Of a stretch of DNA of 48,225 bases, positions 1-48,225 are shown piece by piece. Source of the DNA: an uncultured Bacilli bacterium (GTDB lineage: Bacteria; Bacillota_I; Bacilli_A; RF39; UBA660). The notes beneath the pieces are model-generated. The model did no database searches. It saw nothing but the letters and a program-made list of their open reading frames with translations, and was not told the origin of the DNA. The stretch is from contig CANRIB010000007.1 of the NCBI GenBank assembly GCA_947630575.1, forward strand, positions 1-48,225. The letters are read 5' to 3'. Numbering within the stretch: position 1 is the stretch's first letter; each line of letters starts with the position of its first letter. A program made the translations under genes and the position numbers.

Positions 1-69
1 TTATTACTGGTCGAAATTTTTCTTCCTCCTTTCTCCTTTTTTATTGATTATTTTTAAAACTGTCCATAG

Positions 70-1980
70 CTAAGCTATGTAGGGATTATTGATGGTTCCT
101 TTGTCTTCTCCACTAATGAAAGCAAATCTTGTATCGGCTTTCAAATTTATTACTGGACGGATACCATATGATTCATTTACTCTACTACCTGCGAGTTGAC
201 CATTCGCATACACACGGAACGTGATGGCCTCATTGCTGATATATATAGACGGAGACATTGCCCAATAACCTTGACCATTATATAGATAATATTTAAAATT
301 GTTAGAACCATAATATCCACCAGCAAATGATGCTTCATCCGCAGTGATTAATCCTATTGGATATTCTAGTTGTCTATTTCCTTTACTTGAAGTACTTATT
401 GTATATAAGTCTTCATCTTTTTTATTTGTTTTTTCACTGCATTTAAATGTTGGAATTTGCTTACTTGATCCTGCAGAATTTCCAGGGCCTACTATTCTTG
501 TATATGCTCCATAAAATGTTCGGTTTGTTCCTTCATTGCCATCTATTTCTGTTGTAATATTTGATGGCTGTCTATCATTACAGAATCCGGCATCTTTATC
601 AATTAGGTCTATTTCATCTGTTAAATTGCTTTTATACCAATCTTCTAATTGGTTTAATACATTACTTTTTGTTGTATATCCTCTTACTTGGCTATCATCA
701 CTCCATGTTAATCCTAAATATTTATTATCATTAGAAATCTCTTGATTTTGTATATTCCAATGTTGTTCTGGAACTGCTATACTATCTACATTATTTTTAT
801 CACCATTTGTATTAGCTGTTATTCCGTCATATATTATTCGAATGGAACCATCGCCATTTATTCGGATGATGCGCCAGTACATATCATTTCCTTGACCCTT
901 TTCACTTCCTGTTTTGCCAAATTTTATGTAATTATTGGTTACTGATCCTCTAAAATAATATGTTGTTCCGTCATCATCTGAACTCTCATATATTCCATTT
1001 TGATCCATATTGTATTGACCACAACCTGTATCATTATCATTACTATCACAACTTGGACCTGTAAATTCTTCTGTCAGTTTTCCTTCAGAATGTAAACCTA
1101 AAATATTTAATGTTTTTTCTGAAGCATTTAATTTATCATAATATAAATAACAACTTGTTCCATCTAAAGTTAGTCCCTTTATTTTAACTGTATTATCTGT
1201 TAAATCTGTTATTGCCTCTGCATTATTGCTACATTTACTTTCTACTATCGCATAATTATTATCTGGCATTTTTGTTGCTTCTTCATATTTTCCTGTTTCT
1301 TCATCTTTTATATATATTCCTAATATATTTATATCTGCACTTTTATTACTTATCTTGGCATGCACTTTTCCTTCAAAGTGTTGTCCTATATCTCCATTTT
1401 GATTTTTTAGTTCTTCACTTGTTAAGTTTGGATATTCAATTACTACATAGTAATAAACTTTTTCTCCTTCTGGTTTAGAAGTTATATATTGATTCTCTGT
1501 TATTTTAATTGTTGTTTCTTCTGTATGAATGATTTCTCCTTCATTTATTTTTTCTAATTCTTCAATACCTGTTATATTACATTCTTCATTTAAATATTGA
1601 ATACCATTTGTTACTTTCTTTTTTGGTGTACATGTTGCACTTACTTCTTTTTCTTCTGTTGTTTTATATACTTCATATTTTAAAGTTGTATTAAGTCCAT
1701 TTATTCCTTGCCATATTAGATTATACGCTATAAACTCATTTTCCCCCGTTGCCGTTACAGTTATCTTAGATACTTTTTTATGACCAGGATAAATGTTTGA
1801 ATCATCAAATTCTAATATTCCATCTATATCTAGTATTGATCCATTTACAGTCGCTGTTCTTGCTTCTGTTGTTGCTCCTGTTCCACTAAAAATAGTTTTT
1901 CCTACAAAGTATGCTAAAGATACACCTATTCCCAATATTAATACACTTAACAATATTATTACTCTTTTATTCTTTTTCAT
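70..1980 (-). CDS. Large membrane-anchored surface protein with variable C-terminal domain
   Basis: A 636-residue protein with a short basic N-terminus and one hydrophobic segment (about residues 6-27), so it is probably anchored or secreted. The middle (about 40-290) is a beta-rich extracellular region. The C-terminal half carries a domain shared with the protein at 9600-11081: YYFRG, WRIIRINGDGSIRIIY, AGFCNDR, TFKCS, IGLITADEASFAGGYY, YWAMSP and finally GIRPVINLKADT. The segment between YWAMSP and GIRPV differs greatly between the two proteins and is GC-rich, as in the C-type-lectin-fold variable proteins of diversity-generating retroelements (inference). Cys residues in the domain may pair. 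It starts with ATG after AAGGAGCC and has a strong promoter with an operator-like palindrome. A small hairpin overlaps the stop codon. The ligand is unknown. Confidence 0.8.
   Translation of the reverse strand: MKKNKRVIILLSVLILGIGVSLAYFVGKTIFSGTGATTEARTATVNGSILDIDGILEFDDSNIYPGHKKVSKITVTATGENEFIAYNLIWQGINGLNTTLKYEVYKTTEEKEVSATCTPKKKVTNGIQYLNEECNITGIEELEKINEGEIIHTEETTIKITENQYITSKPEGEKVYYYVVIEYPNLTSEELKNQNGDIGQHFEGKVHAKISNKSADINILGIYIKDEETGKYEEATKMPDNNYAIVESKCSNNAEAITDLTDNTVKIKGLTLDGTSCYLYYDKLNASEKTLNILGLHSEGKLTEEFTGPSCDSNDNDTGCGQYNMDQNGIYESSDDDGTTYYFRGSVTNNYIKFGKTGSEKGQGNDMYWRIIRINGDGSIRIIYDGITANTNGDKNNVDSIAVPEQHWNIQNQEISNDNKYLGLTWSDDSQVRGYTTKSNVLNQLEDWYKSNLTDEIDLIDKDAGFCNDRQPSNITTEIDGNEGTNRTFYGAYTRIVGPGNSAGSSKQIPTFKCSEKTNKKDEDLYTISTSSKGNRQLEYPIGLITADEASFAGGYYGSNNFKYYLYNGQGYWAMSPSIYISNEAITFRVYANGQLAGSRVNESYGIRPVINLKADTRFAFISGEDKGTINNPYIA
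154..252 (-). other. Candidate variable region of surface protein 1
   Basis: This codes for the stretch between the conserved YWAMSP and RPVINLKA motifs. I counted about 44 G/C in 99 bases, well above the surrounding gene. It aligns with 9672-9779 only through scattered positions (a shared TTC, GTG, GGT and CTC frame), while both flanks are well conserved. This is the expected place for a retroelement variable repeat, but no template repeat was found in the window. Confidence 0.45.
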
Positions 1981-1994
1981 TTTTATTTGGCTCC

Positions 1995-2018
1995 TTATAC
2001 ATCACTTATGATGTATAA
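1995..2018. promoter_or_regulatory. Operator-like palindrome between surface protein 1 and its XRE regulator
   Basis: This is a perfect inverted repeat with 10-base arms (TTATACATCA and TGATGTATAA) around a CTTA spacer. It lies just downstream of the -10 box of the minus-strand promoter. Related half-sites recur inside the promoter spacer (TGTGATGT, 2033-2040) and at 2048-2067 (ATACAT...ATGTAT). The divergent XRE-family gene at 2093 is the natural candidate to bind here, giving steric repression. That role is inferred. Confidence 0.65.
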
Positions 2019-2019
2019 A

Positions 2020-2048
2020 ATTATACACTATATGTGATGTAAAGTCAA
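2020..2048 (-). promoter_or_regulatory. Promoter of surface protein 1
   Basis: On the minus strand, TTGACT (2043-2048) is followed by a 17-base spacer and a perfect TATAAT (2020-2025). The spacer contains half-sites of the neighbouring palindrome. Confidence 0.8.
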
Positions 2049-2092
2049 TACATTACATATTATGTATGAGAAAATTACTATGGTGATGAAAT

Positions 2093-2323
2093 TTGAATAT
2101 TAATAGATTAAAAGAAATTAGAGAGGATAGAGATTTAAGGCAAGAAGATATTGCTAAAGTGTTAAATACTACTCAACAATACTATAGTGATTATGAATTA
2201 GGTGTTAGAGTTATTCCTTTAGAAAGAGTATCTAAATTAGCAGATTTTTATGGAACATCAATTGATTATTTGGTTGGAAAAACAGATGTTAGAAAACCAT
2301 ATCCTAAAAGTCTTATGAAGTAA
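2093..2323 (+). CDS. XRE-family helix-turn-helix regulator
   Basis: A 76-residue Cro/CI-type DNA-binding protein. One HTH_3 domain fills residues 5-60: LKEIREDRDLRQEDIAKVL, then the recognition-helix region TTQQYYSDYELG, ending with the typical DFYGTSIDYLVG. It starts with TTG, because the upstream in-frame ATG codons run into a stop. GGTGATG lies 5-6 bases before the TTG. It is divergent from the surface-protein gene, with overlapping operator-like repeats between them, so it probably controls that gene and itself (inference). After its stop the same frame stays open to 2371 and encodes an HTH-like fragment (TQKELSEII), suggesting an ancestral second domain like that of the paralogue at 11240. 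Confidence 0.8.
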   Translation: MNINRLKEIREDRDLRQEDIAKVLNTTQQYYSDYELGVRVIPLERVSKLADFYGTSIDYLVGKTDVRKPYPKSLMK

Positions 2324-2392
2324 TCATTAACACAAAAAGAATTATCAGAAATAATTAATAAGTGTTTTTGAAATATTTATAATAAAGAAATA

Positions 2393-2426
2393 AAAAAGTT
2401 TCTCCATAATTTTGGAAAAACTTTTT
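2393..2426. terminator. Bidirectional intrinsic terminator
   Basis: A 13-base stem with one mismatch (AAAAAGTTTCTCC against GGAAAAACTTTTT) and an 8-base loop, with T-runs on both strands. It sits between the convergent XRE gene and the membrane-protein gene. Confidence 0.8.
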
Positions 2427-2438
2427 ATTTACCTTTTG

Positions 2439-3290
2439 TTAATTTTCAGTATTTTGGGTATTATAGTTTATTTTTTTCTTTTTAACTAATTTAGAGATTA
2501 TAATATTTATAATTATAGATATAATACTTAAAACTATTAGAGTATAACCATAAGTATTTAAAGAATTGGTAGATATGGTTATTTGAGGTTCTTGAGTTAT
2601 AAGTGCTTTTATTAAATATGGTAAGATAATACCTACAATTAAGCCAGAAATAAGAGAAGATATAGCAAAATTAGATAACCATGAATATGAACTTTTCTTT
2701 AATAAAGCGATAAATAATAGGGAAGTAATAATTGCACCTATAATGATAAGTCTTAAAGTATTACTTGTAATAAAATTATAGATTTTAATTATTAATTTAG
2801 TATCTTCATCCATTTCATTTCTAATATCTTTTGATACTTCGGTAATTATATTATTTACTTCTTTATTAGATAATACTTTAAATAATTCTTGTTTAGTATT
2901 ATTATCAATTTTAATACCATTTTCATTTAAAATATTAATACCAGAATCTATTATACTTTCTAAATTTTTAGTAATATTTATTTGAGCATCAGAATTTTCA
3001 TTGCTTATTATTTCAACAAACATATCAAGTGAAGAGGCTACAACATTTTTTATTTCTTGGTTATCTTTTATTACTTCTTCTATTTCATTTACAATATTAT
3101 CTGGTAATTCAATTTTGGTAGTATTTTCAATAGTATTAACAATATTAGTAGATATTTCATTTTTAACCACACTGTCGGCAGCATCAATTACTATATTTTT
3201 AATACTTAAGATAACACCTAAACCTGTTAATAAGATTATAAGTAAGATAGTTAATATAAATATTATAAATCCTCTAATAAATTTTTTCAT
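2439..3290 (-). CDS. Membrane protein with helical extracytoplasmic region, unknown function
   Basis: I do not recognise this 283-residue protein. Hydrophobic residues 8-30 form an N-terminal transmembrane helix. About 35-165 is a polar, Asn/Glu/Ile-rich, probably helical region likely outside the membrane. Three more hydrophobic segments follow (about 168-192, 200-228, 240-262), with a Lys-rich C-terminal tail. It lies 28 bases downstream of uvrB on the same strand with no terminator between, so it is probably cotranscribed, but nothing links it to DNA repair. The ribosome site before its ATG is weak. Confidence 0.65.
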   Translation of the reverse strand: MKKFIRGFIIFILTILLIILLTGLGVILSIKNIVIDAADSVVKNEISTNIVNTIENTTKIELPDNIVNEIEEVIKDNQEIKNVVASSLDMFVEIISNENSDAQINITKNLESIIDSGINILNENGIKIDNNTKQELFKVLSNKEVNNIITEVSKDIRNEMDEDTKLIIKIYNFITSNTLRLIIIGAIITSLLFIALLKKSSYSWLSNFAISSLISGLIVGIILPYLIKALITQEPQITISTNSLNTYGYTLIVLSIISIIINIIISKLVKKKKINYNTQNTEN

Positions 3291-3318
3291 TTTAAACTCG
3301 TTTCTATTTTAGATATAA

Positions 3319-5265
3319 TTAGTTTTTTTTCATTTCAAAGATTATATCTCTTAATTCCATTGCTCGCTCGAAATCTAAATTTTTAGCAGCTTCTTCCATT
3401 TCTTTTTCTAATGTTTCTAAGATATTAGTTAATTCTTTCTTAGACATTTTAGGTTTTTTAGCTTTATTTTCAATTTCATTAGATACTACTTCTTTAATTT
3501 CTTTAGAAATAGTTTTTGGGGTTATATTATGTTCTTTATTATATTTTTCTTGAATTTCTCGACGACGTGCTGTTTCTTTGATAGCTTTATCCATTGCTTC
3601 ACTTACTATATCAGCATACATGATTACGTGACCTTTCGCGTTTCTAGCACAACGACCAATGGTTTGAATTAAACTGCGGTCACTTCTTAAAAAGCCTTGT
3701 TTATCAGCATCTAAAATACATATTAAACTAACCTCGGGGATATCTAGACCTTCTCTTAAAAGATTTATTCCAACGATACAATCATAAACTCCTAAACGTA
3801 ATTCTCTAATTATTTTTAGTCTTTCTAAGGTTTTAATTTCACTATGGAGATAGGCAACTTTAATACCCATTTCTTTTAAATAATTAGTTAATTCTTCAGA
3901 CATACGAATAGTTAAAGTAGTAATTAAAACTCGTTCATTAAGTTCTATGCGTTTTTTTATTTGTTCTATTATGTCGTCTATTTGACCAGTAGTTGGTTTA
4001 ACTTCAATAGTAGGGTCTAATAAGCCAGTTGGTCTAATTATTTGTTCTACATATTCACCATTTGTATGTTCTAATTCATAATCTCCAGGAGTTGCAGAAA
4101 CATAAATGGCTTGATTTATTTTTTGTTCAAATTCAGTAAAATTAAGAGGTCTATTATCTAAAGCACTCGGTAATCTAAATCCATAGTCAACAAGAGTAGA
4201 TTTACGCATTCTATCACCATTATACATACCTCTTACTTGAGGTAAAGTAACATGGGACTCATCAACAACTAAAAGAAAATCTTTAGGGAAAAAATCAATT
4301 AAACAAGTAGGGGTTTCGCCAGGACCTCTTAAAGCTAAATGACGAGAGTAGTTTTCTACACCATTACAAAAACCAGTTTCTTTTAACATTTCTAAATCAT
4401 AGTTGGTTCTTTCTCTTAACCGTTGTTCTTCTAATAATTTGCCTTCATTTTTTAATTCTATTAAACGTTCTTTTAATTCAGCTTCGATACGATTACATGC
4501 TTCTTTTAATTTTTCAGGACTAGTTACAAAGTGAGAAGCAGGGGAGATAGTTACAGTTTTTTTATCGGCAACAATAACACCTGTTACGGGATCAAAAGTA
4601 CAGATACGGTCAATATTATCACCAAATAATTCTATTCTTATGCCGTGTTCATGTTCGTTAGCAGGAATAACATCAATAATATCACCACGGCTTCTAAATG
4701 TACCACGATGGAAATCTAAGTCATTACGTTCATAAGTCATATCTACTAGGCGTGTAATAATATCATTTCTCTTTATTTTTTGATTTAAAGATAAAACTAA
4801 CATTGATTTTTCATATTCTTCTTTTTCACCTATACCATAGATACAAGAAACACTTGATACAACAATAACATCATTGTAATTAATTAAACTGCTGGTAGCT
4901 CCATGACGAAGTTCATCTATTTCATCATTAATAGAAGCGTCTTTTTCGATGTATGTATCACTTGAGGGAACATAAGCTTCAGGTTGATAGTAGTCGTAAT
5001 AACTGACGAAATATTCCACATGATTGTTTGGAAATAACTCTTTAAATTCACTATAAAGTTGGCCGGCGAGAGTTTTATTATGAGCTAAAACTAAAGTTGG
5101 TTTATTAACTTCTTTTATAACGTTTGCTATTGTAAAAGTTTTGCCTGTTCCAGTTGCACCTAATAAAACTTGTTCTTTTTTCCCTGCTTTAAGACCATCT
5201 ACTAATTCTTTGATAGCTTCTGGTTGGTCACCGCTTGGTTTATATTTTGATACTAAATCAAACAT
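3319..5265 (-). CDS. uvrB: UvrABC excinuclease subunit B
   Basis: A full-length UvrB of 648 residues. It has Walker A GATGTGKT at 36-43, the beta-hairpin region with [12 protein letters not shown] that inserts between DNA strands, the DESH helicase box, the SATPGDYE segment, helicase motifs V/VI including QTIGRCARN, and a C-terminal UVR coiled-coil domain (about 612-645, FERAMELRD) that contacts UvrC. UvrB receives damaged DNA from UvrA and positions UvrC for incision in the cytoplasm. uvrA is not adjacent here. The start is ATG after AAAGGAGAA. An extended -10 promoter lies about 115 bases upstream. Confidence 0.97.
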
Positions 5266-5378
5266 AACTATTCTCCTTTCTATTTTATAAATATTGCTTC
5301 TTTTTCGTAAAATATTTTAACACTTTAACTAATATTAAACAATAACATTTTTTGGTTAAATATTCTCTATATATAATT

Positions 5379-5387
5379 ATTATAACA
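5379..5387 (-). promoter_or_regulatory. Extended -10 promoter for uvrB
   Basis: On the minus strand TGTTATAAT gives an extended -10 element, in the only sizeable gap upstream of uvrB. No clear -35 was seen. Confidence 0.55.
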
Positions 5388-5410
5388 TATAGTTAATAAT
5401 AAGAGAATTT

Positions 5411-5438
5411 AAAAAAAGCAAATTTAGAAAATCTGCTT
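5411..5438 (-). terminator. Intrinsic terminator, minus strand
   Basis: A 10-base stem with one mismatch (AAGCAGATTT with AAATTTGCTT on the minus strand) and a 3-base loop, followed by seven T. It would end the glycosyltransferase transcript that passes antisense through the small gene at 5582. The rest of 5266-5581 holds only the two promoters listed. Confidence 0.65.
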
Positions 5439-5549
5439 AATTTAAAATCTTTTAATAGTATCAATTAATAATATTTGTTCTTTATTTAGATTTTTATTGG
5501 TATTACTTGATATTTTGTTAAGTTTAACTAGCATATATTTCCTTTTAGT

Positions 5550-5557
5550 GTTATAAT
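5550..5557 (+). promoter_or_regulatory. Extended -10 promoter for the small basic protein
   Basis: TGTTATAAT (TG one base before TATAAT) lies about 25 bases before the start codon at 5582. It leaves a very short leader that includes AGTGGAGGTG. Confidence 0.5.
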
Positions 5558-5581
5558 TAGATTGCAAGTGGAGGTGGGCGC

Positions 5582-5701
5582 ATGAAAGTTATTAAGAAAA
5601 ACTTACCTGATGGTGTAAAAAAACAATTCGGAAGAGTTAAGGGTGTAAAAGTTAAATTTATAAATAAAAATTTAGATAAAAAGAAAAAAACTAGTAAATA
5701 G
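5582..5701 (+). CDS. Small basic protein, 39 residues
   Basis: A short open frame with unusually good signals: extended -10 promoter, Shine-Dalgarno TGGAGGTG 5-6 bases before ATG, and an intrinsic terminator straight after its TAG. The product begins MKVIKKNLPDGVKKQFG and is strongly basic (about 15 Lys/Arg of 39), ending in a Lys-rich tail. No family recognised. A nucleic-acid- or ribosome-binding role would fit its charge but is speculation. It is the only plus-strand gene in this stretch and lies between two minus-strand units. Confidence 0.6.
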   Translation: MKVIKKNLPDGVKKQFGRVKGVKVKFINKNLDKKKKTSK

Positions 5702-5704
5702 AAG

Positions 5705-5731
5705 TTAGTAATTTTATAGTTACTAATTTTT
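5705..5731 (+). terminator. Intrinsic terminator after the small basic protein
   Basis: TTAGTAA and TTACTAA form a 7-base stem with an 8-base loop followed by TTTTT. It overlaps the 3' end of the convergent glycosyltransferase gene. Confidence 0.65.
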
Positions 5732-6676
5732 ATTTGTAATAATTGTTTTTTCAATTAAATAACGAGGACGTTGTTTGGTTTCACTGTATATTTTTCCTAT
5801 ATATTCACCAATAATACCAATAGAAATCATTTGAAGACCACCAATAAACCAAATGGATATAGTTATAAATGTCCAACCGGGAACAGTAGAACCTAATATT
5901 TTTACGACTAGAGAATAAATCATGATAATAATACTAATAAATAATATTAGTACCCCTAATGATAGAATTAATCTTAAAGGTTTAATACTAAAGGATGTTA
6001 TGCCATCAAAGGCGAAAGATAACATCTTTTTTAATGGATATTTGGATTTACCAGCAAATCTTGGGTTACGATCATAATAAACTATTTCATTTTTTAGACC
6101 AATTTGAGGAACTATACCCCTTAAAAATAAATTTACTTCTTTAAATTCTGATAAGCATTCTAAAGCTCTTTTACTCATAAGCCGACAATCAGCATGATTA
6201 TATATTATATCAACACCTAATATTTTCATTAATTTATAGAAACTTTGGGCTGTAAATCTTTTAAAAAATGAATCTTTTTTACGAGAACCACGAACTCCGT
6301 ATACTATTTCATTGCCATCTTCATATTTGTCAATCATTAAATCAATAACATTAATATCATCTTGCAAATCAGCATCCATAGATATAGCCATATCAGCGTG
6401 CTCTTTAGCAGTCATTAAACCAGCAAGTAAAGCATTTTGATGGCCTTTATTACGACTTAGTTTTACACCGGCAAAAATATTATCTTCTTTAGTTAATTCT
6501 TCAATTAATTTCCAAGTTTTATCTTTAGAACCATCATCAACAAATAATATTTTGCTTTCTTTAGCAATTTTTTTACCTTTAATTAAAGTTGTTATTTTTT
6601 CTTTTAATTGTTTAGATGTTTCTGGTAATACTTCTTCCTCATTATAACAGGGAATAACAATATATAATACTTTCAT
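5723..6676 (-). CDS. Family 2 glycosyltransferase (polyprenyl-phosphate sugar transferase type)
   Basis: A 317-residue GT2 enzyme of the GtrB/DPM1 type. The GT-A fold opens with VIPCYNEEEVLPE, followed by VDDGSKDKTW, KLSRNKGHQNALLAG and the metal-binding SMDADLQDD. Two C-terminal transmembrane helices follow (about 228-255 and 262-290), then GEYIGKIYSETKQRPRY. Such enzymes load a sugar onto undecaprenyl phosphate at the inner face of the membrane. I chose the internal ATG because GAAAGGAAG precedes it at the right distance. It starts 4 bases after the stop of the upstream polytopic gene, which probably uses the lipid-linked sugar. The sugar is not predictable. Confidence 0.88.
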   Translation of the reverse strand: MKVLYIVIPCYNEEEVLPETSKQLKEKITTLIKGKKIAKESKILFVDDGSKDKTWKLIEELTKEDNIFAGVKLSRNKGHQNALLAGLMTAKEHADMAISMDADLQDDINVIDLMIDKYEDGNEIVYGVRGSRKKDSFFKRFTAQSFYKLMKILGVDIIYNHADCRLMSKRALECLSEFKEVNLFLRGIVPQIGLKNEIVYYDRNPRFAGKSKYPLKKMLSFAFDGITSFSIKPLRLILSLGVLILFISIIIMIYSLVVKILGSTVPGWTFITISIWFIGGLQMISIGIIGEYIGKIYSETKQRPRYLIEKTIITNKN

Positions 6677-6680
6677 TTTT

Positions 6681-8168
6681 CTACTTCCTTTCAAATAAAT
6701 AAGCATATCTTTTTCGATTTTCAAAATCTTGGCGCTTATTTTTTATTAATTTATAATTGGTAAATAATTCAGGTTCTTTTTTTTCTAATTTAGATATTTT
6801 ATATTTACTTAGATATATAATATAATCAGTTTTTTTATTATGAATATAATCTTTAAAGGCTAAATATTGTTCAGGATATTCTTCGTATTTTAAATTTTGT
6901 TTTTCAAAATAATAAGTGCTAGGAACAATACCACTTGTAGTGTATAAACCACAGTCTAGAGATCCTAAATTAACTAAAGTACTGTTTTTATCTAAATATT
7001 TTAAATATTCATATTGAAATAGTTCTTCTTTAGGCATGAATATCATTTCTTTATAATTAGCATTAAAATAGGAAAAGATAATACTTAATATTAAAACAAA
7101 TATATAACTTTTGGAAGTTATTTTTTCAGGAATATAGGAAGTTATAGCAATTAAACTGATAACTAAAAAGATTAAGATGGGTAATAAATAATAACGATAG
7201 AATTTTAAACCAAAAAAGATAAAGAAAATAGTAAAAAATAATATTATTAATAGACTTATTTTACTTCTTTTAGGTAATGATAATTTAAATAATAAGAAAG
7301 GGAATATTAATATTAAAATAAAGACTATAGGTCCATTATAAATAATATCTTTTAGAAAACCAATTAAAAGTATTATAGGTCTTAAATAAAGAGGGGATTT
7401 AGTAGAATAACTAAAGATATTAGTGATAAAATAAACATCTATAAATTCTTTTAAACCATGATTAATAATAAAATAAATAATAGTTATAATAAAAGGAATA
7501 AACATTCCTGATAAAAATATTAAACAGGAAATAAAGGCTTTTTTATAATCTTTTTTTAAGATAAAATCAAAGAATATGGTGGCCATAAAACCAAACCAAA
7601 AACCAAGTAAAGTATATTTAATTAACAAAACTAAACCAGCAAGAAAACCACTTATAAATAATTGGGAATAGGATAGGGGTTCTTTTAGGTAATGACTTAA
7701 AAAATAATATAAAGTAATTATTATTAAGGGATAGCAAAATTCTTCAGCAGAACCACCATGAGTAAAAGCACGACTAGTACAAATTATAGTCATAAATATT
7801 GGTAATATAAAATAAGCTTTTTTAGTTGATAAGAATAAAGTAATAATTTTATAACTGTAATAAAGAGTTATAGTCCAACTAATTATTTCAAGAATAAAGA
7901 TACCAAAAAAAGTAGTGTTAGATATTAAATAACCTAGACCATATATTAAATATAAGATAATTCCTTTTTGTTCAAATATATCTAAATAGGGAATTATTCC
8001 ATTAAACATGCTTTTACCCATAGTAAAAAAAGCATTCGCGTCAACCCAATCATTAAAGGGATATAAAAAAGAGCATTTACTAGTAAATAAAAGAATACTA
8101 AAAGATATAAGTAAACAATATAAAATAGTTTTTATTTTATTGGTATTTATGTGAATAAATTTATGCAT
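6681..8168 (-). CDS. Polytopic membrane glycosyltransferase-like protein
   Basis: About 495 residues with roughly ten to twelve hydrophobic helices, an early acidic motif in the first outside loop (NDWVDANAFF) and a soluble C-terminal part of about 120 residues. This is the layout of GT-C enzymes (ArnT/GT39-like) that transfer sugars from polyprenyl phosphate outside the membrane. The family call rests on topology and context, since no exact family signature was recognised. It is paired with the GT2 gene just downstream. The start is the ATG after TAGGTGAAAAAG; an in-frame GTG nine bases upstream lacks a ribosome site. Confidence 0.65.
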   Translation of the reverse strand: MHKFIHINTNKIKTILYCLLISFSILLFTSKCSFLYPFNDWVDANAFFTMGKSMFNGIIPYLDIFEQKGIILYLIYGLGYLISNTTFFGIFILEIISWTITLYYSYKIITLFLSTKKAYFILPIFMTIICTSRAFTHGGSAEEFCYPLIIITLYYFLSHYLKEPLSYSQLFISGFLAGLVLLIKYTLLGFWFGFMATIFFDFILKKDYKKAFISCLIFLSGMFIPFIITIIYFIINHGLKEFIDVYFITNIFSYSTKSPLYLRPIILLIGFLKDIIYNGPIVFILILIFPFLLFKLSLPKRSKISLLIILFFTIFFIFFGLKFYRYYLLPILIFLVISLIAITSYIPEKITSKSYIFVLILSIIFSYFNANYKEMIFMPKEELFQYEYLKYLDKNSTLVNLGSLDCGLYTTSGIVPSTYYFEKQNLKYEEYPEQYLAFKDYIHNKKTDYIIYLSKYKISKLEKKEPELFTNYKLIKNKRQDFENRKRYAYLFERK

Positions 8169-8225
8169 CTTTTTCACCTAAAATTATTATAGCATTTTCT
8201 AGGTATAATCGCAATTGGTTAAACT

Positions 8226-8256
8226 AAAAACGTTTATCAAAAAAGATTGATAAACG
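8226..8256 (-). terminator. Intrinsic terminator after the lysozyme gene
   Basis: CGTTTATCA and TGATAAACG make a perfect 9-base stem with an 8-base loop, followed on the minus strand by TTTTT. It lies directly after the lysozyme stop codon. Confidence 0.85.
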
Positions 8257-8257
8257 A

Positions 8258-9448
8258 TTAATATATATAACTTTCAGGAATATAGATTATATCTCCTATA
8301 TTTAAATTATAATCTATGTGTTTATTTATTTCTTTTAATTCATAAATAGATATTTGATAAGATTTAGCTATATTATTTAAATTTGTTTTATTTTTAACTT
8401 CATATTTAATTAAATCAGTGTTATTTAAAGGTTTAATAATTATTTTTTCACCAGGATATATTAAGTTCGGATTTTTAATATTGTTCCAAGTAACTAGATT
8501 AGATATACTAACATGATAAATGTTAGCTATTTTACTTAAAGTATCTCCTTTTTTTACTATATATATTTTATTAGTACCAGTGCTAGTGGTTTGATATTTA
8601 TATGATGTGATAATTTTTAATATTTCATTAGGATATATTAAATTAGGATTTTTTAGGTTATTTTCTTTTGCTATAGCGTAGATAGATGTTTGATATTTTT
8701 TGGCGATTCCATATAAGGTATTACCTCTTTTTACACGATAATAAACTATTTTGGTTTGTTCTTCAGGTTTTAGTTCTGGTTCTTTAATAGGGGTTTTGTC
8801 TGCTAAAAAAACTGCATTATCAAAATTATCACGATCAACATTGCCATTTATGCCTTTTACGCGGCCTTTATCGGTGTATTGCCAACCAATATATGTTCTT
8901 TTAGTTTCAGGTTTATCTACGCCATATTGGGCTATCCATAAAGGATAATTGGAAAATAATTCGGAACTAAAAGTAAAATCGGCATTGTAAGCATCACTAT
9001 AAACCATTGCTTTTTTATTAGTGGCTTTTTCTAAGGTTTCTAAAAAGGCAAATGATATATTATTTATTTCTTCTTTAGTTAAGTCGGGGAATCTTTCAAA
9101 ATCCATGGCAAGTAGACAATCTGGAGAAGTATCTTTTATTACTGATGCAAAAAAACGTGCTTGTTCTTTGGCTTCTTCAGTTGTTCGGGCAGTTACATAA
9201 TGATAAAAACCAATATTTAAATTAGCAGATTTAGCTTTGTTATAGTTTTCTTTAAATTTTTTATCTACATAGCTAAAGCCAGCACTAGTTCTAATGTACA
9301 CTATATCTATACCATCGCTTTTAACAGCATTAAAGTTAATTGTGCCTTGAAATTCACTAACATCAATACCATTTATAGCATTTACTTTTTTAGGTATAAA
9401 TATAAATAAAGTAATTATGAATAAAATTAGGATTGGTATTTTTTTCAA
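8258..9448 (-). CDS. Secreted GH25 lysozyme with three LysM repeats
   Basis: A 396-residue muramidase. The N-terminal signal peptide (about 1-24) precedes the GH25 domain (25-215), which has GIDVSEFQG with Asp29 and AMDFE with Asp116 and Glu118, matching the family's catalytic acidic cluster. Three LysM modules follow at about 236-280, 295-340 and 348-392, two of them sharing NPNLIYP. It should cleave MurNAc-GlcNAc bonds in peptidoglycan while held on the wall, in remodelling, separation or competition. It starts with TTG, 7 bases after AGGAGGTG. It is a single-gene unit with its own terminator, and it implies that the organism makes peptidoglycan. Confidence 0.93.
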
Positions 9449-9513
9449 ATTACACCTCCTAATTTAATATACGAATATATTTATAAATAGAATTTACTTT
9501 TGTCTAGATAAAA

Positions 9514-9538
9514 TAAAAAGACGAGGAGAATATCCTCG
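9514..9538 (-). terminator. Intrinsic terminator after surface protein 2
   Basis: CGAGGA and TCCTCG form a 6-base stem with a 5-base loop. On the minus strand it is followed by TCTTTTTATTTT. Confidence 0.75.
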
Positions 9539-9551
9539 CATGGAATTTAAT

Positions 9552-9588
9552 CTTGCCTAAGAATAAAGTTTAGAGCGACTTAGGCAAG
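9552..9588. repeat. Perfect 10-base inverted repeat downstream of surface protein 2
   Basis: CTTGCCTAAG and CTTAGGCAAG are separated by 17 bases, just past the stop codon of the surface-protein gene and before the terminator hairpin. There is no T-run, so it is not a terminator by itself. GC-rich hairpins just downstream of variable regions are known for some retroelement targets and may mark the target site. Here that is only a suggestion. Confidence 0.5.
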
Positions 9589-9599
9589 TGTTATTTAAT

Positions 9600-11081
9600 T
9601 TATTGAACAACAAATGGATTACTTGCAGTTCCACTTCCTGTGAATTTTGTATTTGCTTTTATATTTATGACTGGACGCACACCGACGTTCGCGTTGCTCA
9701 CGGGAAGGTAGTTGTTGAGGCCGCCGCTTGAATCCACATAGAACACGTGAGCATAGCCGTTAGTGCTGAAGTAATGCGGAGACATTGTCCAATAAGCAGA
9801 ACATGTATATAAGTAAAATTGTTTATTGTCAGATTGATTATTATCACGGTTATAATATCCTCCGGCATGTACTGCTTCGTCTATAGTTATTAATCCTATT
9901 GGACTATTATCACCTGTACCATTATTAGTTAATAGTTTATGATTCCCATAATCTTCGTTACTTGGCGTTTTTGCTCCTGGAAGTGTAAATGTATCTTCTG
10001 TTTGACTACACTTGAACGTTGGTGTATGTTTTGAATTAGCTCTTCCGCTTGAATCCAATAATCTGCTCCATGGAGCATAAGCAGTAGCATTTTTCCCATA
10101 TCCCATTGCTGTATCACTACTCCACCATACATTAGCTTGAGTATTTATTTTTCTATCATTACAAAATCCTGCATTTGGATCTATGTATTGTTCATAGCTT
10201 GTTTTTAGATTTGTTTTATACCAAGTATCTAATACTTGTTTTATATCACTATCATAATTATTTGCATGAGCATCTTCATATCTAGTCGTAGGTGTAGTTT
10301 CTTTACCAGCACTACCTTTTCTTTCTGTTCCATACATATATCCTACATATTTATTATCATTATAATACGCATTATATGCTTTCGTTTGTAATTGACTTCC
10401 AGTTGTATTGTTATTCAAATATCCATCACTTGTTGGTGCAGTTTCTCCTGTCCCAGTATATATTATTCTTATTGAATTGTTTCCATTTATTCGGATGATT
10501 CTCCACCATATTGGTTCTCCATTTTCTTCTCCAAATTTTACCCAATTATCTTTTACTTTTCCTCTAAAGTAATAGGTTGTTCCTAAATCGTCTGTATCTG
10601 AATATAATTCTCCTGTATTATCTGCTGTTTCTATACCTGTAAATTCTTTTTGACCTTCTTGTGTTGTTTTACTCGCTACTAATTCAGTAACTGTTATTGT
10701 CTTATTAAAATATAATGTACATTTATCTAACTTATTTAAATTAGCTATTGTATGATTACCATTTATTGTTTTTAATATTGCTTGATTGTTTTTACCATTA
10801 TTATTTTTGCAAGAACTTCTTTCACTATCTATTGCATATTTTTCTGCTGATGGCATTGTATCTATAGGAGTTTCTTGTCCATCTTCTACCTTATACATCG
10901 ATAATATTTGAAAATCATATAGACTATAATTAACAATACCATTAACTATTTGGACACTTTTGGTTATTTGATATTTTGCTCTGCTATTTGTTATATATAT
11001 TATTCCTATTGCTAATACTATTATTGTTATAAGCATTATTATTTTTTTCTTATTTCCTTTACTTAACTTCTCTACTTTCAT
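9600..11081 (-). CDS. Membrane-anchored surface protein with GC-rich variable C-terminus
   Basis: A 493-residue paralogue of the protein at 70-1980. A basic N-terminus and one hydrophobic helix (about 14-34) anchor or export it. The shared domain carries YYFRG, WWRIIRINGNNSIRIIY, DPNAGFCNDR, TFKCS, IGLITIDEAVHAGGYY, YWTMSP and GVRPVINIKANT. The segment between YWTMSP and GVRPV is GC-rich and full of NNC codons. I chose the ATG preceded by GAGAGG; an upstream in-frame ATG would place the ribosome site inside the gene. A consensus promoter and a perfect palindrome precede it, and a two-domain XRE regulator is divergent from it. It is probably displayed on the cell surface as a binding protein. 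Confidence 0.8.
   Translation of the reverse strand: MKVEKLSKGNKKKIIMLITIIVLAIGIIYITNSRAKYQITKSVQIVNGIVNYSLYDFQILSMYKVEDGQETPIDTMPSAEKYAIDSERSSCKNNNGKNNQAILKTINGNHTIANLNKLDKCTLYFNKTITVTELVASKTTQEGQKEFTGIETADNTGELYSDTDDLGTTYYFRGKVKDNWVKFGEENGEPIWWRIIRINGNNSIRIIYTGTGETAPTSDGYLNNNTTGSQLQTKAYNAYYNDNKYVGYMYGTERKGSAGKETTPTTRYEDAHANNYDSDIKQVLDTWYKTNLKTSYEQYIDPNAGFCNDRKINTQANVWWSSDTAMGYGKNATAYAPWSRLLDSSGRANSKHTPTFKCSQTEDTFTLPGAKTPSNEDYGNHKLLTNNGTGDNSPIGLITIDEAVHAGGYYNRDNNQSDNKQFYLYTCSAYWTMSPHYFSTNGYAHVFYVDSSGGLNNYLPVSNANVGVRPVINIKANTKFTGSGTASNPFVVQ
9672..9779 (-). other. Candidate variable region of surface protein 2
   Basis: By count about 60 of 108 bases are G/C, roughly twice the window level. 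Codons are mostly NNC (AAC, AGC, GGC, TAC, TTC, CAC), the pattern expected if AAC codons of a template were mutated at adenines. The segment is bounded by the conserved YWTMSP and RPVINIKA motifs. No template repeat or reverse transcriptase lies in this window. Confidence 0.5.
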
Positions 11082-11113
11082 TATCAATCCTCTCTCTATG
11101 ATTATCAATCATA

Positions 11114-11127
11114 TTAGAAATTTCTAA
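11114..11127. promoter_or_regulatory. Operator-like perfect palindrome upstream of surface protein 2
   Basis: TTAGAAATTTCTAA is a perfect 14-base palindrome just downstream of the -10 box of the minus-strand promoter. Its position matches the palindrome in the first cassette. The divergent XRE gene at 11240 is the likely binder (inference). Confidence 0.5.
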
Positions 11128-11138
11128 CTTATATATTA

Positions 11139-11167
11139 ATTATAGTCTAGTAAATGTCAAAAGTCAA
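11139..11167 (-). promoter_or_regulatory. Promoter of surface protein 2
   Basis: On the minus strand, TTGACT (11162-11167), a 17-base spacer and TATAAT (11139-11144). This is the same -35/-10 pair and spacing as in the first cassette. Confidence 0.8.
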
Positions 11168-11239
11168 TTAAAAGTTGGCTATTTTCTTGTTTTTAGATTT
11201 TAGCTTTAGTTTTATGAGAAAATCAGATAGGTGGTTTAA

Positions 11240-11695
11240 ATGCTGTATAATAATAGATTAAAGTATTTAAGAGAAGAAAAAGAATTAAATCAATATTATT
11301 TTTCGGATTTGTTAAAACTTAATAGGGAAGTTTATGGTCAATATGAAAGAGAATACGCGATAATGCCACTTAAACATTTAATAACTATTTGTAATTTTTA
11401 TAATGTTTCCTTAGATTATTTATTTGAATTTACTAATGTTAAGCAGTATAGAAAAGTTAATAAAAATATTGATTTTAAATTTGCTGGTAATAGATTAAAA
11501 GAGTGGAGAAAAGAAAATAAAATTACTCAAGTGGAAATTGCTCAATTATTAAAAACTGATAAAAGTGTTATATGTAAATATGAAAAAGGAAGAACTTTAA
11601 TAGCTACTTTATTTCTTTATAAAATTTGTGTTGAATATGGTGTAAGTGCAGATTATTTATTAGGAAGAATTGATGCTCCTAAATATTTAAAATAA
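11240..11695 (+). CDS. Two-domain XRE-family regulator
   Basis: A 151-residue protein with two Cro/CI-type HTH domains in tandem, at about 5-60 (LKYLREEKELNQYYFSDLLKL) and 84-145 (LKEWRKENKITQVEIAQLL, DKSVICKYEKG, ending VSADYLLGRID). The first is more divergent than the second. Tandem domains suggest it can bind a paired operator as a monomer. The start is ATG after ATAGGTGG. It is divergent from surface protein 2, as its one-domain paralogue is from surface protein 1, so control of that gene is the simplest reading. Downstream lies a toxin-like transcript with its own promoter. Confidence 0.82.
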   Translation: MLYNNRLKYLREEKELNQYYFSDLLKLNREVYGQYEREYAIMPLKHLITICNFYNVSLDYLFEFTNVKQYRKVNKNIDFKFAGNRLKEWRKENKITQVEIAQLLKTDKSVICKYEKGRTLIATLFLYKICVEYGVSADYLLGRIDAPKYLK

Positions 11696-11710
11696 TTTAT
11701 AGGTTTGTTA

Positions 11711-11739
11711 TATGTCGGATTTTGTCGAACGGTTTTTCT
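11711..11739 (+). repeat. 29-base upstream element, copy 1
   Basis: It contains GTCGGA, TTGTCGAACGG and TTTTTCT and matches 27 of 29 bases of the inverted copy at 32510-32538. It abuts the -35 box of the toxin-like transcript. In this copy ATTTTGTC (11719-11726) is mirrored by GACAAAAT (11741-11748), which overlaps the -35 box. Confidence 0.75.
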
Positions 11740-11767
11740 AGACAAAATTCTTTTTTAGTTTTAGAAT
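11739..11767 (+). promoter_or_regulatory. Promoter of the toxin-like transcript
   Basis: TAGACA (11739-11744), a 17-base spacer and TAGAAT (11762-11767). Transcription would begin near 11774, exactly at a 13-base segment that can pair with the 3' end of the transcript. Confidence 0.6.
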
Positions 11768-11874
11768 AGTAACTTGAACATTTAAGACGGGTGCCTACCC
11801 TGTGTTTTTCCTTTTCGTTCTTTCTAACTTTACTGTTTTACAGGGGGTTAAAGAATAAAAGGAGGCATATGGTC

Positions 11875-11991
11875 ATGATAAAAGCAATTTTATTCGTGAT
11901 AATATTGTTTAAAACAATAAAAATGACACTTATCTTAATCAATGTTTATGTTAAACTTGATATAAAGATAAATGTCTATAAAATGAAATAA
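11875..11991 (+). CDS. Candidate type I toxin-like small membrane peptide
   Basis: About 38 residues: a hydrophobic N-terminal helix (starting MIKAILFVIILF), a second mixed hydrophobic stretch and a basic tail. The ribosome site AAAGGAGG lies 9 bases before this ATG; another ATG at 11869 is only 3 bases away. AAAGAATAAAAGG (11850-11862), which includes part of the ribosome site, can pair with CCTTTTCGTTCTTT at 11810-11823. The transcript's 5' end (11774-11786, GAACATTTAAG) can pair with its 3' end (12006-12018). Sequestration of the ribosome site plus 5'-3' pairing is typical of type I toxin mRNAs. No antisense RNA was identified. A chance AT-rich frame cannot be excluded. Confidence 0.5.
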   Translation: MIKAILFVIILFKTIKMTLILINVYVKLDIKINVYKMK

Positions 11992-12031
11992 TTTGTAGGC
12001 ATTTGTTCTTAAATGTTCTACAAATTTATTT
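11990..12031. terminator. Bidirectional intrinsic terminator
   Basis: AATTTGTAG and CTACAAATT form a perfect 9-base stem with further pairing inside. It overlaps the stop of the toxin-like frame and is followed by a T-rich run. It also lies just past the convergent CoA-transferase gene. Confidence 0.75.
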
Positions 12032-12048
12032 TAACATTATTTTTTTAT

Positions 12049-13611
12049 TTATTCAATGGTTATATTCATTTTTTCTTCTTTAAATATTCTTTTATCCATT
12101 AGTTTTAATTTAGCTGAGATAATTGGTTTAAATGCCATTTGATTTAATATATCCTTTTGTAAATCTATTCCTGGAGCAATTTCTATTAATTCTAAACCAC
12201 CTTTAGTTAATTTAAAGACGGCTCTTTCAGTGATATATAATATTTCTAAATTGTTTTTTAAAGCATTTTTGCCACTGAAAGTTATTTGTTCTACTTGATT
12301 AACAAATTTGTTTTTTTCGCCTTCTTTTTCAATTATTAATTTTTCGTCTTTAATGGTTTCTTTTAGATTTAGAGTTGTAAAAGTTCCCATAAAGATAATT
12401 TTTTTAGTACTTTGAGTAATATTGATAAATCCTCCGGGACCAGTAATTCGAGAACCAAATTTGGAAACATTAACATTTCCATCTTTATCAACTTCAGCAA
12501 GACCTAAGACGGCCATATCTAAAAAGCCTCCATTATATAAATCAAAGTTTTCGGCAGTAGGAATTATACTATCAGGATTAATACTGGCACCAAAGGCTAC
12601 TCCTCCAATTGGTACTCCTCCCATTGCCCCACACTCAATAGATAAATTTAATTCTTCAGAAATATTTTCTTCGGCAGCAACTTTAGCAACCATGTCAGGC
12701 ATACCTACTCCTAAATTTATAGCATAACCTTTTTTTAATTCCATTGTAGCACGTCGGGCACAAATTTTTCGTTCGTCTAATGGTTTGGGTTCTATTTTTT
12801 CTAATGGAATTTTTTTATCTCCTGTATATTCAGCATGATAAATAGGTAAGTTATAATCACCTAATGAGGTATTTGGTTCGGCGACAACAACATAATCAAC
12901 TAATTTATTATGGATTAAGACATTTTTGGCTTTTAAAGAACCAGCAGGTTTTATTTCTTTTACTTCAACGATTACTATACCACCTGAATTATGAGTTGCC
13001 GCCGCCATATTAAATTGTTCTCCTAGTACGGCTTCATGTTCAAAACTTATGTTACCTGATTCATCAGCATATGTTGCTTTTAAGAGGGCTACATTTATAG
13101 GAAAAGCTTTGTAAAATAAATAATCTTCTTTACCTATTTTCATTAATTCGACAATTGGTTCTTCTTTTTTAGCTAATTCATTAGCACAGCAGCCTTCAAT
13201 GCGAGGATCGGCAAAAGTATCTAAGCCAATATGAGTAATAATCCCGGGTTCATGGCCAGCAATGGCTCTTAATAAATGATTTAAAACTCCTAGAGGAAGG
13301 GCAAAAGCCGGAAATAAATTTTCTCCTACTTTCTCACCAAAAAGTTTTCCCATACCAAGGTGAGCACATATAGCTTTTCCTACTAGACCATCTTCGCTTA
13401 ACATATTCATGCCAACATAATCTTTAGTTAAATTTCCTGGAGATATACCCGTTACAACTGTAATATTTTTAGGAGTCTTATGTTGATTGTAACTATCCAT
13501 TAAAGATTTAAGTAATGCTTCAGGAGAACCTGAGCCACCACTTCCGGATATAGCAACTGTATCATTATCTTTAATAAAACTTGTAACATCTTTTGCTTCT
13601 ATTATTTTCAT
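12049..13611 (-). CDS. Acyl-CoA:acetate/3-ketoacid CoA-transferase (YdiF/propionate CoA-transferase type)
   Basis: A 520-residue fused alpha-beta class I CoA-transferase. The N-terminal half has the glycine-rich ISGSGGSGSPEALL and the C-terminal half has the active-site glutamate Glu326 in SIECGAMGGVPIGG, followed by FGASINPDSI and GPGGFINI. The enzyme moves CoA between short-chain acyl-CoA and acetate, propionate or acetoacetate through a glutamyl-CoA intermediate. In a fermenter this would serve in short-chain acid production or uptake; exact substrates cannot be read from sequence. The start is ATG after GGAGGTACAAT. It appears monocistronic, with a terminator at its 3' end. Confidence 0.9.
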   Translation of the reverse strand: MKIIEAKDVTSFIKDNDTVAISGSGGSGSPEALLKSLMDSYNQHKTPKNITVVTGISPGNLTKDYVGMNMLSEDGLVGKAICAHLGMGKLFGEKVGENLFPAFALPLGVLNHLLRAIAGHEPGIITHIGLDTFADPRIEGCCANELAKKEEPIVELMKIGKEDYLFYKAFPINVALLKATYADESGNISFEHEAVLGEQFNMAAATHNSGGIVIVEVKEIKPAGSLKAKNVLIHNKLVDYVVVAEPNTSLGDYNLPIYHAEYTGDKKIPLEKIEPKPLDERKICARRATMELKKGYAINLGVGMPDMVAKVAAEENISEELNLSIECGAMGGVPIGGVAFGASINPDSIIPTAENFDLYNGGFLDMAVLGLAEVDKDGNVNVSKFGSRITGPGGFINITQSTKKIIFMGTFTTLNLKETIKDEKLIIEKEGEKNKFVNQVEQITFSGKNALKNNLEILYITERAVFKLTKGGLELIEIAPGIDLQKDILNQMAFKPIISAKLKLMDKRIFKEEKMNITIE

Positions 13612-13741
13612 ATTGTACCTCCATTTATCTTTGTTTTTATTTTATCATATATTGGGTATTTTGACTATTTTTTGATTTTTATTTTTAATTAATTTATATT
13701 TGTTTGACAAAAAATAATTTTTTAATAGAATAATTTAGACA

Positions 13742-13769
13742 AAGAAAAAAGATAGCTTGCACTATCTTT
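13742..13769 (-). terminator. Intrinsic terminator after the acyltransferase
   Basis: AAAGATAG and CTATCTTT form a perfect 8-base stem with a 6-base loop overlapping the stop codon. A TTTTTTC run follows on the minus strand. Confidence 0.8.
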
Positions 13770-15168
13770 AAGCTTTCTTCTTCATTATTGTTGCATCCAT
13801 AACCATTTTTACTAAAATACTTAGAATTACTGTTATAATAACAGTTGGAATAAATATTAGCCAGAATGAATAGATTGTTTCGGCTGTATTTTGTCCTAGT
13901 ACTCTTAGCATAAATATTGCTACTGGATAATGTAACATATAAACATATAAGGAAATACTTCCTAAGTAAGCAAATAAGCTATGGGTTACATCATTGTTTA
14001 GAGCTTTAGTTAAATAATCTTTATTTAATAAAGTTAAGCCAATTACAATGATACATAATAATGATACAGTCCAACGATCTAAATTAAACCATGTTGCTGG
14101 ATATATTGTGTACCATAATAGTAAGCCAGCTGATACAACATTTAAAGCTGTTAACGCGATAACTCCAGTTTTAGAGAATTTACGATTTTTAATGCGTTCA
14201 ATAAAGTAGTATAGGATAATACCACCTAACATACCTAGCATAACAAATAGTAAACCATTGTTAAATCCTAGGAATGCTGTTGCATCAGTTGCAGAACCGC
14301 CCATACCATTAGTTGAGGCTGTTTGTAAGCCAATTGTTGACCAAGCAGTTTGAGCTGCACGTGTACCTGTAAATGCCCACCATCCACTTAAGAAGACAAA
14401 TATAAATGGAGCAACTAAACCTGATAAAGTATCTTCACTTTTGCATAAGCCCCAATATAGGAAATAGCCAACAATAATAATTGCGGAAATAAACCATAAT
14501 GGACCATTTAAGTTAAAGAATTCACTACCAGTACTACGTAAACCAACAGCATGGAAACCTAAAAATTCCCAAGCACTGTTAATAGTCATGGTGCATATTT
14601 GTTGGAAAGTATAATCAGGATAATAGAATTTAGTACTTATTAAAATACCTAAAATATATCCAAGAATCAATACAGGGATTAATCCTTTAACACGACTCCA
14701 AGTATATTCCCATGCACGTGAACTAGCACTTCTTTTTTGGTATTCAGCATTTTGACTTTTTTTCTTAAAATGAGATACCATAAAATAACCGGCAGTTAAA
14801 GTAAAGATTAATAATACTTCACTTGAACCAAAGAACCAATTACTTGTTTCCATCCAGTAACCATTAGTACCATTACAACTACGAGCAATTATCCAACCAG
14901 TATGAAAACCAATTATAGTAATTGCAATTATGAAACGCCATAATTCAATAGCAACATTTCTTTTAGTAGGTTTAGCTTCAACTTTAGGTTCGGTTTTAAC
15001 TTCAACTTTAGCAATTGTTTTTGTAGCAGGACGTGTTGCAGCGCTTGTTTTGCTAGCTGTTAATTTAACTGCTGTTTTAGTTGGAGTTTTACTTGTTTTT
15101 TTAGAACTTGAAGTTGTTTTTTTGGCTGGACTTTTAGTTGTTGTTCCTCTTTTCTTTTCCTCTTTCAT
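13768..15168 (-). CDS. Acyltransferase 3 family membrane protein with basic N-terminal tail
   Basis: A 466-residue member of the OafA/WecH acyltransferase-3 family. About ten transmembrane segments follow the family opening NVAIELWRFIIAITIIGFHTG, whose His is expected to be catalytic. These proteins acetylate or acylate cell-surface glycans using cytoplasmic acyl donors. Unusual is a 65-residue N-terminal tail of Lys, Thr, Ala, Ser and Pro (repeats of KKT, KTS, PTK), predicted disordered and cytoplasmic. I chose the ATG preceded by GGAGGAGTTGAA. It has its own promoter and terminator, so it is a single-gene unit. Confidence 0.82.
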   Translation of the reverse strand: MKEEKKRGTTTKSPAKKTTSSSKKTSKTPTKTAVKLTASKTSAATRPATKTIAKVEVKTEPKVEAKPTKRNVAIELWRFIIAITIIGFHTGWIIARSCNGTNGYWMETSNWFFGSSEVLLIFTLTAGYFMVSHFKKKSQNAEYQKRSASSRAWEYTWSRVKGLIPVLILGYILGILISTKFYYPDYTFQQICTMTINSAWEFLGFHAVGLRSTGSEFFNLNGPLWFISAIIIVGYFLYWGLCKSEDTLSGLVAPFIFVFLSGWWAFTGTRAAQTAWSTIGLQTASTNGMGGSATDATAFLGFNNGLLFVMLGMLGGIILYYFIERIKNRKFSKTGVIALTALNVVSAGLLLWYTIYPATWFNLDRWTVSLLCIIVIGLTLLNKDYLTKALNNDVTHSLFAYLGSISLYVYMLHYPVAIFMLRVLGQNTAETIYSFWLIFIPTVIITVILSILVKMVMDATIMKKKA

Positions 15169-15190
15169 TTCAACTCCTCCTTTATTATAA

Positions 15191-15219
15191 ATTATATAGC
15201 ATAACATTTTTATAGTCAA
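15191..15219 (-). promoter_or_regulatory. Promoter of the tailed acyltransferase
   Basis: On the minus strand, TTGACT (15214-15219), a 17-base spacer and TATAAT (15191-15196). Confidence 0.75.
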
Positions 15220-15262
15220 TAAAGGAAAATCATTTTATAGATATTTTTGCCTATTTAAAGAA

Positions 15263-15289
15263 GAAAAAAAGAAGAGTAATTTTCTTCTT
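15263..15289 (-). terminator. Intrinsic terminator after the GatD-like gene
   Basis: AAGAAGA and TCTTCTT form a 7-base stem with a 7-base loop, followed on the minus strand by a run of T. It ends the three-gene unit starting at 17573. Confidence 0.65.
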
Positions 15290-15291
15290 AA

Positions 15292-15882
15292 TTAATGATT
15301 TTCAGTTAATGTATTAACAAAATATTTGGTTAAATTATCATTACGGGCAAGTAGGGGACCAATAAGGGAAGTAACATAAAAATTATGTTCTTTAAAGCCT
15401 TCTAACATAGTTTCGTTATTTCCAAAACCTGATTCTAAATTAAATATTAAATTAGTAGTAGATTTGATTAAATATTCAGTATTTTGAAAAGCATAAATCA
15501 TGCCATTACATAGAGAAGTTGTTGCTTTAACATCGGCAACTTTAAAGGTTTGTTCTTTACTAACTTCATAGAGATTTAAAAACTCAAATAAACTTAAAGC
15601 ATTACCTGTTACTAACATTACTTTATCTTTTTTGATATAACTTAATATATCATTTTTATATTCTAATAGTTTTTGTTGGGCAAGCTTTAAATATTCACTT
15701 CTACCACTTCCGATATAAACAAAGTCATATTTGGGAAATTCTATTTTATCTTCTATGGTAACGTTTGTTATGCTTACTTGATAATTTAATTTTTCTAGGG
15801 CATATTTTAGAGCTTTGATATTACCATTTTCACCATAGAGATTTAAAATATCTGGAAATAAGTGGGCGATATTAATTGTCAT
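15292..15882 (-). CDS. GatD-like class I amidotransferase lacking catalytic residues
   Basis: A 196-residue homologue of GatD, which with MurT amidates the D-glutamate of lipid II. The family start is kept (LFPDILNLYGENGNIKAL, DFVYIGSGRSE). However, the nucleophile elbow, normally CGGYQ, reads LVTGNALSLF with Thr92 where Cys should be. The catalytic-His motif (LHGPLL) reads SLIGPLLARN with Ile174. The protein is also shorter than typical GatD (about 240). It cannot release ammonia from glutamine by the known mechanism, yet the frame is intact. It overlaps the MurT-like gene by 11 bases, so the complex is probably still made. Whether it is a scaffold, an ammonia channel or a regulator is unknown. 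Confidence 0.82.
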   Translation of the reverse strand: MTINIAHLFPDILNLYGENGNIKALKYALEKLNYQVSITNVTIEDKIEFPKYDFVYIGSGRSEYLKLAQQKLLEYKNDILSYIKKDKVMLVTGNALSLFEFLNLYEVSKEQTFKVADVKATTSLCNGMIYAFQNTEYLIKSTTNLIFNLESGFGNNETMLEGFKEHNFYVTSLIGPLLARNDNLTKYFVNTLTENH

Positions 15883-17194
15883 TGTTTTCCTCCCTCATTG
15901 TTTCTTTAAATGGTTCGATATAGTCAAAATTTAAAATACCATATACTTTATCTACTTCATCTTTTATTACTTCTTCTTTTATTTCTAATAAAGAAGGGGC
16001 GGTAATTATTTTTTCTTCCGGAATACCCCCTAAAATTAAACGTTTAGCAATATTTTCGGCATCAATTCCACAGCAATAAAATTTATGAGTATTTTTAAGT
16101 AATAGTTCAAATTCAACATCATAGAGCCATGATATATCAAAATAATTATATCTTCGAGAAATTTCTTTCCAACCAATAATTATATCTTTTTTACTTTTAT
16201 CACTTATAACTTTAAAGACAGCTTGATTGTAAGTGGTGGCATTTTCCGCTTTACAAGATATAGCCGTAAATGTTTTATTATAACTTTCAAAACTAGTTTT
16301 TTTAGAACAATTTATTTTTTTAAAGCTATTAATAATGGTGCTTGATGGTATATCTAGTTCTTTTAAAGTGGCTATCGCGGCAAGAGTATTATATGCATTA
16401 TAAAGCATATCACCACCAATTTCATATTTATCATTTTTAACTTTAATAATGGAAGAATCTAAATCAAGAGTTCCTAAATAATTAGGTGTTTCATATTTAA
16501 AAGAACAAGATGGACAGTTATATTTACCTAAAGTTTCAAAATTATAATAACTATATTCTAAAGTGGTATGACAATAGGGACAACGATAAATATTTAAATT
16601 TTCAAATATTTGTTTTTTATAACTGTATTTATTTTCTTGAATACTATAGTATATTATTTCATTTTTTAAATCTTTAGAAAATTTTCTTAAGTAAGGGTCA
16701 TCCATGTTGGTAATTATTTTGGTGTCTTTAGGAATACTTTCTAATATATCTTGATAAACTAAATCGGTATAATGTTGTCTTGGTGGTTGATCTTTGGTTA
16801 AATTAGTGATAATAACATATTTAGGATTAAGATATTGAAAAGCTTTTTTAGTATATCTTTCATCCATTTCTAAAACAATATAATCAGTTTTTATTTTTCC
16901 CGTTAAAGTGCAATTTTTAAGTAAAGTAGTAGTAATACCACGGTCGAGGTTAGAACCACTTTCATTAAATGTTACTTTGGCCCCATTATTTTTTAGAGTT
17001 GTAGCAATAAGATTAGAGGTGCTTCCTTTTCCTGATGAACCTGTAATAACAATTGTATTTTCGGGATATTTTAATTTACTTAATAGCTTTTTATCTATTT
17101 TTAAGGCAGTTTTTCCTGGAAGAGTACTGCCACGATGGAGTAAAGAACCTAAAAATATTAAGATTTTCCCAGTTATAATAGCAAGTGTTTTCAT
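15872..17194 (-). CDS. MurT-like Mur-ligase-family protein
   Basis: A 440-residue homologue of MurT, the ATP-dependent ligase subunit of lipid II isoglutaminyl synthase. The P-loop is GSSGKGST (52-59), and TFNESGSNLDRGI follows as in MurT. The zinc ribbon is complete: Cys205, Cys208, Cys227, Cys230. The C-terminal domain keeps DISWLYDVEFE (from Asp353). The segment just before it, usually rich in Asn/Asp/Gly (NDxxADG), reads GWKEISRRYNYF and is not recognisable. It is followed by the GatD-like gene with an 11-base overlap. Combined with the dead GatD, the pair may amidate with free ammonia or act on another substrate (inference). The start is ATG after AAGGAG. Confidence 0.85.
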   Translation of the reverse strand: MKTLAIITGKILIFLGSLLHRGSTLPGKTALKIDKKLLSKLKYPENTIVITGSSGKGSTSNLIATTLKNNGAKVTFNESGSNLDRGITTTLLKNCTLTGKIKTDYIVLEMDERYTKKAFQYLNPKYVIITNLTKDQPPRQHYTDLVYQDILESIPKDTKIITNMDDPYLRKFSKDLKNEIIYYSIQENKYSYKKQIFENLNIYRCPYCHTTLEYSYYNFETLGKYNCPSCSFKYETPNYLGTLDLDSSIIKVKNDKYEIGGDMLYNAYNTLAAIATLKELDIPSSTIINSFKKINCSKKTSFESYNKTFTAISCKAENATTYNQAVFKVISDKSKKDIIIGWKEISRRYNYFDISWLYDVEFELLLKNTHKFYCCGIDAENIAKRLILGGIPEEKIITAPSLLEIKEEVIKDEVDKVYGILNFDYIEPFKETMREENNDN

Positions 17195-17204
17195 TTTTTT
17201 CTCC

Positions 17205-17573
17205 TTATTTGATATTATCTAAATTTTGATGTAGAGGGATGGCATTCCAACCTTCTAATTCATCTTTAAATGGCTCATAGATATCGTTTAATAAATATAT
17301 TTTTTTGTTATAAAAGAAAGCAAAAGCAATCTCGGCAAAAGTATTAGGACCAATATAATTTTCTACGTTATCTTTTTTATTATTAATAACTAATATAGCA
17401 TCTGTGTCTTTGTCTATTATACGATTAAAATGAGCACGAGAGGCGATATTTTTGGGTTCTTTATTGATACATTCAATGGGTAATAAAACTGAATGGCCTT
17501 TAGCTTTTAGATTCTCTCCAATTTTAATAATATCATCTTTTACTTTCATACTTCCACATAAAACTAAATTCAT
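17205..17573 (-). CDS. Nucleoside 2-deoxyribosyltransferase-like small protein
   Basis: A 122-residue Rossmann-like protein. It opens with MNLVLCGSMK, typical of the N-deoxyribosyltransferase/DUF-type superfamily that binds nucleotides. It continues with DAILVINNKK and then NYIGPNTFAEIAFAFFYNKKIYLL, in which the GxNTxxEIA segment is the hallmark and its Glu is the likely catalytic residue. It ends 10 bases before the MurT-like gene and is probably cotranscribed with it. The substrate is unknown. The start is ATG after AGGTGAAG. Confidence 0.7.
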   Translation of the reverse strand: MNLVLCGSMKVKDDIIKIGENLKAKGHSVLLPIECINKEPKNIASRAHFNRIIDKDTDAILVINNKKDNVENYIGPNTFAEIAFAFFYNKKIYLLNDIYEPFKDELEGWNAIPLHQNLDNIK

Positions 17574-17639
17574 TAGACTTCACCTAGATTAATTTTATCA
17601 TTATTTAAATCTTTTTTAAAGAGTAAATTAAAAAGTTTA

Positions 17640-18755
17640 TTAGCTAGTTCTTAGTTTAATAAACTTTTTATTAAGATAGGATATACTTTTAATAATTAAA
17701 TGGGATAATAAGTCAATAAAGTAAGCGGCAATTAAAGATAGAATAGCTATGATTATAACAGTGGGGATAATATAAATTACTCGTTCTTTAATATACATGG
17801 TGTTATTATTGATAAGAGGATATATTAAAGCATCAAAGATACGTGAAAGCAAGTAGGCCCCAAAGGTTAATACAGATATTTTATTAATGAATTTGGTTAG
17901 TTTAATACTTTTGAAGTTAAAATCTTTATAATTTAATATTAGATTTGCAATTAGAATTGTCATTATTAATACTTCAAAAGAAGCATTTCCAACATATATT
18001 GCCCAGTCAAAATAACTTCCATAATTACGATAAAAATTAAAACAACCAAATAAAATCATTAAAATAGGGATTAATAAAATATTGGTTTTTAATTTAATTT
18101 TTAACTTGTATTCTTTTAAGTATCTTCCTAGATAATAATATAAAATAGGGTACCAGTTTCCCATCCAATAATTGGGCATTAGTTGAGCATAATTTTGAGA
18201 TTTTGCGGGATGAAGCCACCAATTTAAATCATTAATATTATAGATATTTATGGCAGTTGGTAAAACAAATAAGAAAATTAATACTAAAATAAGATTTTGT
18301 TTGGATTTTTGATTTGGTAGAGCTTGCCATAATTTATTTAAGAAAGGTATTAATAAATATAATCCTATATATAATTCAACATACCAACCATAGGGAGCGG
18401 CATCAAATGATAAAATGCTTATAATATAACCACCAATTGATAATGCTTCACGATGTTCTATAAAATGCAGGGTTATTAAACATGCGATAGCGCATAAAAG
18501 ATATGTTAGCAAAATTTTTCCTAGTTTTAAAACATAGGTTTTATTAAATTCTCTTTCTTTAGTTAAATATCCTGATAGAAAAATAAATAAGGGAACACAG
18601 GTCATAAATAAGGGCCTTAGAATATTTAAGCCAAGCATAGTTATGTCTTTTGTTATAGTATTATAAAAATTGATATTACTTAAAGAATGCACGGCAATTA
18701 CAAATATAAAAGCAATAATTCTTAAGATATCACAATTTAAATTTCTTTTAGACAT
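17640..18755 (-). CDS. Acyltransferase 3 family membrane protein
   Basis: A 371-residue OafA/WecH-type O-acyltransferase with about ten transmembrane helices. The N-terminus NCDILRIIAFIFVIAVHSL carries the expected His. FLSGYL and the YGWYVELYIGLYLLIPFLNKL segment are typical. It probably O-acetylates the polysaccharide made by the upstream genes. I chose the ATG just after the upstream stop (AAGGAGAAATAAAT), which overlaps the ribosome site with the end of the previous gene and indicates translational coupling. It is the last gene of the GT2/DUF6056/acyltransferase unit. Confidence 0.83.
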   Translation of the reverse strand: MSKRNLNCDILRIIAFIFVIAVHSLSNINFYNTITKDITMLGLNILRPLFMTCVPLFIFLSGYLTKEREFNKTYVLKLGKILLTYLLCAIACLITLHFIEHREALSIGGYIISILSFDAAPYGWYVELYIGLYLLIPFLNKLWQALPNQKSKQNLILVLIFLFVLPTAINIYNINDLNWWLHPAKSQNYAQLMPNYWMGNWYPILYYYLGRYLKEYKLKIKLKTNILLIPILMILFGCFNFYRNYGSYFDWAIYVGNASFEVLIMTILIANLILNYKDFNFKSIKLTKFINKISVLTFGAYLLSRIFDALIYPLINNNTMYIKERVIYIIPTVIIIAILSLIAAYFIDLLSHLIIKSISYLNKKFIKLRTS

Positions 18756-18757
18756 AT

Positions 18758-20209
18758 TTATTTCTCCTTTTCCCATTCATTATAAGAAACGAATTCAAAT
18801 TCTATATCTGGGTTTATTTTTAAAATAGATTTATATAAGTTACTATAATATTCATTTGCAAAATTACCAACCCAAACATAATTTGAATAAGGTAGATAGG
18901 GGACTTTAATATAATCAGCTGTTTTACTTTTTTCAAGAATATAATTTTCACGTTCATAATATACTTTGGAAATACGAGCATACACGGAAGTATAGAATAC
19001 ACTAATTATAGTAATAATGATAATTAAATATGGTTTATAATTAAATTTTATTTCTAGTTCTTGATATATTAGAAGAGATAAGATTATTTCTAAAACATAA
19101 ATCATAAAAAAGTTACGAGGACCTATTGGAGTTACAATAAATAATGGAGATACAAGTCCAATTATAGTGCATAATATAATAATTATTGGCTTATAGATTT
19201 TAGTATTTTTAAAGATAATTAGAAGAGATATAAATATAGATATTAAAAATAGAATAGTTAAAATAGTATTTAACATATTAGTATATTCATCTAGTATAAA
19301 CCAAGAAATATGATTACAAATTGAAGAATAAGCAACATATAAAATGTTAAAATACATGGAAATTGTAATTAATTTTCTTTTTTTAGCAGTAAAAAGATGT
19401 TTATGTTTTTCAAAATAAATTATTATTAAAATAATAAGAAACGCGATTAATACAACATTATTAAAAGATATAAATTTATATATAGTACTAGAAAAATTAC
19501 TTTGAATTTTATCAAATATATCTAAAAAGCTATGGCCATAAGTGCGATAAGTATCAGTGCCATTTAAAACTTTAAAATAGGCGGGATGGAGAAACATGGT
19601 TAAAGCTCCTGCCAATGAAGAAATGCCTAATGTTGCAAGATGTTTATTTATTTTTTTATACTTTAAATAATATATAATTGTAGTTATAATTAAAGATAGA
19701 ACAAGAAAGACTGTTAAGTTTTCAATAAATAAAGTACTAATATAAGTTAATACTAAAGGTATTATAAAATGTTTTTCTTTATTGTGATATGAGTTATAAA
19801 TTATTTTTAACATAATTAATAGTAATAAAGTGGAAATAACATAATTGGCAAATCCACTTGACCAAATAACACTTTGTTTTAAGGTATCTACAGGCATACA
19901 TAATAATAAAAACCAAATAAGAAGGAAACTTGTCTTTGTTTCTTTATGAATTAAATAAATTATAGTGTTTATAACAAAAGACATAATTAAACCCCGAATA
20001 AAAATATTTTCAGTTAGCATTATAACAATAAGATTACTCATATAACGACCATTTAATGAAGCATTATGAGCAAATCCTGGGATAGTTTGAAAACTCAAAC
20101 TAGTTAAATGCCATTGCCAATCATCCCCAGAATAAGGGAAAAATAATGATATTAGAAAAAAGATAATAAAACTAAATATTAGCCATTTATGTTTTTTAAC
20201 AAATTCCAT
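18758..20209 (-). CDS. DUF6056-like polytopic membrane protein, probable glycan-modifying
   Basis: A 483-residue protein with about twelve hydrophobic helices. The first outside loop carries YSGDDWQWHLTSL, then SLNGRYMSNL, the acidic-plus-NGRY arrangement I associate with DUF6056 proteins in surface-polysaccharide loci and with Gtr-type GT-C enzymes. A soluble C-terminal segment of about 80 residues follows. It lies between a GT2 of the GtrB type and an acyltransferase, with 1-3-base junctions. A likely job is transferring the lipid-linked sugar made by the GT2 onto the polymer outside the membrane (inference). The family label is from memory of the motif. Confidence 0.65.
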   Translation of the reverse strand: MEFVKKHKWLIFSFIIFFLISLFFPYSGDDWQWHLTSLSFQTIPGFAHNASLNGRYMSNLIVIMLTENIFIRGLIMSFVINTIIYLIHKETKTSFLLIWFLLLCMPVDTLKQSVIWSSGFANYVISTLLLLIMLKIIYNSYHNKEKHFIIPLVLTYISTLFIENLTVFLVLSLIITTIIYYLKYKKINKHLATLGISSLAGALTMFLHPAYFKVLNGTDTYRTYGHSFLDIFDKIQSNFSSTIYKFISFNNVVLIAFLIILIIIYFEKHKHLFTAKKRKLITISMYFNILYVAYSSICNHISWFILDEYTNMLNTILTILFLISIFISLLIIFKNTKIYKPIIIILCTIIGLVSPLFIVTPIGPRNFFMIYVLEIILSLLIYQELEIKFNYKPYLIIIITIISVFYTSVYARISKVYYERENYILEKSKTADYIKVPYLPYSNYVWVGNFANEYYSNLYKSILKINPDIEFEFVSYNEWEKEK

Positions 20210-20210
20210 A

Positions 20211-21155
20211 TTATTCGCTTCTTTCTTTAGTTTGATACTCTTTTTTGATTATATAAATTGGTCTTTTTTTAGTTTCGACATAAGTTCTTCCTAAATATTC
20301 TCCTAAAATTCCCATAAAAATCATTTGAAGACCACCAAATAATAGAATTAAACAGACAATGGTTGCATAACCATCAACATTAATACCTAATGTTAATTTT
20401 TGGACAATGATTATTATGGCATATAATACAGAAATAATAAAGGCAATGACACCAATAAATGTGGCTATTTTTAAGGGAAAAGTGGAAAAACCAATGATAC
20501 CATCTAAAGCATATTTGATTAAAGAGAAAAAGTTCCATGATGTTTTTCCATATTTTCTTTCTTCTACTTGGTAGGGCATATAATAGCAATTATAACCAAC
20601 ATAAGAGAAAAAACCTTTAGAAAAGCGGTGATATTCTTTTAATTCAAGCAAGGAATTTACAACTTCTCTTTTTAATAATCGAAAATCTGAAGCATTCTCA
20701 TAAAAATCAATATCACTTAGTTTATTAATAGTTTTATAAAATAGTTTTTTTAAGATTTTAAATGGTTTAGAATCTTTTCTTTTGGCAGGATAACACGCTA
20801 TACAATCATAATCAGGATTTTCATTAATATAGTTATACATTTCATAAACATATTTAGGATGTTGTTGTAAATCAGCATCAATTAAGGCAACATATTGACC
20901 AGTTGATTTTTCTAAACCAGCAAGCATTGCAGCTTCTTTGCCAAAATTACGAGAGAAATCTAAACCTATAATATTATAATTTTTATTTTCTTTAATAAGG
21001 TCTTTTATTTCTTTTAAAGTGTTATCTTTGCTTCCATCGTTTATAAAAATATATTCTATTTTTAAATTTTGGGGAAAAGTTTTTAGACATAAAGAAAAAA
21101 AGGGTTTAATATTAAGTTCTTCATTATAGCAAGGAATAATTAAAGATATATCCAT
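20211..21155 (-). CDS. Family 2 glycosyltransferase, GtrB-type
   Basis: A 314-residue membrane-bound GT2. SLIIPCYNEELNI, INDGSKDNT, GLDFSRNFGKEAAMLAG and ALIDADLQQHP form the GT-A nucleotide-sugar and metal site. Two C-terminal transmembrane helices (about 230-255 and 265-290) precede GEYLGRTYVETKKRPIY. Enzymes of this type transfer glucose or another hexose to undecaprenyl phosphate. It is the first gene of a unit with the DUF6056-like protein and the acyltransferase, and has its own promoter. The start is ATG after AGGAGATG. It is similar in layout to the GT2 at 5723 but clearly a separate gene. Confidence 0.88.
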   Translation of the reverse strand: MDISLIIPCYNEELNIKPFFSLCLKTFPQNLKIEYIFINDGSKDNTLKEIKDLIKENKNYNIIGLDFSRNFGKEAAMLAGLEKSTGQYVALIDADLQQHPKYVYEMYNYINENPDYDCIACYPAKRKDSKPFKILKKLFYKTINKLSDIDFYENASDFRLLKREVVNSLLELKEYHRFSKGFFSYVGYNCYYMPYQVEERKYGKTSWNFFSLIKYALDGIIGFSTFPLKIATFIGVIAFIISVLYAIIIIVQKLTLGINVDGYATIVCLILLFGGLQMIFMGILGEYLGRTYVETKKRPIYIIKKEYQTKERSE

Positions 21156-21176
21156 TTATTATCATCTCCTAAAAAA

Positions 21177-21205
21177 ATTATAACCTTTATAGTATTTTTT
21201 TGCAA
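21177..21205 (-). promoter_or_regulatory. Promoter of the GT2/DUF6056/acyltransferase unit
   Basis: On the minus strand, TTGCAA (21200-21205), a 17-base spacer and TATAAT (21177-21182). It splits the polysaccharide locus into two transcription units. Confidence 0.65.
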
Positions 21206-21206
21206 G

Positions 21207-21230
21207 AAAAAAACTGATTAATCAGCTTTT
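21207..21230 (-). terminator. Probable terminator after the TagO-type gene
   Basis: On the minus strand, AAAAGCTGA-TTAA-TCAGTTTTT forms a stem of about 9 pairs ending in a T-run. It overlaps the last codons of the gene. Confidence 0.55.
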
Positions 21231-22285
21231 GTTGGTTTATTTTTCTTTTCACGATTAGGGAAAATAATATTAGTTTTTAAAACTAAAAATAGTAAAAAAA
21301 TCATTAATATTATATATAAAGTTATAGCTTGTTTGTTATCCCCAATAACATAGAAAATTGAAACGATTGAGAATAAAATGTTAATAGCATATATAATTAA
21401 AATAGTTTTTTTAGTTCCTAAATGCATTTTTAACAATTGATGATGAAAATGTTCTTTATCGGGTTTACCAATAGATTCTCCTTTTAATAATCTTCTAATA
21501 ATAGCAAATAAAGTATCAAAAATAGGAATTGCTAAAATTAGAAGAGGGACTACTAAAGAAGTAATGGTAGTTATTTTAAAACCTAATAATGATATGACCG
21601 CGATCATGAAACCTAAAAATAAGCTTCCAGTATCTCCCATAAATATTTTAGCAGGAGGAAAATTATGGCCTAAAAAACCAATGGTTGAACCTAGCATAAT
21701 TAATGATAGAATAATATCTAAGCCTCCAATTTTATTTAAAATAAAAGCGATAATAGCAATTGTGGCAAAATAAATGGAGCTTATCCCAGCCGCGAGGCCA
21801 TCTAGTCCATCAATTAAATTTATGGCATTAGTAATAGCAGTAATATAAATAACAGATATAATAGTATTAACATAGTAGGGGAAATTAAAATGTAAGCCTA
21901 AAAATGTTATTTCATTAAAATGGGTGTTACCATAAAATACCACAATAGAGGCAGCAATTATTTGAAAGAAAAATTTAGTACGAGCTCTAATAGGTTTAAT
22001 ATCGTCTATAAAGCCTAATAAAACAATGATAAAACTGCCAATTAAAATTGATAACATTTGGGTGGTTGGACTCCCGTATATCATGTAGCCAATAATAAAA
22101 GCTCCATATATTGCTAAACCACCACATCTAGGCATAGGCTTTTTATGGACTTTACGCTCATTTGGAATATCTATCGCGTTTACATGGATAGCTATTTTTT
22201 TAGCAAGAAAAGTTAAAATAAAACTTGAAATAATTGTTACTAAAAGAATTAGATATATGGAATAGCCGTTTACTTCTAAATTCAT
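21218..22285 (-). CDS. tagO: Undecaprenyl-phosphate GlcNAc-1-phosphate transferase (TagO/WecA family)
   Basis: A 355-residue polytopic enzyme with about ten helices. Family motifs in order are DIPNERKVHKKPMPRCGG, LGFIDDIKPI, NAINLIDGLDGLAAG, FMGDTGSLFLGF and KEHFHHQLL; the Asp-rich loops and the HxH segment bind Mg and the sugar nucleotide. It starts polymer synthesis by putting a sugar-1-phosphate, usually GlcNAc, on undecaprenyl phosphate at the inner face of the membrane. With the TagA-family gene two positions upstream it supports a teichoic-acid-like primer. I chose the ATG with AGAGGTG before it. The upstream GTG has no ribosome site. Confidence 0.92.
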   Translation of the reverse strand: MNLEVNGYSIYLILLVTIISSFILTFLAKKIAIHVNAIDIPNERKVHKKPMPRCGGLAIYGAFIIGYMIYGSPTTQMLSILIGSFIIVLLGFIDDIKPIRARTKFFFQIIAASIVVFYGNTHFNEITFLGLHFNFPYYVNTIISVIYITAITNAINLIDGLDGLAAGISSIYFATIAIIAFILNKIGGLDIILSLIMLGSTIGFLGHNFPPAKIFMGDTGSLFLGFMIAVISLLGFKITTITSLVVPLLILAIPIFDTLFAIIRRLLKGESIGKPDKEHFHHQLLKMHLGTKKTILIIYAINILFSIVSIFYVIGDNKQAITLYIILMIFLLFLVLKTNIIFPNREKKNKPTKAD

Positions 22286-22360
22286 TAAAAACACCTCTAA
22301 CTATTTATATGATAACATATTTATTATTTAAAAAAAAGGTAAAATTTAAACATGGATAGT

Positions 22361-23938
22361 TTAAAATTTTACCACAAGAACATTATTTATGACTTTAATA
22401 GAATCTTTTGAGGGCCAATGTTTTAAATTTTGATAATCACTGGTTTTTAAAATTTGGTCTTTTTCTTCGACAGATGCAGGTTGTAATTTCACCCCTAGTT
22501 GATTAGAAATAAAATTAAATAGTTTATACTCTTTATTGTAATATATATCTTGATAACCCATGAATCGTCCCCATAATGCTTGATCATATCTAACAATATC
22601 TTGCCATGGAGTTATATCATATAATTGTTGATAAAATTCACTTTTTTGATTATCAGTAGCAAACATAACTGGCATATCATAATCATAATTTTCGGTTGCT
22701 TCTATTCTTGTTAAAAGACGAGTATTAATACTGTATGTATATTCGTAGAATTCTTCAATTTTAAGATAATATCTATTTGTGGTTATGAAATTATTCCAAC
22801 TGAAACTTAAGATTATAAAAATAAATATAAAGGATAAAATATGTTTATAATTACTTTTTAAAATAGTATTTTCATACAAATAAATAATTAAAATATATGG
22901 GATAACAAATTGATAAATATTAAGAATGGTTGTAGAAGTTTTAAATGCCATGAAATCAATAATATTTATTGCAAGGGGAAATAAGGCAATTAAAACTAAT
23001 AATAAAATAGTATGCAATTTATTTTTTAAGATTTTTTCTTTTTTAAGATAAATTATAAATGTTATAAAACCTATTACTATAATACTATATTGAGTAAATG
23101 TTCTTAATTTATTGCTACCAAAATAAGCAAGACCACGATAGTAATCAATAACATTCCAATAAGTTCTTTTTAATAAAGATGGCCAATAATTTAGTGGGGG
23201 AATACCCATTTCATTAGCGCCCTTATAACTTGATAAAGTGGTATTATTTATTTTTAATATAATGTTTAATAAGATAAAATAAAGAGATATTCCTATTAAA
23301 GCCATAATTAATAATTTAATAGCTAGTTTAATTATTTTTGATAATTCTTCTTTTTCTAAACATAATTTTATTAAATACGTCATAGATAAAGCGGATGCTA
23401 TTGCTATGTATGATTGATAATGGCCTAAGGATAAACAGATAAGAGCACTACCAAATAATAAGCCATACTTGAATTTAATAGTTAAATAAACTGCTAAAGT
23501 TGAAAATAAAAGAGCAAGCATATAAGTTTCAATCATGAATGAATAAGAAAAAGACATGGCAAGACTAGGAAAAGTAGTGATGAGTAATGATACTAAAACC
23601 ATACTTTTTTTAGATTTAAATTTAAATAAATCACATATAATAACTACTATTGTGGTTAAAACTATTATAACTAATAAAAATTTAATTATAGGTATAATAT
23701 GCTCAGTAGTGAATAAAGTCCCAGATAACCAACGTCCACTTGATAAAACTCGACCACTTCCGGTGTATAAATTTAAATCATCTTCATTGCCTAATCGTCT
23801 AGTAAAAAAATATAAATGAGTTATAAAGGTACTAATTATAGAACTATAGATAGCTACTTTATATTTTGTATAGATATTTTTTAAATATGTTAAAATATTA
23901 AGAAATAAAAGTTCAAGTTTATTTAGAAGAGTTTTCAT
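22361..23938 (-). CDS. GtrII-like membrane glucosyltransferase
   Basis: A 525-residue protein with about eleven transmembrane helices. The first external loop reads RRLGNEDDLN, followed by GSGRVLSSGRWLSGTLF. This acidic pair plus SGRW is the feature I know from GtrII-type glucosyltransferase-domain proteins, which transfer glucose from polyprenyl phosphate to a surface polymer. A periplasm-facing C-terminal portion of about 120 residues follows. Its start overlaps the end of the TagA-type gene by 20 bases, so the two are translationally coupled. The glucose donor would be the product of a GtrB-type GT2 such as the one at 20211. Confidence 0.7.
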   Translation of the reverse strand: MKTLLNKLELLFLNILTYLKNIYTKYKVAIYSSIISTFITHLYFFTRRLGNEDDLNLYTGSGRVLSSGRWLSGTLFTTEHIIPIIKFLLVIIVLTTIVVIICDLFKFKSKKSMVLVSLLITTFPSLAMSFSYSFMIETYMLALLFSTLAVYLTIKFKYGLLFGSALICLSLGHYQSYIAIASALSMTYLIKLCLEKEELSKIIKLAIKLLIMALIGISLYFILLNIILKINNTTLSSYKGANEMGIPPLNYWPSLLKRTYWNVIDYYRGLAYFGSNKLRTFTQYSIIVIGFITFIIYLKKEKILKNKLHTILLLVLIALFPLAINIIDFMAFKTSTTILNIYQFVIPYILIIYLYENTILKSNYKHILSFIFIFIILSFSWNNFITTNRYYLKIEEFYEYTYSINTRLLTRIEATENYDYDMPVMFATDNQKSEFYQQLYDITPWQDIVRYDQALWGRFMGYQDIYYNKEYKLFNFISNQLGVKLQPASVEEKDQILKTSDYQNLKHWPSKDSIKVINNVLVVKF

Positions 23939-24662
23939 GGGCTTTCCTTTCTTTTTTTAATTTTCTTACTTTAAAGATAAATTTAATATTATTTTGGTAA
24001 AATCTTTTTATTCTTTTTGGTTCTTTAATTAAACGATATAACCATTCAATATTTAATTTTTGAAATAGTTTAGGAGCTCTTTTTTTAGTGCCACTTAAAA
24101 CATCAAATGAACCACCAACTCCAACAAAAATTCCTTTTTTAAATTTATTTAAATGCTTATATATTAGTTTTTCTTGAGCAGGAATTCCTAATGCTACTAG
24201 GCAGATATCAGGTTCTAAAGATTTTAATGCTGTAAAAAATTTATCTTTATCTTTAGTATATCCATTTTCATATTTTATTATTTTTAGATTAGGATAATTA
24301 TTGTTTATAACTTTTATTAGAGAATTTAATACTTCTTCTTGGGCACCTAATAAGGCGATTTTTAGATGGTGGCTACTTCCAAGCTCTAATAATTTGGATG
24401 CTAAATCAACACCGGTTATTCTTTCTTTTACAGGATATTTTAACATTTGTGCAGATTTTACTATGCCTATACCATCAGGAATAAGGGTTGTATTTTCATT
24501 AAGTAATAAATCATTAAAATCAGAATCTTCAATTCCATGATTAAAAGTTTCGGGATTGGCTGTTACAATAAACATTCTTTTTTCTTCTTTTAAATTTTTG
24601 GCAACATCTTGGTAAAATTCTTCTTTCGTTTTAGAATATAATTTAGCAAAATATGATAACAT
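23919..24662 (-). CDS. tagA: WecG/TagA/CpsF-family glycosyltransferase
   Basis: A 247-residue GT26 enzyme. It has ITANPETFNHG, LIPDGIGIVKSAQML, ERITGVDLASKLLELG, ALLGAQEEV, ICLVALGIPAQEKLIY, GIFVGVGGSFDVLSGTKKRAPK and the C-terminal LNIEWLYRLIKEPKR. In wall teichoic acid synthesis TagA adds ManNAc to the GlcNAc-lipid made by TagO, finishing the linkage disaccharide; WecG/CpsF members use other sugars. The conserved Asp in TGVDL is the proposed base. It lies 10 bases after the GT4 gene and overlaps the GtrII-like gene. Confidence 0.92.
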   Translation of the reverse strand: MLSYFAKLYSKTKEEFYQDVAKNLKEEKRMFIVTANPETFNHGIEDSDFNDLLLNENTTLIPDGIGIVKSAQMLKYPVKERITGVDLASKLLELGSSHHLKIALLGAQEEVLNSLIKVINNNYPNLKIIKYENGYTKDKDKFFTALKSLEPDICLVALGIPAQEKLIYKHLNKFKKGIFVGVGGSFDVLSGTKKRAPKLFQKLNIEWLYRLIKEPKRIKRFYQNNIKFIFKVRKLKKERKAHENSSK

Positions 24663-24672
24663 TTTAAAACTC

Positions 24673-25725
24673 CTAACTATTAAATAATTTTTCTATATTA
24701 TTAGTAATAGATTTATTATATTCCTCTAAGGAATCAAATTCCTTTTGAGATTTTTTTTCATAATTTGTTAAAAATTCGATGATATTATTTGTACCTTTAA
24801 TATTAGGACAGTATTTTTCTAAATGTTTAGGTATTAATATGTCTAAACCAACAGATTTAGCTTCTAATATTACCATTCCTTGACCTTCATAGCGACTAGA
24901 TAAATAAAATAAATCCATTTCTTTTAAATATTTAAAAGGGTTTTTTTGATTACCTAAAAAAGTAACATAATTATCGAGATTTAGATTGTTTTTCATGGTT
25001 ATTAATTTTTCTTTGTCGGGTCCATCACCAATAATATAAAGATGAAAATCTTGTCTAAATTTAGTAAGCTCGGCGATATTTTCAAGCATAATATCTAGCC
25101 CTTTTTGATGACATAAGCGACCTACAGTTACAATGTTTATTTTTTTAGAATCAGTTTTAAGAGGACACTTTTCAGTTATTTTTTCTTTTATTTCCTTAGT
25201 ATCAATATAATTAGGTATCACTAAATATTCTTTGTTTGGGTAATCTTCAAGAGTTTTAAAAGATGCAAGGGCTCCATTTGATACAGCACAATAAGTATCA
25301 AAATATTGATATTTCTTTTTAAAGAAAAAATGTAATATTCGATATTTAAATTCTTCTTTTAATTTAATAGGGATATCATTATGAATCCAAATAGCTTTTT
25401 TCTTGGCATCACTTTTTAAGGCACTAATTGCCGTATGCATCTGGTAACTATCAAAGTCAATTGCTAAATCATATTTTTTAGATGGTAACTCTGGTTTATA
25501 AATTTTTTTGACAAGATTAAAGGGGATAAATTTAAATATTTTATTTGGTCTTTTTAGTATGGTAACGTTTGTTTTTTTTGGAATATCATAAAAATTTTCT
25601 TGATCAAATAAGTATAAATCAATATTAAATTTAGTATAATCAACATTATTTAATAAATTAACAATTGATTTTTGAATGCCTCCCACATGAAGATTATCAG
25701 TAAATATCGCAATATTCTTTTTCAT
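24673..25725 (-). CDS. Family 4 glycosyltransferase
   Basis: A 350-residue GT-B enzyme. An N-terminal Rossmann domain opens with NIAIFTDNLHVGGIQKSIVNLL and includes the AIWIHND motif. The C-terminal domain has VTVGRLCHQKGLDIMLE, YIIGDGPDKEKL, VTFLGNQKNPFKYLK and the EX7E-type region SSRYEGQGMVILEAKSVG. It is a retaining transferase that adds a sugar to the growing lipid-linked repeat unit in the cytoplasm. The linkage and sugar are unknown. Its ATG overlaps the stop of the upstream ligase/polymerase gene by four bases. Confidence 0.9.
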   Translation of the reverse strand: MKKNIAIFTDNLHVGGIQKSIVNLLNNVDYTKFNIDLYLFDQENFYDIPKKTNVTILKRPNKIFKFIPFNLVKKIYKPELPSKKYDLAIDFDSYQMHTAISALKSDAKKKAIWIHNDIPIKLKEEFKYRILHFFFKKKYQYFDTYCAVSNGALASFKTLEDYPNKEYLVIPNYIDTKEIKEKITEKCPLKTDSKKINIVTVGRLCHQKGLDIMLENIAELTKFRQDFHLYIIGDGPDKEKLITMKNNLNLDNYVTFLGNQKNPFKYLKEMDLFYLSSRYEGQGMVILEAKSVGLDILIPKHLEKYCPNIKGTNNIIEFLTNYEKKSQKEFDSLEEYNKSITNNIEKLFNS

Positions 25726-27017
25726 TTTTTTAGCCTCTTTCTTTTTTCATTAGGTGTAAAATAAATTAAAGACAAGTAAAGAATATAACACATGATTTGC
25801 ATTTCACTTACATTGTAAAACATTCCTATTAATAAGTAACTTAAATACATTAAAACTTTATATTTATTATCTTTAAAACTATATAGTAGAGTTAAAACAA
25901 ACGCGATAAAGAAAATTGTGCCTAATATTCCGGTTTCAACAAATATTTTTATATAATCATTATCAGAATAAAAACCTTCATATAAATCATATTTTTCATA
26001 TAGCTTTGGAGTTACCATGCGAGATGCAGCACTACCAAAGGTTCCAAATCCGGTTCCAATAATAGGGTAATCCATGAATATTTCTAAGCCTTTTTTTATG
26101 TTATAAACACGGCCATTAGACATACTATTTTTTAAAGTGTCTCCTGATAAGGTTTCTTCCCATCTATTGGCAGTGGAATTATTGATTTCTTCTTTGCTAT
26201 ATTCATTTTTATCTTGAATAGCACAACTATAGTGCATCATACTTTTAATTGTTGATAAAGAGAAGAATAGACCAATAGAGATAAGTCCAATGATAATAAA
26301 ATTAATAAAGTTTTTATAATTATGTTCCTTTCTAGAATTTAGAAAAACAAAAATTAAAAATATTAATAATACAAGCATGGTACTTCTTGATGCCCCAAGA
26401 ATAATACTAATAAAAACTAATAAATAATAGGCTTTAGGAATTTTTAAATGTTCTTCTTTTTCACAATAATAGGCAAGTAACATGGTCATAAACATTAAAA
26501 CAGAAAAAGTATTAGGGTTATTAACTAAACTATAGGTACGAGCATAATTAGTTGCATATTTAATACTTAAAGCCCAATTTTCAGGAAACATTAAACATTT
26601 ATTAGTTAGATATTCACCTATTGCACATATACCTATAATACTCGTAGTAATTATAAGAGTTTTAAGGGCGGGTTTATATATTTCTTTGTCTAATTTAAGA
26701 GTTCTTAAAATATAAAATAATATATACATCGTAGTAATACTTCTAAATTGTAAAGCATAGGCAAGAATTGATGTTTTATTTATTAAGGTACTGATAAAAC
26801 CAATGATTAAAAATACAATATATAATTTATCATATATCTTTAGATTTAATTTAAATTTATTTTTAATTAAAACAAATAATAGTAAAATATAAATCATTAT
26901 GTCAGGTAAAAATTTCATATAACTAATAGTATAGTAAGAAATTAAATCTCTTAAAGGGACAATTATAGCTAATATTATTAAGAGATATTTAGTTATTTTA
27001 GAGATTGATTGTTCCAT
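25722..27017 (-). CDS. O-antigen ligase/polymerase (Wzy/WaaL-type) membrane protein
   Basis: About 431 residues with ten or more hydrophobic helices and a large external loop (about 255-345) ending in GLEIFMDYPIIGTGFGTFGS. The segment is typical of the Wzy_C/O-antigen-ligase family, where PxxGxGxGTF lies near the active loop. Proteins of this type polymerise repeat units on the outside or ligate finished glycans to an acceptor. Which activity applies cannot be told from sequence. The flippase upstream supports a Wzx/Wzy-type route. I chose the ATG after GTGAGGATAAAA. Confidence 0.82.
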   Translation of the reverse strand: MEQSISKITKYLLIILAIIVPLRDLISYYTISYMKFLPDIMIYILLLFVLIKNKFKLNLKIYDKLYIVFLIIGFISTLINKTSILAYALQFRSITTMYILFYILRTLKLDKEIYKPALKTLIITTSIIGICAIGEYLTNKCLMFPENWALSIKYATNYARTYSLVNNPNTFSVLMFMTMLLAYYCEKEEHLKIPKAYYLLVFISIILGASRSTMLVLLIFLIFVFLNSRKEHNYKNFINFIIIGLISIGLFFSLSTIKSMMHYSCAIQDKNEYSKEEINNSTANRWEETLSGDTLKNSMSNGRVYNIKKGLEIFMDYPIIGTGFGTFGSAASRMVTPKLYEKYDLYEGFYSDNDYIKIFVETGILGTIFFIAFVLTLLYSFKDNKYKVLMYLSYLLIGMFYNVSEMQIMCYILYLSLIYFTPNEKRKRLKK

Positions 27018-27066
27018 TTTTATCCTCACTTTCTATTCAGCTTTTTTTATTTTATCATATTAAAAG

Positions 27067-28413
27067 TCAGTTAGCAATAAGGGTCTTTTTATTTAGTTTT
27101 AAAACTTTTTTAATACGAATATTTTTTAATGATATCACAATGGAATATTGGATTATATAACTTATAATTAAACCTAACATACCAAAGTTAATCGTGGCAA
27201 AATAGGCAACAAATATATATATAATATTAGATATTAAAACATAGATAAATGAATAAAATACTTGACCCAAAGAAACAAAATAAGGGTGAATGGTAGTATA
27301 TGAAAGTGCTATAGTATGAGCTATAAGATAAATAGTAAAGATGTACCAATAATGCCCATATAAAGAGCCAAATACTAGAGATAGCCACCAATATGATGTT
27401 AAGCCTACTATTATGGAAATAGGTAAAATATATTTTAAAGTGACATTTCTTATTTTTAGAACTACATTGTAGCCTTCAATATTTTTGGATGTAGCTGACA
27501 GGCGAGAAAATTCTGGGAATATTGCTTGACATAATGGAGTAGTTATTTTAGATAAGACAGAAATTAATTGTTTAAATACTTTAAAGATGGCCACCATTTC
27601 TAAACTTAACTTAGATATAATAAAAACATCAAATTGTTGAACTGGTAAATCAACAGCGTCCGTTAGAGTTTGCCAAATAGTAAATTTAGTAAATTCTTTA
27701 GCTTTTGAAGGAATTGGGGCTTTAATAACATTTAGAAGGCCAATTTTTTTATGAATTAAATGGAAAGCCATGATTGTTAAAATTAAATGACCAATAATAT
27801 CTGTTATTGCATATATTATAACTCCACCAATTACAGATAATTTACCATAAAAAATGATAATTAGAACAAAGGCAATAACTTTAATTAAAGCTGAAATAAT
27901 TTTTTGAATTGCTACTAAATTAAATTTATTTTCCATTCTTAATATGGCCGTAGGAGTACCAGAAAAGTGAAAAATAATTACAAAAGAAAATATTTTAGCA
28001 CAATTAATAAGTAGGGGACTCCAATTTAAAATATTGCCAACAAATCCTGCGAGAAAATAGCATAATATAAAACCAATAATGGCCGTTGTAATATCTAAAA
28101 TACTACCTAGCTTTAAATAGCCATGATATTCTATTGCATTATTTTTAGCTTTAGCTTCATCACTATATTTAATTACACTGCTCCAACTTTGCATATTAAC
28201 TAAAGTATCAACAATTGTCATATAAGCTTGAGCAAGTATTAAAATACCATAACCTTCGGCACCTAAAATTCTTATTAAAAAGATAACAACGGCTAGATTA
28301 ATTAGAGATGATGATGCTTCCCCAATAACAGCAAAAAAAGAATTTTTAAATAAATTATGCCAAAATTTATTTTCTTTTAATTTAGATAATTGTTTAGTAA
28401 TCTTATTAATCAT
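27067..28413 (-). CDS. Wzx-type oligosaccharide flippase
   Basis: About 448 residues and roughly 12-14 transmembrane helices, of the MATE/MVF superfamily polysaccharide transporters. The N-terminus FWHNLFKNSFFAVIGEASSSLINLAVVIFLIR and the LGAEGYGILILAQAYMTIVD segment are typical of the polysaccharide synthesis domain. It would flip the lipid-linked repeat unit to the outside for the polymerase encoded next. The start codon was moved to the ATG after TGAGGTTATT, 7 bases past the stop of the Stealth-family gene. The upstream in-frame codons overlap that gene and lack a ribosome site. Confidence 0.88.
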   Translation of the reverse strand: MINKITKQLSKLKENKFWHNLFKNSFFAVIGEASSSLINLAVVIFLIRILGAEGYGILILAQAYMTIVDTLVNMQSWSSVIKYSDEAKAKNNAIEYHGYLKLGSILDITTAIIGFILCYFLAGFVGNILNWSPLLINCAKIFSFVIIFHFSGTPTAILRMENKFNLVAIQKIISALIKVIAFVLIIIFYGKLSVIGGVIIYAITDIIGHLILTIMAFHLIHKKIGLLNVIKAPIPSKAKEFTKFTIWQTLTDAVDLPVQQFDVFIISKLSLEMVAIFKVFKQLISVLSKITTPLCQAIFPEFSRLSATSKNIEGYNVVLKIRNVTLKYILPISIIVGLTSYWWLSLVFGSLYGHYWYIFTIYLIAHTIALSYTTIHPYFVSLGQVFYSFIYVLISNIIYIFVAYFATINFGMLGLIISYIIQYSIVISLKNIRIKKVLKLNKKTLIAN

Positions 28414-28420
28414 AATAACC

Positions 28421-29398
28421 TCATAGCTCAAAAGAAGACTTTTCACTTAAAATACTTTCAAAAGTAGCAATTAGTTCTTCTTTAGTTTTATTAAAATCAC
28501 TTATTTTGGGAGAATCATTTAAACATACTAAAGGCATACGCTTATTTTTAATAAATTTTTTTAATTCTTCGTTAGAATCAGTTATTTCAAAATATTTGCC
28601 TAATTTTAAATTGCGAGGATAAAATGTTCCAGATGCATATTGCCAATATTTTACTATCCATTGATTTACATTGGTATAATTATTTCTTATTTTGCATAAA
28701 CAAGTATTGTGTAACTCTTGAGTTTCTTTTTCCCAAATGGTCTTAAATGTGCTTTTTAAATAAGCATTAGGAAGATGGGCACTATAAAAACCAGGAAAAC
28801 GATCCCATGGCATTAATAATAAACTACGAATTAAATTATGACCATATTTTAAGTTTAAATATTTGAAGCGATTTTGTTTTAGGCATTCTTTTTTATTAAA
28901 ATTACGATTTATAAGAGCCATATTATTTGTAACTATGTTACTAAAATGGTCATTATTGATACTAATAATGGGATTTAAAATAGCATAATCACAAGGGAGA
29001 TTATTTTTAAAGAAATCTTCTGGTTTTAAATAATTTACAATAAATGTATCATCATTGAAATAGACAAAATGTTCGGCTAAATCTTTAATATTATGAAAAT
29101 TTAATTCAATTGTGTGAGAATTAAAAGTTGGTAAATATTCTTTAGGAATATAATCTTTGTGATTAACTATGTTTAATTTGGGATTGTTAGCATTTAACCA
29201 TGATGGTAGATGTCCATAAGTAATAAAATGAATCTTATTTACCCAAGAAGCATACTTTTCAACCCCACGAAACCAGTATTTTAAATTATCCCAATCACGG
29301 TATTTAATAGGATCAATATCTTTATTGTATTTTAAATATTCTTTTTGCCATTTGGGATCATTCATATCTACCCAGGTTAAAACAAAATCTATTTTCAT
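28421..29398 (-). CDS. Stealth-family sugar-phosphate transferase
   Basis: A 325-residue protein with the Stealth conserved regions: CR1 DFVLTWVDMNDPKWQ, CR2 RDWDNLKYWFRGVEKYASWVNKIHFIT followed by FNSHTIELNFHNI and FVYFNDDTFI, and a CR3-like segment with the LLMPWDRFPGFY and HLPNAYLKSTF regions. Family members move a hexose-1-phosphate from a nucleotide sugar to a growing chain, making phosphodiester-linked capsules. This predicts that the glycopolymer of this locus contains sugar-phosphate linkages. It is the first gene of the locus. The start is the ATG after TAGGTGATATTA. Confidence 0.9.
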   Translation of the reverse strand: MKIDFVLTWVDMNDPKWQKEYLKYNKDIDPIKYRDWDNLKYWFRGVEKYASWVNKIHFITYGHLPSWLNANNPKLNIVNHKDYIPKEYLPTFNSHTIELNFHNIKDLAEHFVYFNDDTFIVNYLKPEDFFKNNLPCDYAILNPIISINNDHFSNIVTNNMALINRNFNKKECLKQNRFKYLNLKYGHNLIRSLLLMPWDRFPGFYSAHLPNAYLKSTFKTIWEKETQELHNTCLCKIRNNYTNVNQWIVKYWQYASGTFYPRNLKLGKYFEITDSNEELKKFIKNKRMPLVCLNDSPKISDFNKTKEELIATFESILSEKSSFEL

Positions 29399-29477
29399 TA
29401 ATATCACCTATAAATATTATAACAATAAATTAAAACAAGTAAAAGTGTTTTTGACTATTTACTTGTGGGATTTAGTT

Positions 29478-30110
29478 TTATCTAAAATAATTAATAAAAT
29501 TATATGGCAAAGTGGCGACATTAATAAGTCCTATTAAAATAAGATTATTTTTATTGTCTTCAAAAGGTAAAATCAATTCTTCTTGTTTAGCTATTTCATA
29601 ATTTTTTTCTATTTCTTCTAAAGTATTTCCATAAATACTCATTATATATATTTCAATTATGAAAGCTAAAATAAATAAGATAAAGCCAAAGTGAATAATA
29701 TTAGAGTTATTAAGAAAGGCACCAATTGTAATCATAATATAAGAGGCCATAACAAGAAATGAAGCAATTTTATGACCAATTGGAGCTTTTTTACGTTTAG
29801 GGTCTGTTTCTAAAGCAACTGTATAAGCAATGATACCAGCATAAATATTGGTGCCATCAAATGCTTCTTCAGATAATTTAATAACATTTCGTTCATAATT
29901 ATAATGGTCTAAAAAACGACCTTTTTTCTTTATAATATGAGGTTCTTCAGAACTTAATTTATTAGATGTTATTTTGGCTATTTCAAAACCAGATAATTTA
30001 CTTTTATTGGGTTCATCTTTTAAATTTTTATATAAAATACTTATGCCTATATAAGAAAGAGCAATAAAAGCAAGAGTTAAAAGAAACACTATTTCAATAA
30101 TTAGTTCCAT
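29478..30110 (-). CDS. YugP-family membrane protein lacking the zinc-protease motif
   Basis: A 210-residue homologue of YugP-type membrane metallopeptidases. Residues 8-28 form a helix. The family's cytoplasmic part follows: LSGFEIAKIT, then GRFLDHYNYERNVIKLSEEAFDGTNIYAG. Where YugP has AAHEVGHAIQ, this protein has IAYTVALETDPKRKKAP (about 94-110), so both His ligands and the Glu are gone. Two further helices (about 115-135 and 140-158) and a short C-terminal hydrophobic stretch match the family layout. It is therefore a probable pseudoprotease. It lies between the polysaccharide locus and cysS, with no obvious functional link. The start is ATG after AAGGTGGTGAAATAAC. Confidence 0.75.
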   Translation of the reverse strand: MELIIEIVFLLTLAFIALSYIGISILYKNLKDEPNKSKLSGFEIAKITSNKLSSEEPHIIKKKGRFLDHYNYERNVIKLSEEAFDGTNIYAGIIAYTVALETDPKRKKAPIGHKIASFLVMASYIMITIGAFLNNSNIIHFGFILFILAFIIEIYIMSIYGNTLEEIEKNYEIAKQEELILPFEDNKNNLILIGLINVATLPYNFINYFR

Positions 30111-30166
30111 GTTATTTCACCACCTTTATCTTAATCACTTTATCATTTGATTGTTATATTTTAAAA

Positions 30167-31552
30167 TTATAATATATCGTAAATAGTTCCTTCTTTGGTG
30201 TCTTTTAATATAATACCTTTACTTTGTAATTCATTTCTTATTTCATCAGCAGTTTTATAATCTTTATTATTTTTAGCATCATTTCTTTTGGCAATCATTT
30301 CTTTAATATATGTTTCATCTATTTCTTTTTTATCTTCTTTAGTTAAATCTAAAGATAATACTTTGTCAAATTCAGCAATAATACTTTTTTTAGTTGAATC
30401 ATTGGCATCACTTTTTAACACTTCATAAATTAATGTTAAAGCATTCGCAGTATTTAGGTCATCACTTAAATATTCTTTAAATTTATTAATAAATTCTTCT
30501 TTGATATTATTATCGATTTCTTCATTATCTTTTAAATTTAAAACTTTATTTTTTAATTTTTTATAAGCAGTTTCGGCTCCTTTTAGAGAATCAAAACTAA
30601 ATGTTAGTTGTTTACGATAATGGCTTCCTAAAACCATGAAACGATAACTTAAAGGATTGTAACCTTCTTCTTCTAAATAGGAAATAGTTAGGGTTTTTCC
30701 TTTGGATTTACTCATTTTGCCGGATGCATCATTTAAATGTTCTCCATGTACCCAATATTTGCACCAAGTATCACCAGTGTAAGCTTCAGATTGGGCAATT
30801 TCATTCGTGTGATGAGGGAATATATTATCTACGCCACCACAGTGAATATCTAAATGAGGTCCTAGATACTTTAAGGAAATACCAGAACACTCAATATGCC
30901 AGCCGGGATAACCAGTTCCAAATGGACTATCCCATTTTAAATCTTGAGAATCAAATTTGGACTTTGTAAACCATAAAACAAAATCAGTTTTATTTTTTTT
31001 GTTAGGATCTTCTTCGACAGTTTCTCTTACGCCACTGATTAAATCTTCTTTAACATGATTAGATAGGCGATAGTAATTATGAAGTTTTGAAGTATCAAAA
31101 TAGATGTTTCCGCCAGCACTGTAAGCATAACCTGTATCTACAAGTTTAGAAATAATTTTAATATATTCGTCAATATTTTCGGTCGCTGGGCTTACGACAT
31201 CAGGTTTTTTAATATTTAATTTTTCAGTATCTTTAAAAAAAGTTTCAGTATAAAATTTGGCTATATCAAGGACTGTTTTGTTTTCTTTTTTAGCGCTTTT
31301 TACCATTTTGTCTTCGCCAGTATCAGCATCACTGCTTAAATGACCTACATCAGTAATATTCATGACACGAGTAACATCATAACCTAAAAAACGTAAAGTC
31401 TTTTCTAAAATGTCTTCCATAATATAAGTACGAAGATTTCCTATATGAGCAAAACTATATACAGTAGGTCCACAAGTGTACATTTTAACTTTGTTTGCTT
31501 CCCACGGAATAAATTCTTCAATCTTTCTGGTTTCAGTATTAAATATTTTCAT
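30167..31552 (-). CDS. cysS: Cysteinyl-tRNA synthetase
   Basis: A 461-residue class I synthetase that charges tRNA-Cys. The signature is HIGN at 36-39 (after YTCGPTVYSFA) and KMSKS at 279-283. Zinc ligands are Cys27, Cys222, a His of the PHHTNE segment near 247 and Glu251, which give cysteine selectivity. WHIECSG and the C-terminal tRNA-binding domain (about 320-461) are present. The length is normal for bacteria. The start is ATG after AAAAGGTGATATAA. It seems monocistronic. Confidence 0.97.
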   Translation of the reverse strand: MKIFNTETRKIEEFIPWEANKVKMYTCGPTVYSFAHIGNLRTYIMEDILEKTLRFLGYDVTRVMNITDVGHLSSDADTGEDKMVKSAKKENKTVLDIAKFYTETFFKDTEKLNIKKPDVVSPATENIDEYIKIISKLVDTGYAYSAGGNIYFDTSKLHNYYRLSNHVKEDLISGVRETVEEDPNKKNKTDFVLWFTKSKFDSQDLKWDSPFGTGYPGWHIECSGISLKYLGPHLDIHCGGVDNIFPHHTNEIAQSEAYTGDTWCKYWVHGEHLNDASGKMSKSKGKTLTISYLEEEGYNPLSYRFMVLGSHYRKQLTFSFDSLKGAETAYKKLKNKVLNLKDNEEIDNNIKEEFINKFKEYLSDDLNTANALTLIYEVLKSDANDSTKKSIIAEFDKVLSLDLTKEDKKEIDETYIKEMIAKRNDAKNNKDYKTADEIRNELQSKGIILKDTKEGTIYDIL

Positions 31553-31618
31553 TTATATCACCTTTTTCTATTTATATTATATTATAAATTTGGAGTTATG
31601 AAAAGAAAAAGTTATTAA

Positions 31619-31655
31619 TTAAACTAAGTTATATTTATTTAATATTTTAGTTTAA
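31619..31655 (-). terminator. Inverted repeat after the Rpn-family gene, possible terminator
   Basis: TTAAACTAA and TTAGTTTAA are perfect 9-base arms with a 19-base spacer overlapping the stop codon. The following T-run on the minus strand is interrupted, so termination may be weak. Confidence 0.4.
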
Positions 31656-32459
31656 ATGCCTAATTTGTTTTTTAGATAAACCTGTATATTTCATTATTGT
31701 TTCAATAGCAATGTTATCATGTAACATATTTTTGGCTATGTTTATTTTTTCATTTTTAGTTGCTTCTTCCATTGTTTCAAATTTAACATCATCTATGTAT
31801 CTTTCTAATCCATGTTTGGCACTATCTTCTAACCATTCTTTTACTACTCTAATTGAATTTTCCATTATTTTATCTCCTTTCCCTATTTTTTCTAGTTCTT
31901 CTATGTCTTTGGCATTTATCATTCTTAACCATTTTATAAATCTTTTTTCTTTTTTAGTTCTTCTTTTTGGTACTAAATCATATCTTACTAAGTATAATTC
32001 TATATCTCCTTCATCTATTACTTTTTCTGTTATCTCTTCTCTAAAACTATAACTATTTACTATTTCTTTATTTATTCTTCTAAAGTTTCCTTGCATAAAA
32101 CTTATTCCTATTACCTTTTTTATCTTTTCATAATTCTTTTCGCCAGGCTTCATTTGTTCTATACTTAGTTTATGTAAATAACTTAAACTCTTTTTATATT
32201 CTCTTTTAGAGAAGTTTTTCTTATACATTTCTAATGATACTATATAACTATTATTTAATGTTACTACTATATCACCAAAAAACCCTTTTACTTTTTCTTT
32301 ATTAGGTAGCATATAATCTTGGACTTTAACATTAGTTAGAGTAGCTTTATAATTTAGACCCATAAAATCTAAAAAAGAATCAATAAAATCTTTTAGAATA
32401 TCTTCATGAGAAAAAACATATTTAAATGTTAAATCATCTTTTAATGTTTTGTAGTTCAT
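31647..32459 (-). CDS. Rpn-family PD-(D/E)XK nuclease (recombination-promoting/transposase-like)
   Basis: A 270-residue member of the Rpn/PD-(D/E)XK nuclease family transposase group. The N-terminus LKDDLTFKYVFSHEDILKDFIDSFL is diagnostic. The nuclease core reads GFFGDIVVTLNNSYIVSLEMYKKNF, where Asp and Glu match the D...ExQ core but the usual Gln after Glu-Met is Tyr. The middle is Lys-rich. The C-terminus (about 235-270) has a small helical domain with AKNMLHDNIAIETIMKYTGLSKKQI, typical of the family and resembling an HTH. Such genes are mobile or promote recombination, and many act as toxins or anti-phage factors. It shares an upstream 29-base element with the toxin-like gene at 11875. Confidence 0.82.
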   Translation of the reverse strand: MNYKTLKDDLTFKYVFSHEDILKDFIDSFLDFMGLNYKATLTNVKVQDYMLPNKEKVKGFFGDIVVTLNNSYIVSLEMYKKNFSKREYKKSLSYLHKLSIEQMKPGEKNYEKIKKVIGISFMQGNFRRINKEIVNSYSFREEITEKVIDEGDIELYLVRYDLVPKRRTKKEKRFIKWLRMINAKDIEELEKIGKGDKIMENSIRVVKEWLEDSAKHGLERYIDDVKFETMEEATKNEKINIAKNMLHDNIAIETIMKYTGLSKKQIRHLN

Positions 32460-32509
32460 AGACTTTTCCCCCTTAGATTTATTCTAAACCTAAAAGTGGT
32501 TTTAAAGCA

Positions 32510-32538
32510 AGAAAAACCGTTCGACAAATTCCGACATT
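32510..32538 (-). repeat. 29-base upstream element, copy 2
   Basis: The inverted copy of 11711-11739, with 27 of 29 bases identical. On the minus strand it is followed by TTGCTT, an 18-base spacer and TAGAAT, the likely promoter of the Rpn-family gene, just as copy 1 is followed by TAGACA and TAGAAT. Confidence 0.75.
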
Positions 32539-32696
32539 AAATATATTTATAATTTAAATATATCTTACTAAATATTTTTTGGTCAAGTAGTTTTTTTGAG
32601 AAAATATTATTATTGGTTAGATTTTAAATTTTAAAATAAGTATATAATAATAATTAAACTTGTGTTAAAATATTATAGGAGAGTAGAGGATATAAA

Positions 32697-33539
32697 ATGA
32701 AAGTTAAATTAGAAGAAAAAGCCATAATTTTTAGTGCTATTATTAATTTTTTTGTTGCTTTAATTAAAATTGTTGCAGGAAATATATTTGGATTTGTGTC
32801 TTTAATGGCCGATGGCTTTTATACGGTTAGTGATTTTATTACAGATATTTTGGCTTTAATTGGGGCGAAAGTTGGAAAGAAAAGACCTAATAAGAGATAT
32901 CCTTTAGGGTATGGTAATTTTGAATACATTATGCAAATGATAATGGGATTCTTAATTATGTTAGTAGGTATAGTGGTTTTATTTATGAGTTTTAATATTT
33001 ATTATAATAGACCTAATATAATAGTTATAATCTTTATTTTAATTGCCATTGGTCTTAAATTATATAGTTCTAATATGCTTGGAGAAACAGGAAAAAGAAT
33101 TAATAGCAGTTTACTTATTACTTCAAGTAAAGAATCTTTTTTAGATGTTGTTTCTTCTAGCCTTTTAATCGTTGTTATTATTGTTAGTCAATTTTTTAGT
33201 AAAGCTGATATGATTGGAAGTATTCTTATGGGTATTTTAATTATTTATCAAGCATTAAAAATAATATTTCAAAATACTATGCTTTTAATTGGAGTAAGTG
33301 CTAAAAATGAAAAGATTGAAAATGAGATTACTAAAATATTTAAGAAATATCGTAAGATTGATGTTAATAAAATTACTTTAATTAAGCAAGGTTCTTACTA
33401 TCATTTAATTTTGGGAATAGTAATGGATAAAAAATATGATATTAAGACTTTAATAAATGCCGAAGTAAATATTAAAAGAGATATTAGAAAAAGAAAATTG
33501 GGAATTAGATTTATTGATTTTGATATTGAAGCAAGATAA
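32697..33539 (+). CDS. Cation diffusion facilitator-family transporter, divergent
   Basis: A 280-residue CDF protein with about six transmembrane helices (14-34, 36-60, 78-100, 106-122, 145-163, 168-188) and a C-terminal cytoplasmic domain of about 80 residues. It has family features such as VSLMADGFYTVSDFITDI and RYPLGYGNFEYI (normally RHPxGHxxxE). The metal site is unusual: TM2 has DxxxD (SDFITD), TM5 has ESFLD where HxxxD or DxxxD is expected, and the His residues of the inter-helix motif are Tyr. Metal choice may be altered or activity lost. It is the only long plus-strand gene in the second half of the window, with TATTAT-type promoter sequence and GAGAGTAGAGG before ATG. Confidence 0.78.
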   Translation: MKVKLEEKAIIFSAIINFFVALIKIVAGNIFGFVSLMADGFYTVSDFITDILALIGAKVGKKRPNKRYPLGYGNFEYIMQMIMGFLIMLVGIVVLFMSFNIYYNRPNIIVIIFILIAIGLKLYSSNMLGETGKRINSSLLITSSKESFLDVVSSSLLIVVIIVSQFFSKADMIGSILMGILIIYQALKIIFQNTMLLIGVSAKNEKIENEITKIFKKYRKIDVNKITLIKQGSYYHLILGIVMDKKYDIKTLINAEVNIKRDIRKRKLGIRFIDFDIEAR

Positions 33540-33556
33540 AATAGTTTTTTAATTCT

Positions 33557-35092
33557 TTATATTTCATTAATATCTAAGTAATTTTTATTATTAGAATTAA
33601 ATTCGTTAATAATTAATGTATTGGTAGTTAAAAGTAGTCCGGCAATAGAACAAGCATTTTTAAGGGCAGTAATTACTACTTCAGTACTGTCAATAACAAC
33701 AGAGTTGCTAACTTCTTCATATGTATCTTTTTTTACATTATATAAATAATTATAGTTAGACGATATTATTTTATTTATTATTTCGTCAGAATTTAAAGCA
33801 GCATTTTCAAGAATTTGTTTTAAGGGGGTTTTTAAAGCCTCTTTTAAAATGATAGTAGCTGGATTATCTGGGTTAAGTTTTTCACAACATTTTAATAAAG
33901 TTAAACCACTTCCGGGTACTACTCCTTTTAAAGCTATTTTTAAAGAACATAAAGCATCATCATAGCGCATCTTTTTTTCTCTCTGTTCAGTGGTAGTTTG
34001 GGCTCCAACTTCAATTTTAATAAACCCTTTATTTAACATAGCTAATCTTTTTGTGTCAAATTCATTTTTATTAGAGATGTTTTTTTTAAGATTTTTAAAA
34101 TATTCTTTAATAGTTTTAGTTTCACGATATTTGAAGGTGACAGTTTCTTTTGTTATATCTATGTGTTCTAAGGTTCCTAGATTATTTATATCAATATTTT
34201 TTAAATTAGAATATACTTTGGTATTTGATATTGTAGCTAAATCTGTTAAAGTTACTTGTTCTTCTAGACCATAATAGGGAGTTTTTAAGAGAATAAGGGG
34301 AATATTGTTAGTTAGATATAAATTGATAACTTCATTTATTAAATTGGGATTATAATCTTTAGCTATAATTATTAAGGGGTTTTTAGTATCAATTATTTTG
34401 TTTATTAAGGGGCTTATTTCTTCTATGTATTCTAATTCCTGAGCATACAGTAAAATTTTTGGATTTTCAAATTCTAGGGGTAAATTATTTTTAAAATAAT
34501 AGGGAGAGGCAATATTACAATCTATTTGATACCCTATTAAATGATTTACTTTGGTAGTTTCAGTATTACTTTCTGTAATATAAATGTTATCTTTACCAAC
34601 CTTTTTATATGCAGTAGCAAGTATATGACCGATTTTTTTAGAATTAGCAGAAATAGTAGCAATATTTTCTAAGTCTTTTTTGGCTGGTTTAGTGCTTTCT
34701 TTAATAATATTATTGATAACTGTTTCTAAAGCTATATTAAGTTCTTGTTTAAAAATAAGAGGATTATAACCTTCTTTAATTTTTTCATAACCATTTAAAT
34801 ATAAACTTTCTAATAAAACTAAAGTAGTGGTAGTGCCATCACCAATTAGTTCATTAGTTTTTATTGAAGACTCTTTAGCTAGTTCAAGTATAGTGTTTAT
34901 TACAGGGTCTTCACTAGTGATATTTTCGGCAATAGTAACTCCATCATTGGTAATAAAGGGAGAAAAAGCTGAATGGTCGATTATAACATTTCTTCCTTTA
35001 GGCCCTAATGTTTTTTTTACTGGTTCACATAGTAATTTAATAGCTTCAATCATTTTTAAATTTAATTCTTCATTACTTATTACTTTTTTCAT
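33557..35092 (-). CDS. groL: GroEL-like chaperonin, divergent
   Basis: A 511-residue group I chaperonin-like protein. Nucleotide-site motifs are kept: TLGPKGRNV, TNDGVTIA (Asp50) and GDGTTTT (Asp85 region). The late segments EVGAQTTTEQREKKMRYDDAL and GVVPGSGLTLL also match. It is shorter than usual (about 540), has no Gly-Gly-Met C-terminal tail and no groES beside it, and the apical domain diverges strongly. It may be the main chaperonin of a fast-evolving lineage or a specialised paralogue. The gene overlaps the upstream DNA-repair gene by 20 bases; I chose the ATG rather than an upstream GTG. Confidence 0.85.
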   Translation of the reverse strand: MKKVISNEELNLKMIEAIKLLCEPVKKTLGPKGRNVIIDHSAFSPFITNDGVTIAENITSEDPVINTILELAKESSIKTNELIGDGTTTTLVLLESLYLNGYEKIKEGYNPLIFKQELNIALETVINNIIKESTKPAKKDLENIATISANSKKIGHILATAYKKVGKDNIYITESNTETTKVNHLIGYQIDCNIASPYYFKNNLPLEFENPKILLYAQELEYIEEISPLINKIIDTKNPLIIIAKDYNPNLINEVINLYLTNNIPLILLKTPYYGLEEQVTLTDLATISNTKVYSNLKNIDINNLGTLEHIDITKETVTFKYRETKTIKEYFKNLKKNISNKNEFDTKRLAMLNKGFIKIEVGAQTTTEQREKKMRYDDALCSLKIALKGVVPGSGLTLLKCCEKLNPDNPATIILKEALKTPLKQILENAALNSDEIINKIISSNYNYLYNVKKDTYEEVSNSVVIDSTEVVITALKNACSIAGLLLTTNTLIINEFNSNNKNYLDINEI

Positions 35093-35834
35093 TTTTATCA
35101 CTCACTTCTAGGATATGTTTCCAATATTTTTTAGGCATAAAATTTAAACGCAATTTATCATTGCGACGTTCTTTGATGCCAATAGTATTATAAAATGTAC
35201 ACCATAGATCTTCATATTCTAATTCATTTTTATTTAATTCTATATTCATTTTAAGATTAGACGCGGATATTAAATAATAATTCTTTTTATCATATATGCT
35301 TATAATATTTCTTTTGATATCTTTTATTAGCCAAAATTCATTTGCTAATCTTCTTTTAAAATGGGCACTTAATAATAGCAAACAATTATTAGTGGGTTCT
35401 ATTTCAGCATATAATACATGATTAGCTAACTCTTGAAATCTAATAAAGCCTTTTAATTTATGTGTTTCATTATTAACATATTTAAAGATTTTTAAAGAGC
35501 TATTAACACATTTTAGATTACGCATATTTAAAATATTTGTTTTATATTTTAGGGTATTTAAATAAAAATAATAGATTATAAGTTCTTTATATTTTTCATT
35601 TGATAAATAAACATAATACATAACTTTTAAGATTTCTTTACCCCAACTATTTTTAATATTGGTAATAATATTTAAATTATTAGTAATTTTTAAATTAATT
35701 ATTTTATCTAATAATGTAGGTTCATAATTAGCATCAACAATATTTAGGGGTTTAATATTATTTTTTATTAAAAAAGATATTAAGTTTAATAGATTTAGAA
35801 AAGTACCATCATATAAGTAAATATTATTATTCAT
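35073..35834 (-). CDS. TIGR03915-type DNA-metabolism protein
   Basis: A 253-residue protein matching the family that always accompanies the radical-SAM gene upstream. It opens with IYLYDGTFLNLLNLISFLI, has a helical middle, the GFIRFQELANHVLYAEIEPTNNCLLLLSAHFKRRLANEFWLIKDIKR segment (read in parts) and the ending LRLNFMPKKYWKHILEV, all typical of the DUF4130/TIGR03915 group. Part of it resembles a uracil-DNA-glycosylase-type family in some databases, but I cannot verify that here. Its start overlaps the stop of the radical-SAM gene by 8 bases, so they are coupled. The biochemical role is unproven. Confidence 0.8.
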   Translation of the reverse strand: MNNNIYLYDGTFLNLLNLISFLIKNNIKPLNIVDANYEPTLLDKIINLKITNNLNIITNIKNSWGKEILKVMYYVYLSNEKYKELIIYYFYLNTLKYKTNILNMRNLKCVNSSLKIFKYVNNETHKLKGFIRFQELANHVLYAEIEPTNNCLLLLSAHFKRRLANEFWLIKDIKRNIISIYDKKNYYLISASNLKMNIELNKNELEYEDLWCTFYNTIGIKERRNDKLRLNFMPKKYWKHILEVSDKNEKSNK

Positions 35835-37041
35835 TAAATAAGCTTAATTGAGTTAGAGATGGTTTAGGAATTTGATGGTTTTCTAAAACTAAATTATTTT
35901 CTATAAATTCTTTATTAAATAAGGCTTTATTTAAAAAATATTTATTATTACATGTAATAAAATAACTGGCTCTTTTTAAAACAACTCCCATATTTTTTAA
36001 ATCTTTAAATGTTAGTTTAAAATATTTGCGAGATTTTATTATGCGTTTTGCGGATGTTACTCCTATTCCAGGGACTTTTAATAAATCATAGTAAGAGGAA
36101 GTATTTATTTCTTTAGGAAATTCATTTAAATGGCGAAGAGCATAATCGGCTTTAGGGTCGATTAAAAGATTAAAGTTAGGATTATCATTTGATAAAATAT
36201 CTTCAACTTTAAAATTGTAATAGCGAAGAAGCCAATCGGCTTGATATAAACGATGTTCTCTTGTTAGGGGAGGTGTTTTTAAAGTTGGTAATAGTTTATC
36301 TTGATTTACAGGAATATAGGCAGAATAAAATACTCTTTTTAAATCATAATTATCGTACATATTACTACTTTTAGTCATAATGTCTAAATCTGTTTCGTTG
36401 GTAGCGCCAATAATCATTTGAGTACTGCTTCCGGCAGGAGTAAATCTTTTATTTCGATTTTCTTTAATTGTCGACATAATATTGGTAACACTTGTTTCTT
36501 TTTTGTTGGGGGCTAAAAGTTTTAAACCTTCTTCTGTAGGTAATTCAATATTAGCACTCATTCTATCGACTAGAGTGCCTAATTTTTTTACTAAATATTC
36601 TGATGAACCTGGGATAGCTTTCGCGTGTATATAGCCATTAAAATGATATTTATATCTTAATAAAGTAATAGTTTTGATTATTAATTCCATCGTATAATCA
36701 GGATTTTTAATAATACCAGAGCTTAAGAATAAACCTTCAATATAATTGCGACGATAAAAATTCATAGTAATAGAACATATTTCTTCAGGAGTAAATATAG
36801 CTCTTTTGATATTATTGCTTTTTCTATTTAAACAATATTTACAATCATAAATGCAACAATTGGTTAAGAGAATTTTTAATAGGGAGATACAGCGCCCATC
36901 ACTTGCAAAAGAATGGCATATTCCTGAATAGGCAGCATTTCCAATTCCACCTTTATTTTGTCTAGTGCTGCCACTGGAGGAACAAGAGGCATCATATTTG
37001 GCAGCATCAGCAAGAATGGTTAATTTTTCTTTTAATTCCAT
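35827..37041 (-). CDS. Putative DNA modification/repair radical SAM protein (TIGR03916 type)
   Basis: A 404-residue radical SAM enzyme. An N-terminal signature (KLTILADAAKYDASC, SSGSTR) precedes the iron-sulfur cluster motif Cys63-x3-Cys67-x2-Cys70 in CCIYDCKYC. After the barrel (about 60-290) comes a C-terminal helix-hairpin-helix region, KVPGIGVTSAKRIIKSRKYFKL, suggesting DNA binding. It is paired with the TIGR03915-type gene, an association seen in many genomes and read as a DNA repair or modification system of unknown chemistry. The start is the ATG after AGGTGATACAA. Oxygen sensitivity of the cluster fits an anaerobe. Confidence 0.88.
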   Translation of the reverse strand: MELKEKLTILADAAKYDASCSSSGSTRQNKGGIGNAAYSGICHSFASDGRCISLLKILLTNCCIYDCKYCLNRKSNNIKRAIFTPEEICSITMNFYRRNYIEGLFLSSGIIKNPDYTMELIIKTITLLRYKYHFNGYIHAKAIPGSSEYLVKKLGTLVDRMSANIELPTEEGLKLLAPNKKETSVTNIMSTIKENRNKRFTPAGSSTQMIIGATNETDLDIMTKSSNMYDNYDLKRVFYSAYIPVNQDKLLPTLKTPPLTREHRLYQADWLLRYYNFKVEDILSNDNPNFNLLIDPKADYALRHLNEFPKEINTSSYYDLLKVPGIGVTSAKRIIKSRKYFKLTFKDLKNMGVVLKRASYFITCNNKYFLNKALFNKEFIENNLVLENHQIPKPSLTQLSLFNE

Positions 37042-37127
37042 TTGTATCACCTAATATTATTATAGCAACAAATGTATGCTTTGTAAACAAATATTCGCAT
37101 TATTTTTTTACTAATTTATGGTAAAAT

Positions 37128-37151
37128 AAAAAAAATCTAGTTAAGCTAGAT
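37128..37151 (-). terminator. Intrinsic terminator downstream of secG
   Basis: ATCTAG and CTAGAT form a 6-base stem with a 5-base loop followed on the minus strand by TTTTTTTT. It probably ends the secG transcript after a long 3' region. Confidence 0.65.
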
Positions 37152-37189
37152 CTTAGTTTCATTAATATAATGTTTTTAAATGTAATTTT

Positions 37190-37328
37190 AATGGTGCTTG
37201 CACTTTAAGGAGTGATAAAAATATAATTTTGTCACTTTTTTTAACTTTTATTTTTTTAAAACAACTAATTAACTACTTACATGACAACTCCTTTTTAAGT
37301 TATCACTCCTTAATGTTTAAGAACCATT
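37190..37328. repeat. 139-base element bounded by imperfect 29-base inverted repeats
   Basis: The left arm at 37190-37218 and the right arm at 37300-37328 match at 25 of 29 positions, including a perfect 14-base stretch (TTAAGGAGTGATAA). The interior holds a plus-strand terminator hairpin (37211-37242). On the minus strand there is AAAAAGGAG followed by ATG-TAA, so no frame is open. This accounts for the 37042-37337 gap. It resembles in layout the toxin-antitoxin candidate at 38443-38739, so it may be a decayed relative or a small non-coding RNA. Confidence 0.55.
37211..37242 (+). terminator. Intrinsic terminator, plus strand
   Basis: AGTGATAAAA and ATTTTGTCACT pair (one G-U) and are followed by TTTTTTT. 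There is no plus-strand gene upstream, which implies a short plus-strand RNA starting somewhere in 37120-37190. Confidence 0.6.
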
Positions 37329-37337
37329 TTAATAGTC

Positions 37338-37556
37338 TTATTTTAAGAAAATAATTAAAGAAATAACAAAGAAAAGAATTCCTAAAACTAGAGTTAAACG
37401 ACTAATAAATAATTCAAAACCTCTTTCTTTCATGTTTTGGAATAATACTTCATTACCACCAGAAATTATTTGACTACCATCACTTGCTTTATTACTTTGT
37501 AATAAAACAACTGCGATTATTAAAATTGATATTACTAATAAAATTGTTTCTAACAT
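37338..37556 (-). CDS. secG: Preprotein translocase subunit SecG
   Basis: A 72-residue SecG. It has two transmembrane helices (about 2-22 and 52-71) joined by a loop with LLQSNKASDGSQIISGGNEVLF, which carries the family's LLQ and Gly-rich GxS features. SecG sits beside SecYE in the membrane and assists SecA-driven export, needed here for the lysozyme and surface proteins. It has its own promoter. In many Gram-positives secG precedes rnr and smpB, but here it is alone. Confidence 0.92.
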   Translation of the reverse strand: MLETILLVISILIIAVVLLQSNKASDGSQIISGGNEVLFQNMKERGFELFISRLTLVLGILFFVISLIIFLK

Positions 37557-37587
37557 ATATAATCATTCCTTTTTTATTTGTGTTACT

Positions 37588-37617
37588 ATTATAGCATAAA
37601 ATTTAAGAGATGTACAA
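37588..37617 (-). promoter_or_regulatory. Promoter of secG
   Basis: On the minus strand, TTGTAC (37612-37617), an 18-base spacer and TATAAT (37588-37593). Confidence 0.65.
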
Positions 37618-37653
37618 TGTTTTTTGCTTACTTTATTACTTACTTATTTGGTA

Positions 37654-38358
37654 CTATAAGGGTTTTTTAATTATTTGGTCATAGGATCTTGGATATTTTT
37701 GGGGTGTTGGTTGGTCTTTTTTGATGGTTATTAAACTACGATTACTAAACTCTAAAGGAAGTTTAAATTCTTTAATATCGGTGATACTTCCATATAATTT
37801 ATTTAAAGTTGAGTTAGTTTCGGCAACTTCATTATTAATATTGCCTTTCATAGCAACAAAGATTCCATTAATTTTGAGATAGGGAAGGGCTAACTCTGAT
37901 AAAATTCGTAGGTGAGCAACGGCTCTAGAGGTTATAACATCAAAATATTCGATATATTTACTGTCTAAATTTTCCGCACGAGAATTAAGGCAAGTGATTT
38001 TTTGTAAGTTTAATTTAGATATTACAGTATTTAAAAATTCTATTTTTTTATGATTAGAATCTAATAAAGTTATATCAAGATTGGGATATATTATTTTTAA
38101 TACTAAACCGGGAAAGCCAGCACCGGTCCCAATATCTAAAAGTTTTAGTTCTTTAGTTAAATCTAGGCTTTTACTTAAGGTTAAAGAATCATAAAAATGT
38201 TTTAAATATATGTCTTCATCTTTAATTAATGCGGTTAGATTAAATTTTTGATTGTATTCTTGTAATAGATTTTTATAGATTTCTAAATTATTTAATTGTT
38301 CTTCTGTTAAATTAATATTTAATTTAGATAATTCTTTAATAAATTCATTAATTGACAT
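37654..38358 (-). CDS. rsmG: 16S rRNA m7G527 methyltransferase RsmG
   Basis: A 234-residue class I methyltransferase. FNLTALIKDEDIYLKHFYDSLT is the family's N-terminal signature. SAM binding follows in LLDIGTGAGFPGLVLK, DSNHKKIEFLN and SRAVAHLRILSELALPYLK. It methylates N7 of G527 in 16S rRNA. It is downstream of mnmG as in the widespread mnmE-mnmG-rsmG order, but a candidate toxin-antitoxin locus is inserted between them. The start is ATG after CGAGGTGTGTT. Confidence 0.95.
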   Translation of the reverse strand: MSINEFIKELSKLNINLTEEQLNNLEIYKNLLQEYNQKFNLTALIKDEDIYLKHFYDSLTLSKSLDLTKELKLLDIGTGAGFPGLVLKIIYPNLDITLLDSNHKKIEFLNTVISKLNLQKITCLNSRAENLDSKYIEYFDVITSRAVAHLRILSELALPYLKINGIFVAMKGNINNEVAETNSTLNKLYGSITDIKEFKLPLEFSNRSLITIKKDQPTPQKYPRSYDQIIKKPL

Positions 38359-38408
38359 AACACACCTCGGTTTAATTTTACCACATTAATACTTTTAAGG
38401 AAAGATAT

Positions 38409-38436
38409 TTGCAAAAAGTTAAAAATATGGTATAAT
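38409..38436 (+). promoter_or_regulatory. Promoter of the candidate antitoxin RNA
   Basis: TTGCAA (38409-38414), a 16-base spacer and TATAAT (38431-38436), with TGG just before the -10 giving an extended -10. Confidence 0.65.
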
Positions 38437-38442
38437 GTATAG

Positions 38443-38558
38443 AGATGAGGGAAACTTCATAAAATAAAAAAGGGAATGCTTAATTCTTCAAGGTTGAGCA
38501 CTTACCGTATTTTTGTGGTTAGCACTTAATCTACTGAATGTAAATTGAGTGCTTTTTT
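38443..38558 (+). ncRNA. Candidate antisense antitoxin RNA
   Basis: A plus-strand transcript of about 115 bases bounded by the promoter at 38409-38436 and a strong intrinsic terminator (38521-38558). No good open frame lies within. It converges on the minus-strand toxin-like gene at 38572-38655, whose transcript should run through this region to a T-run near 38470-38475, giving extensive antisense overlap. Its 5' region has AGGGAAACTT (38448-38457), also found at the 5' end of the opposing transcript (38695-38704, inverted). Copies of AGCACT and AGTGCTT recur in both RNAs, allowing alternative pairing. The antitoxin role is inferred from this layout. Confidence 0.5.
38521..38558 (+). terminator. 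Terminator of the candidate antitoxin RNA
   Basis: AGCACTTAAT and ATTGAGTGCT form a 10-pair stem (one G-U) followed by TTTTTT. Confidence 0.8.
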
Positions 38559-38571
38559 CTTATATAGATTA

Positions 38572-38655
38572 CTATATTACTAAAGTAAAAAGTAAGGCTA
38601 TGAGTAAAAAGATAATCATAATAAGAGATAAGATTAAAAAATCTTTCTTATACAT
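38572..38655 (-). CDS. Candidate type I toxin: 27-residue membrane peptide
   Basis: A tiny open frame beginning MYKKDFLILSLIM and continuing as one hydrophobic helix to its end, as in the holin-like/TxpA-type toxic peptides of Gram-positives. The ribosome site AAGGAGG lies 8 bases before ATG and is held in a hairpin: GAGGCA (minus strand) pairs perfectly with TGCCTC (plus positions 38662-38667 and 38675-38680). A consensus promoter drives it. A convergent small RNA with its own promoter and terminator overlaps the transcript. These are the usual parts of a type I toxin-antitoxin locus. The sequence is not identical to any toxin I can name. Confidence 0.6.
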   Translation of the reverse strand: MYKKDFLILSLIMIIFLLIALLFTLVI

Positions 38656-38710
38656 ATCATCTGCCTCCTTTCAAGAGGCAAGCACTCAACTATTAAGTTT
38701 CCCTAAAATT

Positions 38711-38739
38711 ATTATACAATAAAACTTACTAATGGTCAA
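38711..38739 (-). promoter_or_regulatory. Promoter of the toxin-like gene
   Basis: On the minus strand, TTGACC (38734-38739), a 17-base spacer and TATAAT (38711-38716). Transcription would begin near 38705, just at AGGGAAACTT. Confidence 0.75.
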
Positions 38740-38766
38740 ATTTAAAATCCAGTTTAGACGCTGGAT

Positions 38767-40623
38767 TTATTTATTATATTTCTTTTTTAAATAAACTGAT
38801 AAAATAGATAAATCACTAGGATTAACTCCGCTGATACGAGCAGCTTGGCCTAATGATTTAGGTCTTATTTTTTCGAGTTTTTGACGGGCTTCACTTGCAA
38901 GATTTAAAATGTCGTTATAATCAATATCCTCGGGAATAATTTTTTCTTCAAGTTTTAGCATTTTTTCAACTTCTTTATAGGCTTTAGCAATATAGCCTTC
39001 ATATTTAATTTCAATTTCAACTTCTTCTAAAATGTCATTATCATAATCTAAAGGAATAAGTTCTTTAATAAAATCAATAGATATTTCGGGACGTTTTAAA
39101 AGGAGATAAAGAGAAACACTGGAAGTTGGTATTTCAAGATTTGCTTGAGTAAATTTTTCTTTAGTTTCTTTACTTAAACTTAAGTTAGTATTACGAAGAA
39201 TATTTTTAATATTATTAATGGTAGATATCTTCGTGGTTAATTTTTCATATCTAACTTTGTCAATTGTTCCATGTTTATAGCCTAATTCTCTAAGTCTTAA
39301 ATCGGCATTGTCATGACGAAGTAATAAACGAAATTCGGCACGAGATGTGAGCATACGATAGGGTTCTTTGGTTCCTTTAGTTACTAAATCATCGATTAAT
39401 ACACCAATATAGGCTTCATTACGTTTTAGTATTAAAGGTTCTACTCCTTTTATTTTATGATGGGCATTAATACCCGCGATTAATCCTTGGGCTGCTGCTT
39501 CTTCATAACCACTGGTGCCATTTATTTGACCGGCAGTAAATAGATTTTCAATGATTTTATTTTCGAGAGATGGCTTCATTTGTAAGGGATCTATCGCATC
39601 ATATTCAATCGCATAAGCGTATTTTGTTATTATAGCATTTTCTAAGCCTGGAAGAGAGTGAACCATTTTTTCTTGGACATCTCGTGGCATAGAGGTAGAA
39701 AAACCTTGTAAATACCATTCATCATAATATAAGCTTTCAGGTTCTAAGAATAGTTGATGGCGAGGTTTATCAGCAAATCTCACAATTTTATCTTCAATAG
39801 AAGGACAATAACGAGGACCAATTCCTGTCACATAACCACCATACATAGCGGATTTATCGAGGTTTTCTTTAATAATATTATGAGTATTTTCATTGGTATA
39901 AATTAAATAACATTTTTGTTGGTCATTTATTTTATATAAAGGTTTGGTATCAAATGAAAAAGTATAATATTTATCATCACCATTTTCAGGGTGCATTTTA
40001 GTGAAATCAATAGATTCTTTTTTTATACGAGGAGGAGTTCCTGTTTTTAGTCTTTGAATAGTTAAGCCATATTTTTTTAAATTATCACTTAAATGGTTAC
40101 TTCGCTTTTCACCATGAGGGCCTCCAGGATTATTTTCAGAACCAATTAGAATATTACCTTTTAAATAGGTACCAGTAGTTAAAACAACAGTTTGAGCACT
40201 TATTCTTTCACCATTTGCAAGGATTATTCCTTTAACAGTATTATTTTCAATGATTAAATCTTCAACCATACCTTCAATAATAGTTAAGTTTTCAGTTTCA
40301 TCTAGAGCTTTTAACATATTTTGAGGATAAGTTATTTTATCAGCTTGAGCCCTAAGACTTCTTACAGCAGGGCCTTTTCCATTGTTAAGCATTTTAATTT
40401 GGAAATGGGATTTATCCGCGATTATTCCCATTAGGCCTCCTAAAGCATCTATTTCTCTTACAATAATACCTTTAGCAGTTCCTCCAATAGCAGGGTTACA
40501 AGGCATATCAGCAATATTTTTAATGTTAGCAGTTACTAAGGCCGTTTTTAAACCTAAGACAGCAGCGATATGAGAAGCTTCACAACCAGCATGACCACCA
40601 CCAACAACAATTAAATCATACAT
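38767..40623 (-). CDS. mnmG: tRNA uridine 5-carboxymethylaminomethyl modification enzyme MnmG
   Basis: A 618-residue FAD enzyme (GidA). The FAD-binding motif VGGGHAGCEAS is at the N-terminus, followed by NPAIGGTAKGIIVREIDALGG, KMLNNGKGPAVRSLRAQADK, the FLEPE segment, and GQINGTSGYEEAAAQGLIAG. The C-terminal helical domain ends IRPKSLGQAARISGVNPSDLSIL. With MnmE it adds the aminomethyl-type group at U34 of certain tRNAs. It is shortly downstream of mnmE, with a 116-base gap that holds nothing obvious. The length is normal. Confidence 0.97.
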   Translation of the reverse strand: MYDLIVVGGGHAGCEASHIAAVLGLKTALVTANIKNIADMPCNPAIGGTAKGIIVREIDALGGLMGIIADKSHFQIKMLNNGKGPAVRSLRAQADKITYPQNMLKALDETENLTIIEGMVEDLIIENNTVKGIILANGERISAQTVVLTTGTYLKGNILIGSENNPGGPHGEKRSNHLSDNLKKYGLTIQRLKTGTPPRIKKESIDFTKMHPENGDDKYYTFSFDTKPLYKINDQQKCYLIYTNENTHNIIKENLDKSAMYGGYVTGIGPRYCPSIEDKIVRFADKPRHQLFLEPESLYYDEWYLQGFSTSMPRDVQEKMVHSLPGLENAIITKYAYAIEYDAIDPLQMKPSLENKIIENLFTAGQINGTSGYEEAAAQGLIAGINAHHKIKGVEPLILKRNEAYIGVLIDDLVTKGTKEPYRMLTSRAEFRLLLRHDNADLRLRELGYKHGTIDKVRYEKLTTKISTINNIKNILRNTNLSLSKETKEKFTQANLEIPTSSVSLYLLLKRPEISIDFIKELIPLDYDNDILEEVEIEIKYEGYIAKAYKEVEKMLKLEEKIIPEDIDYNDILNLASEARQKLEKIRPKSLGQAARISGVNPSDLSILSVYLKKKYNK

Positions 40624-40739
40624 AAAATCACTTACTTTCTTTTTTACGAATACGTTTTAATTCTTTTTTATTTTATTTTTTTGGATATTTTAATAACTTA
40701 ATAAATTGGATAAGCACTAATTAAATTATCAACATCAGA

Positions 40740-42086
40740 TTATTTTCCTAAACAGAATTTACTGAATAAAGTATCTAATAGTTCATCTTGATAAGTTTCA
40801 CCTGTTACTTCACCTAATAAATCCCAAGCTTTTTTAATATCAATGGCAAGCATATCAACAGGAATTTCTTTACTTACATTGGTTAAAGCATTATTAATAG
40901 ACGATAAAGCTTCTTTTATTAAACCTATTACTCTTACACTTGATGCAACTTCTAAATTAGAAGTATTAATATTATCAAGTTCAAATAATTCAATTATTTT
41001 ATTTTTTAAAGTATCTAAGCCACTATCTTTTTTAGTATTTCCTATTACAATATCTTTCAATTCTATATTAATTTTAGTTGGCAAATCATCTTTGTTAATA
41101 AAAGTGATATGAGTTTTATCTTTAATTTTTGCCATTATTTCTTTATCTTCTTCAGTTAATTCTTCATTATTGTTTAAGACATGGATTACTAAATCGGCAG
41201 AATCTATAATTTCAAGAGATTTATCAACACCTATTTTTTCAACTAAATCATCAGTCTTGCGAATACCGGCTGTATCAATAAATTTTAGACGAATACCTTT
41301 TAGTTCTAACTCACCTTCAACAATATCTCTAGTAGTACCGGCGATATTAGTTACTATTGCCTTATTTTCATTTATTAAAGCATTTAATAGACTACTTTTG
41401 CCAACATTTGGACGACCCACGATTGCCACTTTAATCCCTTGTTCAATTAATTTGCCAATCCTTGCTTCATCTAATAAATTCTCTAATTCTTTTTTAATTG
41501 CTTCTAATTTAGGAGGCAAATTTTCTAAAGTAATAACTAAAGCATCTTCATACTCCGGAAAATCAATGTTTACTTCAATGTTAGCCATTAATTCGACAAT
41601 AATATCGCGAACTTTTTTTATTTTATTTGATACTTTACCACTCATTTGATTTAAAGCAAGTTTTCGTTCTAAATCTGTTCCAGAATTAATTAAATTTTCA
41701 ACAGCTTCGGCTTCAGTTAAATCAAGGCGGCCATTTAAAAAGGCTCTTTTGGTAAATTCTCCAGGTTCGGCAAGACGAATACCATTTTCAATAAGTACTT
41801 CTAGAACTTTTTTAGTGGTTGCGACACCTCCATGAGTATTTATTTCTACGATGTCTTCTTTAGTATAAGTTTTGGGAGCACGCATCACAGACATTAATAC
41901 TTCATCAATTATTTCTTTATCTTTAACTATATGTCCATAATGGATGGTATGAGTTGGTACTTCTAAAAGATTTTTACCATCAAAAAGGGGAGCTACTTTA
42001 GTTAGAGCTTCTTTCCCACTTACACGAATAATGGAGATGGCACCAATCCCTCTAGATGTAGAAATAGCACAGATAGTATCAAACAT
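40740..42086 (-). CDS. mnmE: tRNA modification GTPase MnmE
   Basis: A 448-residue protein with three parts: an N-terminal formyl-tetrahydrofolate-binding domain (about 1-118, ISTSRGIGAISIIRVSG), helical arms, and a G domain inserted at about 215-370 with GRPNVGKSSLLN, NIAGTTRD, DTAGIR and NKDD. The C-terminus FSKFCLGK carries the invariant Cys of the CxGK motif. It partners MnmG in U34 modification. It has its own promoter, and a hairpin surrounds its ribosome site. The start is ATG after AAAAGGAAGTGAC. Confidence 0.97.
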   Translation of the reverse strand: MFDTICAISTSRGIGAISIIRVSGKEALTKVAPLFDGKNLLEVPTHTIHYGHIVKDKEIIDEVLMSVMRAPKTYTKEDIVEINTHGGVATTKKVLEVLIENGIRLAEPGEFTKRAFLNGRLDLTEAEAVENLINSGTDLERKLALNQMSGKVSNKIKKVRDIIVELMANIEVNIDFPEYEDALVITLENLPPKLEAIKKELENLLDEARIGKLIEQGIKVAIVGRPNVGKSSLLNALINENKAIVTNIAGTTRDIVEGELELKGIRLKFIDTAGIRKTDDLVEKIGVDKSLEIIDSADLVIHVLNNNEELTEEDKEIMAKIKDKTHITFINKDDLPTKINIELKDIVIGNTKKDSGLDTLKNKIIELFELDNINTSNLEVASSVRVIGLIKEALSSINNALTNVSKEIPVDMLAIDIKKAWDLLGEVTGETYQDELLDTLFSKFCLGK

Positions 42087-42088
42087 AA

Positions 42089-42115
42089 AAAGTCACTTCC
42101 TTTTAAAGCGACTTT
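42089..42115 (-). promoter_or_regulatory. Leader hairpin around the mnmE ribosome site
   Basis: On the minus strand, AAAGTCGCTT and AAGTGACTTT form a 10-pair stem (one G-U). The loop is TTAAAAGG, so the purine-rich ribosome site sits in the loop and on the stem edge. A T-run follows immediately before ATG. It could modulate initiation or cause early termination. Confidence 0.4.
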
Positions 42116-42144
42116 ATTATAGCATTTTTTTGATATTTTGACAA
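42116..42144 (-). promoter_or_regulatory. Promoter of mnmE
   Basis: On the minus strand, TTGTCA (42139-42144), a 17-base spacer and TATAAT (42116-42121). Confidence 0.7.
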
Positions 42145-42147
42145 TTA

Positions 42148-42987
42148 TTATCGAACTGGTCCTAATTCTTCTGGATAATAGAGGTATTCCATTTTTTCTA
42201 GTTCTAGATAGTAAGATTTTAGTAAATCTTCTATATTTGTTAAATAAATTTTAATGATATTAGTACCACTTGGAGCACATAGTAGTTCTTTTTTAGTGCC
42301 AAGATGGTAGGTTTCGATAAAATTTAAAAACATTTCTTTTTTTAATAAATCTTGATTGTTTTCAGTTTCATATCTAAATTCTAGATAGGGATTATTAATA
42401 TTAGATAAATTTATATCACTTATCGCTTTTTTTAAGATATGATAAAAATCATTGGTTAAAAATTGGTAATATTCTTGAACTTTTAGATAAAATTTTAAAT
42501 CTTCTTCCCATGAATTTTGTTTTTTATCTCGTTCTTTTAAGATTTGCAATTTATTTTTATATTCTAATAATAAATTCTTTTTAGTGGGATATGTTAATAA
42601 TTCTTTTTTGGTGTTTTTTTGACTTTTTTGGCTGTTTATTTTATTTTCGATATTTTCAATATTATCTTTAGATATTTTTAATAATAAATTTAAAATAAAA
42701 CTTTCGTCAAATAAAATATTAAGAACTTTTAAATTGGTAATATTTTGAAAACGTTTTTCTGTTTTATACCAGGATTTTTTAAGGCTAATGACAGGTTTTG
42801 ATTCAAAATATTCTTGATCTATTTTGGTGCTTTCTATTATCACGTTTATGTTTTCTTTTGTAAATCTTTTTTCTATTTCCCCACTAATAATATTTGCTTC
42901 TTGATAAGTTACATATTGTTCATTAAAATATTTTCTTTTGCAACTAATAATTGCTAAAATTACATGATTAATTTCTATATAAGTCAT
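42148..42987 (-). CDS. Hypothetical helical cytoplasmic protein
   Basis: I do not recognise this 279-residue protein. There is no signal peptide or membrane helix. About 105-165 is Lys/Glu/Asn-rich and probably a coiled coil (KDNIENIENKINSQKS, then LLLEYKNKLQILKERDKK). The end has LELEKMEYLYYPEELGPVR. The start is ATG after AAGGAGGGTTTAAA. It lies alone between mnmE and the DUF92 gene on the same strand. The intact frame and strong ribosome site argue that it is real. Confidence 0.65.
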   Translation of the reverse strand: MTYIEINHVILAIISCKRKYFNEQYVTYQEANIISGEIEKRFTKENINVIIESTKIDQEYFESKPVISLKKSWYKTEKRFQNITNLKVLNILFDESFILNLLLKISKDNIENIENKINSQKSQKNTKKELLTYPTKKNLLLEYKNKLQILKERDKKQNSWEEDLKFYLKVQEYYQFLTNDFYHILKKAISDINLSNINNPYLEFRYETENNQDLLKKEMFLNFIETYHLGTKKELLCAPSGTNIIKIYLTNIEDLLKSYYLELEKMEYLYYPEELGPVR

Positions 42988-43039
42988 TTTAAACCCTCCT
43001 TATTAATTATATCATTAATGAGCTTTCTATAGCAATATT

Positions 43040-43822
43040 TTAGATAAAAAATAATAATATATAACAAATTAAACCAGTAAGGATGTTACTTAAAATATTA
43101 ATCATATCATTATTAAGAATCTTTATTCCTTGATAATATTTAGTTTTGGTATCACAATGAGTTTCTTTTTCAGTGATAATTCCACATTTAGGGCATTTAT
43201 ATTTAACTTGGAATAAAGCTCCTAAGTAAGAATCAATAAAGTTACCAAGAAATCCACAGGTGGTAATAATAAGAAAAATAGAAATATTATGATAAAATAT
43301 TAAATATATTAAAGCTATTAGTAAACTGCCAATAAAAGAGGCAAAGACTCCTAAAAGGCTAATGTTGCCAGATAAACCAGCAGAACTTTTTTTAAAAGTT
43401 AATATATTAATAGGTTCTTTTTTGGATAATATGCCTATATCAGAAGCTAGACTATCTGAGATTGCTTCGGCCATTAAAGCAGCATAAACAATTAGGTAAC
43501 AATTGTTTTTAGTGAGATAATAAATTATAAGAGAAAAAACTCCAGGTGCTACATTAGCAATAATAGACATGACATCTTTTTGATGACCTTTTTCATGGAT
43601 GTCTTTAGATATTTCTTTTCTTTTTTCTGCTTTAATTTTACCGGCTACGACAGTACTTAAAAAAACTGTTGATAGCATTAAAAAGGATGGAAAACCTCCA
43701 ATAAAGGCGATTAAAAAGGCAAAGATAAAGGCGAGAATTAAGGCCGATGGGGTTAAAGCTTTTTTGATAAAAGCAAGAAATGCAAGTAAAAAACTTAATA
43801 AAAATGCCATTAATAAATTCAT
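43040..43822 (-). CDS. DUF92 (TMEM19/VTE6-like) membrane protein
   Basis: A 260-residue protein with about six hydrophobic segments. It shows DUF92 features: KALTPSALILAF, then GGFPSFLMLSTVFLSTVVA, KGHQKDVMSIIANVAPG, AEAISDSLASDIGILSKK, GLSGNISLLGVFASFIGS and CGFLGNFIDSYLGALFQ. A small CPKCG...CD zinc-like segment near 205-222 is in the usual place. The plant homologue VTE6 phosphorylates phytyl phosphate to the diphosphate. It lies 12 bases after the VTE5-like gene, so the two probably act in sequence on an isoprenoid alcohol (inference). Confidence 0.82.
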   Translation of the reverse strand: MNLLMAFLLSFLLAFLAFIKKALTPSALILAFIFAFLIAFIGGFPSFLMLSTVFLSTVVAGKIKAEKRKEISKDIHEKGHQKDVMSIIANVAPGVFSLIIYYLTKNNCYLIVYAALMAEAISDSLASDIGILSKKEPINILTFKKSSAGLSGNISLLGVFASFIGSLLIALIYLIFYHNISIFLIITTCGFLGNFIDSYLGALFQVKYKCPKCGIITEKETHCDTKTKYYQGIKILNNDMINILSNILTGLICYILLFFI

Positions 43823-43834
43823 AATATTTCCTCC

Positions 43835-44476
43835 TTAGATTAGATAGGCAATTAGAGCTAAACCTAATGGTAAAGTTAAATTGTCAAAACCATAAAAACC
43901 AATAAATTCTAAAATGCAAGCACTGAAGGCAAGAGTAATATAATTAATAACAGTATAATTTAAAGCATAATAATTATTGAAAATAATACTAATAATTAAG
44001 GCAACAGCAAATATACCAGTTGACCCAGTGAAAGTCTTTTTGGTGTTACCTATTTCTAGTTTAAAATTAAAACTCATAAAAGGGGCAATTCCATCACCTA
44101 AAGCCATTGTTAAAACACCAATCCCATAATAGGGGAGAAAACTAGGTTTTAAGTATGTTATTAAAGCTAATATTGTAAAACTTAAAGCATAATAAATTGT
44201 TCCTTTAGATTTATTTTCGGCTCTTTCCATGGATTTAATTAAACCTTTTTTATATGATAAATAATTAATAAAAATAAATGTTAAAGGAGGAATTATTAAA
44301 TGAATTGAGGTATGAAAAAAATAAATCATAATAAACCAAGAAAAACCGACTAAAATATGAATTAATTTACGAGTTGTTTCTTCTTTATAGTTAAACTTTT
44401 TTCTTAAAATGGTTGTTCCTAAAAGAATTAATATTAAATATGAATATGTTAAAATATAACCTAAGACTATTTTCAT
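43835..44476 (-). CDS. Phytol/dolichol-kinase-like (VTE5/SEC59) membrane protein
   Basis: A 213-residue polytopic protein with about seven helices in the CTP-dependent lipid-kinase/phosphatidate-cytidylyltransferase-like family. Motifs are TTRKLIHILVGFSW near the N-terminus, GIGVLTMALGDGIAPF with the conserved GDG, GNTKKTFTGSTGIF with the KT(F/W)xGS core, and an ending EFIGFYGFDNLTLPLG. It probably phosphorylates an isoprenoid alcohol at the membrane. It is followed at once by the VTE6-like gene. I chose the ATG after AAGGTGGTAAAA; the upstream GTG has no ribosome site. A consensus promoter precedes it. Confidence 0.82.
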   Translation of the reverse strand: MKIVLGYILTYSYLILILLGTTILRKKFNYKEETTRKLIHILVGFSWFIMIYFFHTSIHLIIPPLTFIFINYLSYKKGLIKSMERAENKSKGTIYYALSFTILALITYLKPSFLPYYGIGVLTMALGDGIAPFMSFNFKLEIGNTKKTFTGSTGIFAVALIISIIFNNYYALNYTVINYITLAFSACILEFIGFYGFDNLTLPLGLALIAYLI

Positions 44477-44497
44477 TTTTACCACCTTGATAGTTTA

Positions 44498-44527
44498 ATT
44501 ATAGCTTATTAATTATATTTTGGTCAA
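44498..44527 (-). promoter_or_regulatory. Promoter of the VTE5/VTE6-like pair
   Basis: On the minus strand, TTGACC (44522-44527), an 18-base spacer and TATAAT (44498-44503). The remaining 44528-44712 stretch shows nothing I can support. Confidence 0.7.
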
Positions 44528-44712
44528 GAAGTTTTATTATTTGCAAGATTGATTTATATGTACTTATCATATTTATTATTTTTTATTATTCGATATTTAT
44601 TATTATGGGCTTTTATAAATATGTTGGCATTATGGTTATGAAATATTGAATAAATATTTGATACTTTAGATTTTTTATTAGTAAAGGAACTTAACTTGTA
44701 AATTATTTTTTA

Positions 44713-44742
44713 ATAAAATAAAAACCCACATAAGTGAGTTTT
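44713..44742 (-). terminator. Terminator after rpsI
   Basis: On the minus strand, AAAACTCAC and GTGGGTTTT form a 9-pair stem (one G-U) with a 4-base loop, followed by TATTTTATT. Confidence 0.8.
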
Positions 44743-44757
44743 CTAAAACATTGAATA

Positions 44758-45174
44758 TTAACGTTTACTAAATTGTGGTGCACGACGGGCTTTTTTAAGT
44801 CCATATTTTTTACGTTCTTTAACTCTGGCATCTCTGGTTAAAAAACCGTTTGCTTTTAAAACTTTACGATAAGAATCTTCTCTTGATTGATCAGTATTAG
44901 CATCAAATTTTAATAATGCTCTTGCAATACCTAAACGAATAGCTCCTGCTTGTCCTGAATAGCCACCGCCTCTTACTGTAACTTCAATATCAAAGCGATT
45001 AGCATTATCTGTTTCTACTAATGGTTGTTTTAAATCCATGACAAGAATTTGATTAGGAAAATATTCATTAACATCTACTCCATTGACAGTGATGTTTCCT
45101 GTTCCACCTGTAAGTCTTACAGACGCAGAACTTCTTTTACGACGACCTGTTGCGGTCCATACTTGTTTAGCCAT
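44758..45174 (-). CDS. rpsI: 30S ribosomal protein S9
   Basis: A 138-residue S9. It has [52 protein letters not shown], the [22 protein letters not shown] tail (last residues KR), and normal length. The basic tail reaches the P-site tRNA. It lies 13 bases downstream of rplM and they are cotranscribed. The ribosome site AGGAGGTAAAGA precedes ATG. Confidence 0.98.
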
Positions 45175-45187
45175 AATTCTTTACCTC

Positions 45188-45619
45188 CTAATCAATATTT
45201 AGCGCGATAGGCTTCTGAGCATCATGTTTATGATTAGCATCTCTATAAACAAATAATTTTTTGCCCATTTTTTCTCCAAGCGGTCCGTTTGGAAGCATGC
45301 CTTTAATAGCTCTTTCTACCATTTCTTCTGGGTATTTTTCAATCATTGTACGAGCATTTCTTTCTCTTAATCCTCCTGGATAACCAGAATGATTGTAATA
45401 CATTTTGTCATCAAGTTTCTTACCAGTTAATTTTACTTTAGAAGCATTAATTACTATTACATAGTCACCACAGTCAACATGAGGAGTATAAGTAGCCTTA
45501 TGCTTTCCTCTTAAAATTGTAGCAGCTTTAGTAGCTAGACGTCCTAAAGTTTGTCCTTCGGCATCAATGATGTACCATTTACGTTCAACGTTTTCTTTAG
45601 TTTGCATGAATGTCTTCAT
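45188..45619 (-). CDS. rplM: 50S ribosomal protein L13
   Basis: A 143-residue L13. [26 protein letters not shown] is the N-terminal signature, followed by [34 protein letters not shown] and [19 protein letters not shown]. It is an early assembly protein of the large subunit. It has its own consensus promoter and a structured leader like those of other Bacilli L13 genes. It is followed by rpsI. Confidence 0.98.
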
Positions 45620-45695
45620 AACTATTTCCCTTTCATTTAGTTTTTGTTATTTCAGCCTTCCCACAGCTTTGTAACTCCAACAAATAAAATGTACC
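45620..45695 (-). promoter_or_regulatory. Probable L13 leader RNA
   Basis: The transcript from the promoter at 45703-45731 has a leader of about 75 bases containing TTGTTGGAGTTACAAAGC and GTGGGAAGGCTGAAATAACAA. TTGTT and AACAA are complementary and enclose GC-rich inner segments. Bacilli carry an L13 leader motif at this place for autoregulation. The match here is from memory and is not a covariance-model result. Confidence 0.5.
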
Positions 45696-45702
45696 ATTTA
45701 AA

Positions 45703-45731
45703 ATTATATGTAAAATATATGGTTTTGTCAA
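45703..45731 (-). promoter_or_regulatory. Promoter of rplM-rpsI
   Basis: On the minus strand, perfect TTGACA (45726-45731), a 17-base spacer and perfect TATAAT (45703-45708), the strongest promoter in the window. Confidence 0.88.
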
Positions 45732-45756
45732 ATAAAAATTGCAAAAAGTTTGTTTT

Positions 45757-46116
45757 TTACATTAATTTTAGGGTTTTAAGAGGTAAATTTTCATGATTTA
45801 AAGATTTTTCTTTTATATTTGTTAATAAATTATTTATTTCATTATAAGTTAATTCTTGTTCAGTAGTATTTACATAAATTCCTTCTTTTAAATAAAGTTT
45901 GGTAAATAAAAGAATATTATAAATCATACTTTGATCAACATTTTTAGTTTTATCTTCAATTATTATTTTTATTAAACTTTCTAGAGCTTCTTTAATTTTT
46001 CGAGAACAGTTTTTACCTGCTATATTTTTAGTATATCTTAAAGTGTAAGCAAGATAATAATATCTATTTTCAAATGTTCTGATAGTTTCATCTGGAGCAT
46101 TTGATAGGATAATCAT
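45757..46116 (-). CDS. Small helical protein of unknown function with a probable 5' frameshift
   Basis: A 119-residue mostly helical protein from the first in-frame ATG, which has no good ribosome site. Just upstream, ATG at 46163 is preceded by AAGGAATAACAT, 4 bases after the truA stop. It enters a different frame that stops after 13 codons. The two frames meet at seven consecutive A (46152-46158 on the minus strand). Adding one A, or a -1 shift there, would give a continuous protein starting MAKKIARKPRKPTIKD followed by MIILSNAPDET. An assembly error, transcriptional slippage or true decay are all possible. Family not recognised. Confidence 0.6.
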   Translation of the reverse strand: MIILSNAPDETIRTFENRYYYLAYTLRYTKNIAGKNCSRKIKEALESLIKIIIEDKTKNVDQSMIYNILLFTKLYLKEGIYVNTTEQELTYNEINNLLTNIKEKSLNHENLPLKTLKLM

Positions 46117-46166
46117 ATCTTTTATAGTTGGTTTTCTTGGTTTTCTTGCAATTTTTTTGCCATATG

Positions 46167-46895
46167 TTATTCCTTATAATATATTTTATTTAGGTATAAG
46201 CCTTGAGGGGAAGCAGTTTTAAATTGCTTTTTCTTTTCCGGATTATCTAAAGCGGCTTTAATTTCTTTTAAAGTAGCTTTTTTATTACTAACATCAAGCA
46301 TAGCTCCCACTAAGTTTCTTACCATATAACGGTAAAAGCTTTTACCAGTGAATTTAATTTCTAGTATATCATTTTTCTTTTTAAAGTCAATAGAATATAT
46401 GATACATTGATAGTTATCGCGAGTCCCAGAAACAAAATTATGAAAATCATGAATACCAAGAAATAATTTAGCACATTTTTGCATTTCTTTAATATTTAGT
46501 TTATAGTTAGGTTGATAAGTATAATCTTCTAAAAAGGGACTAAATTCTCCTAGATTTATTTTATAAATATATTCTTTTTTTATAGTGTTAAAACGAGCAT
46601 GAAAGGCATCAGGAACTTGGGTAACGTTTGTTATGTATATAGATGGTGCAACTAAACTGTTTAGAGCTTTTTTTAAATTAGAAGGTTCAATTGCAATATC
46701 TAGATTAAAACTGGCCTTTTGGTCATAAGCATGAACTCCATGGTCAGTTCTTCCGGCACCTTTTATTGTTACTTCTTTTTTATTTATTATAGTTAGAGCT
46801 TCTTCTAATTTTTTTTGGACTGTATTATAATCTTTTAATCTTTGGAAACCATAAAATTTAGAACCATTATAAGACATACTAATTAGATATTTCAT
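46167..46895 (-). CDS. truA: tRNA pseudouridine38-40 synthase TruA
   Basis: A 242-residue enzyme. MSYNGSKFYGFQRL at the start and GAGRTDHGVHAYDQ with catalytic Asp51 are diagnostic. FHARFNTIKKEYIYKI and FTGKSFYRYMVRNLVGAML complete the family pattern. It isomerises U38-40 in the anticodon arm. In Bacilli the usual order is ecfA1-ecfA2-ecfT-truA-rplM-rpsI. Here truA overlaps by 17 bases the second of two degenerate EcfA-like genes, and no ecfT is present between them. Confidence 0.96.
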   Translation of the reverse strand: MKYLISMSYNGSKFYGFQRLKDYNTVQKKLEEALTIINKKEVTIKGAGRTDHGVHAYDQKASFNLDIAIEPSNLKKALNSLVAPSIYITNVTQVPDAFHARFNTIKKEYIYKINLGEFSPFLEDYTYQPNYKLNIKEMQKCAKLFLGIHDFHNFVSGTRDNYQCIIYSIDFKKKNDILEIKFTGKSFYRYMVRNLVGAMLDVSNKKATLKEIKAALDNPEKKKQFKTASPQGLYLNKIYYKE

Positions 46896-47505
46896 TTTCT
46901 TGCTCCTTTAGGCGATAAATTGCTTTTAATAAATCGCTGGTTTCTTTATAGTTTTCAATATTTAAATTTTTAGAGAGCATTAAGTTAATAAATTCTTTAA
47001 TTGGAGGAACATTGATATTAGGAATAGTTTCATTTTTAGAATAAGTGTTGATAACATTTTCATTATCCACATATATAATTGCCGTTGCGATATTCAAAAA
47101 GAAAGTAATATCATTAGTATAAATAATAATGGTTTTATGATATTCTTCAGAAAGTCTTTTAAATAGTCTTTGGTAATCCTTTTGTTCTTTAATGGTTAAG
47201 CCTTTATCAAAATAGTCTAAGGCAAGTATTTCTTTATTACTTATTAATGAAGCCGCAAGATTAATTTTTTTTATTTCGGATTCAGATAAATCTTTAATTG
47301 TTTTTGAAAGATATGTATCGTCAAGAAAAACCATTTTTAGGGCTTTGCTAGCTTTAGGACTTGCTAAGTAACTTTCAACCGTGGCAGGAAATTTATGAAA
47401 TGATACAATAGATACATTTTCATTGTTAGTAGTTAAATTTAGATTGCCTAATAGACCATAGATAGTTTCTCTTGGTTTGTTTTCGATAATTGTCATTACT
47501 TCCAT
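46879..47505 (-). CDS. Degenerate EcfA2-like ABC ATPase homologue
   Basis: A 208-residue protein in the ecfA2 position. The aligned relic is clear. DLSESEIKKINLAASLISNKEILALDYF (72-99) stands where ABC ATPases have LSGGQ...VAIAG...ILILDEP, then IKEQKDYQRLFKRLSEEYHKTIIIYTND (T130-D132), where the switch histidine of THD should be, then IIYVDNENVI. The C-terminal PPIKEFINLMLSKNL...DLLKAIYR matches EcfA tails. The whole Walker A region is missing, the signature is LSESE and the catalytic Glu is Tyr. It cannot hydrolyse ATP in the normal way. It overlaps its neighbours on both sides by 10 and 17 bases, indicating a maintained operon. Confidence 0.8.
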   Translation of the reverse strand: MEVMTIIENKPRETIYGLLGNLNLTTNNENVSIVSFHKFPATVESYLASPKASKALKMVFLDDTYLSKTIKDLSESEIKKINLAASLISNKEILALDYFDKGLTIKEQKDYQRLFKRLSEEYHKTIIIYTNDITFFLNIATAIIYVDNENVINTYSKNETIPNINVPPIKEFINLMLSKNLNIENYKETSDLLKAIYRLKEQENEISN

Positions 47506-48095
47506 AGTTCATTCACCAAACTTTCATTAGTAAAATATAATTTATCAATTAGATTATAATATTTTAGGCCAATGGATAATTCAACAATGAAGGGGAGATT
47601 AAATCCTAATTTCTTGAGAATTTTTTCTTCTTTTAATATTTCTTCTTTTGGACCTTCCATGATAATATTATTGTTTTGAAGGACAATAAGATAATCTAAT
47701 AATAAAGCTTCTTCTATGTCGGTTGTATAATTTATTATTTGTTTGTCATGTTCTTTTAAATAAGTAATTATATGAGTTTTAAATTCATTATCTAGATAAG
47801 TTAGAATATTAAAGAAAACAAAGACTTTATTAGGGTTATTTAAATTATTTAAAATGTTTATTTTTATTTTATCTATTAAAGTCAAGTCTGGTTTATTTAT
47901 TAAATATTCACAGTTAAAATCATTTAATAAAGAGGATGTTATAGTTGTATTTTCTAAAGTATCTTTAGTGAGAACTACACAGTTGTTTAGAATAAATTCT
48001 TGAGCATCTAATGTGTAATTAAAATTGCTGGTATATAAGATTGTAGTATTAATTTCAGGTATATCTTTATTATTAATAGTAAAAAGTTTAGGCAT
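47496..48095 (-). CDS. Degenerate EcfA1-like ABC ATPase homologue
   Basis: A 199-residue protein in the ecfA1 position. Its C-terminal half follows EcfA closely: a Walker-B-like strand VFVFFNIL (91-98, with no Asp-Glu), a retained D-loop LD (101-102), INYTTDIEEA (121-130, switch His replaced by Thr), DYLIVLQNNNIIMEGPKEEIL, and the EcfA1-specific tail KKLGFNLPFIVELSIGLKYYNL...ESLVNELW. The N-terminal 80 residues have no Walker A or Q-loop and are mostly unrelated. I chose the ATG after CGAGGTGATACT. It is the upstream partner of the second degenerate EcfA-like gene, with a 10-base overlap. Its role is unknown; it may be a structural module or on the way to loss. Confidence 0.8.
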   Translation of the reverse strand: MPKLFTINNKDIPEINTTILYTSNFNYTLDAQEFILNNCVVLTKDTLENTTITSSLLNDFNCEYLINKPDLTLIDKIKINILNNLNNPNKVFVFFNILTYLDNEFKTHIITYLKEHDKQIINYTTDIEEALLLDYLIVLQNNNIIMEGPKEEILKEEKILKKLGFNLPFIVELSIGLKYYNLIDKLYFTNESLVNELWK

Positions 48096-48225
48096 AGTAT
48101 CACCTCGTATATATAATATCAAAAATTAGGGATTTTTTAAAGCAAGAAAAGGGGCTGTTGAATAATTAATCGTTTAATTGTTTGACAGTTTCTTTTCTTT
48201 TGGCTTTACATATGGAAATTTTTCT

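Follow-up and report, generated by a model that had tools for sequence, protein, structure and literature searches.

The window (the whole 48,225-nucleotide stretch of DNA that was analysed) contains two members of a family of genes for putative lectin-like surface proteins, both on the minus strand (Table 1). The start of the gene considered here is taken as the ATG at 11081; the open reading frame (ORF) tool gives a TTG at 11108. Towards its 3' end, between the encoded motifs YWTMSP and GVRPVINIKA of ORF 9600-11108, lies a segment (9672-9779) with a G+C content of 0.556, while the gene as a whole has 0.314 and the 48-kb window 0.263. When 108-nt windows were sampled over the 48 kb (n = 4010), 0.556 was reached solely at 9672-9779, and the maximum in the rest of the target gene was 0.417. 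Codons ending in C make up 19 of 36 in the segment and 26 of 467 in the remainder of the gene (Fisher P = 7e-13). The original prediction had placed a stretch of about 56 % G/C, with codons mostly ending in C, between these two motifs, and it was right on composition, codon use and position. It had taken the gene for a target of a remote or lost diversity-generating retroelement (DGR).

The lower edge of this variable repeat (VR), 9672, coincides with the end of GGTGTGCGTCCA. Beyond GGTGTGCGTCCA the VR (..GTCATAAAT) and the template (..AATATCC) part; likewise, VRs and templates both carry GGTGTGCGYCCA, followed by GTAATAAA in VRs and AATATCC in templates. By analogy with Bordetella phage BPP-1, GGTGTGCGTCCA is a candidate IMH-equivalent.

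The modelled part of the target protein, its C-terminal 364 residues, is predicted to be lectin-like with modest confidence (mean pLDDT 61). VIA-align matched this model to 9qa6 (residues 33-303, Z 11.6) and, at Z 3-5, to Legionella Lcl, CarF, Mtd variants, TaqVP and mammalian C-type lectins, a list that contains two known DGR targets. The lectin fold appeared in VIA-align only: Foldseek with the target model gave nothing below E 0.001, and a PDB sequence search with the protein gave no match. The VR thus lies where a DGR target carries it, at the 3' end of a gene whose product is C-type-lectin-like, with modest confidence in the fold.

The window protein had 57 matches within its own genome, and 49 ORFs had a readable VR end. 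Hairpins of a few sequence types recur 3' of target genes. In this genome a stop-spanning hairpin, seen at 16 of 49 targets, goes with good template match (P = 2e-5), and it was present at 2 of 40 targets in the sister genome G019; because it is rare there, a target-hairpin requirement like that of BPP-1 is not claimed. Many contigs (C7, C10, C11, C18, C20, C21, C26, C33 and C45) terminate no more than about 120 bases from the 3' end of a target, which indicates that assembly fails at these repeats and that copy numbers are lower bounds.

Table 1. Features of the window that bear on the target gene and its variable repeat
Feature	Position	Strand	Basis
Target gene: N-terminal membrane anchor, extracellular region and C-terminal C-type-lectin-like domain ending in the VR (predicted)	9600..11081	-	
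Predicted N-terminal transmembrane helix	10986..11051	-	Model helix (residues 11-32) and hydrophobic sequence
C-terminal domain, predicted C-type-lectin-like fold	9603..10694	-	AlphaFold model mf734b3e8b2a1, mean pLDDT 61
Variable repeat (VR) of the target gene	9672..9779	-	108-nt window of highest G+C; NNC-rich; homologous to paralogue VRs and cassettes
GGTGTGCGTCCA, G+C-rich 3' end common to VR and templates	9672..9683	-	VR and cassette sequences
Hairpin with 10-bp stem, CTTGCCTAAG..CTTAGGCAAG, past the stop codon; recurs behind many targets; may be a 3' UTR element or a feature of the target site	9552..9588	-	
Neighbouring gene: GH25 muramidase with LysM repeats	8258..9448	-	Pfam; context only
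Second member of the target family	70..1980	-	VR without fitting template, best score 2

Reverse transcriptases and the DGR operon

Three reverse transcriptases (RTs) were found in the draft genome to which the window belongs (1.33 Mb, 62 contigs), one of them DGR-type. It is encoded on contig C32, in an operon with genes for a MutS-like protein (msl) and bAvd upstream of it. The RT (370 amino acids) carries LPIGNMTSQL, which fits the DGR motif [I/V/L]GxxxSQ, and YMDD, and matched RVT_1 with 81 bits and phrog_1423 with 288 bits. The adjoining bAvd (117 amino acids), an Avd-type accessory protein as expected beside a DGR RT, scored 40.4 bits against PF22296, just over the cut-off of 40, and matched phrog_3206 ('Avd protein of DGR') at E 1e-13; with the NCBIfam model DivGenRetAVD it reached 38 bits, under the cut-off of 80. 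The RT sought in the genome is therefore present with both accessory proteins, and the retroelement is remote, being on another contig, but not lost.

A protein of 140 amino acids with MutS domain I is encoded in the RT operon (L002:2754-3176), and one of similar size occupies the same place in the operon of G196 (L363). From its domain and position it is a putative MutS-like DGR accessory protein.

The remaining two RTs were set aside. That on C51 resembles group II intron-type RTs, and that on C18 matches UG31 of the defence RTs; the gene for the latter, defence-like enzyme (L003, G000:C18:17496-20867) lies immediately past a C5 DNA methyltransferase gene. A retron was also rejected, as the RNA genes described below lie away from the RT and include VR-homologous sequence, and the retron_St85 model gave 47 bits against a cut-off of 235. 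RTs on viral contigs had only 27-31 % identity, giving no sign of a phage home.

In DGRs a template repeat within the RT cassette is typical, if not strictly defining. On the 12.9 kb of C32, DNA search, exact motif and covariance model all failed to detect a template cassette, and the motif was also absent from the RT loci of relatives. In G196, of another genus, the operon has a single cassette directly upstream of it.

Template cassettes and their distribution

VR matches in intergenic stretches without a target gene were the first sign of a set of stand-alone template cassettes. DNA search, exact motif and covariance model located 13 of these (T1-T13), all intergenic and partly in tandem, on C1, C2, C11, C13 and C16. 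The original prediction had not anticipated such a set of scattered template genes. In each cassette a TATAAT box usually comes first, then GGTTAATCT, and a spacer separates this from the template repeat. GGTGTGCG(C)CCAATATCC follows the repeat, and beyond it lie a conserved tail, AGATTAATC and, in most cases, a hairpin resembling a terminator. All have a GGTGTGCG(C)CCA end, after which come the conserved, structured 79-nt tail and the terminal closing stem. The cassettes are non-coding, with short ORFs at most. In another genome about 11 cassettes stand in tandem (L265, G013:C20:21500-26118), two of them identical over the part compared.

Several features point to a structured transcript. The 9-nt terminal arms pair at 9/9 positions in 87 of 111 cassettes from this and related genomes, compared with 11 of 555 in the shuffled-arm control, and compensatory arm variants occur (GGCTAATCT/AGATTAGCC and GGTTTATCT/AGATAAATC). 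For the inner structure, 97.9 % of cells were paired, with double changes in 11 of 16 pairs and slid controls at 35-43 %, in an alignment that was fitted to the structure model and is hence biased in its favour. An exact TATAAT lies 6-11 nt upstream of the 5' arm in 65 of 88 cassettes (background 4 %), and a terminator-like hairpin lies 3' of 69 of 88 (background 17 %). Promoter, terminator and covariation together suggest that the cassette RNAs are expressed. A search of Rfam with the cassette RNA matched no family.

Of the 36 genomes in the genus, 32 were matched by the RNA covariance model, with up to 26 copies (G013; 19 in G035); none of the 24 others searched was. Family-wide, G196 has four cassettes, the one noted above among them, and an msl-bAvd-RT operon with an RT of 51 % identity; when its VRs were compared with these four templates, only four being recovered by motif, none could be assigned. 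G167 gave one weak RNA match, with a terminal stem of different sequence in which pairing is retained. The relatives with names are uncultured Bacilli MAGs, several labelled 'Lapin', and Candidatus Caccenecus avistercoris.

A DGR RT is present in about 17 further genomes of the genus (78-91 % identity) and is decayed in several. The RT loci of G026, G006, G009 and G030 have in-frame stops in the DGR RT while templates and targets remain, a pattern suggestive of recent RT loss. Three genomes of the genus in which no RT was recognised also lack the RNA and retain target paralogues.

Adenine-specific differences, mosaics and turnover

VRs from this genome (n = 49) and from G019 (n = 40) were aligned to templates by likelihood, with one template base treated as mutable. 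A was the best mutable base for 39 of the 49 VRs here and for 31 of the 40 in G019, and in this genome the mutable-A model led those for C, G or T by about 800 log units. Pooled mismatch here was 0.467 at A, 0.079 at C, 0.071 at G and 0.054 at T; in G019 it was 0.463 at A, and non-A values over both genomes were 0.054-0.083. In six VRs that match T7 nearly perfectly, changes fall on 12-16 of the 31 adenines and on 1-3 of the 68 other bases, and base-agnostic alignment agrees for the same VRs. When 14 templates from the more distant species G013 were used instead, no VR scored above 60, compared with 14 for the genome's own templates. Template and VR pairs differing at template adenines, by which DGRs are recognised, were thus found in two genomes.

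About 15-20 of the 49 VRs fit no template, and the second VR of the window is among them; since no known template suits it, it may be old or lost. The flagged VR fits in part. Against T13 it is changed at 7 of 20 A and 3 of 51 non-A positions, against T7 at 12 of 30 and 6 of 66 (Fisher P = 7e-4), and treating it as a T13>T3 mosaic gains 18 log units. Templates with differences at their adenines exist in the genome, as had been anticipated, but none of the 13 cassettes is near-identical to this VR. As it fits no single template well, it probably has an older or composite history or derives from an unsampled template.

Per-template assignment is secure only for T7, T6, T13 and T3 here and for T7-, T13- and T4-type templates in G019. 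An alternative would be an ordinary multi-target DGR, in which T7 or an unassembled master is the sole working template, the other cassettes are decayed copies and the targets are simply paralogous. Most of the well-matched VRs have T7 as their best template, T7 retains the majority of its AAC codons, and T5 and T4 have no obvious TATAAT box, as such a system would lead one to expect. However, L092 fits T6 (11 of 27 A and 1 of 63 other bases changed) and not T7, to which it has eight non-A mismatches; L089 fits T3, as do several VRs in their 3' half; an insertion specific to T13 (FYNSGSSQYA-like) occurs in seven VRs of two species, two here and five targets in G019; and in G019 L345 and L317 fit a T4-type template with margins of 20 and 14. 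The RNA structure also covaries over all cassettes, and templates are conserved between species. A single working template is therefore improbable, albeit the strongest of the alternatives.

Many VRs are better described as mosaics. Over the single-template model, T13>T3 gained 42 log units and T10>T3 gained 34, and in both genomes many VRs gained more than 10, against a maximum of 4.6 in simulated single-template VRs; in poorly matched VRs such gains may reflect unassembled templates. The commonest 3' donor is T3 or its orthologue, and T3 homology covers the 3' part only. Breakpoints with a T3-type donor fall at position 46 or beyond of 111, presumably because T3 cDNA would be able to replace the 3' half only, which would give most of the mosaics.

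Comparison with G019 indicates that templates persist and VRs are overwritten. Between the two genomes, seven template pairs, joined by synteny or best match, differ at 36 of 566 sites within the template (1 of 85 for T7). Templates are thus conserved, and orthologous VRs come from different ones: L096_664 fits T7 and its orthologue a T13-type template, and L058 fits T4 and its orthologue a T7-type, the assignment in this genome (G000) being the weaker side in both comparisons. Self-mutation of templates was not evident among orthologous templates, as A was involved in 25 of 36 template differences but also in 45 of 70 in the tail.

It is very unlikely that the cassettes are non-coding VR copies, whether recipients or dead gene ends, of a template that was not seen. 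They do vary among themselves, in part at consensus adenines, but VR differences fall specifically on cassette A, the T7 repeat is a single base from its orthologue, coding capacity is limited to short ORFs, and promoter, terminator, structured tail and terminal stem are all conserved. Little more than a slight chance, similarly, attaches to gene conversion between paralogues, which would shuffle segments with no part played by reverse transcription, much as pilin or vls systems do. Many paralogues and mosaic VRs would suit such a process, and it may contribute to the mosaics; however, it would not alter A alone, and the large lead of the mutable-A model argues against it. That the segment is merely the G+C-rich end of a conserved or horizontally acquired domain would explain the local G+C shift but is hardly credible given the RT, template and VR evidence and residues that are variable, not conserved.

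A probable template-RNA library and its relation to known systems

The segment 9672-9779 is very probably a DGR VR rewritten from dispersed templates and belonging to one of about 50 paralogues that encode lectin-like surface proteins anchored in the membrane. By most tests applied to the sequences the system is a true DGR, and its architecture, which combines a single RT with a library of template RNAs and with dozens of targets, is new. It is likely, with somewhat less confidence, that this DGR is combinatorial, a conserved library of dispersed template RNAs (13 in this genome and as many as 26 in a relative) serving one RT, with dozens of surface lectins rewritten by different, successive templates, so that cassette-like template choice is added to adenine mutagenesis. 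Further templates, or a conventional RT-linked one, may be absent from the fragmented assembly.

In the proposed mechanism, each template RNA would be transcribed from its own promoter, closed by the 9-bp terminal stem and bound by bAvd-RT via its structured tail. The RT would then copy the template repeat with errors at A, and the cDNA would replace the VR of any paralogue with a GGTGTGCGYCCA end and upstream homology. As templates vary in length and in adenine positions, rewriting by successive templates would give each target a template-specified backbone plus random residues, while the short T3 would be limited to the 3' half and would account for most mosaics. The likely benefit would be fast variation of many surface ligand-binding tips.

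DGRs are generally described as one template serving one or a few targets. In pilin and vls antigenic variation, a library of silent donor cassettes produces mosaic expressed genes. The present system shares the donor library and the mosaics; unlike those systems, its donors would be RNA genes copied by an adenine-mutating RT, and its recipients number dozens.

Among DGRs, BPP-1 (brt, avd, TR, mtd) has an RT with Avd, adenine mutagenesis, a VR at the 3' end of a C-type-lectin-fold gene and structured RNA past the template repeat (TR), as here, and the predicted C-terminal model aligns to its Mtd variants (Z 3.2-3.5). However, its single TR lies between avd and brt in one cassette (PMC12875486), whereas here there are 13 separate template genes, none RT-linked, and about 49 targets. 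The TvpA DGR of Treponema denticola resembles the present one in serving several remote paralogous surface targets with one RT; the table of that study gives a single TR and no more than seven targets for any genome, and multiple TRs occur between clones in individuals, not within one genome (PMC4891356), unlike the 13 templates and about 49 targets here.

Targets are also diversified in trans in Thiohalocapsa PB-PSB1, with several complete DGRs (PMC10907252), and in Trichodesmium, with 18 TR/VR-homologous loci and two RTs (PMC8867640). In both the templates are at DGR loci, unlike here, and the accessible portions of the two reports mention no library of free-standing template-RNA genes. As here, more than one TR per genome was found in the MetaCSST survey, where some genomes have two TRs and six VRs and an atypical case has six TRs, non-A substitutions and VRs merged in one ORF; no RNA gene family is described in the sections available (PMC6642488). 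Excerpts of a cyanobacterial study give 76 remote targets across 21 genomes (PMC7517822). In the full-text literature searched, which included few subscription papers, neither a dispersed template-RNA gene family nor DGRs in this bacterial group are described.

In this system the template has turned into an RNA gene that stands alone and exists in many copies, in most cases equipped with a promoter-like box, a terminal stem and a terminator of its own, an arrangement that uncouples RT, template and target. The RNA covariance model finds templates without a nearby RT, which RT-anchored surveys would miss. Natural templates that vary in length and adenine pattern make RNA recognition by DGRs, cDNA reach and mosaic formation testable, and the set may aid laboratory diversification tools. 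As about 50 genes and 13 RNA genes are maintained in a reduced 1.3-Mb genome, the trait is probably important to these gut bacteria, which may use varied surface tips to meet host glycans, phages or other cells.

Follow-up and report, generated by a model that had tools for sequence, protein, structure and literature searches.

MurT and GatD, as described in Staphylococcus aureus, Streptococcus pneumoniae and S. pyogenes, amidate the D-Glu of lipid II with glutamine-derived ammonia; the pair is a studied antibiotic target and is annotated as lipid II isoglutaminyl synthase. MurC, MurD, MurE and MurF have the same Mur-ligase fold, and their chemistry is the addition of an amino acid to a carboxylate; FolC carries a P-loop of the GKGS type. 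GatD need not be catalytic to be required: S. aureus MurT alone is inactive, and in complex with the engineered variant GatD C94G, it loses the use of glutamine but still amidates with NH3 (PMC3266927). Similarly, human CPS1, the ureotelic, ammonia-dependent carbamoyl phosphate synthetase 1, retains a naturally dead class I glutaminase domain within an ATP-dependent synthetase (PMC4655335), although this is a different synthetase, with a known use of external ammonia.

The window analyzed here is a stretch of 48,225 nucleotides from an uncultured Bacilli bacterium. It contains the same two overlapping genes as the described systems, with both folds full-length, and, like canonical MurT/GatD, the encoded pair has the zinc ribbon, the P-loop, the Mg and acceptor residues, and the DISWLYD interface segment. 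Unlike the canonical pair, it lacks the catalytic Cys, the catalytic His, and the oxyanion Gly, its interface loop and DNAADG motif are replaced, and an Arg stands beside the Mg site. The same Cys-to-Gly change was made in S. aureus C94G, whereas the window GatD is natural, has also lost the His and the oxyanion Gly, and is accompanied by an altered MurT. The window MurT shares the GKGS-type P-loop with FolC; however, it differs from FolC and from MurC, MurD, MurE, and MurF in having no UDP-binding N-terminal domain, in being paired with a GatD, and in being nearest to MurT in sequence.

The gene pair and its surroundings

The two genes, whose outer coordinates (15292-17194) had been given exactly in an earlier sequence-only reading of this DNA, are as follows.

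15292..15882, minus strand: gatD, 196 aa, GatD-fold subunit, short form, predicted to be glutaminase-dead
15872..17194, minus strand: murT, 440 aa, Mur-ligase-like subunit with Mur_ligase_M and MurT_C

They overlap by 11 nt, and a GGAG-type ribosome-binding site precedes each of them. Sequence searches matched the gatD product to S. pyogenes GatD (phmmer E 3e-19) and the murT product to S. aureus MurT (E 1.5e-45). The AlphaFold models have mean pLDDT values of 93 (GatD) and 88 (MurT); all 196 residues of the former superimpose on a solved GatD (Z 24.3, rmsd 1.8), and 369 residues of the latter on S. pneumoniae MurT (Z 37.9). By fold and homology, the smaller protein is a GatD, and it scores 84.7 bits against the NCBIfam GatD equivalog NF045636, below the cut-off of 400.

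On either side of the pair lies an Acyl_transf_3 membrane acyltransferase gene (13771-15219 and 17643-18776), and further upstream are a DUF6056 gene (18761-20209) and a GT2 gene (20214-21155). Immediately upstream of murT, a 122-aa protein (17205-17573) has no Pfam match and, by eye, a likeness to the nucleoside 2-deoxyribosyltransferase type. Neighboring genes are not conserved across the clade described below, and a search for a third gene conserved beside murT-gatD in it found none.

The GatD active site

Three sites define the state of the predicted glutaminase.

15604..15606, minus strand: codon GGT for Gly93, at the catalytic Cys position (S. aureus Cys94, S. pneumoniae Cys107)
15361..15363, minus strand: codon ATT for Ile174, at the catalytic His position (S. 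aureus His189, S. pneumoniae His206)
15703..15711, minus strand: Gly58-Ser59-Gly60, the former GGG oxyanion hole

When VTGNALSLF of the window GatD is aligned without gaps to the canonical ICGGYQFLG, Gly93 falls opposite the Cys and Thr92 is the residue before it. This register is fixed by a downstream LFGK that longer relatives keep, and in the structure model a strand (residues 88-92) gives way to a helix at residue 93, which is the position of the nucleophile elbow. The sequence-only reading had named Thr92 as the Cys replacement; the Cys is indeed lost, but the residue was off by one, and the alignment, the longer relatives, and the model together rule out Thr92. Its placement of Ile174 at the catalytic His was borne out by the alignment. 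With the Cys, the His of the HGP motif, and the GGG oxyanion hole all absent, the earlier description of a MurT-GatD pair with an inactivated glutaminase appears to be right. Further losses are those of Asp32 (S. pneumoniae numbering), which is Glu18 here, and of the Gln-capturing Arg142, which is Phe113. Compared with relatives of about 245 aa, the window GatD is a short form without the loop after the nucleophile elbow and without the C-terminal 40 aa or so.

The substitutions are not a peculiarity of one assembly. The sequence-only reading had proposed looking for them in relatives, and about thirty genomes of the same genus have a short dead GatD with the same Cys and His substitutions; among the 35 congeners surveyed, one (G002) has a divergent dead GatD and four gave no match. 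Compared with the nearest relative, the window's gatD has a dN/dS of approximately 0.2, and its murT has the same. Together, the conservation among congeners and the dN/dS value rule out a pseudogene or decay. A second, intact gatD, another point raised in that reading, was not found in the window's genome (assembly 92% complete), where the other GATase_3 match is a peptidase S51 protein, and the congeners are alike in this respect. Loss of peptidoglycan synthesis was also ruled out: the genome encodes MurC, MurD, MurF, an mDAP-type MurE (DNPR), and one further MurE-like ligase, so the organism should make peptidoglycan. The second MurE-like ligase (contig C9, L050:1156-2679) has EDPG where the mDAP MurE (L049) has DNPR.

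The MurT partner

The following MurT features were located in the window.

17018..17041, minus strand: P-loop GSSGKGST, residues 52-59, in which Lys56 corresponds to S. pneumoniae Lys59
16856..16858, minus strand: Arg113, the residue following Asp111-Glu112 (the Mg/acceptor pair); a marker of the dead clade, with Ala, Leu, or Gly in canonical MurT
16766..16804, minus strand: interface/ammonia-channel loop NLTKDQPPRQHYT, residues 131-143; canonical form NFFRDQ[LM]DRxxE, Asp139 lost
16505..16582, minus strand: Cys4 zinc ribbon CPYC...CPSC, residues 205-230, retained
16148..16159, minus strand: SRRY, residues 346-349, standing for the canonical muropeptide-site motif DNAADG
16136..16138, minus strand: Asp353 of DISWLYD, equivalent to S. 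aureus MurT Asp349; third member of a putative triad, kept though its partners are gone

Mur_ligase_M, MurT_C, and the Cys4 zinc ribbon are all present, as are the P-loop Lys and the counterparts of Asn85, Glu110, and Asp112-Glu113. Retention of the P-loop and the zinc ribbon had been noted from the sequence, in agreement with Lys56 and all four zinc-ribbon Cys found here. In S. pneumoniae MurT, Lys59Ala, Asn85Ala, and the joint change of Asp112 and Glu113 to Ser each abolish activity, and the FFRDQ[LM]DRxxE interface loop has been proposed as an ammonia channel (PMC6085368). The window MurT has neither the canonical RDQxDRxxE nor DNAADG, a motif implicated in muropeptide binding and recognition (PMC6113224); instead it has KDQPPRQHY and SRRYNYF. 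The altered segment before DISWLYD to which the sequence-only reading drew attention is this DNAADG motif, here ISRRYNYF.

Distribution and phylogeny of the dead type

We surveyed the window's genus, class, and phylum, the class Clostridia, the A. woodii family, and an Erysipelotrichaceae-like family, and typed the GatD active sites from the DNA of the loci. The resulting 264 distinct GatD sequences, which are not a random set because the profile queries favor the dead type, comprise 174 of the dead type, 85 canonical (Cys and His), and five scattered losses. Dead-type sequences have Gly at the Cys position (Tyr once) and never the His; the scattered ones have Ser/His (twice), Gly/His, Gly/Ser, and Cys/Asp at the Cys/His positions. 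When the trait columns were left out of MurT tree building, a single branch took in all 90 dead tips and no others (SH-aLRT 77), and the same branch is found in a Bacilli-only tree (SH-aLRT 99), while the scattered losses fall among canonical sequences. Judged by these sequences, the dead type forms a single deep clade spanning Bacilli and Clostridia and is no quirk of one genome; the lineage is a large one of mostly gut and anaerobic bacteria. Most genera of the clade have a GatD of about 245 aa, Arg142 is kept in 86% of the long forms, and the GatD of the window's genus is by this comparison a shortened derivative. A search of open-access papers found none describing a dead-GatD clade or MurT in group B walls.

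Two divergent dead GatDs, L033 (G002) and L150 (G071), read IGNS and TGNA with TGP, respectively; their MurT loops are of the form FRDS..RNAH/RNGH, and they may have branched off early within the clade. The scattered losses (L240, L250, L254, L222, and L272) are independent of one another and occur in Clostridia whose MurT is otherwise canonical, which makes these loci candidates for true ammonia-dependent amidases.

Across the dead clade, the MurT residues Lys59, Asn85, Glu110, Asp112, Glu113, Asn132, Asp136, and Lys321 (S. pneumoniae numbering) are each present in at least 173 of 174 sequences. By contrast, Asp139 of the interface loop is lost in all 174 and in none of the 85 canonical sequences, an Arg occupies position 114 beside the Mg site in 149 of 174 versus 0 of 85, and the DNAADG motif is lost. 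The MurT partners of the five scattered dead GatDs are canonical at sites 139 and 114, so glutaminase loss alone does not drive the change in MurT. It therefore appears, as far as the sequences can tell, that the dead clade has changed what MurT does, although the clade-wide linkage of GatD and MurT traits may reflect a single evolutionary event.

Whenever a typed genome had more than one copy, the copies were all of the canonical lineage or all of the main dead clade and never mixed, as would be expected if the two types share a single target carboxyl. Within the Erysipelotrichaceae-like family, some genomes have two or three dead pairs whose MurT clefts differ; G962 (L320, L347, and L348) and G961 (L321, L345, and L346) each have three, every MurT cleft being different. 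We infer that a single ammonia reaction would account for this pattern less well than a ligase that has diversified and competes for one carboxyl.

Cultured members and group B peptidoglycan

Genomes assigned to Acetobacterium woodii and Eubacterium limosum ATCC 8486 carry the dead pair only; the RnfC of one dead-type genome is identical over 442 residues to chain C of PDB 9ERI, the A. woodii Rnf complex. Among the 30 GatD loci typed in the A. woodii family, 22 are dead, with the MurT loop LQKDQVQRNGDP, and eight are canonical. In group B walls, the alpha-carboxyl of D-Glu, the group normally amidated by MurT/GatD, carries an amino acid or bridge residue and not an amide, and the murein of A. 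woodii is of group B. Since D-Glu carries an amino acid in such a wall, an enzyme that amidates it would work against the wall. To our knowledge, no enzyme that builds group B bridges has been identified. The dead pair is present in E. limosum and other Eubacteriaceae, and the peptidoglycan listed for Eubacterium is of type B2alpha (PMC11382707), a link that joins one family to a genus-level wall table.

Seven of the eight genomes searched in one genus of isolate-like genomes, within the Erysipelotrichaceae-like family, have no MurT (G918, G495, G480, G474, G921, G476, and G509, all without MurT_C); their congener G922 has a dead pair. We take this genus to be possibly Erysipelothrix, the peptidoglycan of which is of group B. 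If that assignment holds, group B bridges can arise without this pair.

Discussion

The pair very likely carries out a ligation that is independent of glutamine, as predicted from its residues. Our leading reading, which we consider slightly less probable than an even chance, is that of a MurT-type ligase that does without glutamine, in which GatD is a non-catalytic subunit and the nucleophile is probably an amino acid or amine. MurT would activate a carboxylate as an acyl phosphate at the expense of ATP, most likely the alpha-carboxyl of D-Glu2 on a lipid-linked peptidoglycan precursor. GatD would hydrolyze no glutamine and would serve MurT folding and domain closure; by analogy with S. aureus C94G and CPS1, a GatD that is catalytically dead yet required is plausible. 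The incoming nucleophile would not be glutamine-derived ammonia, our first choice being an amino acid, or some other amine, bound in the remodeled MurT cleft, and the product would be a D-Glu substituted at the alpha-carboxyl with a branch or bridge residue rather than D-isoglutamine. The substrate, the nucleophile, and the structural role of GatD are all things that we infer.

An amino acid or amine is somewhat more likely than free ammonia, which is a close rival. The sequence-only reading had offered three options (free ammonia, another substrate, or a regulatory role); these were reasonable, but the remodeling of MurT that accompanied glutaminase loss speaks against a purely regulatory role, as it does against plain use of ammonia. 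If the pair is an ammonia-dependent lipid II amidase, which seems possible though doubtful, D-isoglutamine is still made, with GatD as a scaffold and with free NH3/NH4+, plentiful in the gut, as the donor. The intact MurT chemistry residues and the external ammonia used alongside the dead domain of CPS1 suit this well, as does S. aureus MurT with GatD C94G, which amidates lipid II with NH3 at pH 8.5 (PMC3266927). However, this reading is weakened by the wild-type S. aureus complex, which does not use NH3 at pH 7.5 (PMC3266927), and it leaves unexplained the conserved Arg114, the losses of Asp139 and DNAADG, and the two to three divergent paralogues per genome; the scattered dead GatDs, which are better candidates for ammonia use, keep a canonical MurT, and amidation of D-Glu would harm a group B Eubacterium.

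The amino-acid reading has points against it as well: its link to group B walls comes from one family, a genus-level table, and the murein type of A. woodii; the new MurT Arg could have a role other than amino-acid binding; and the mDAP-type MurE permits ordinary 3-4 cross-links, so a D-Glu bridge is not required in the window organism.

A substrate other than peptidoglycan D-Glu, such as another carboxylate or a wall polymer precursor on which the Mur-ligase chemistry is kept, is improbable. The muropeptide-recognition motif DNAADG is gone in the clade, and in the window an Acyl_transf_3 gene flanks the pair on each side, with a GT2 gene nearby; yet these neighbors are not conserved, the acceptor-carboxylate residues Asn85 and Asp112-Glu113 are all but invariant, and canonical and main-clade dead pairs never share a genome. 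Least probable is a regulatory or vestigial pair, binding or sensing a precursor but catalyzing nothing: the lost catalytic residues and the additional shortening of GatD in the window's genus would suit it, but the near-universal retention of the main ATP, Mg, and acceptor residues of MurT and the dN/dS of both genes speak against it.

Extended to the clade, the amino-acid reading suggests, at a confidence somewhat below that for the ligase itself, that MurT enzymes with a dead GatD join amino acids or diamines to D-Glu2 at its alpha-carboxyl, the first residue of the group B bridge in Eubacterium and Acetobacterium among them, and that their specificity has diversified among the uncultured Bacilli and Clostridia of the gut. 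Should the amino-acid reading be right, the clade would provide a candidate enzyme for group B bridges together with a culturable test system in E. limosum and A. woodii. If annotation of the clade relies on homology, many gut anaerobes will be predicted to amidate glutamate although they would be incapable of doing so from glutamine. Both cross-linking and the recognition of gut peptidoglycan by NOD1 and NOD2 are influenced by the state of D-Glu2 (free, amidated, or substituted); as the window organism has an mDAP-type MurE, the state of its D-Glu alpha-carboxyl would matter for NOD1.

Follow-up and report, generated by a model that had tools for sequence, protein, structure and literature searches.

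Catalytically degenerate EcfA1 and EcfA2 orthologues retained upstream of truA in an EcfT-poor lineage of uncultured Bacilli

The two genes directly upstream of truA in the genome of an uncultured Bacilli bacterium are direct orthologues of EcfA1 and EcfA2, and together they constitute a retained pseudoenzyme, in which the catalytic residues have been lost and purifying selection acts on the protein. These genes are designated psA1 and psA2 here. A prediction made previously from the sequence of this DNA had described them as a catalytically dead pair; beyond that prediction, dead pairs lacking EcfT prove to be an order-wide pattern with many intermediates. The order that contains this genus is, we assume, probably RF39. 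A relative close to this genome is Candidatus Caccenecus avistercoris, which NCBI places in the class Bacilli as incertae sedis.

The window, meaning the whole stretch of 48,225 nucleotides that was analysed, corresponds to one complete contig from a draft genome of 1.33 Mb; its end lies 130 bases upstream of psA1. The minus-strand order is psA1, psA2, truA, a 119-aa gene, rplM and rpsI, and the relevant features are as follows.

47496-48095, minus strand: psA1, shortened, degenerate EcfA1 orthologue (199 aa; ATG at 48095, stop at 47496)
47718-47732, minus strand: switch-His position of psA1, NYTTD, residues 122-126, with Thr instead of His
47499-47648, minus strand: C-terminal domain of psA1, residues 150-199, ending ESLVNELWK
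47496-47505, minus strand: 10-bp overlap of the psA1 stop and the psA2 start
46879-47505, minus strand: psA2, shortened, degenerate EcfA2 orthologue (208 aa; ATG at 47505, stop at 46879)
47434-47460, minus strand: possible P-loop remnant of psA2, YGLLGNLNL, residues 16-24, with no Lys; the alignment is ambiguous here
47275-47289, minus strand: signature remnant of psA2, LSESE, residues 73-77
46167-46895, minus strand: truA, intact, GRTD present; its start at 46895 lies inside the psA2 end
45757-46116, minus strand: 119-aa gene with unassigned function in the truA-rplM interval (context only)
45188-45619, minus strand: rplM (context)
44758-45174, minus strand: rpsI (context)

Both of the overlapping frames predicted upstream of truA are present and open. 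Repeat and promoter scans returned nothing bearing on psA1 or psA2 themselves. The promoter scan did detect a sigma-70-like promoter with a 12/12 match at 45731-45703, which suggests that rplM may have its own transcription start. The 119-aa gene (45757-46116, minus strand) has a dS of only 0.05 relative to genome G019, far under the values for truA (0.43) and rplM (0.27), and so looks recently exchanged between species.

Family models place the two proteins. Among NCBIfam models, psA1 matches PRK13635 (E 4.9e-14) and the EcfA1 model TIGR04520 (E 5.7e-13), and psA2 matches the EcfA2 model TIGR04521 (E 3.7e-12); both miss the curated NCBIfam cut-off (45.9 vs 330 bits and 48.9 vs 315 bits). A sequence search against solved EcfA1 chains also recovers psA1 (E 7.5e-9), whose kinship to EcfA1 lies chiefly in its C-terminal half. 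Pfam searches gave no match for psA1, and for psA2 returned only ABC_tran below the cut-off along with chance families. The AlphaFold models have mean pLDDT values of 88.4 (psA1) and 87.3 (psA2), with a poorer model for the C-terminal ~40 residues of psA2 (pLDDT blocks 54-74). Residues 1-199 of the psA1 model, its full length, align best to CbiO (5x40) and EcfA1 (7nnt), both with Z 18.1. The psA2 model resembles many ABC ATPases, EcfA among them, over its first ~165 residues; over about residues 4-165 it aligns to MJ0796 (Z 16.4) and to EcfA-A' (4hlu; Z 16.1). Both proteins are thus modelled with the ABC-ATPase fold, on which the original prediction had staked itself and which is found in both predicted structures. 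The pair also holds the position of EcfA1 and EcfA2, upstream of truA and with the 10-bp overlap. Chance similarity to EcfA was rejected on the family matches and the fold, and horizontal replacement on the gene order and 10-bp overlap, which equal those of an intact ecf locus.

The loss of catalytic residues predicted for the window holds throughout the genus: neither psA1 nor psA2 has a Walker A motif (P-loop, scored as GxxxxGK[ST]), a catalytic Glu or a switch His. The predicted disappearance of LSGGQ stands with a nuance. No LSGGQ-type signature is present in either protein (LTLID in psA1, LSESE in psA2), but psA2 keeps an LSxxE remnant and, usually, the Walker B Asp (LDYF), and both motifs had been recognised in the second frame beforehand. 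The YGLxGN stretch of psA2 is conserved across the genus and may be what is left of the P-loop. At the switch-His position of psA1, NYT is nearly invariant in the genus, and there are new genus-invariant positions that are absent as such in intact EcfA, namely N122-Y123 in psA1 and F99 and T130-N131 in psA2.

Conservation was gauged in an alignment made jointly with 18 EcfT-bearing loci having both P-loops. Of the conserved positions, psA1 keeps 4/32 in the nucleotide-binding part and 10/10 in the C-terminal domain (Fisher p 7e-7), which bears out the EcfA1-type tail originally noticed in the first frame. An EcfA-type C-terminal domain is likewise retained in psA2, where 9/13 conserved positions are kept, compared with 18/42 in the nucleotide-binding part; here the excess in the C-terminal domain is not significant (p 0.12). 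At 199-208 aa, against about 270-290 aa for EcfA1 and EcfA2, both proteins are about a quarter shorter.

No ecfT is found at the truA site or anywhere in the window's own genome, which was searched with both Pfam and a profile covering divergent EcfT; its absence at the site had been predicted. The CbiQ/EcfT family PF02361 is absent from this genome and 35 congeners, except for G010 and G012, and is present in all the other genera of the class that were sampled. The S-component families PF12822 and PF07155 are missing from this genome and the 24 congeners searched, again except for G010 and G012. In these two genomes, a separate cassette away from truA comprises an S-component, an intact EcfA and an EcfT (L094 4256-6940; L093 2072-3964). 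G010 keeps the dead pair beside this cassette, and in G012, alone among the assessable congeners, the pair is absent. Together, the EcfT and the two S-component family surveys support the suggestion that ECF transport has been lost from the lineage.

It is unlikely, in light of these surveys, that the pair continues to work for a membrane transporter, either through an unrecognised or diverged EcfT encoded elsewhere or as an accessory to another ABC system. Some sister genera do encode a strongly diverged EcfT-like protein of 198-230 aa that Pfam misses, and S-components could belong to families beyond the surveyed PF12822 and PF07155, such as BioY, ThiT or QueT. RF39 genomes have also been reported to lack fatty-acid pathways and several amino-acid and vitamin pathways (PMC6784871), and such bacteria would need uptake. 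However, a profile including strongly diverged EcfT, which recovered the left-out control G252 at 7e-37, detected none in 15/17 genus members searched; the remaining two were G010, with its separate cassette, and G033, with a borderline partial match (E 0.006, 53 positions). Judged by motifs, neither subunit could hydrolyse ATP, and the two congeners that do have an ECF transporter rely on the separate cassette, which supplies an intact EcfA of its own.

The same arrangement extends well beyond this genus. A search of 288 genomes of the order with a psA2 profile found EcfA2-like genes, many as short frames, in 231 genomes and no match at threshold in 57. PF02361 EcfT was found in 67 genomes and PF12822 in 24, with 5 of these over the cut-off. 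Even with EcfT intact, PF12822 S-components are uncommon (24 vs 67 genomes), so that the intact ECF modules of the order may use other or unknown S-components. One hundred loci were fetched, and 99 of them plus 2 reference loci were classified (101 in total); since loci were picked by psA2-profile match, genomes without the pair are under-counted in this set.

In the order, 67 further EcfT-less loci were found, distributed over 27 genera. In a locus tree built from TruA, L13 and S9 with midpoint rooting, one large EcfT-less clade (support 0.92) includes the window's genus along with g33, g35, g38, g45, g51, g55, g78, g84, g86, g88, g89, g93, g109 and g119, and further losses are scattered. Parsimony places 10-12 EcfT losses across the 101 loci, depending on the treatment of weak nodes, a count that is approximate given midpoint rooting and weak internal nodes. 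Among the fetched loci the pair is kept after each EcfT loss, and truA lies beside it in all except L194. That the pair has outlived the transporter about ten times suggests a role independent of transport. In one draft genome, G264, there are two different pairs (L155 and L158), one clustering with g78 and the other with g38, which is probably a case of bin contamination.

The loci can be arranged by stage of catalytic loss. Intact loci have EcfT and both P-loops, and a complete catalytic set is present in 16/24 EcfT-bearing loci vs 0/77 EcfT-less loci, in which neither subunit has one (67 from sister genera and 10 from the window's genus; p 5e-13). The P-loop and Walker B Asp persist in A1 of 35/67 EcfT-less loci (20/27 genera) and in A2 of 7/67 (5 genera). 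LSxxE is usually still present in A2, whereas the signature of A1 degenerates. The intermediate genera g25, g39, g50, g54, g65 and g76 have the diverged EcfT-like protein of 198-230 aa, and the switch His and the P-loop of A2 are mostly gone from them. As read from these motifs, one nucleotide half-site usually appears to outlast the other among intermediates in the order. The diverged EcfT-like proteins lie between A2 and truA and are mostly missed by PF02361 (L175 6829-7470, L177 7397-8056, L222, L230, L234); the loci that encode them carry catalytically impaired ATPases.

Upstream of psA1, many congeners have a signal-anchored surface protein that is variable and gives weak Ig-like matches (L081 1028-4741, L082 8619-10491 and others), and a divergent XRE-type regulator is also found there in many congeners, tandemly duplicated in G013. 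In many EcfT-less genera, small genes judged by eye to be spoVG-, veg-, yabP-, yabQ- and divIC-like precede A1 (L146 8058-10341, L147 8026-10380 and similar loci), and such neighbours are what would recommend a dead dimer acting in a sporulation or cell-division programme. The yabP/yabQ-like genes are also found upstream of an intact ecf locus. Such a role is very unlikely for the pair: the window's genus lacks these genes and has the surface protein or rpmE upstream instead, and an ancestral neighbourhood explains the gene order equally well.

Within the genus, both genes were found adjacent and open in 27/35 congeneric genomes, with 47-78% identity, so that psA1 and psA2 are open in all 28 copies when the window is counted. 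Of the eight congeners without the full pair, six have no detectable truA, probably owing to an assembly gap in that region, one has a contig starting inside truA, and the last is G012. A complete truA was found in 28 congeners, and G012 alone among them lacks the pair. Upstream of truA in G012, hpf-like and csp-like genes occupy the place of the pair, and the loss is real; the pair is therefore not indispensable. Each of the 27 copies examined (26 congeners and the window) has a psA1-psA2 overlap of exactly 10 bp, as does the intact ecfA1-ecfA2 of sister genomes; the predicted translational coupling is supported.

Both genes are under strong purifying selection. The closest pairs have a dN/dS (Nei-Gojobori) of 0.15-0.33, bootstrap 95% intervals lying below 0.5, and the ratio is low in nearly all thirds of psA1 and psA2; truA in the window-G019 pair has a value of 0.21, and close pairs in the EcfT-less genera g33, g35 and g38 have values of 0.14-0.27. 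In a neutral simulation, almost no frame stays open at 0.3 substitutions per site. Relaxed selection, stops and frameshifts in relatives, the marks of a pseudogene, were not found. The original prediction had held that the genes were kept intact and, besides the lack of an ABC fold, had named two ways in which it might fail. The 27 open congeneric copies, together with the window, agree with the retention of intact genes; relatives show none of the frameshifts expected of random decay, and sequencing error is rejected because 28 genomes agree, 27 of them separately assembled.

Slow decay of pseudogenes, with psA1 and psA2 as relics in the course of being lost, would accommodate the gradation among loci (intact, partial and short forms), protein evolution faster than that of truA, and the loss in G012. 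It is highly improbable in view of the dN/dS values, the 28/28 open genus copies, the survival of the pair across about 10-12 EcfT losses and many genera, and the new genus-specific invariant residues. Least probable of all is that the frames persist solely as a translational leader coupling expression to truA, since the A2-truA overlap or short distance (63/67 EcfT-less loci) and the constant 10-bp A1-A2 overlap are accompanied by amino-acid purifying selection along most of both genes and by conserved protein folds.

The best explanation, and one that we consider probable, is that psA1 and psA2 form an EcfA1-EcfA2 pair of pseudo-ATPases without a role in transport, which is probably heterodimeric and functions as a cytosolic scaffold or switch. 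A non-transport role or scaffold, as originally proposed, continues to be the best reading of the pair, although an inferred one. EcfT has been lost, the S-components probably with it, and the EcfA1 and EcfA2 orthologues have been retained as a soluble pair. The two may still heterodimerise by way of their EcfA-type C-terminal domains; a heterodimer whose subunits are produced in equal quantity would agree with both the conserved C-terminal domain and the constant gene overlap. An ABC sandwich pairs the P-loop of A1 with the signature of A2. About half of the related EcfT-less loci could therefore encode one composite site, with the P-loop and Walker B Asp from A1 and the LSxxE signature from A2, that binds ATP without hydrolysis. 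Because the A1 P-loop outlasts that of A2 and the A2 LSxxE is kept, the first form to be repurposed was probably gated by nucleotide, with a single non-hydrolysing site. The window's genus and several others appear to have lost that site, and the dimer here would be constitutive.

The client of such a dimer might be TruA or another translation factor. TruA is a candidate as the sole constant neighbour, and this is weak evidence, since truA adjacency is ancestral in Bacilli. Evolutionary-rate covariation between psA1 and psA2 within the genus is not specific (r 0.13, p 0.11); both covary equally with truA and rplM, and mirror-tree partial correlations single out no partner. In solved ECF structures, the ATPases open and close around ATP and drive EcfT through coupling helices (PMC10368641). 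A more specific and rather doubtful proposal is that the pair represents a free-standing, non-hydrolysing ABC clamp, formerly ATP-gated at the one site formed by the A1 P-loop and the A2 signature and now, in this genus, nucleotide-independent, which would act with TruA on tRNA modification or translation as an order-wide exaptation. If this is true, soluble ABC proteins would gain a new class, one that has repeatedly broken away from a transporter.

Under the scaffold or switch reading, the ATPase pair of a widespread transporter may have a selectable, transport-independent role. The graded loci (active, partly active, one-site and dead) provide a natural experiment in the conversion of a motor to a pseudoenzyme. 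They also raise the question of how reduced gut bacteria, reported vitamin auxotrophs if they are RF39, obtain vitamins without ECF uptake. To our knowledge, and within a limited survey of openly available literature, no whole ABC ATPase pair exapted after transporter loss has been described, and a literature search for degenerate EcfA or the genus name returned nothing relevant.

The closest known system is the EcfA1/EcfA2 pair (TIGR04520/TIGR04521) of group II ECF transporters, such as that of L. delbrueckii (7nnt, 8bms), from which this paired pseudoenzyme appears to derive. The locus upstream of truA, gene order, 10-bp overlap, ABC fold and EcfA1 C-terminal domain are shared, whereas psA1 and psA2 are shorter, have no P-loop, catalytic Glu or switch His, and are accompanied by neither EcfT nor a PF12822/PF07155 S-component. 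Heterodimeric ABC transporters with one degenerate site, such as MsRv1273c/72c (PMC12038006), show an asymmetric loss of composite sites like that of the intermediate genera. Unlike psA1 and psA2, in which the hydrolysis residues are gone from both subunits and there is no membrane domain, they keep one active site and work in membrane transporters. ABC-F proteins, ABCE1/RLI and UvrA likewise have ABC domains without a membrane partner, and psA2 weakly matches RLI by sequence. However, those proteins are active ATPases with two cassettes per chain. As in pseudoenzymes in general, the fold is kept and the catalytic residues are lost, with the sequence under selection.
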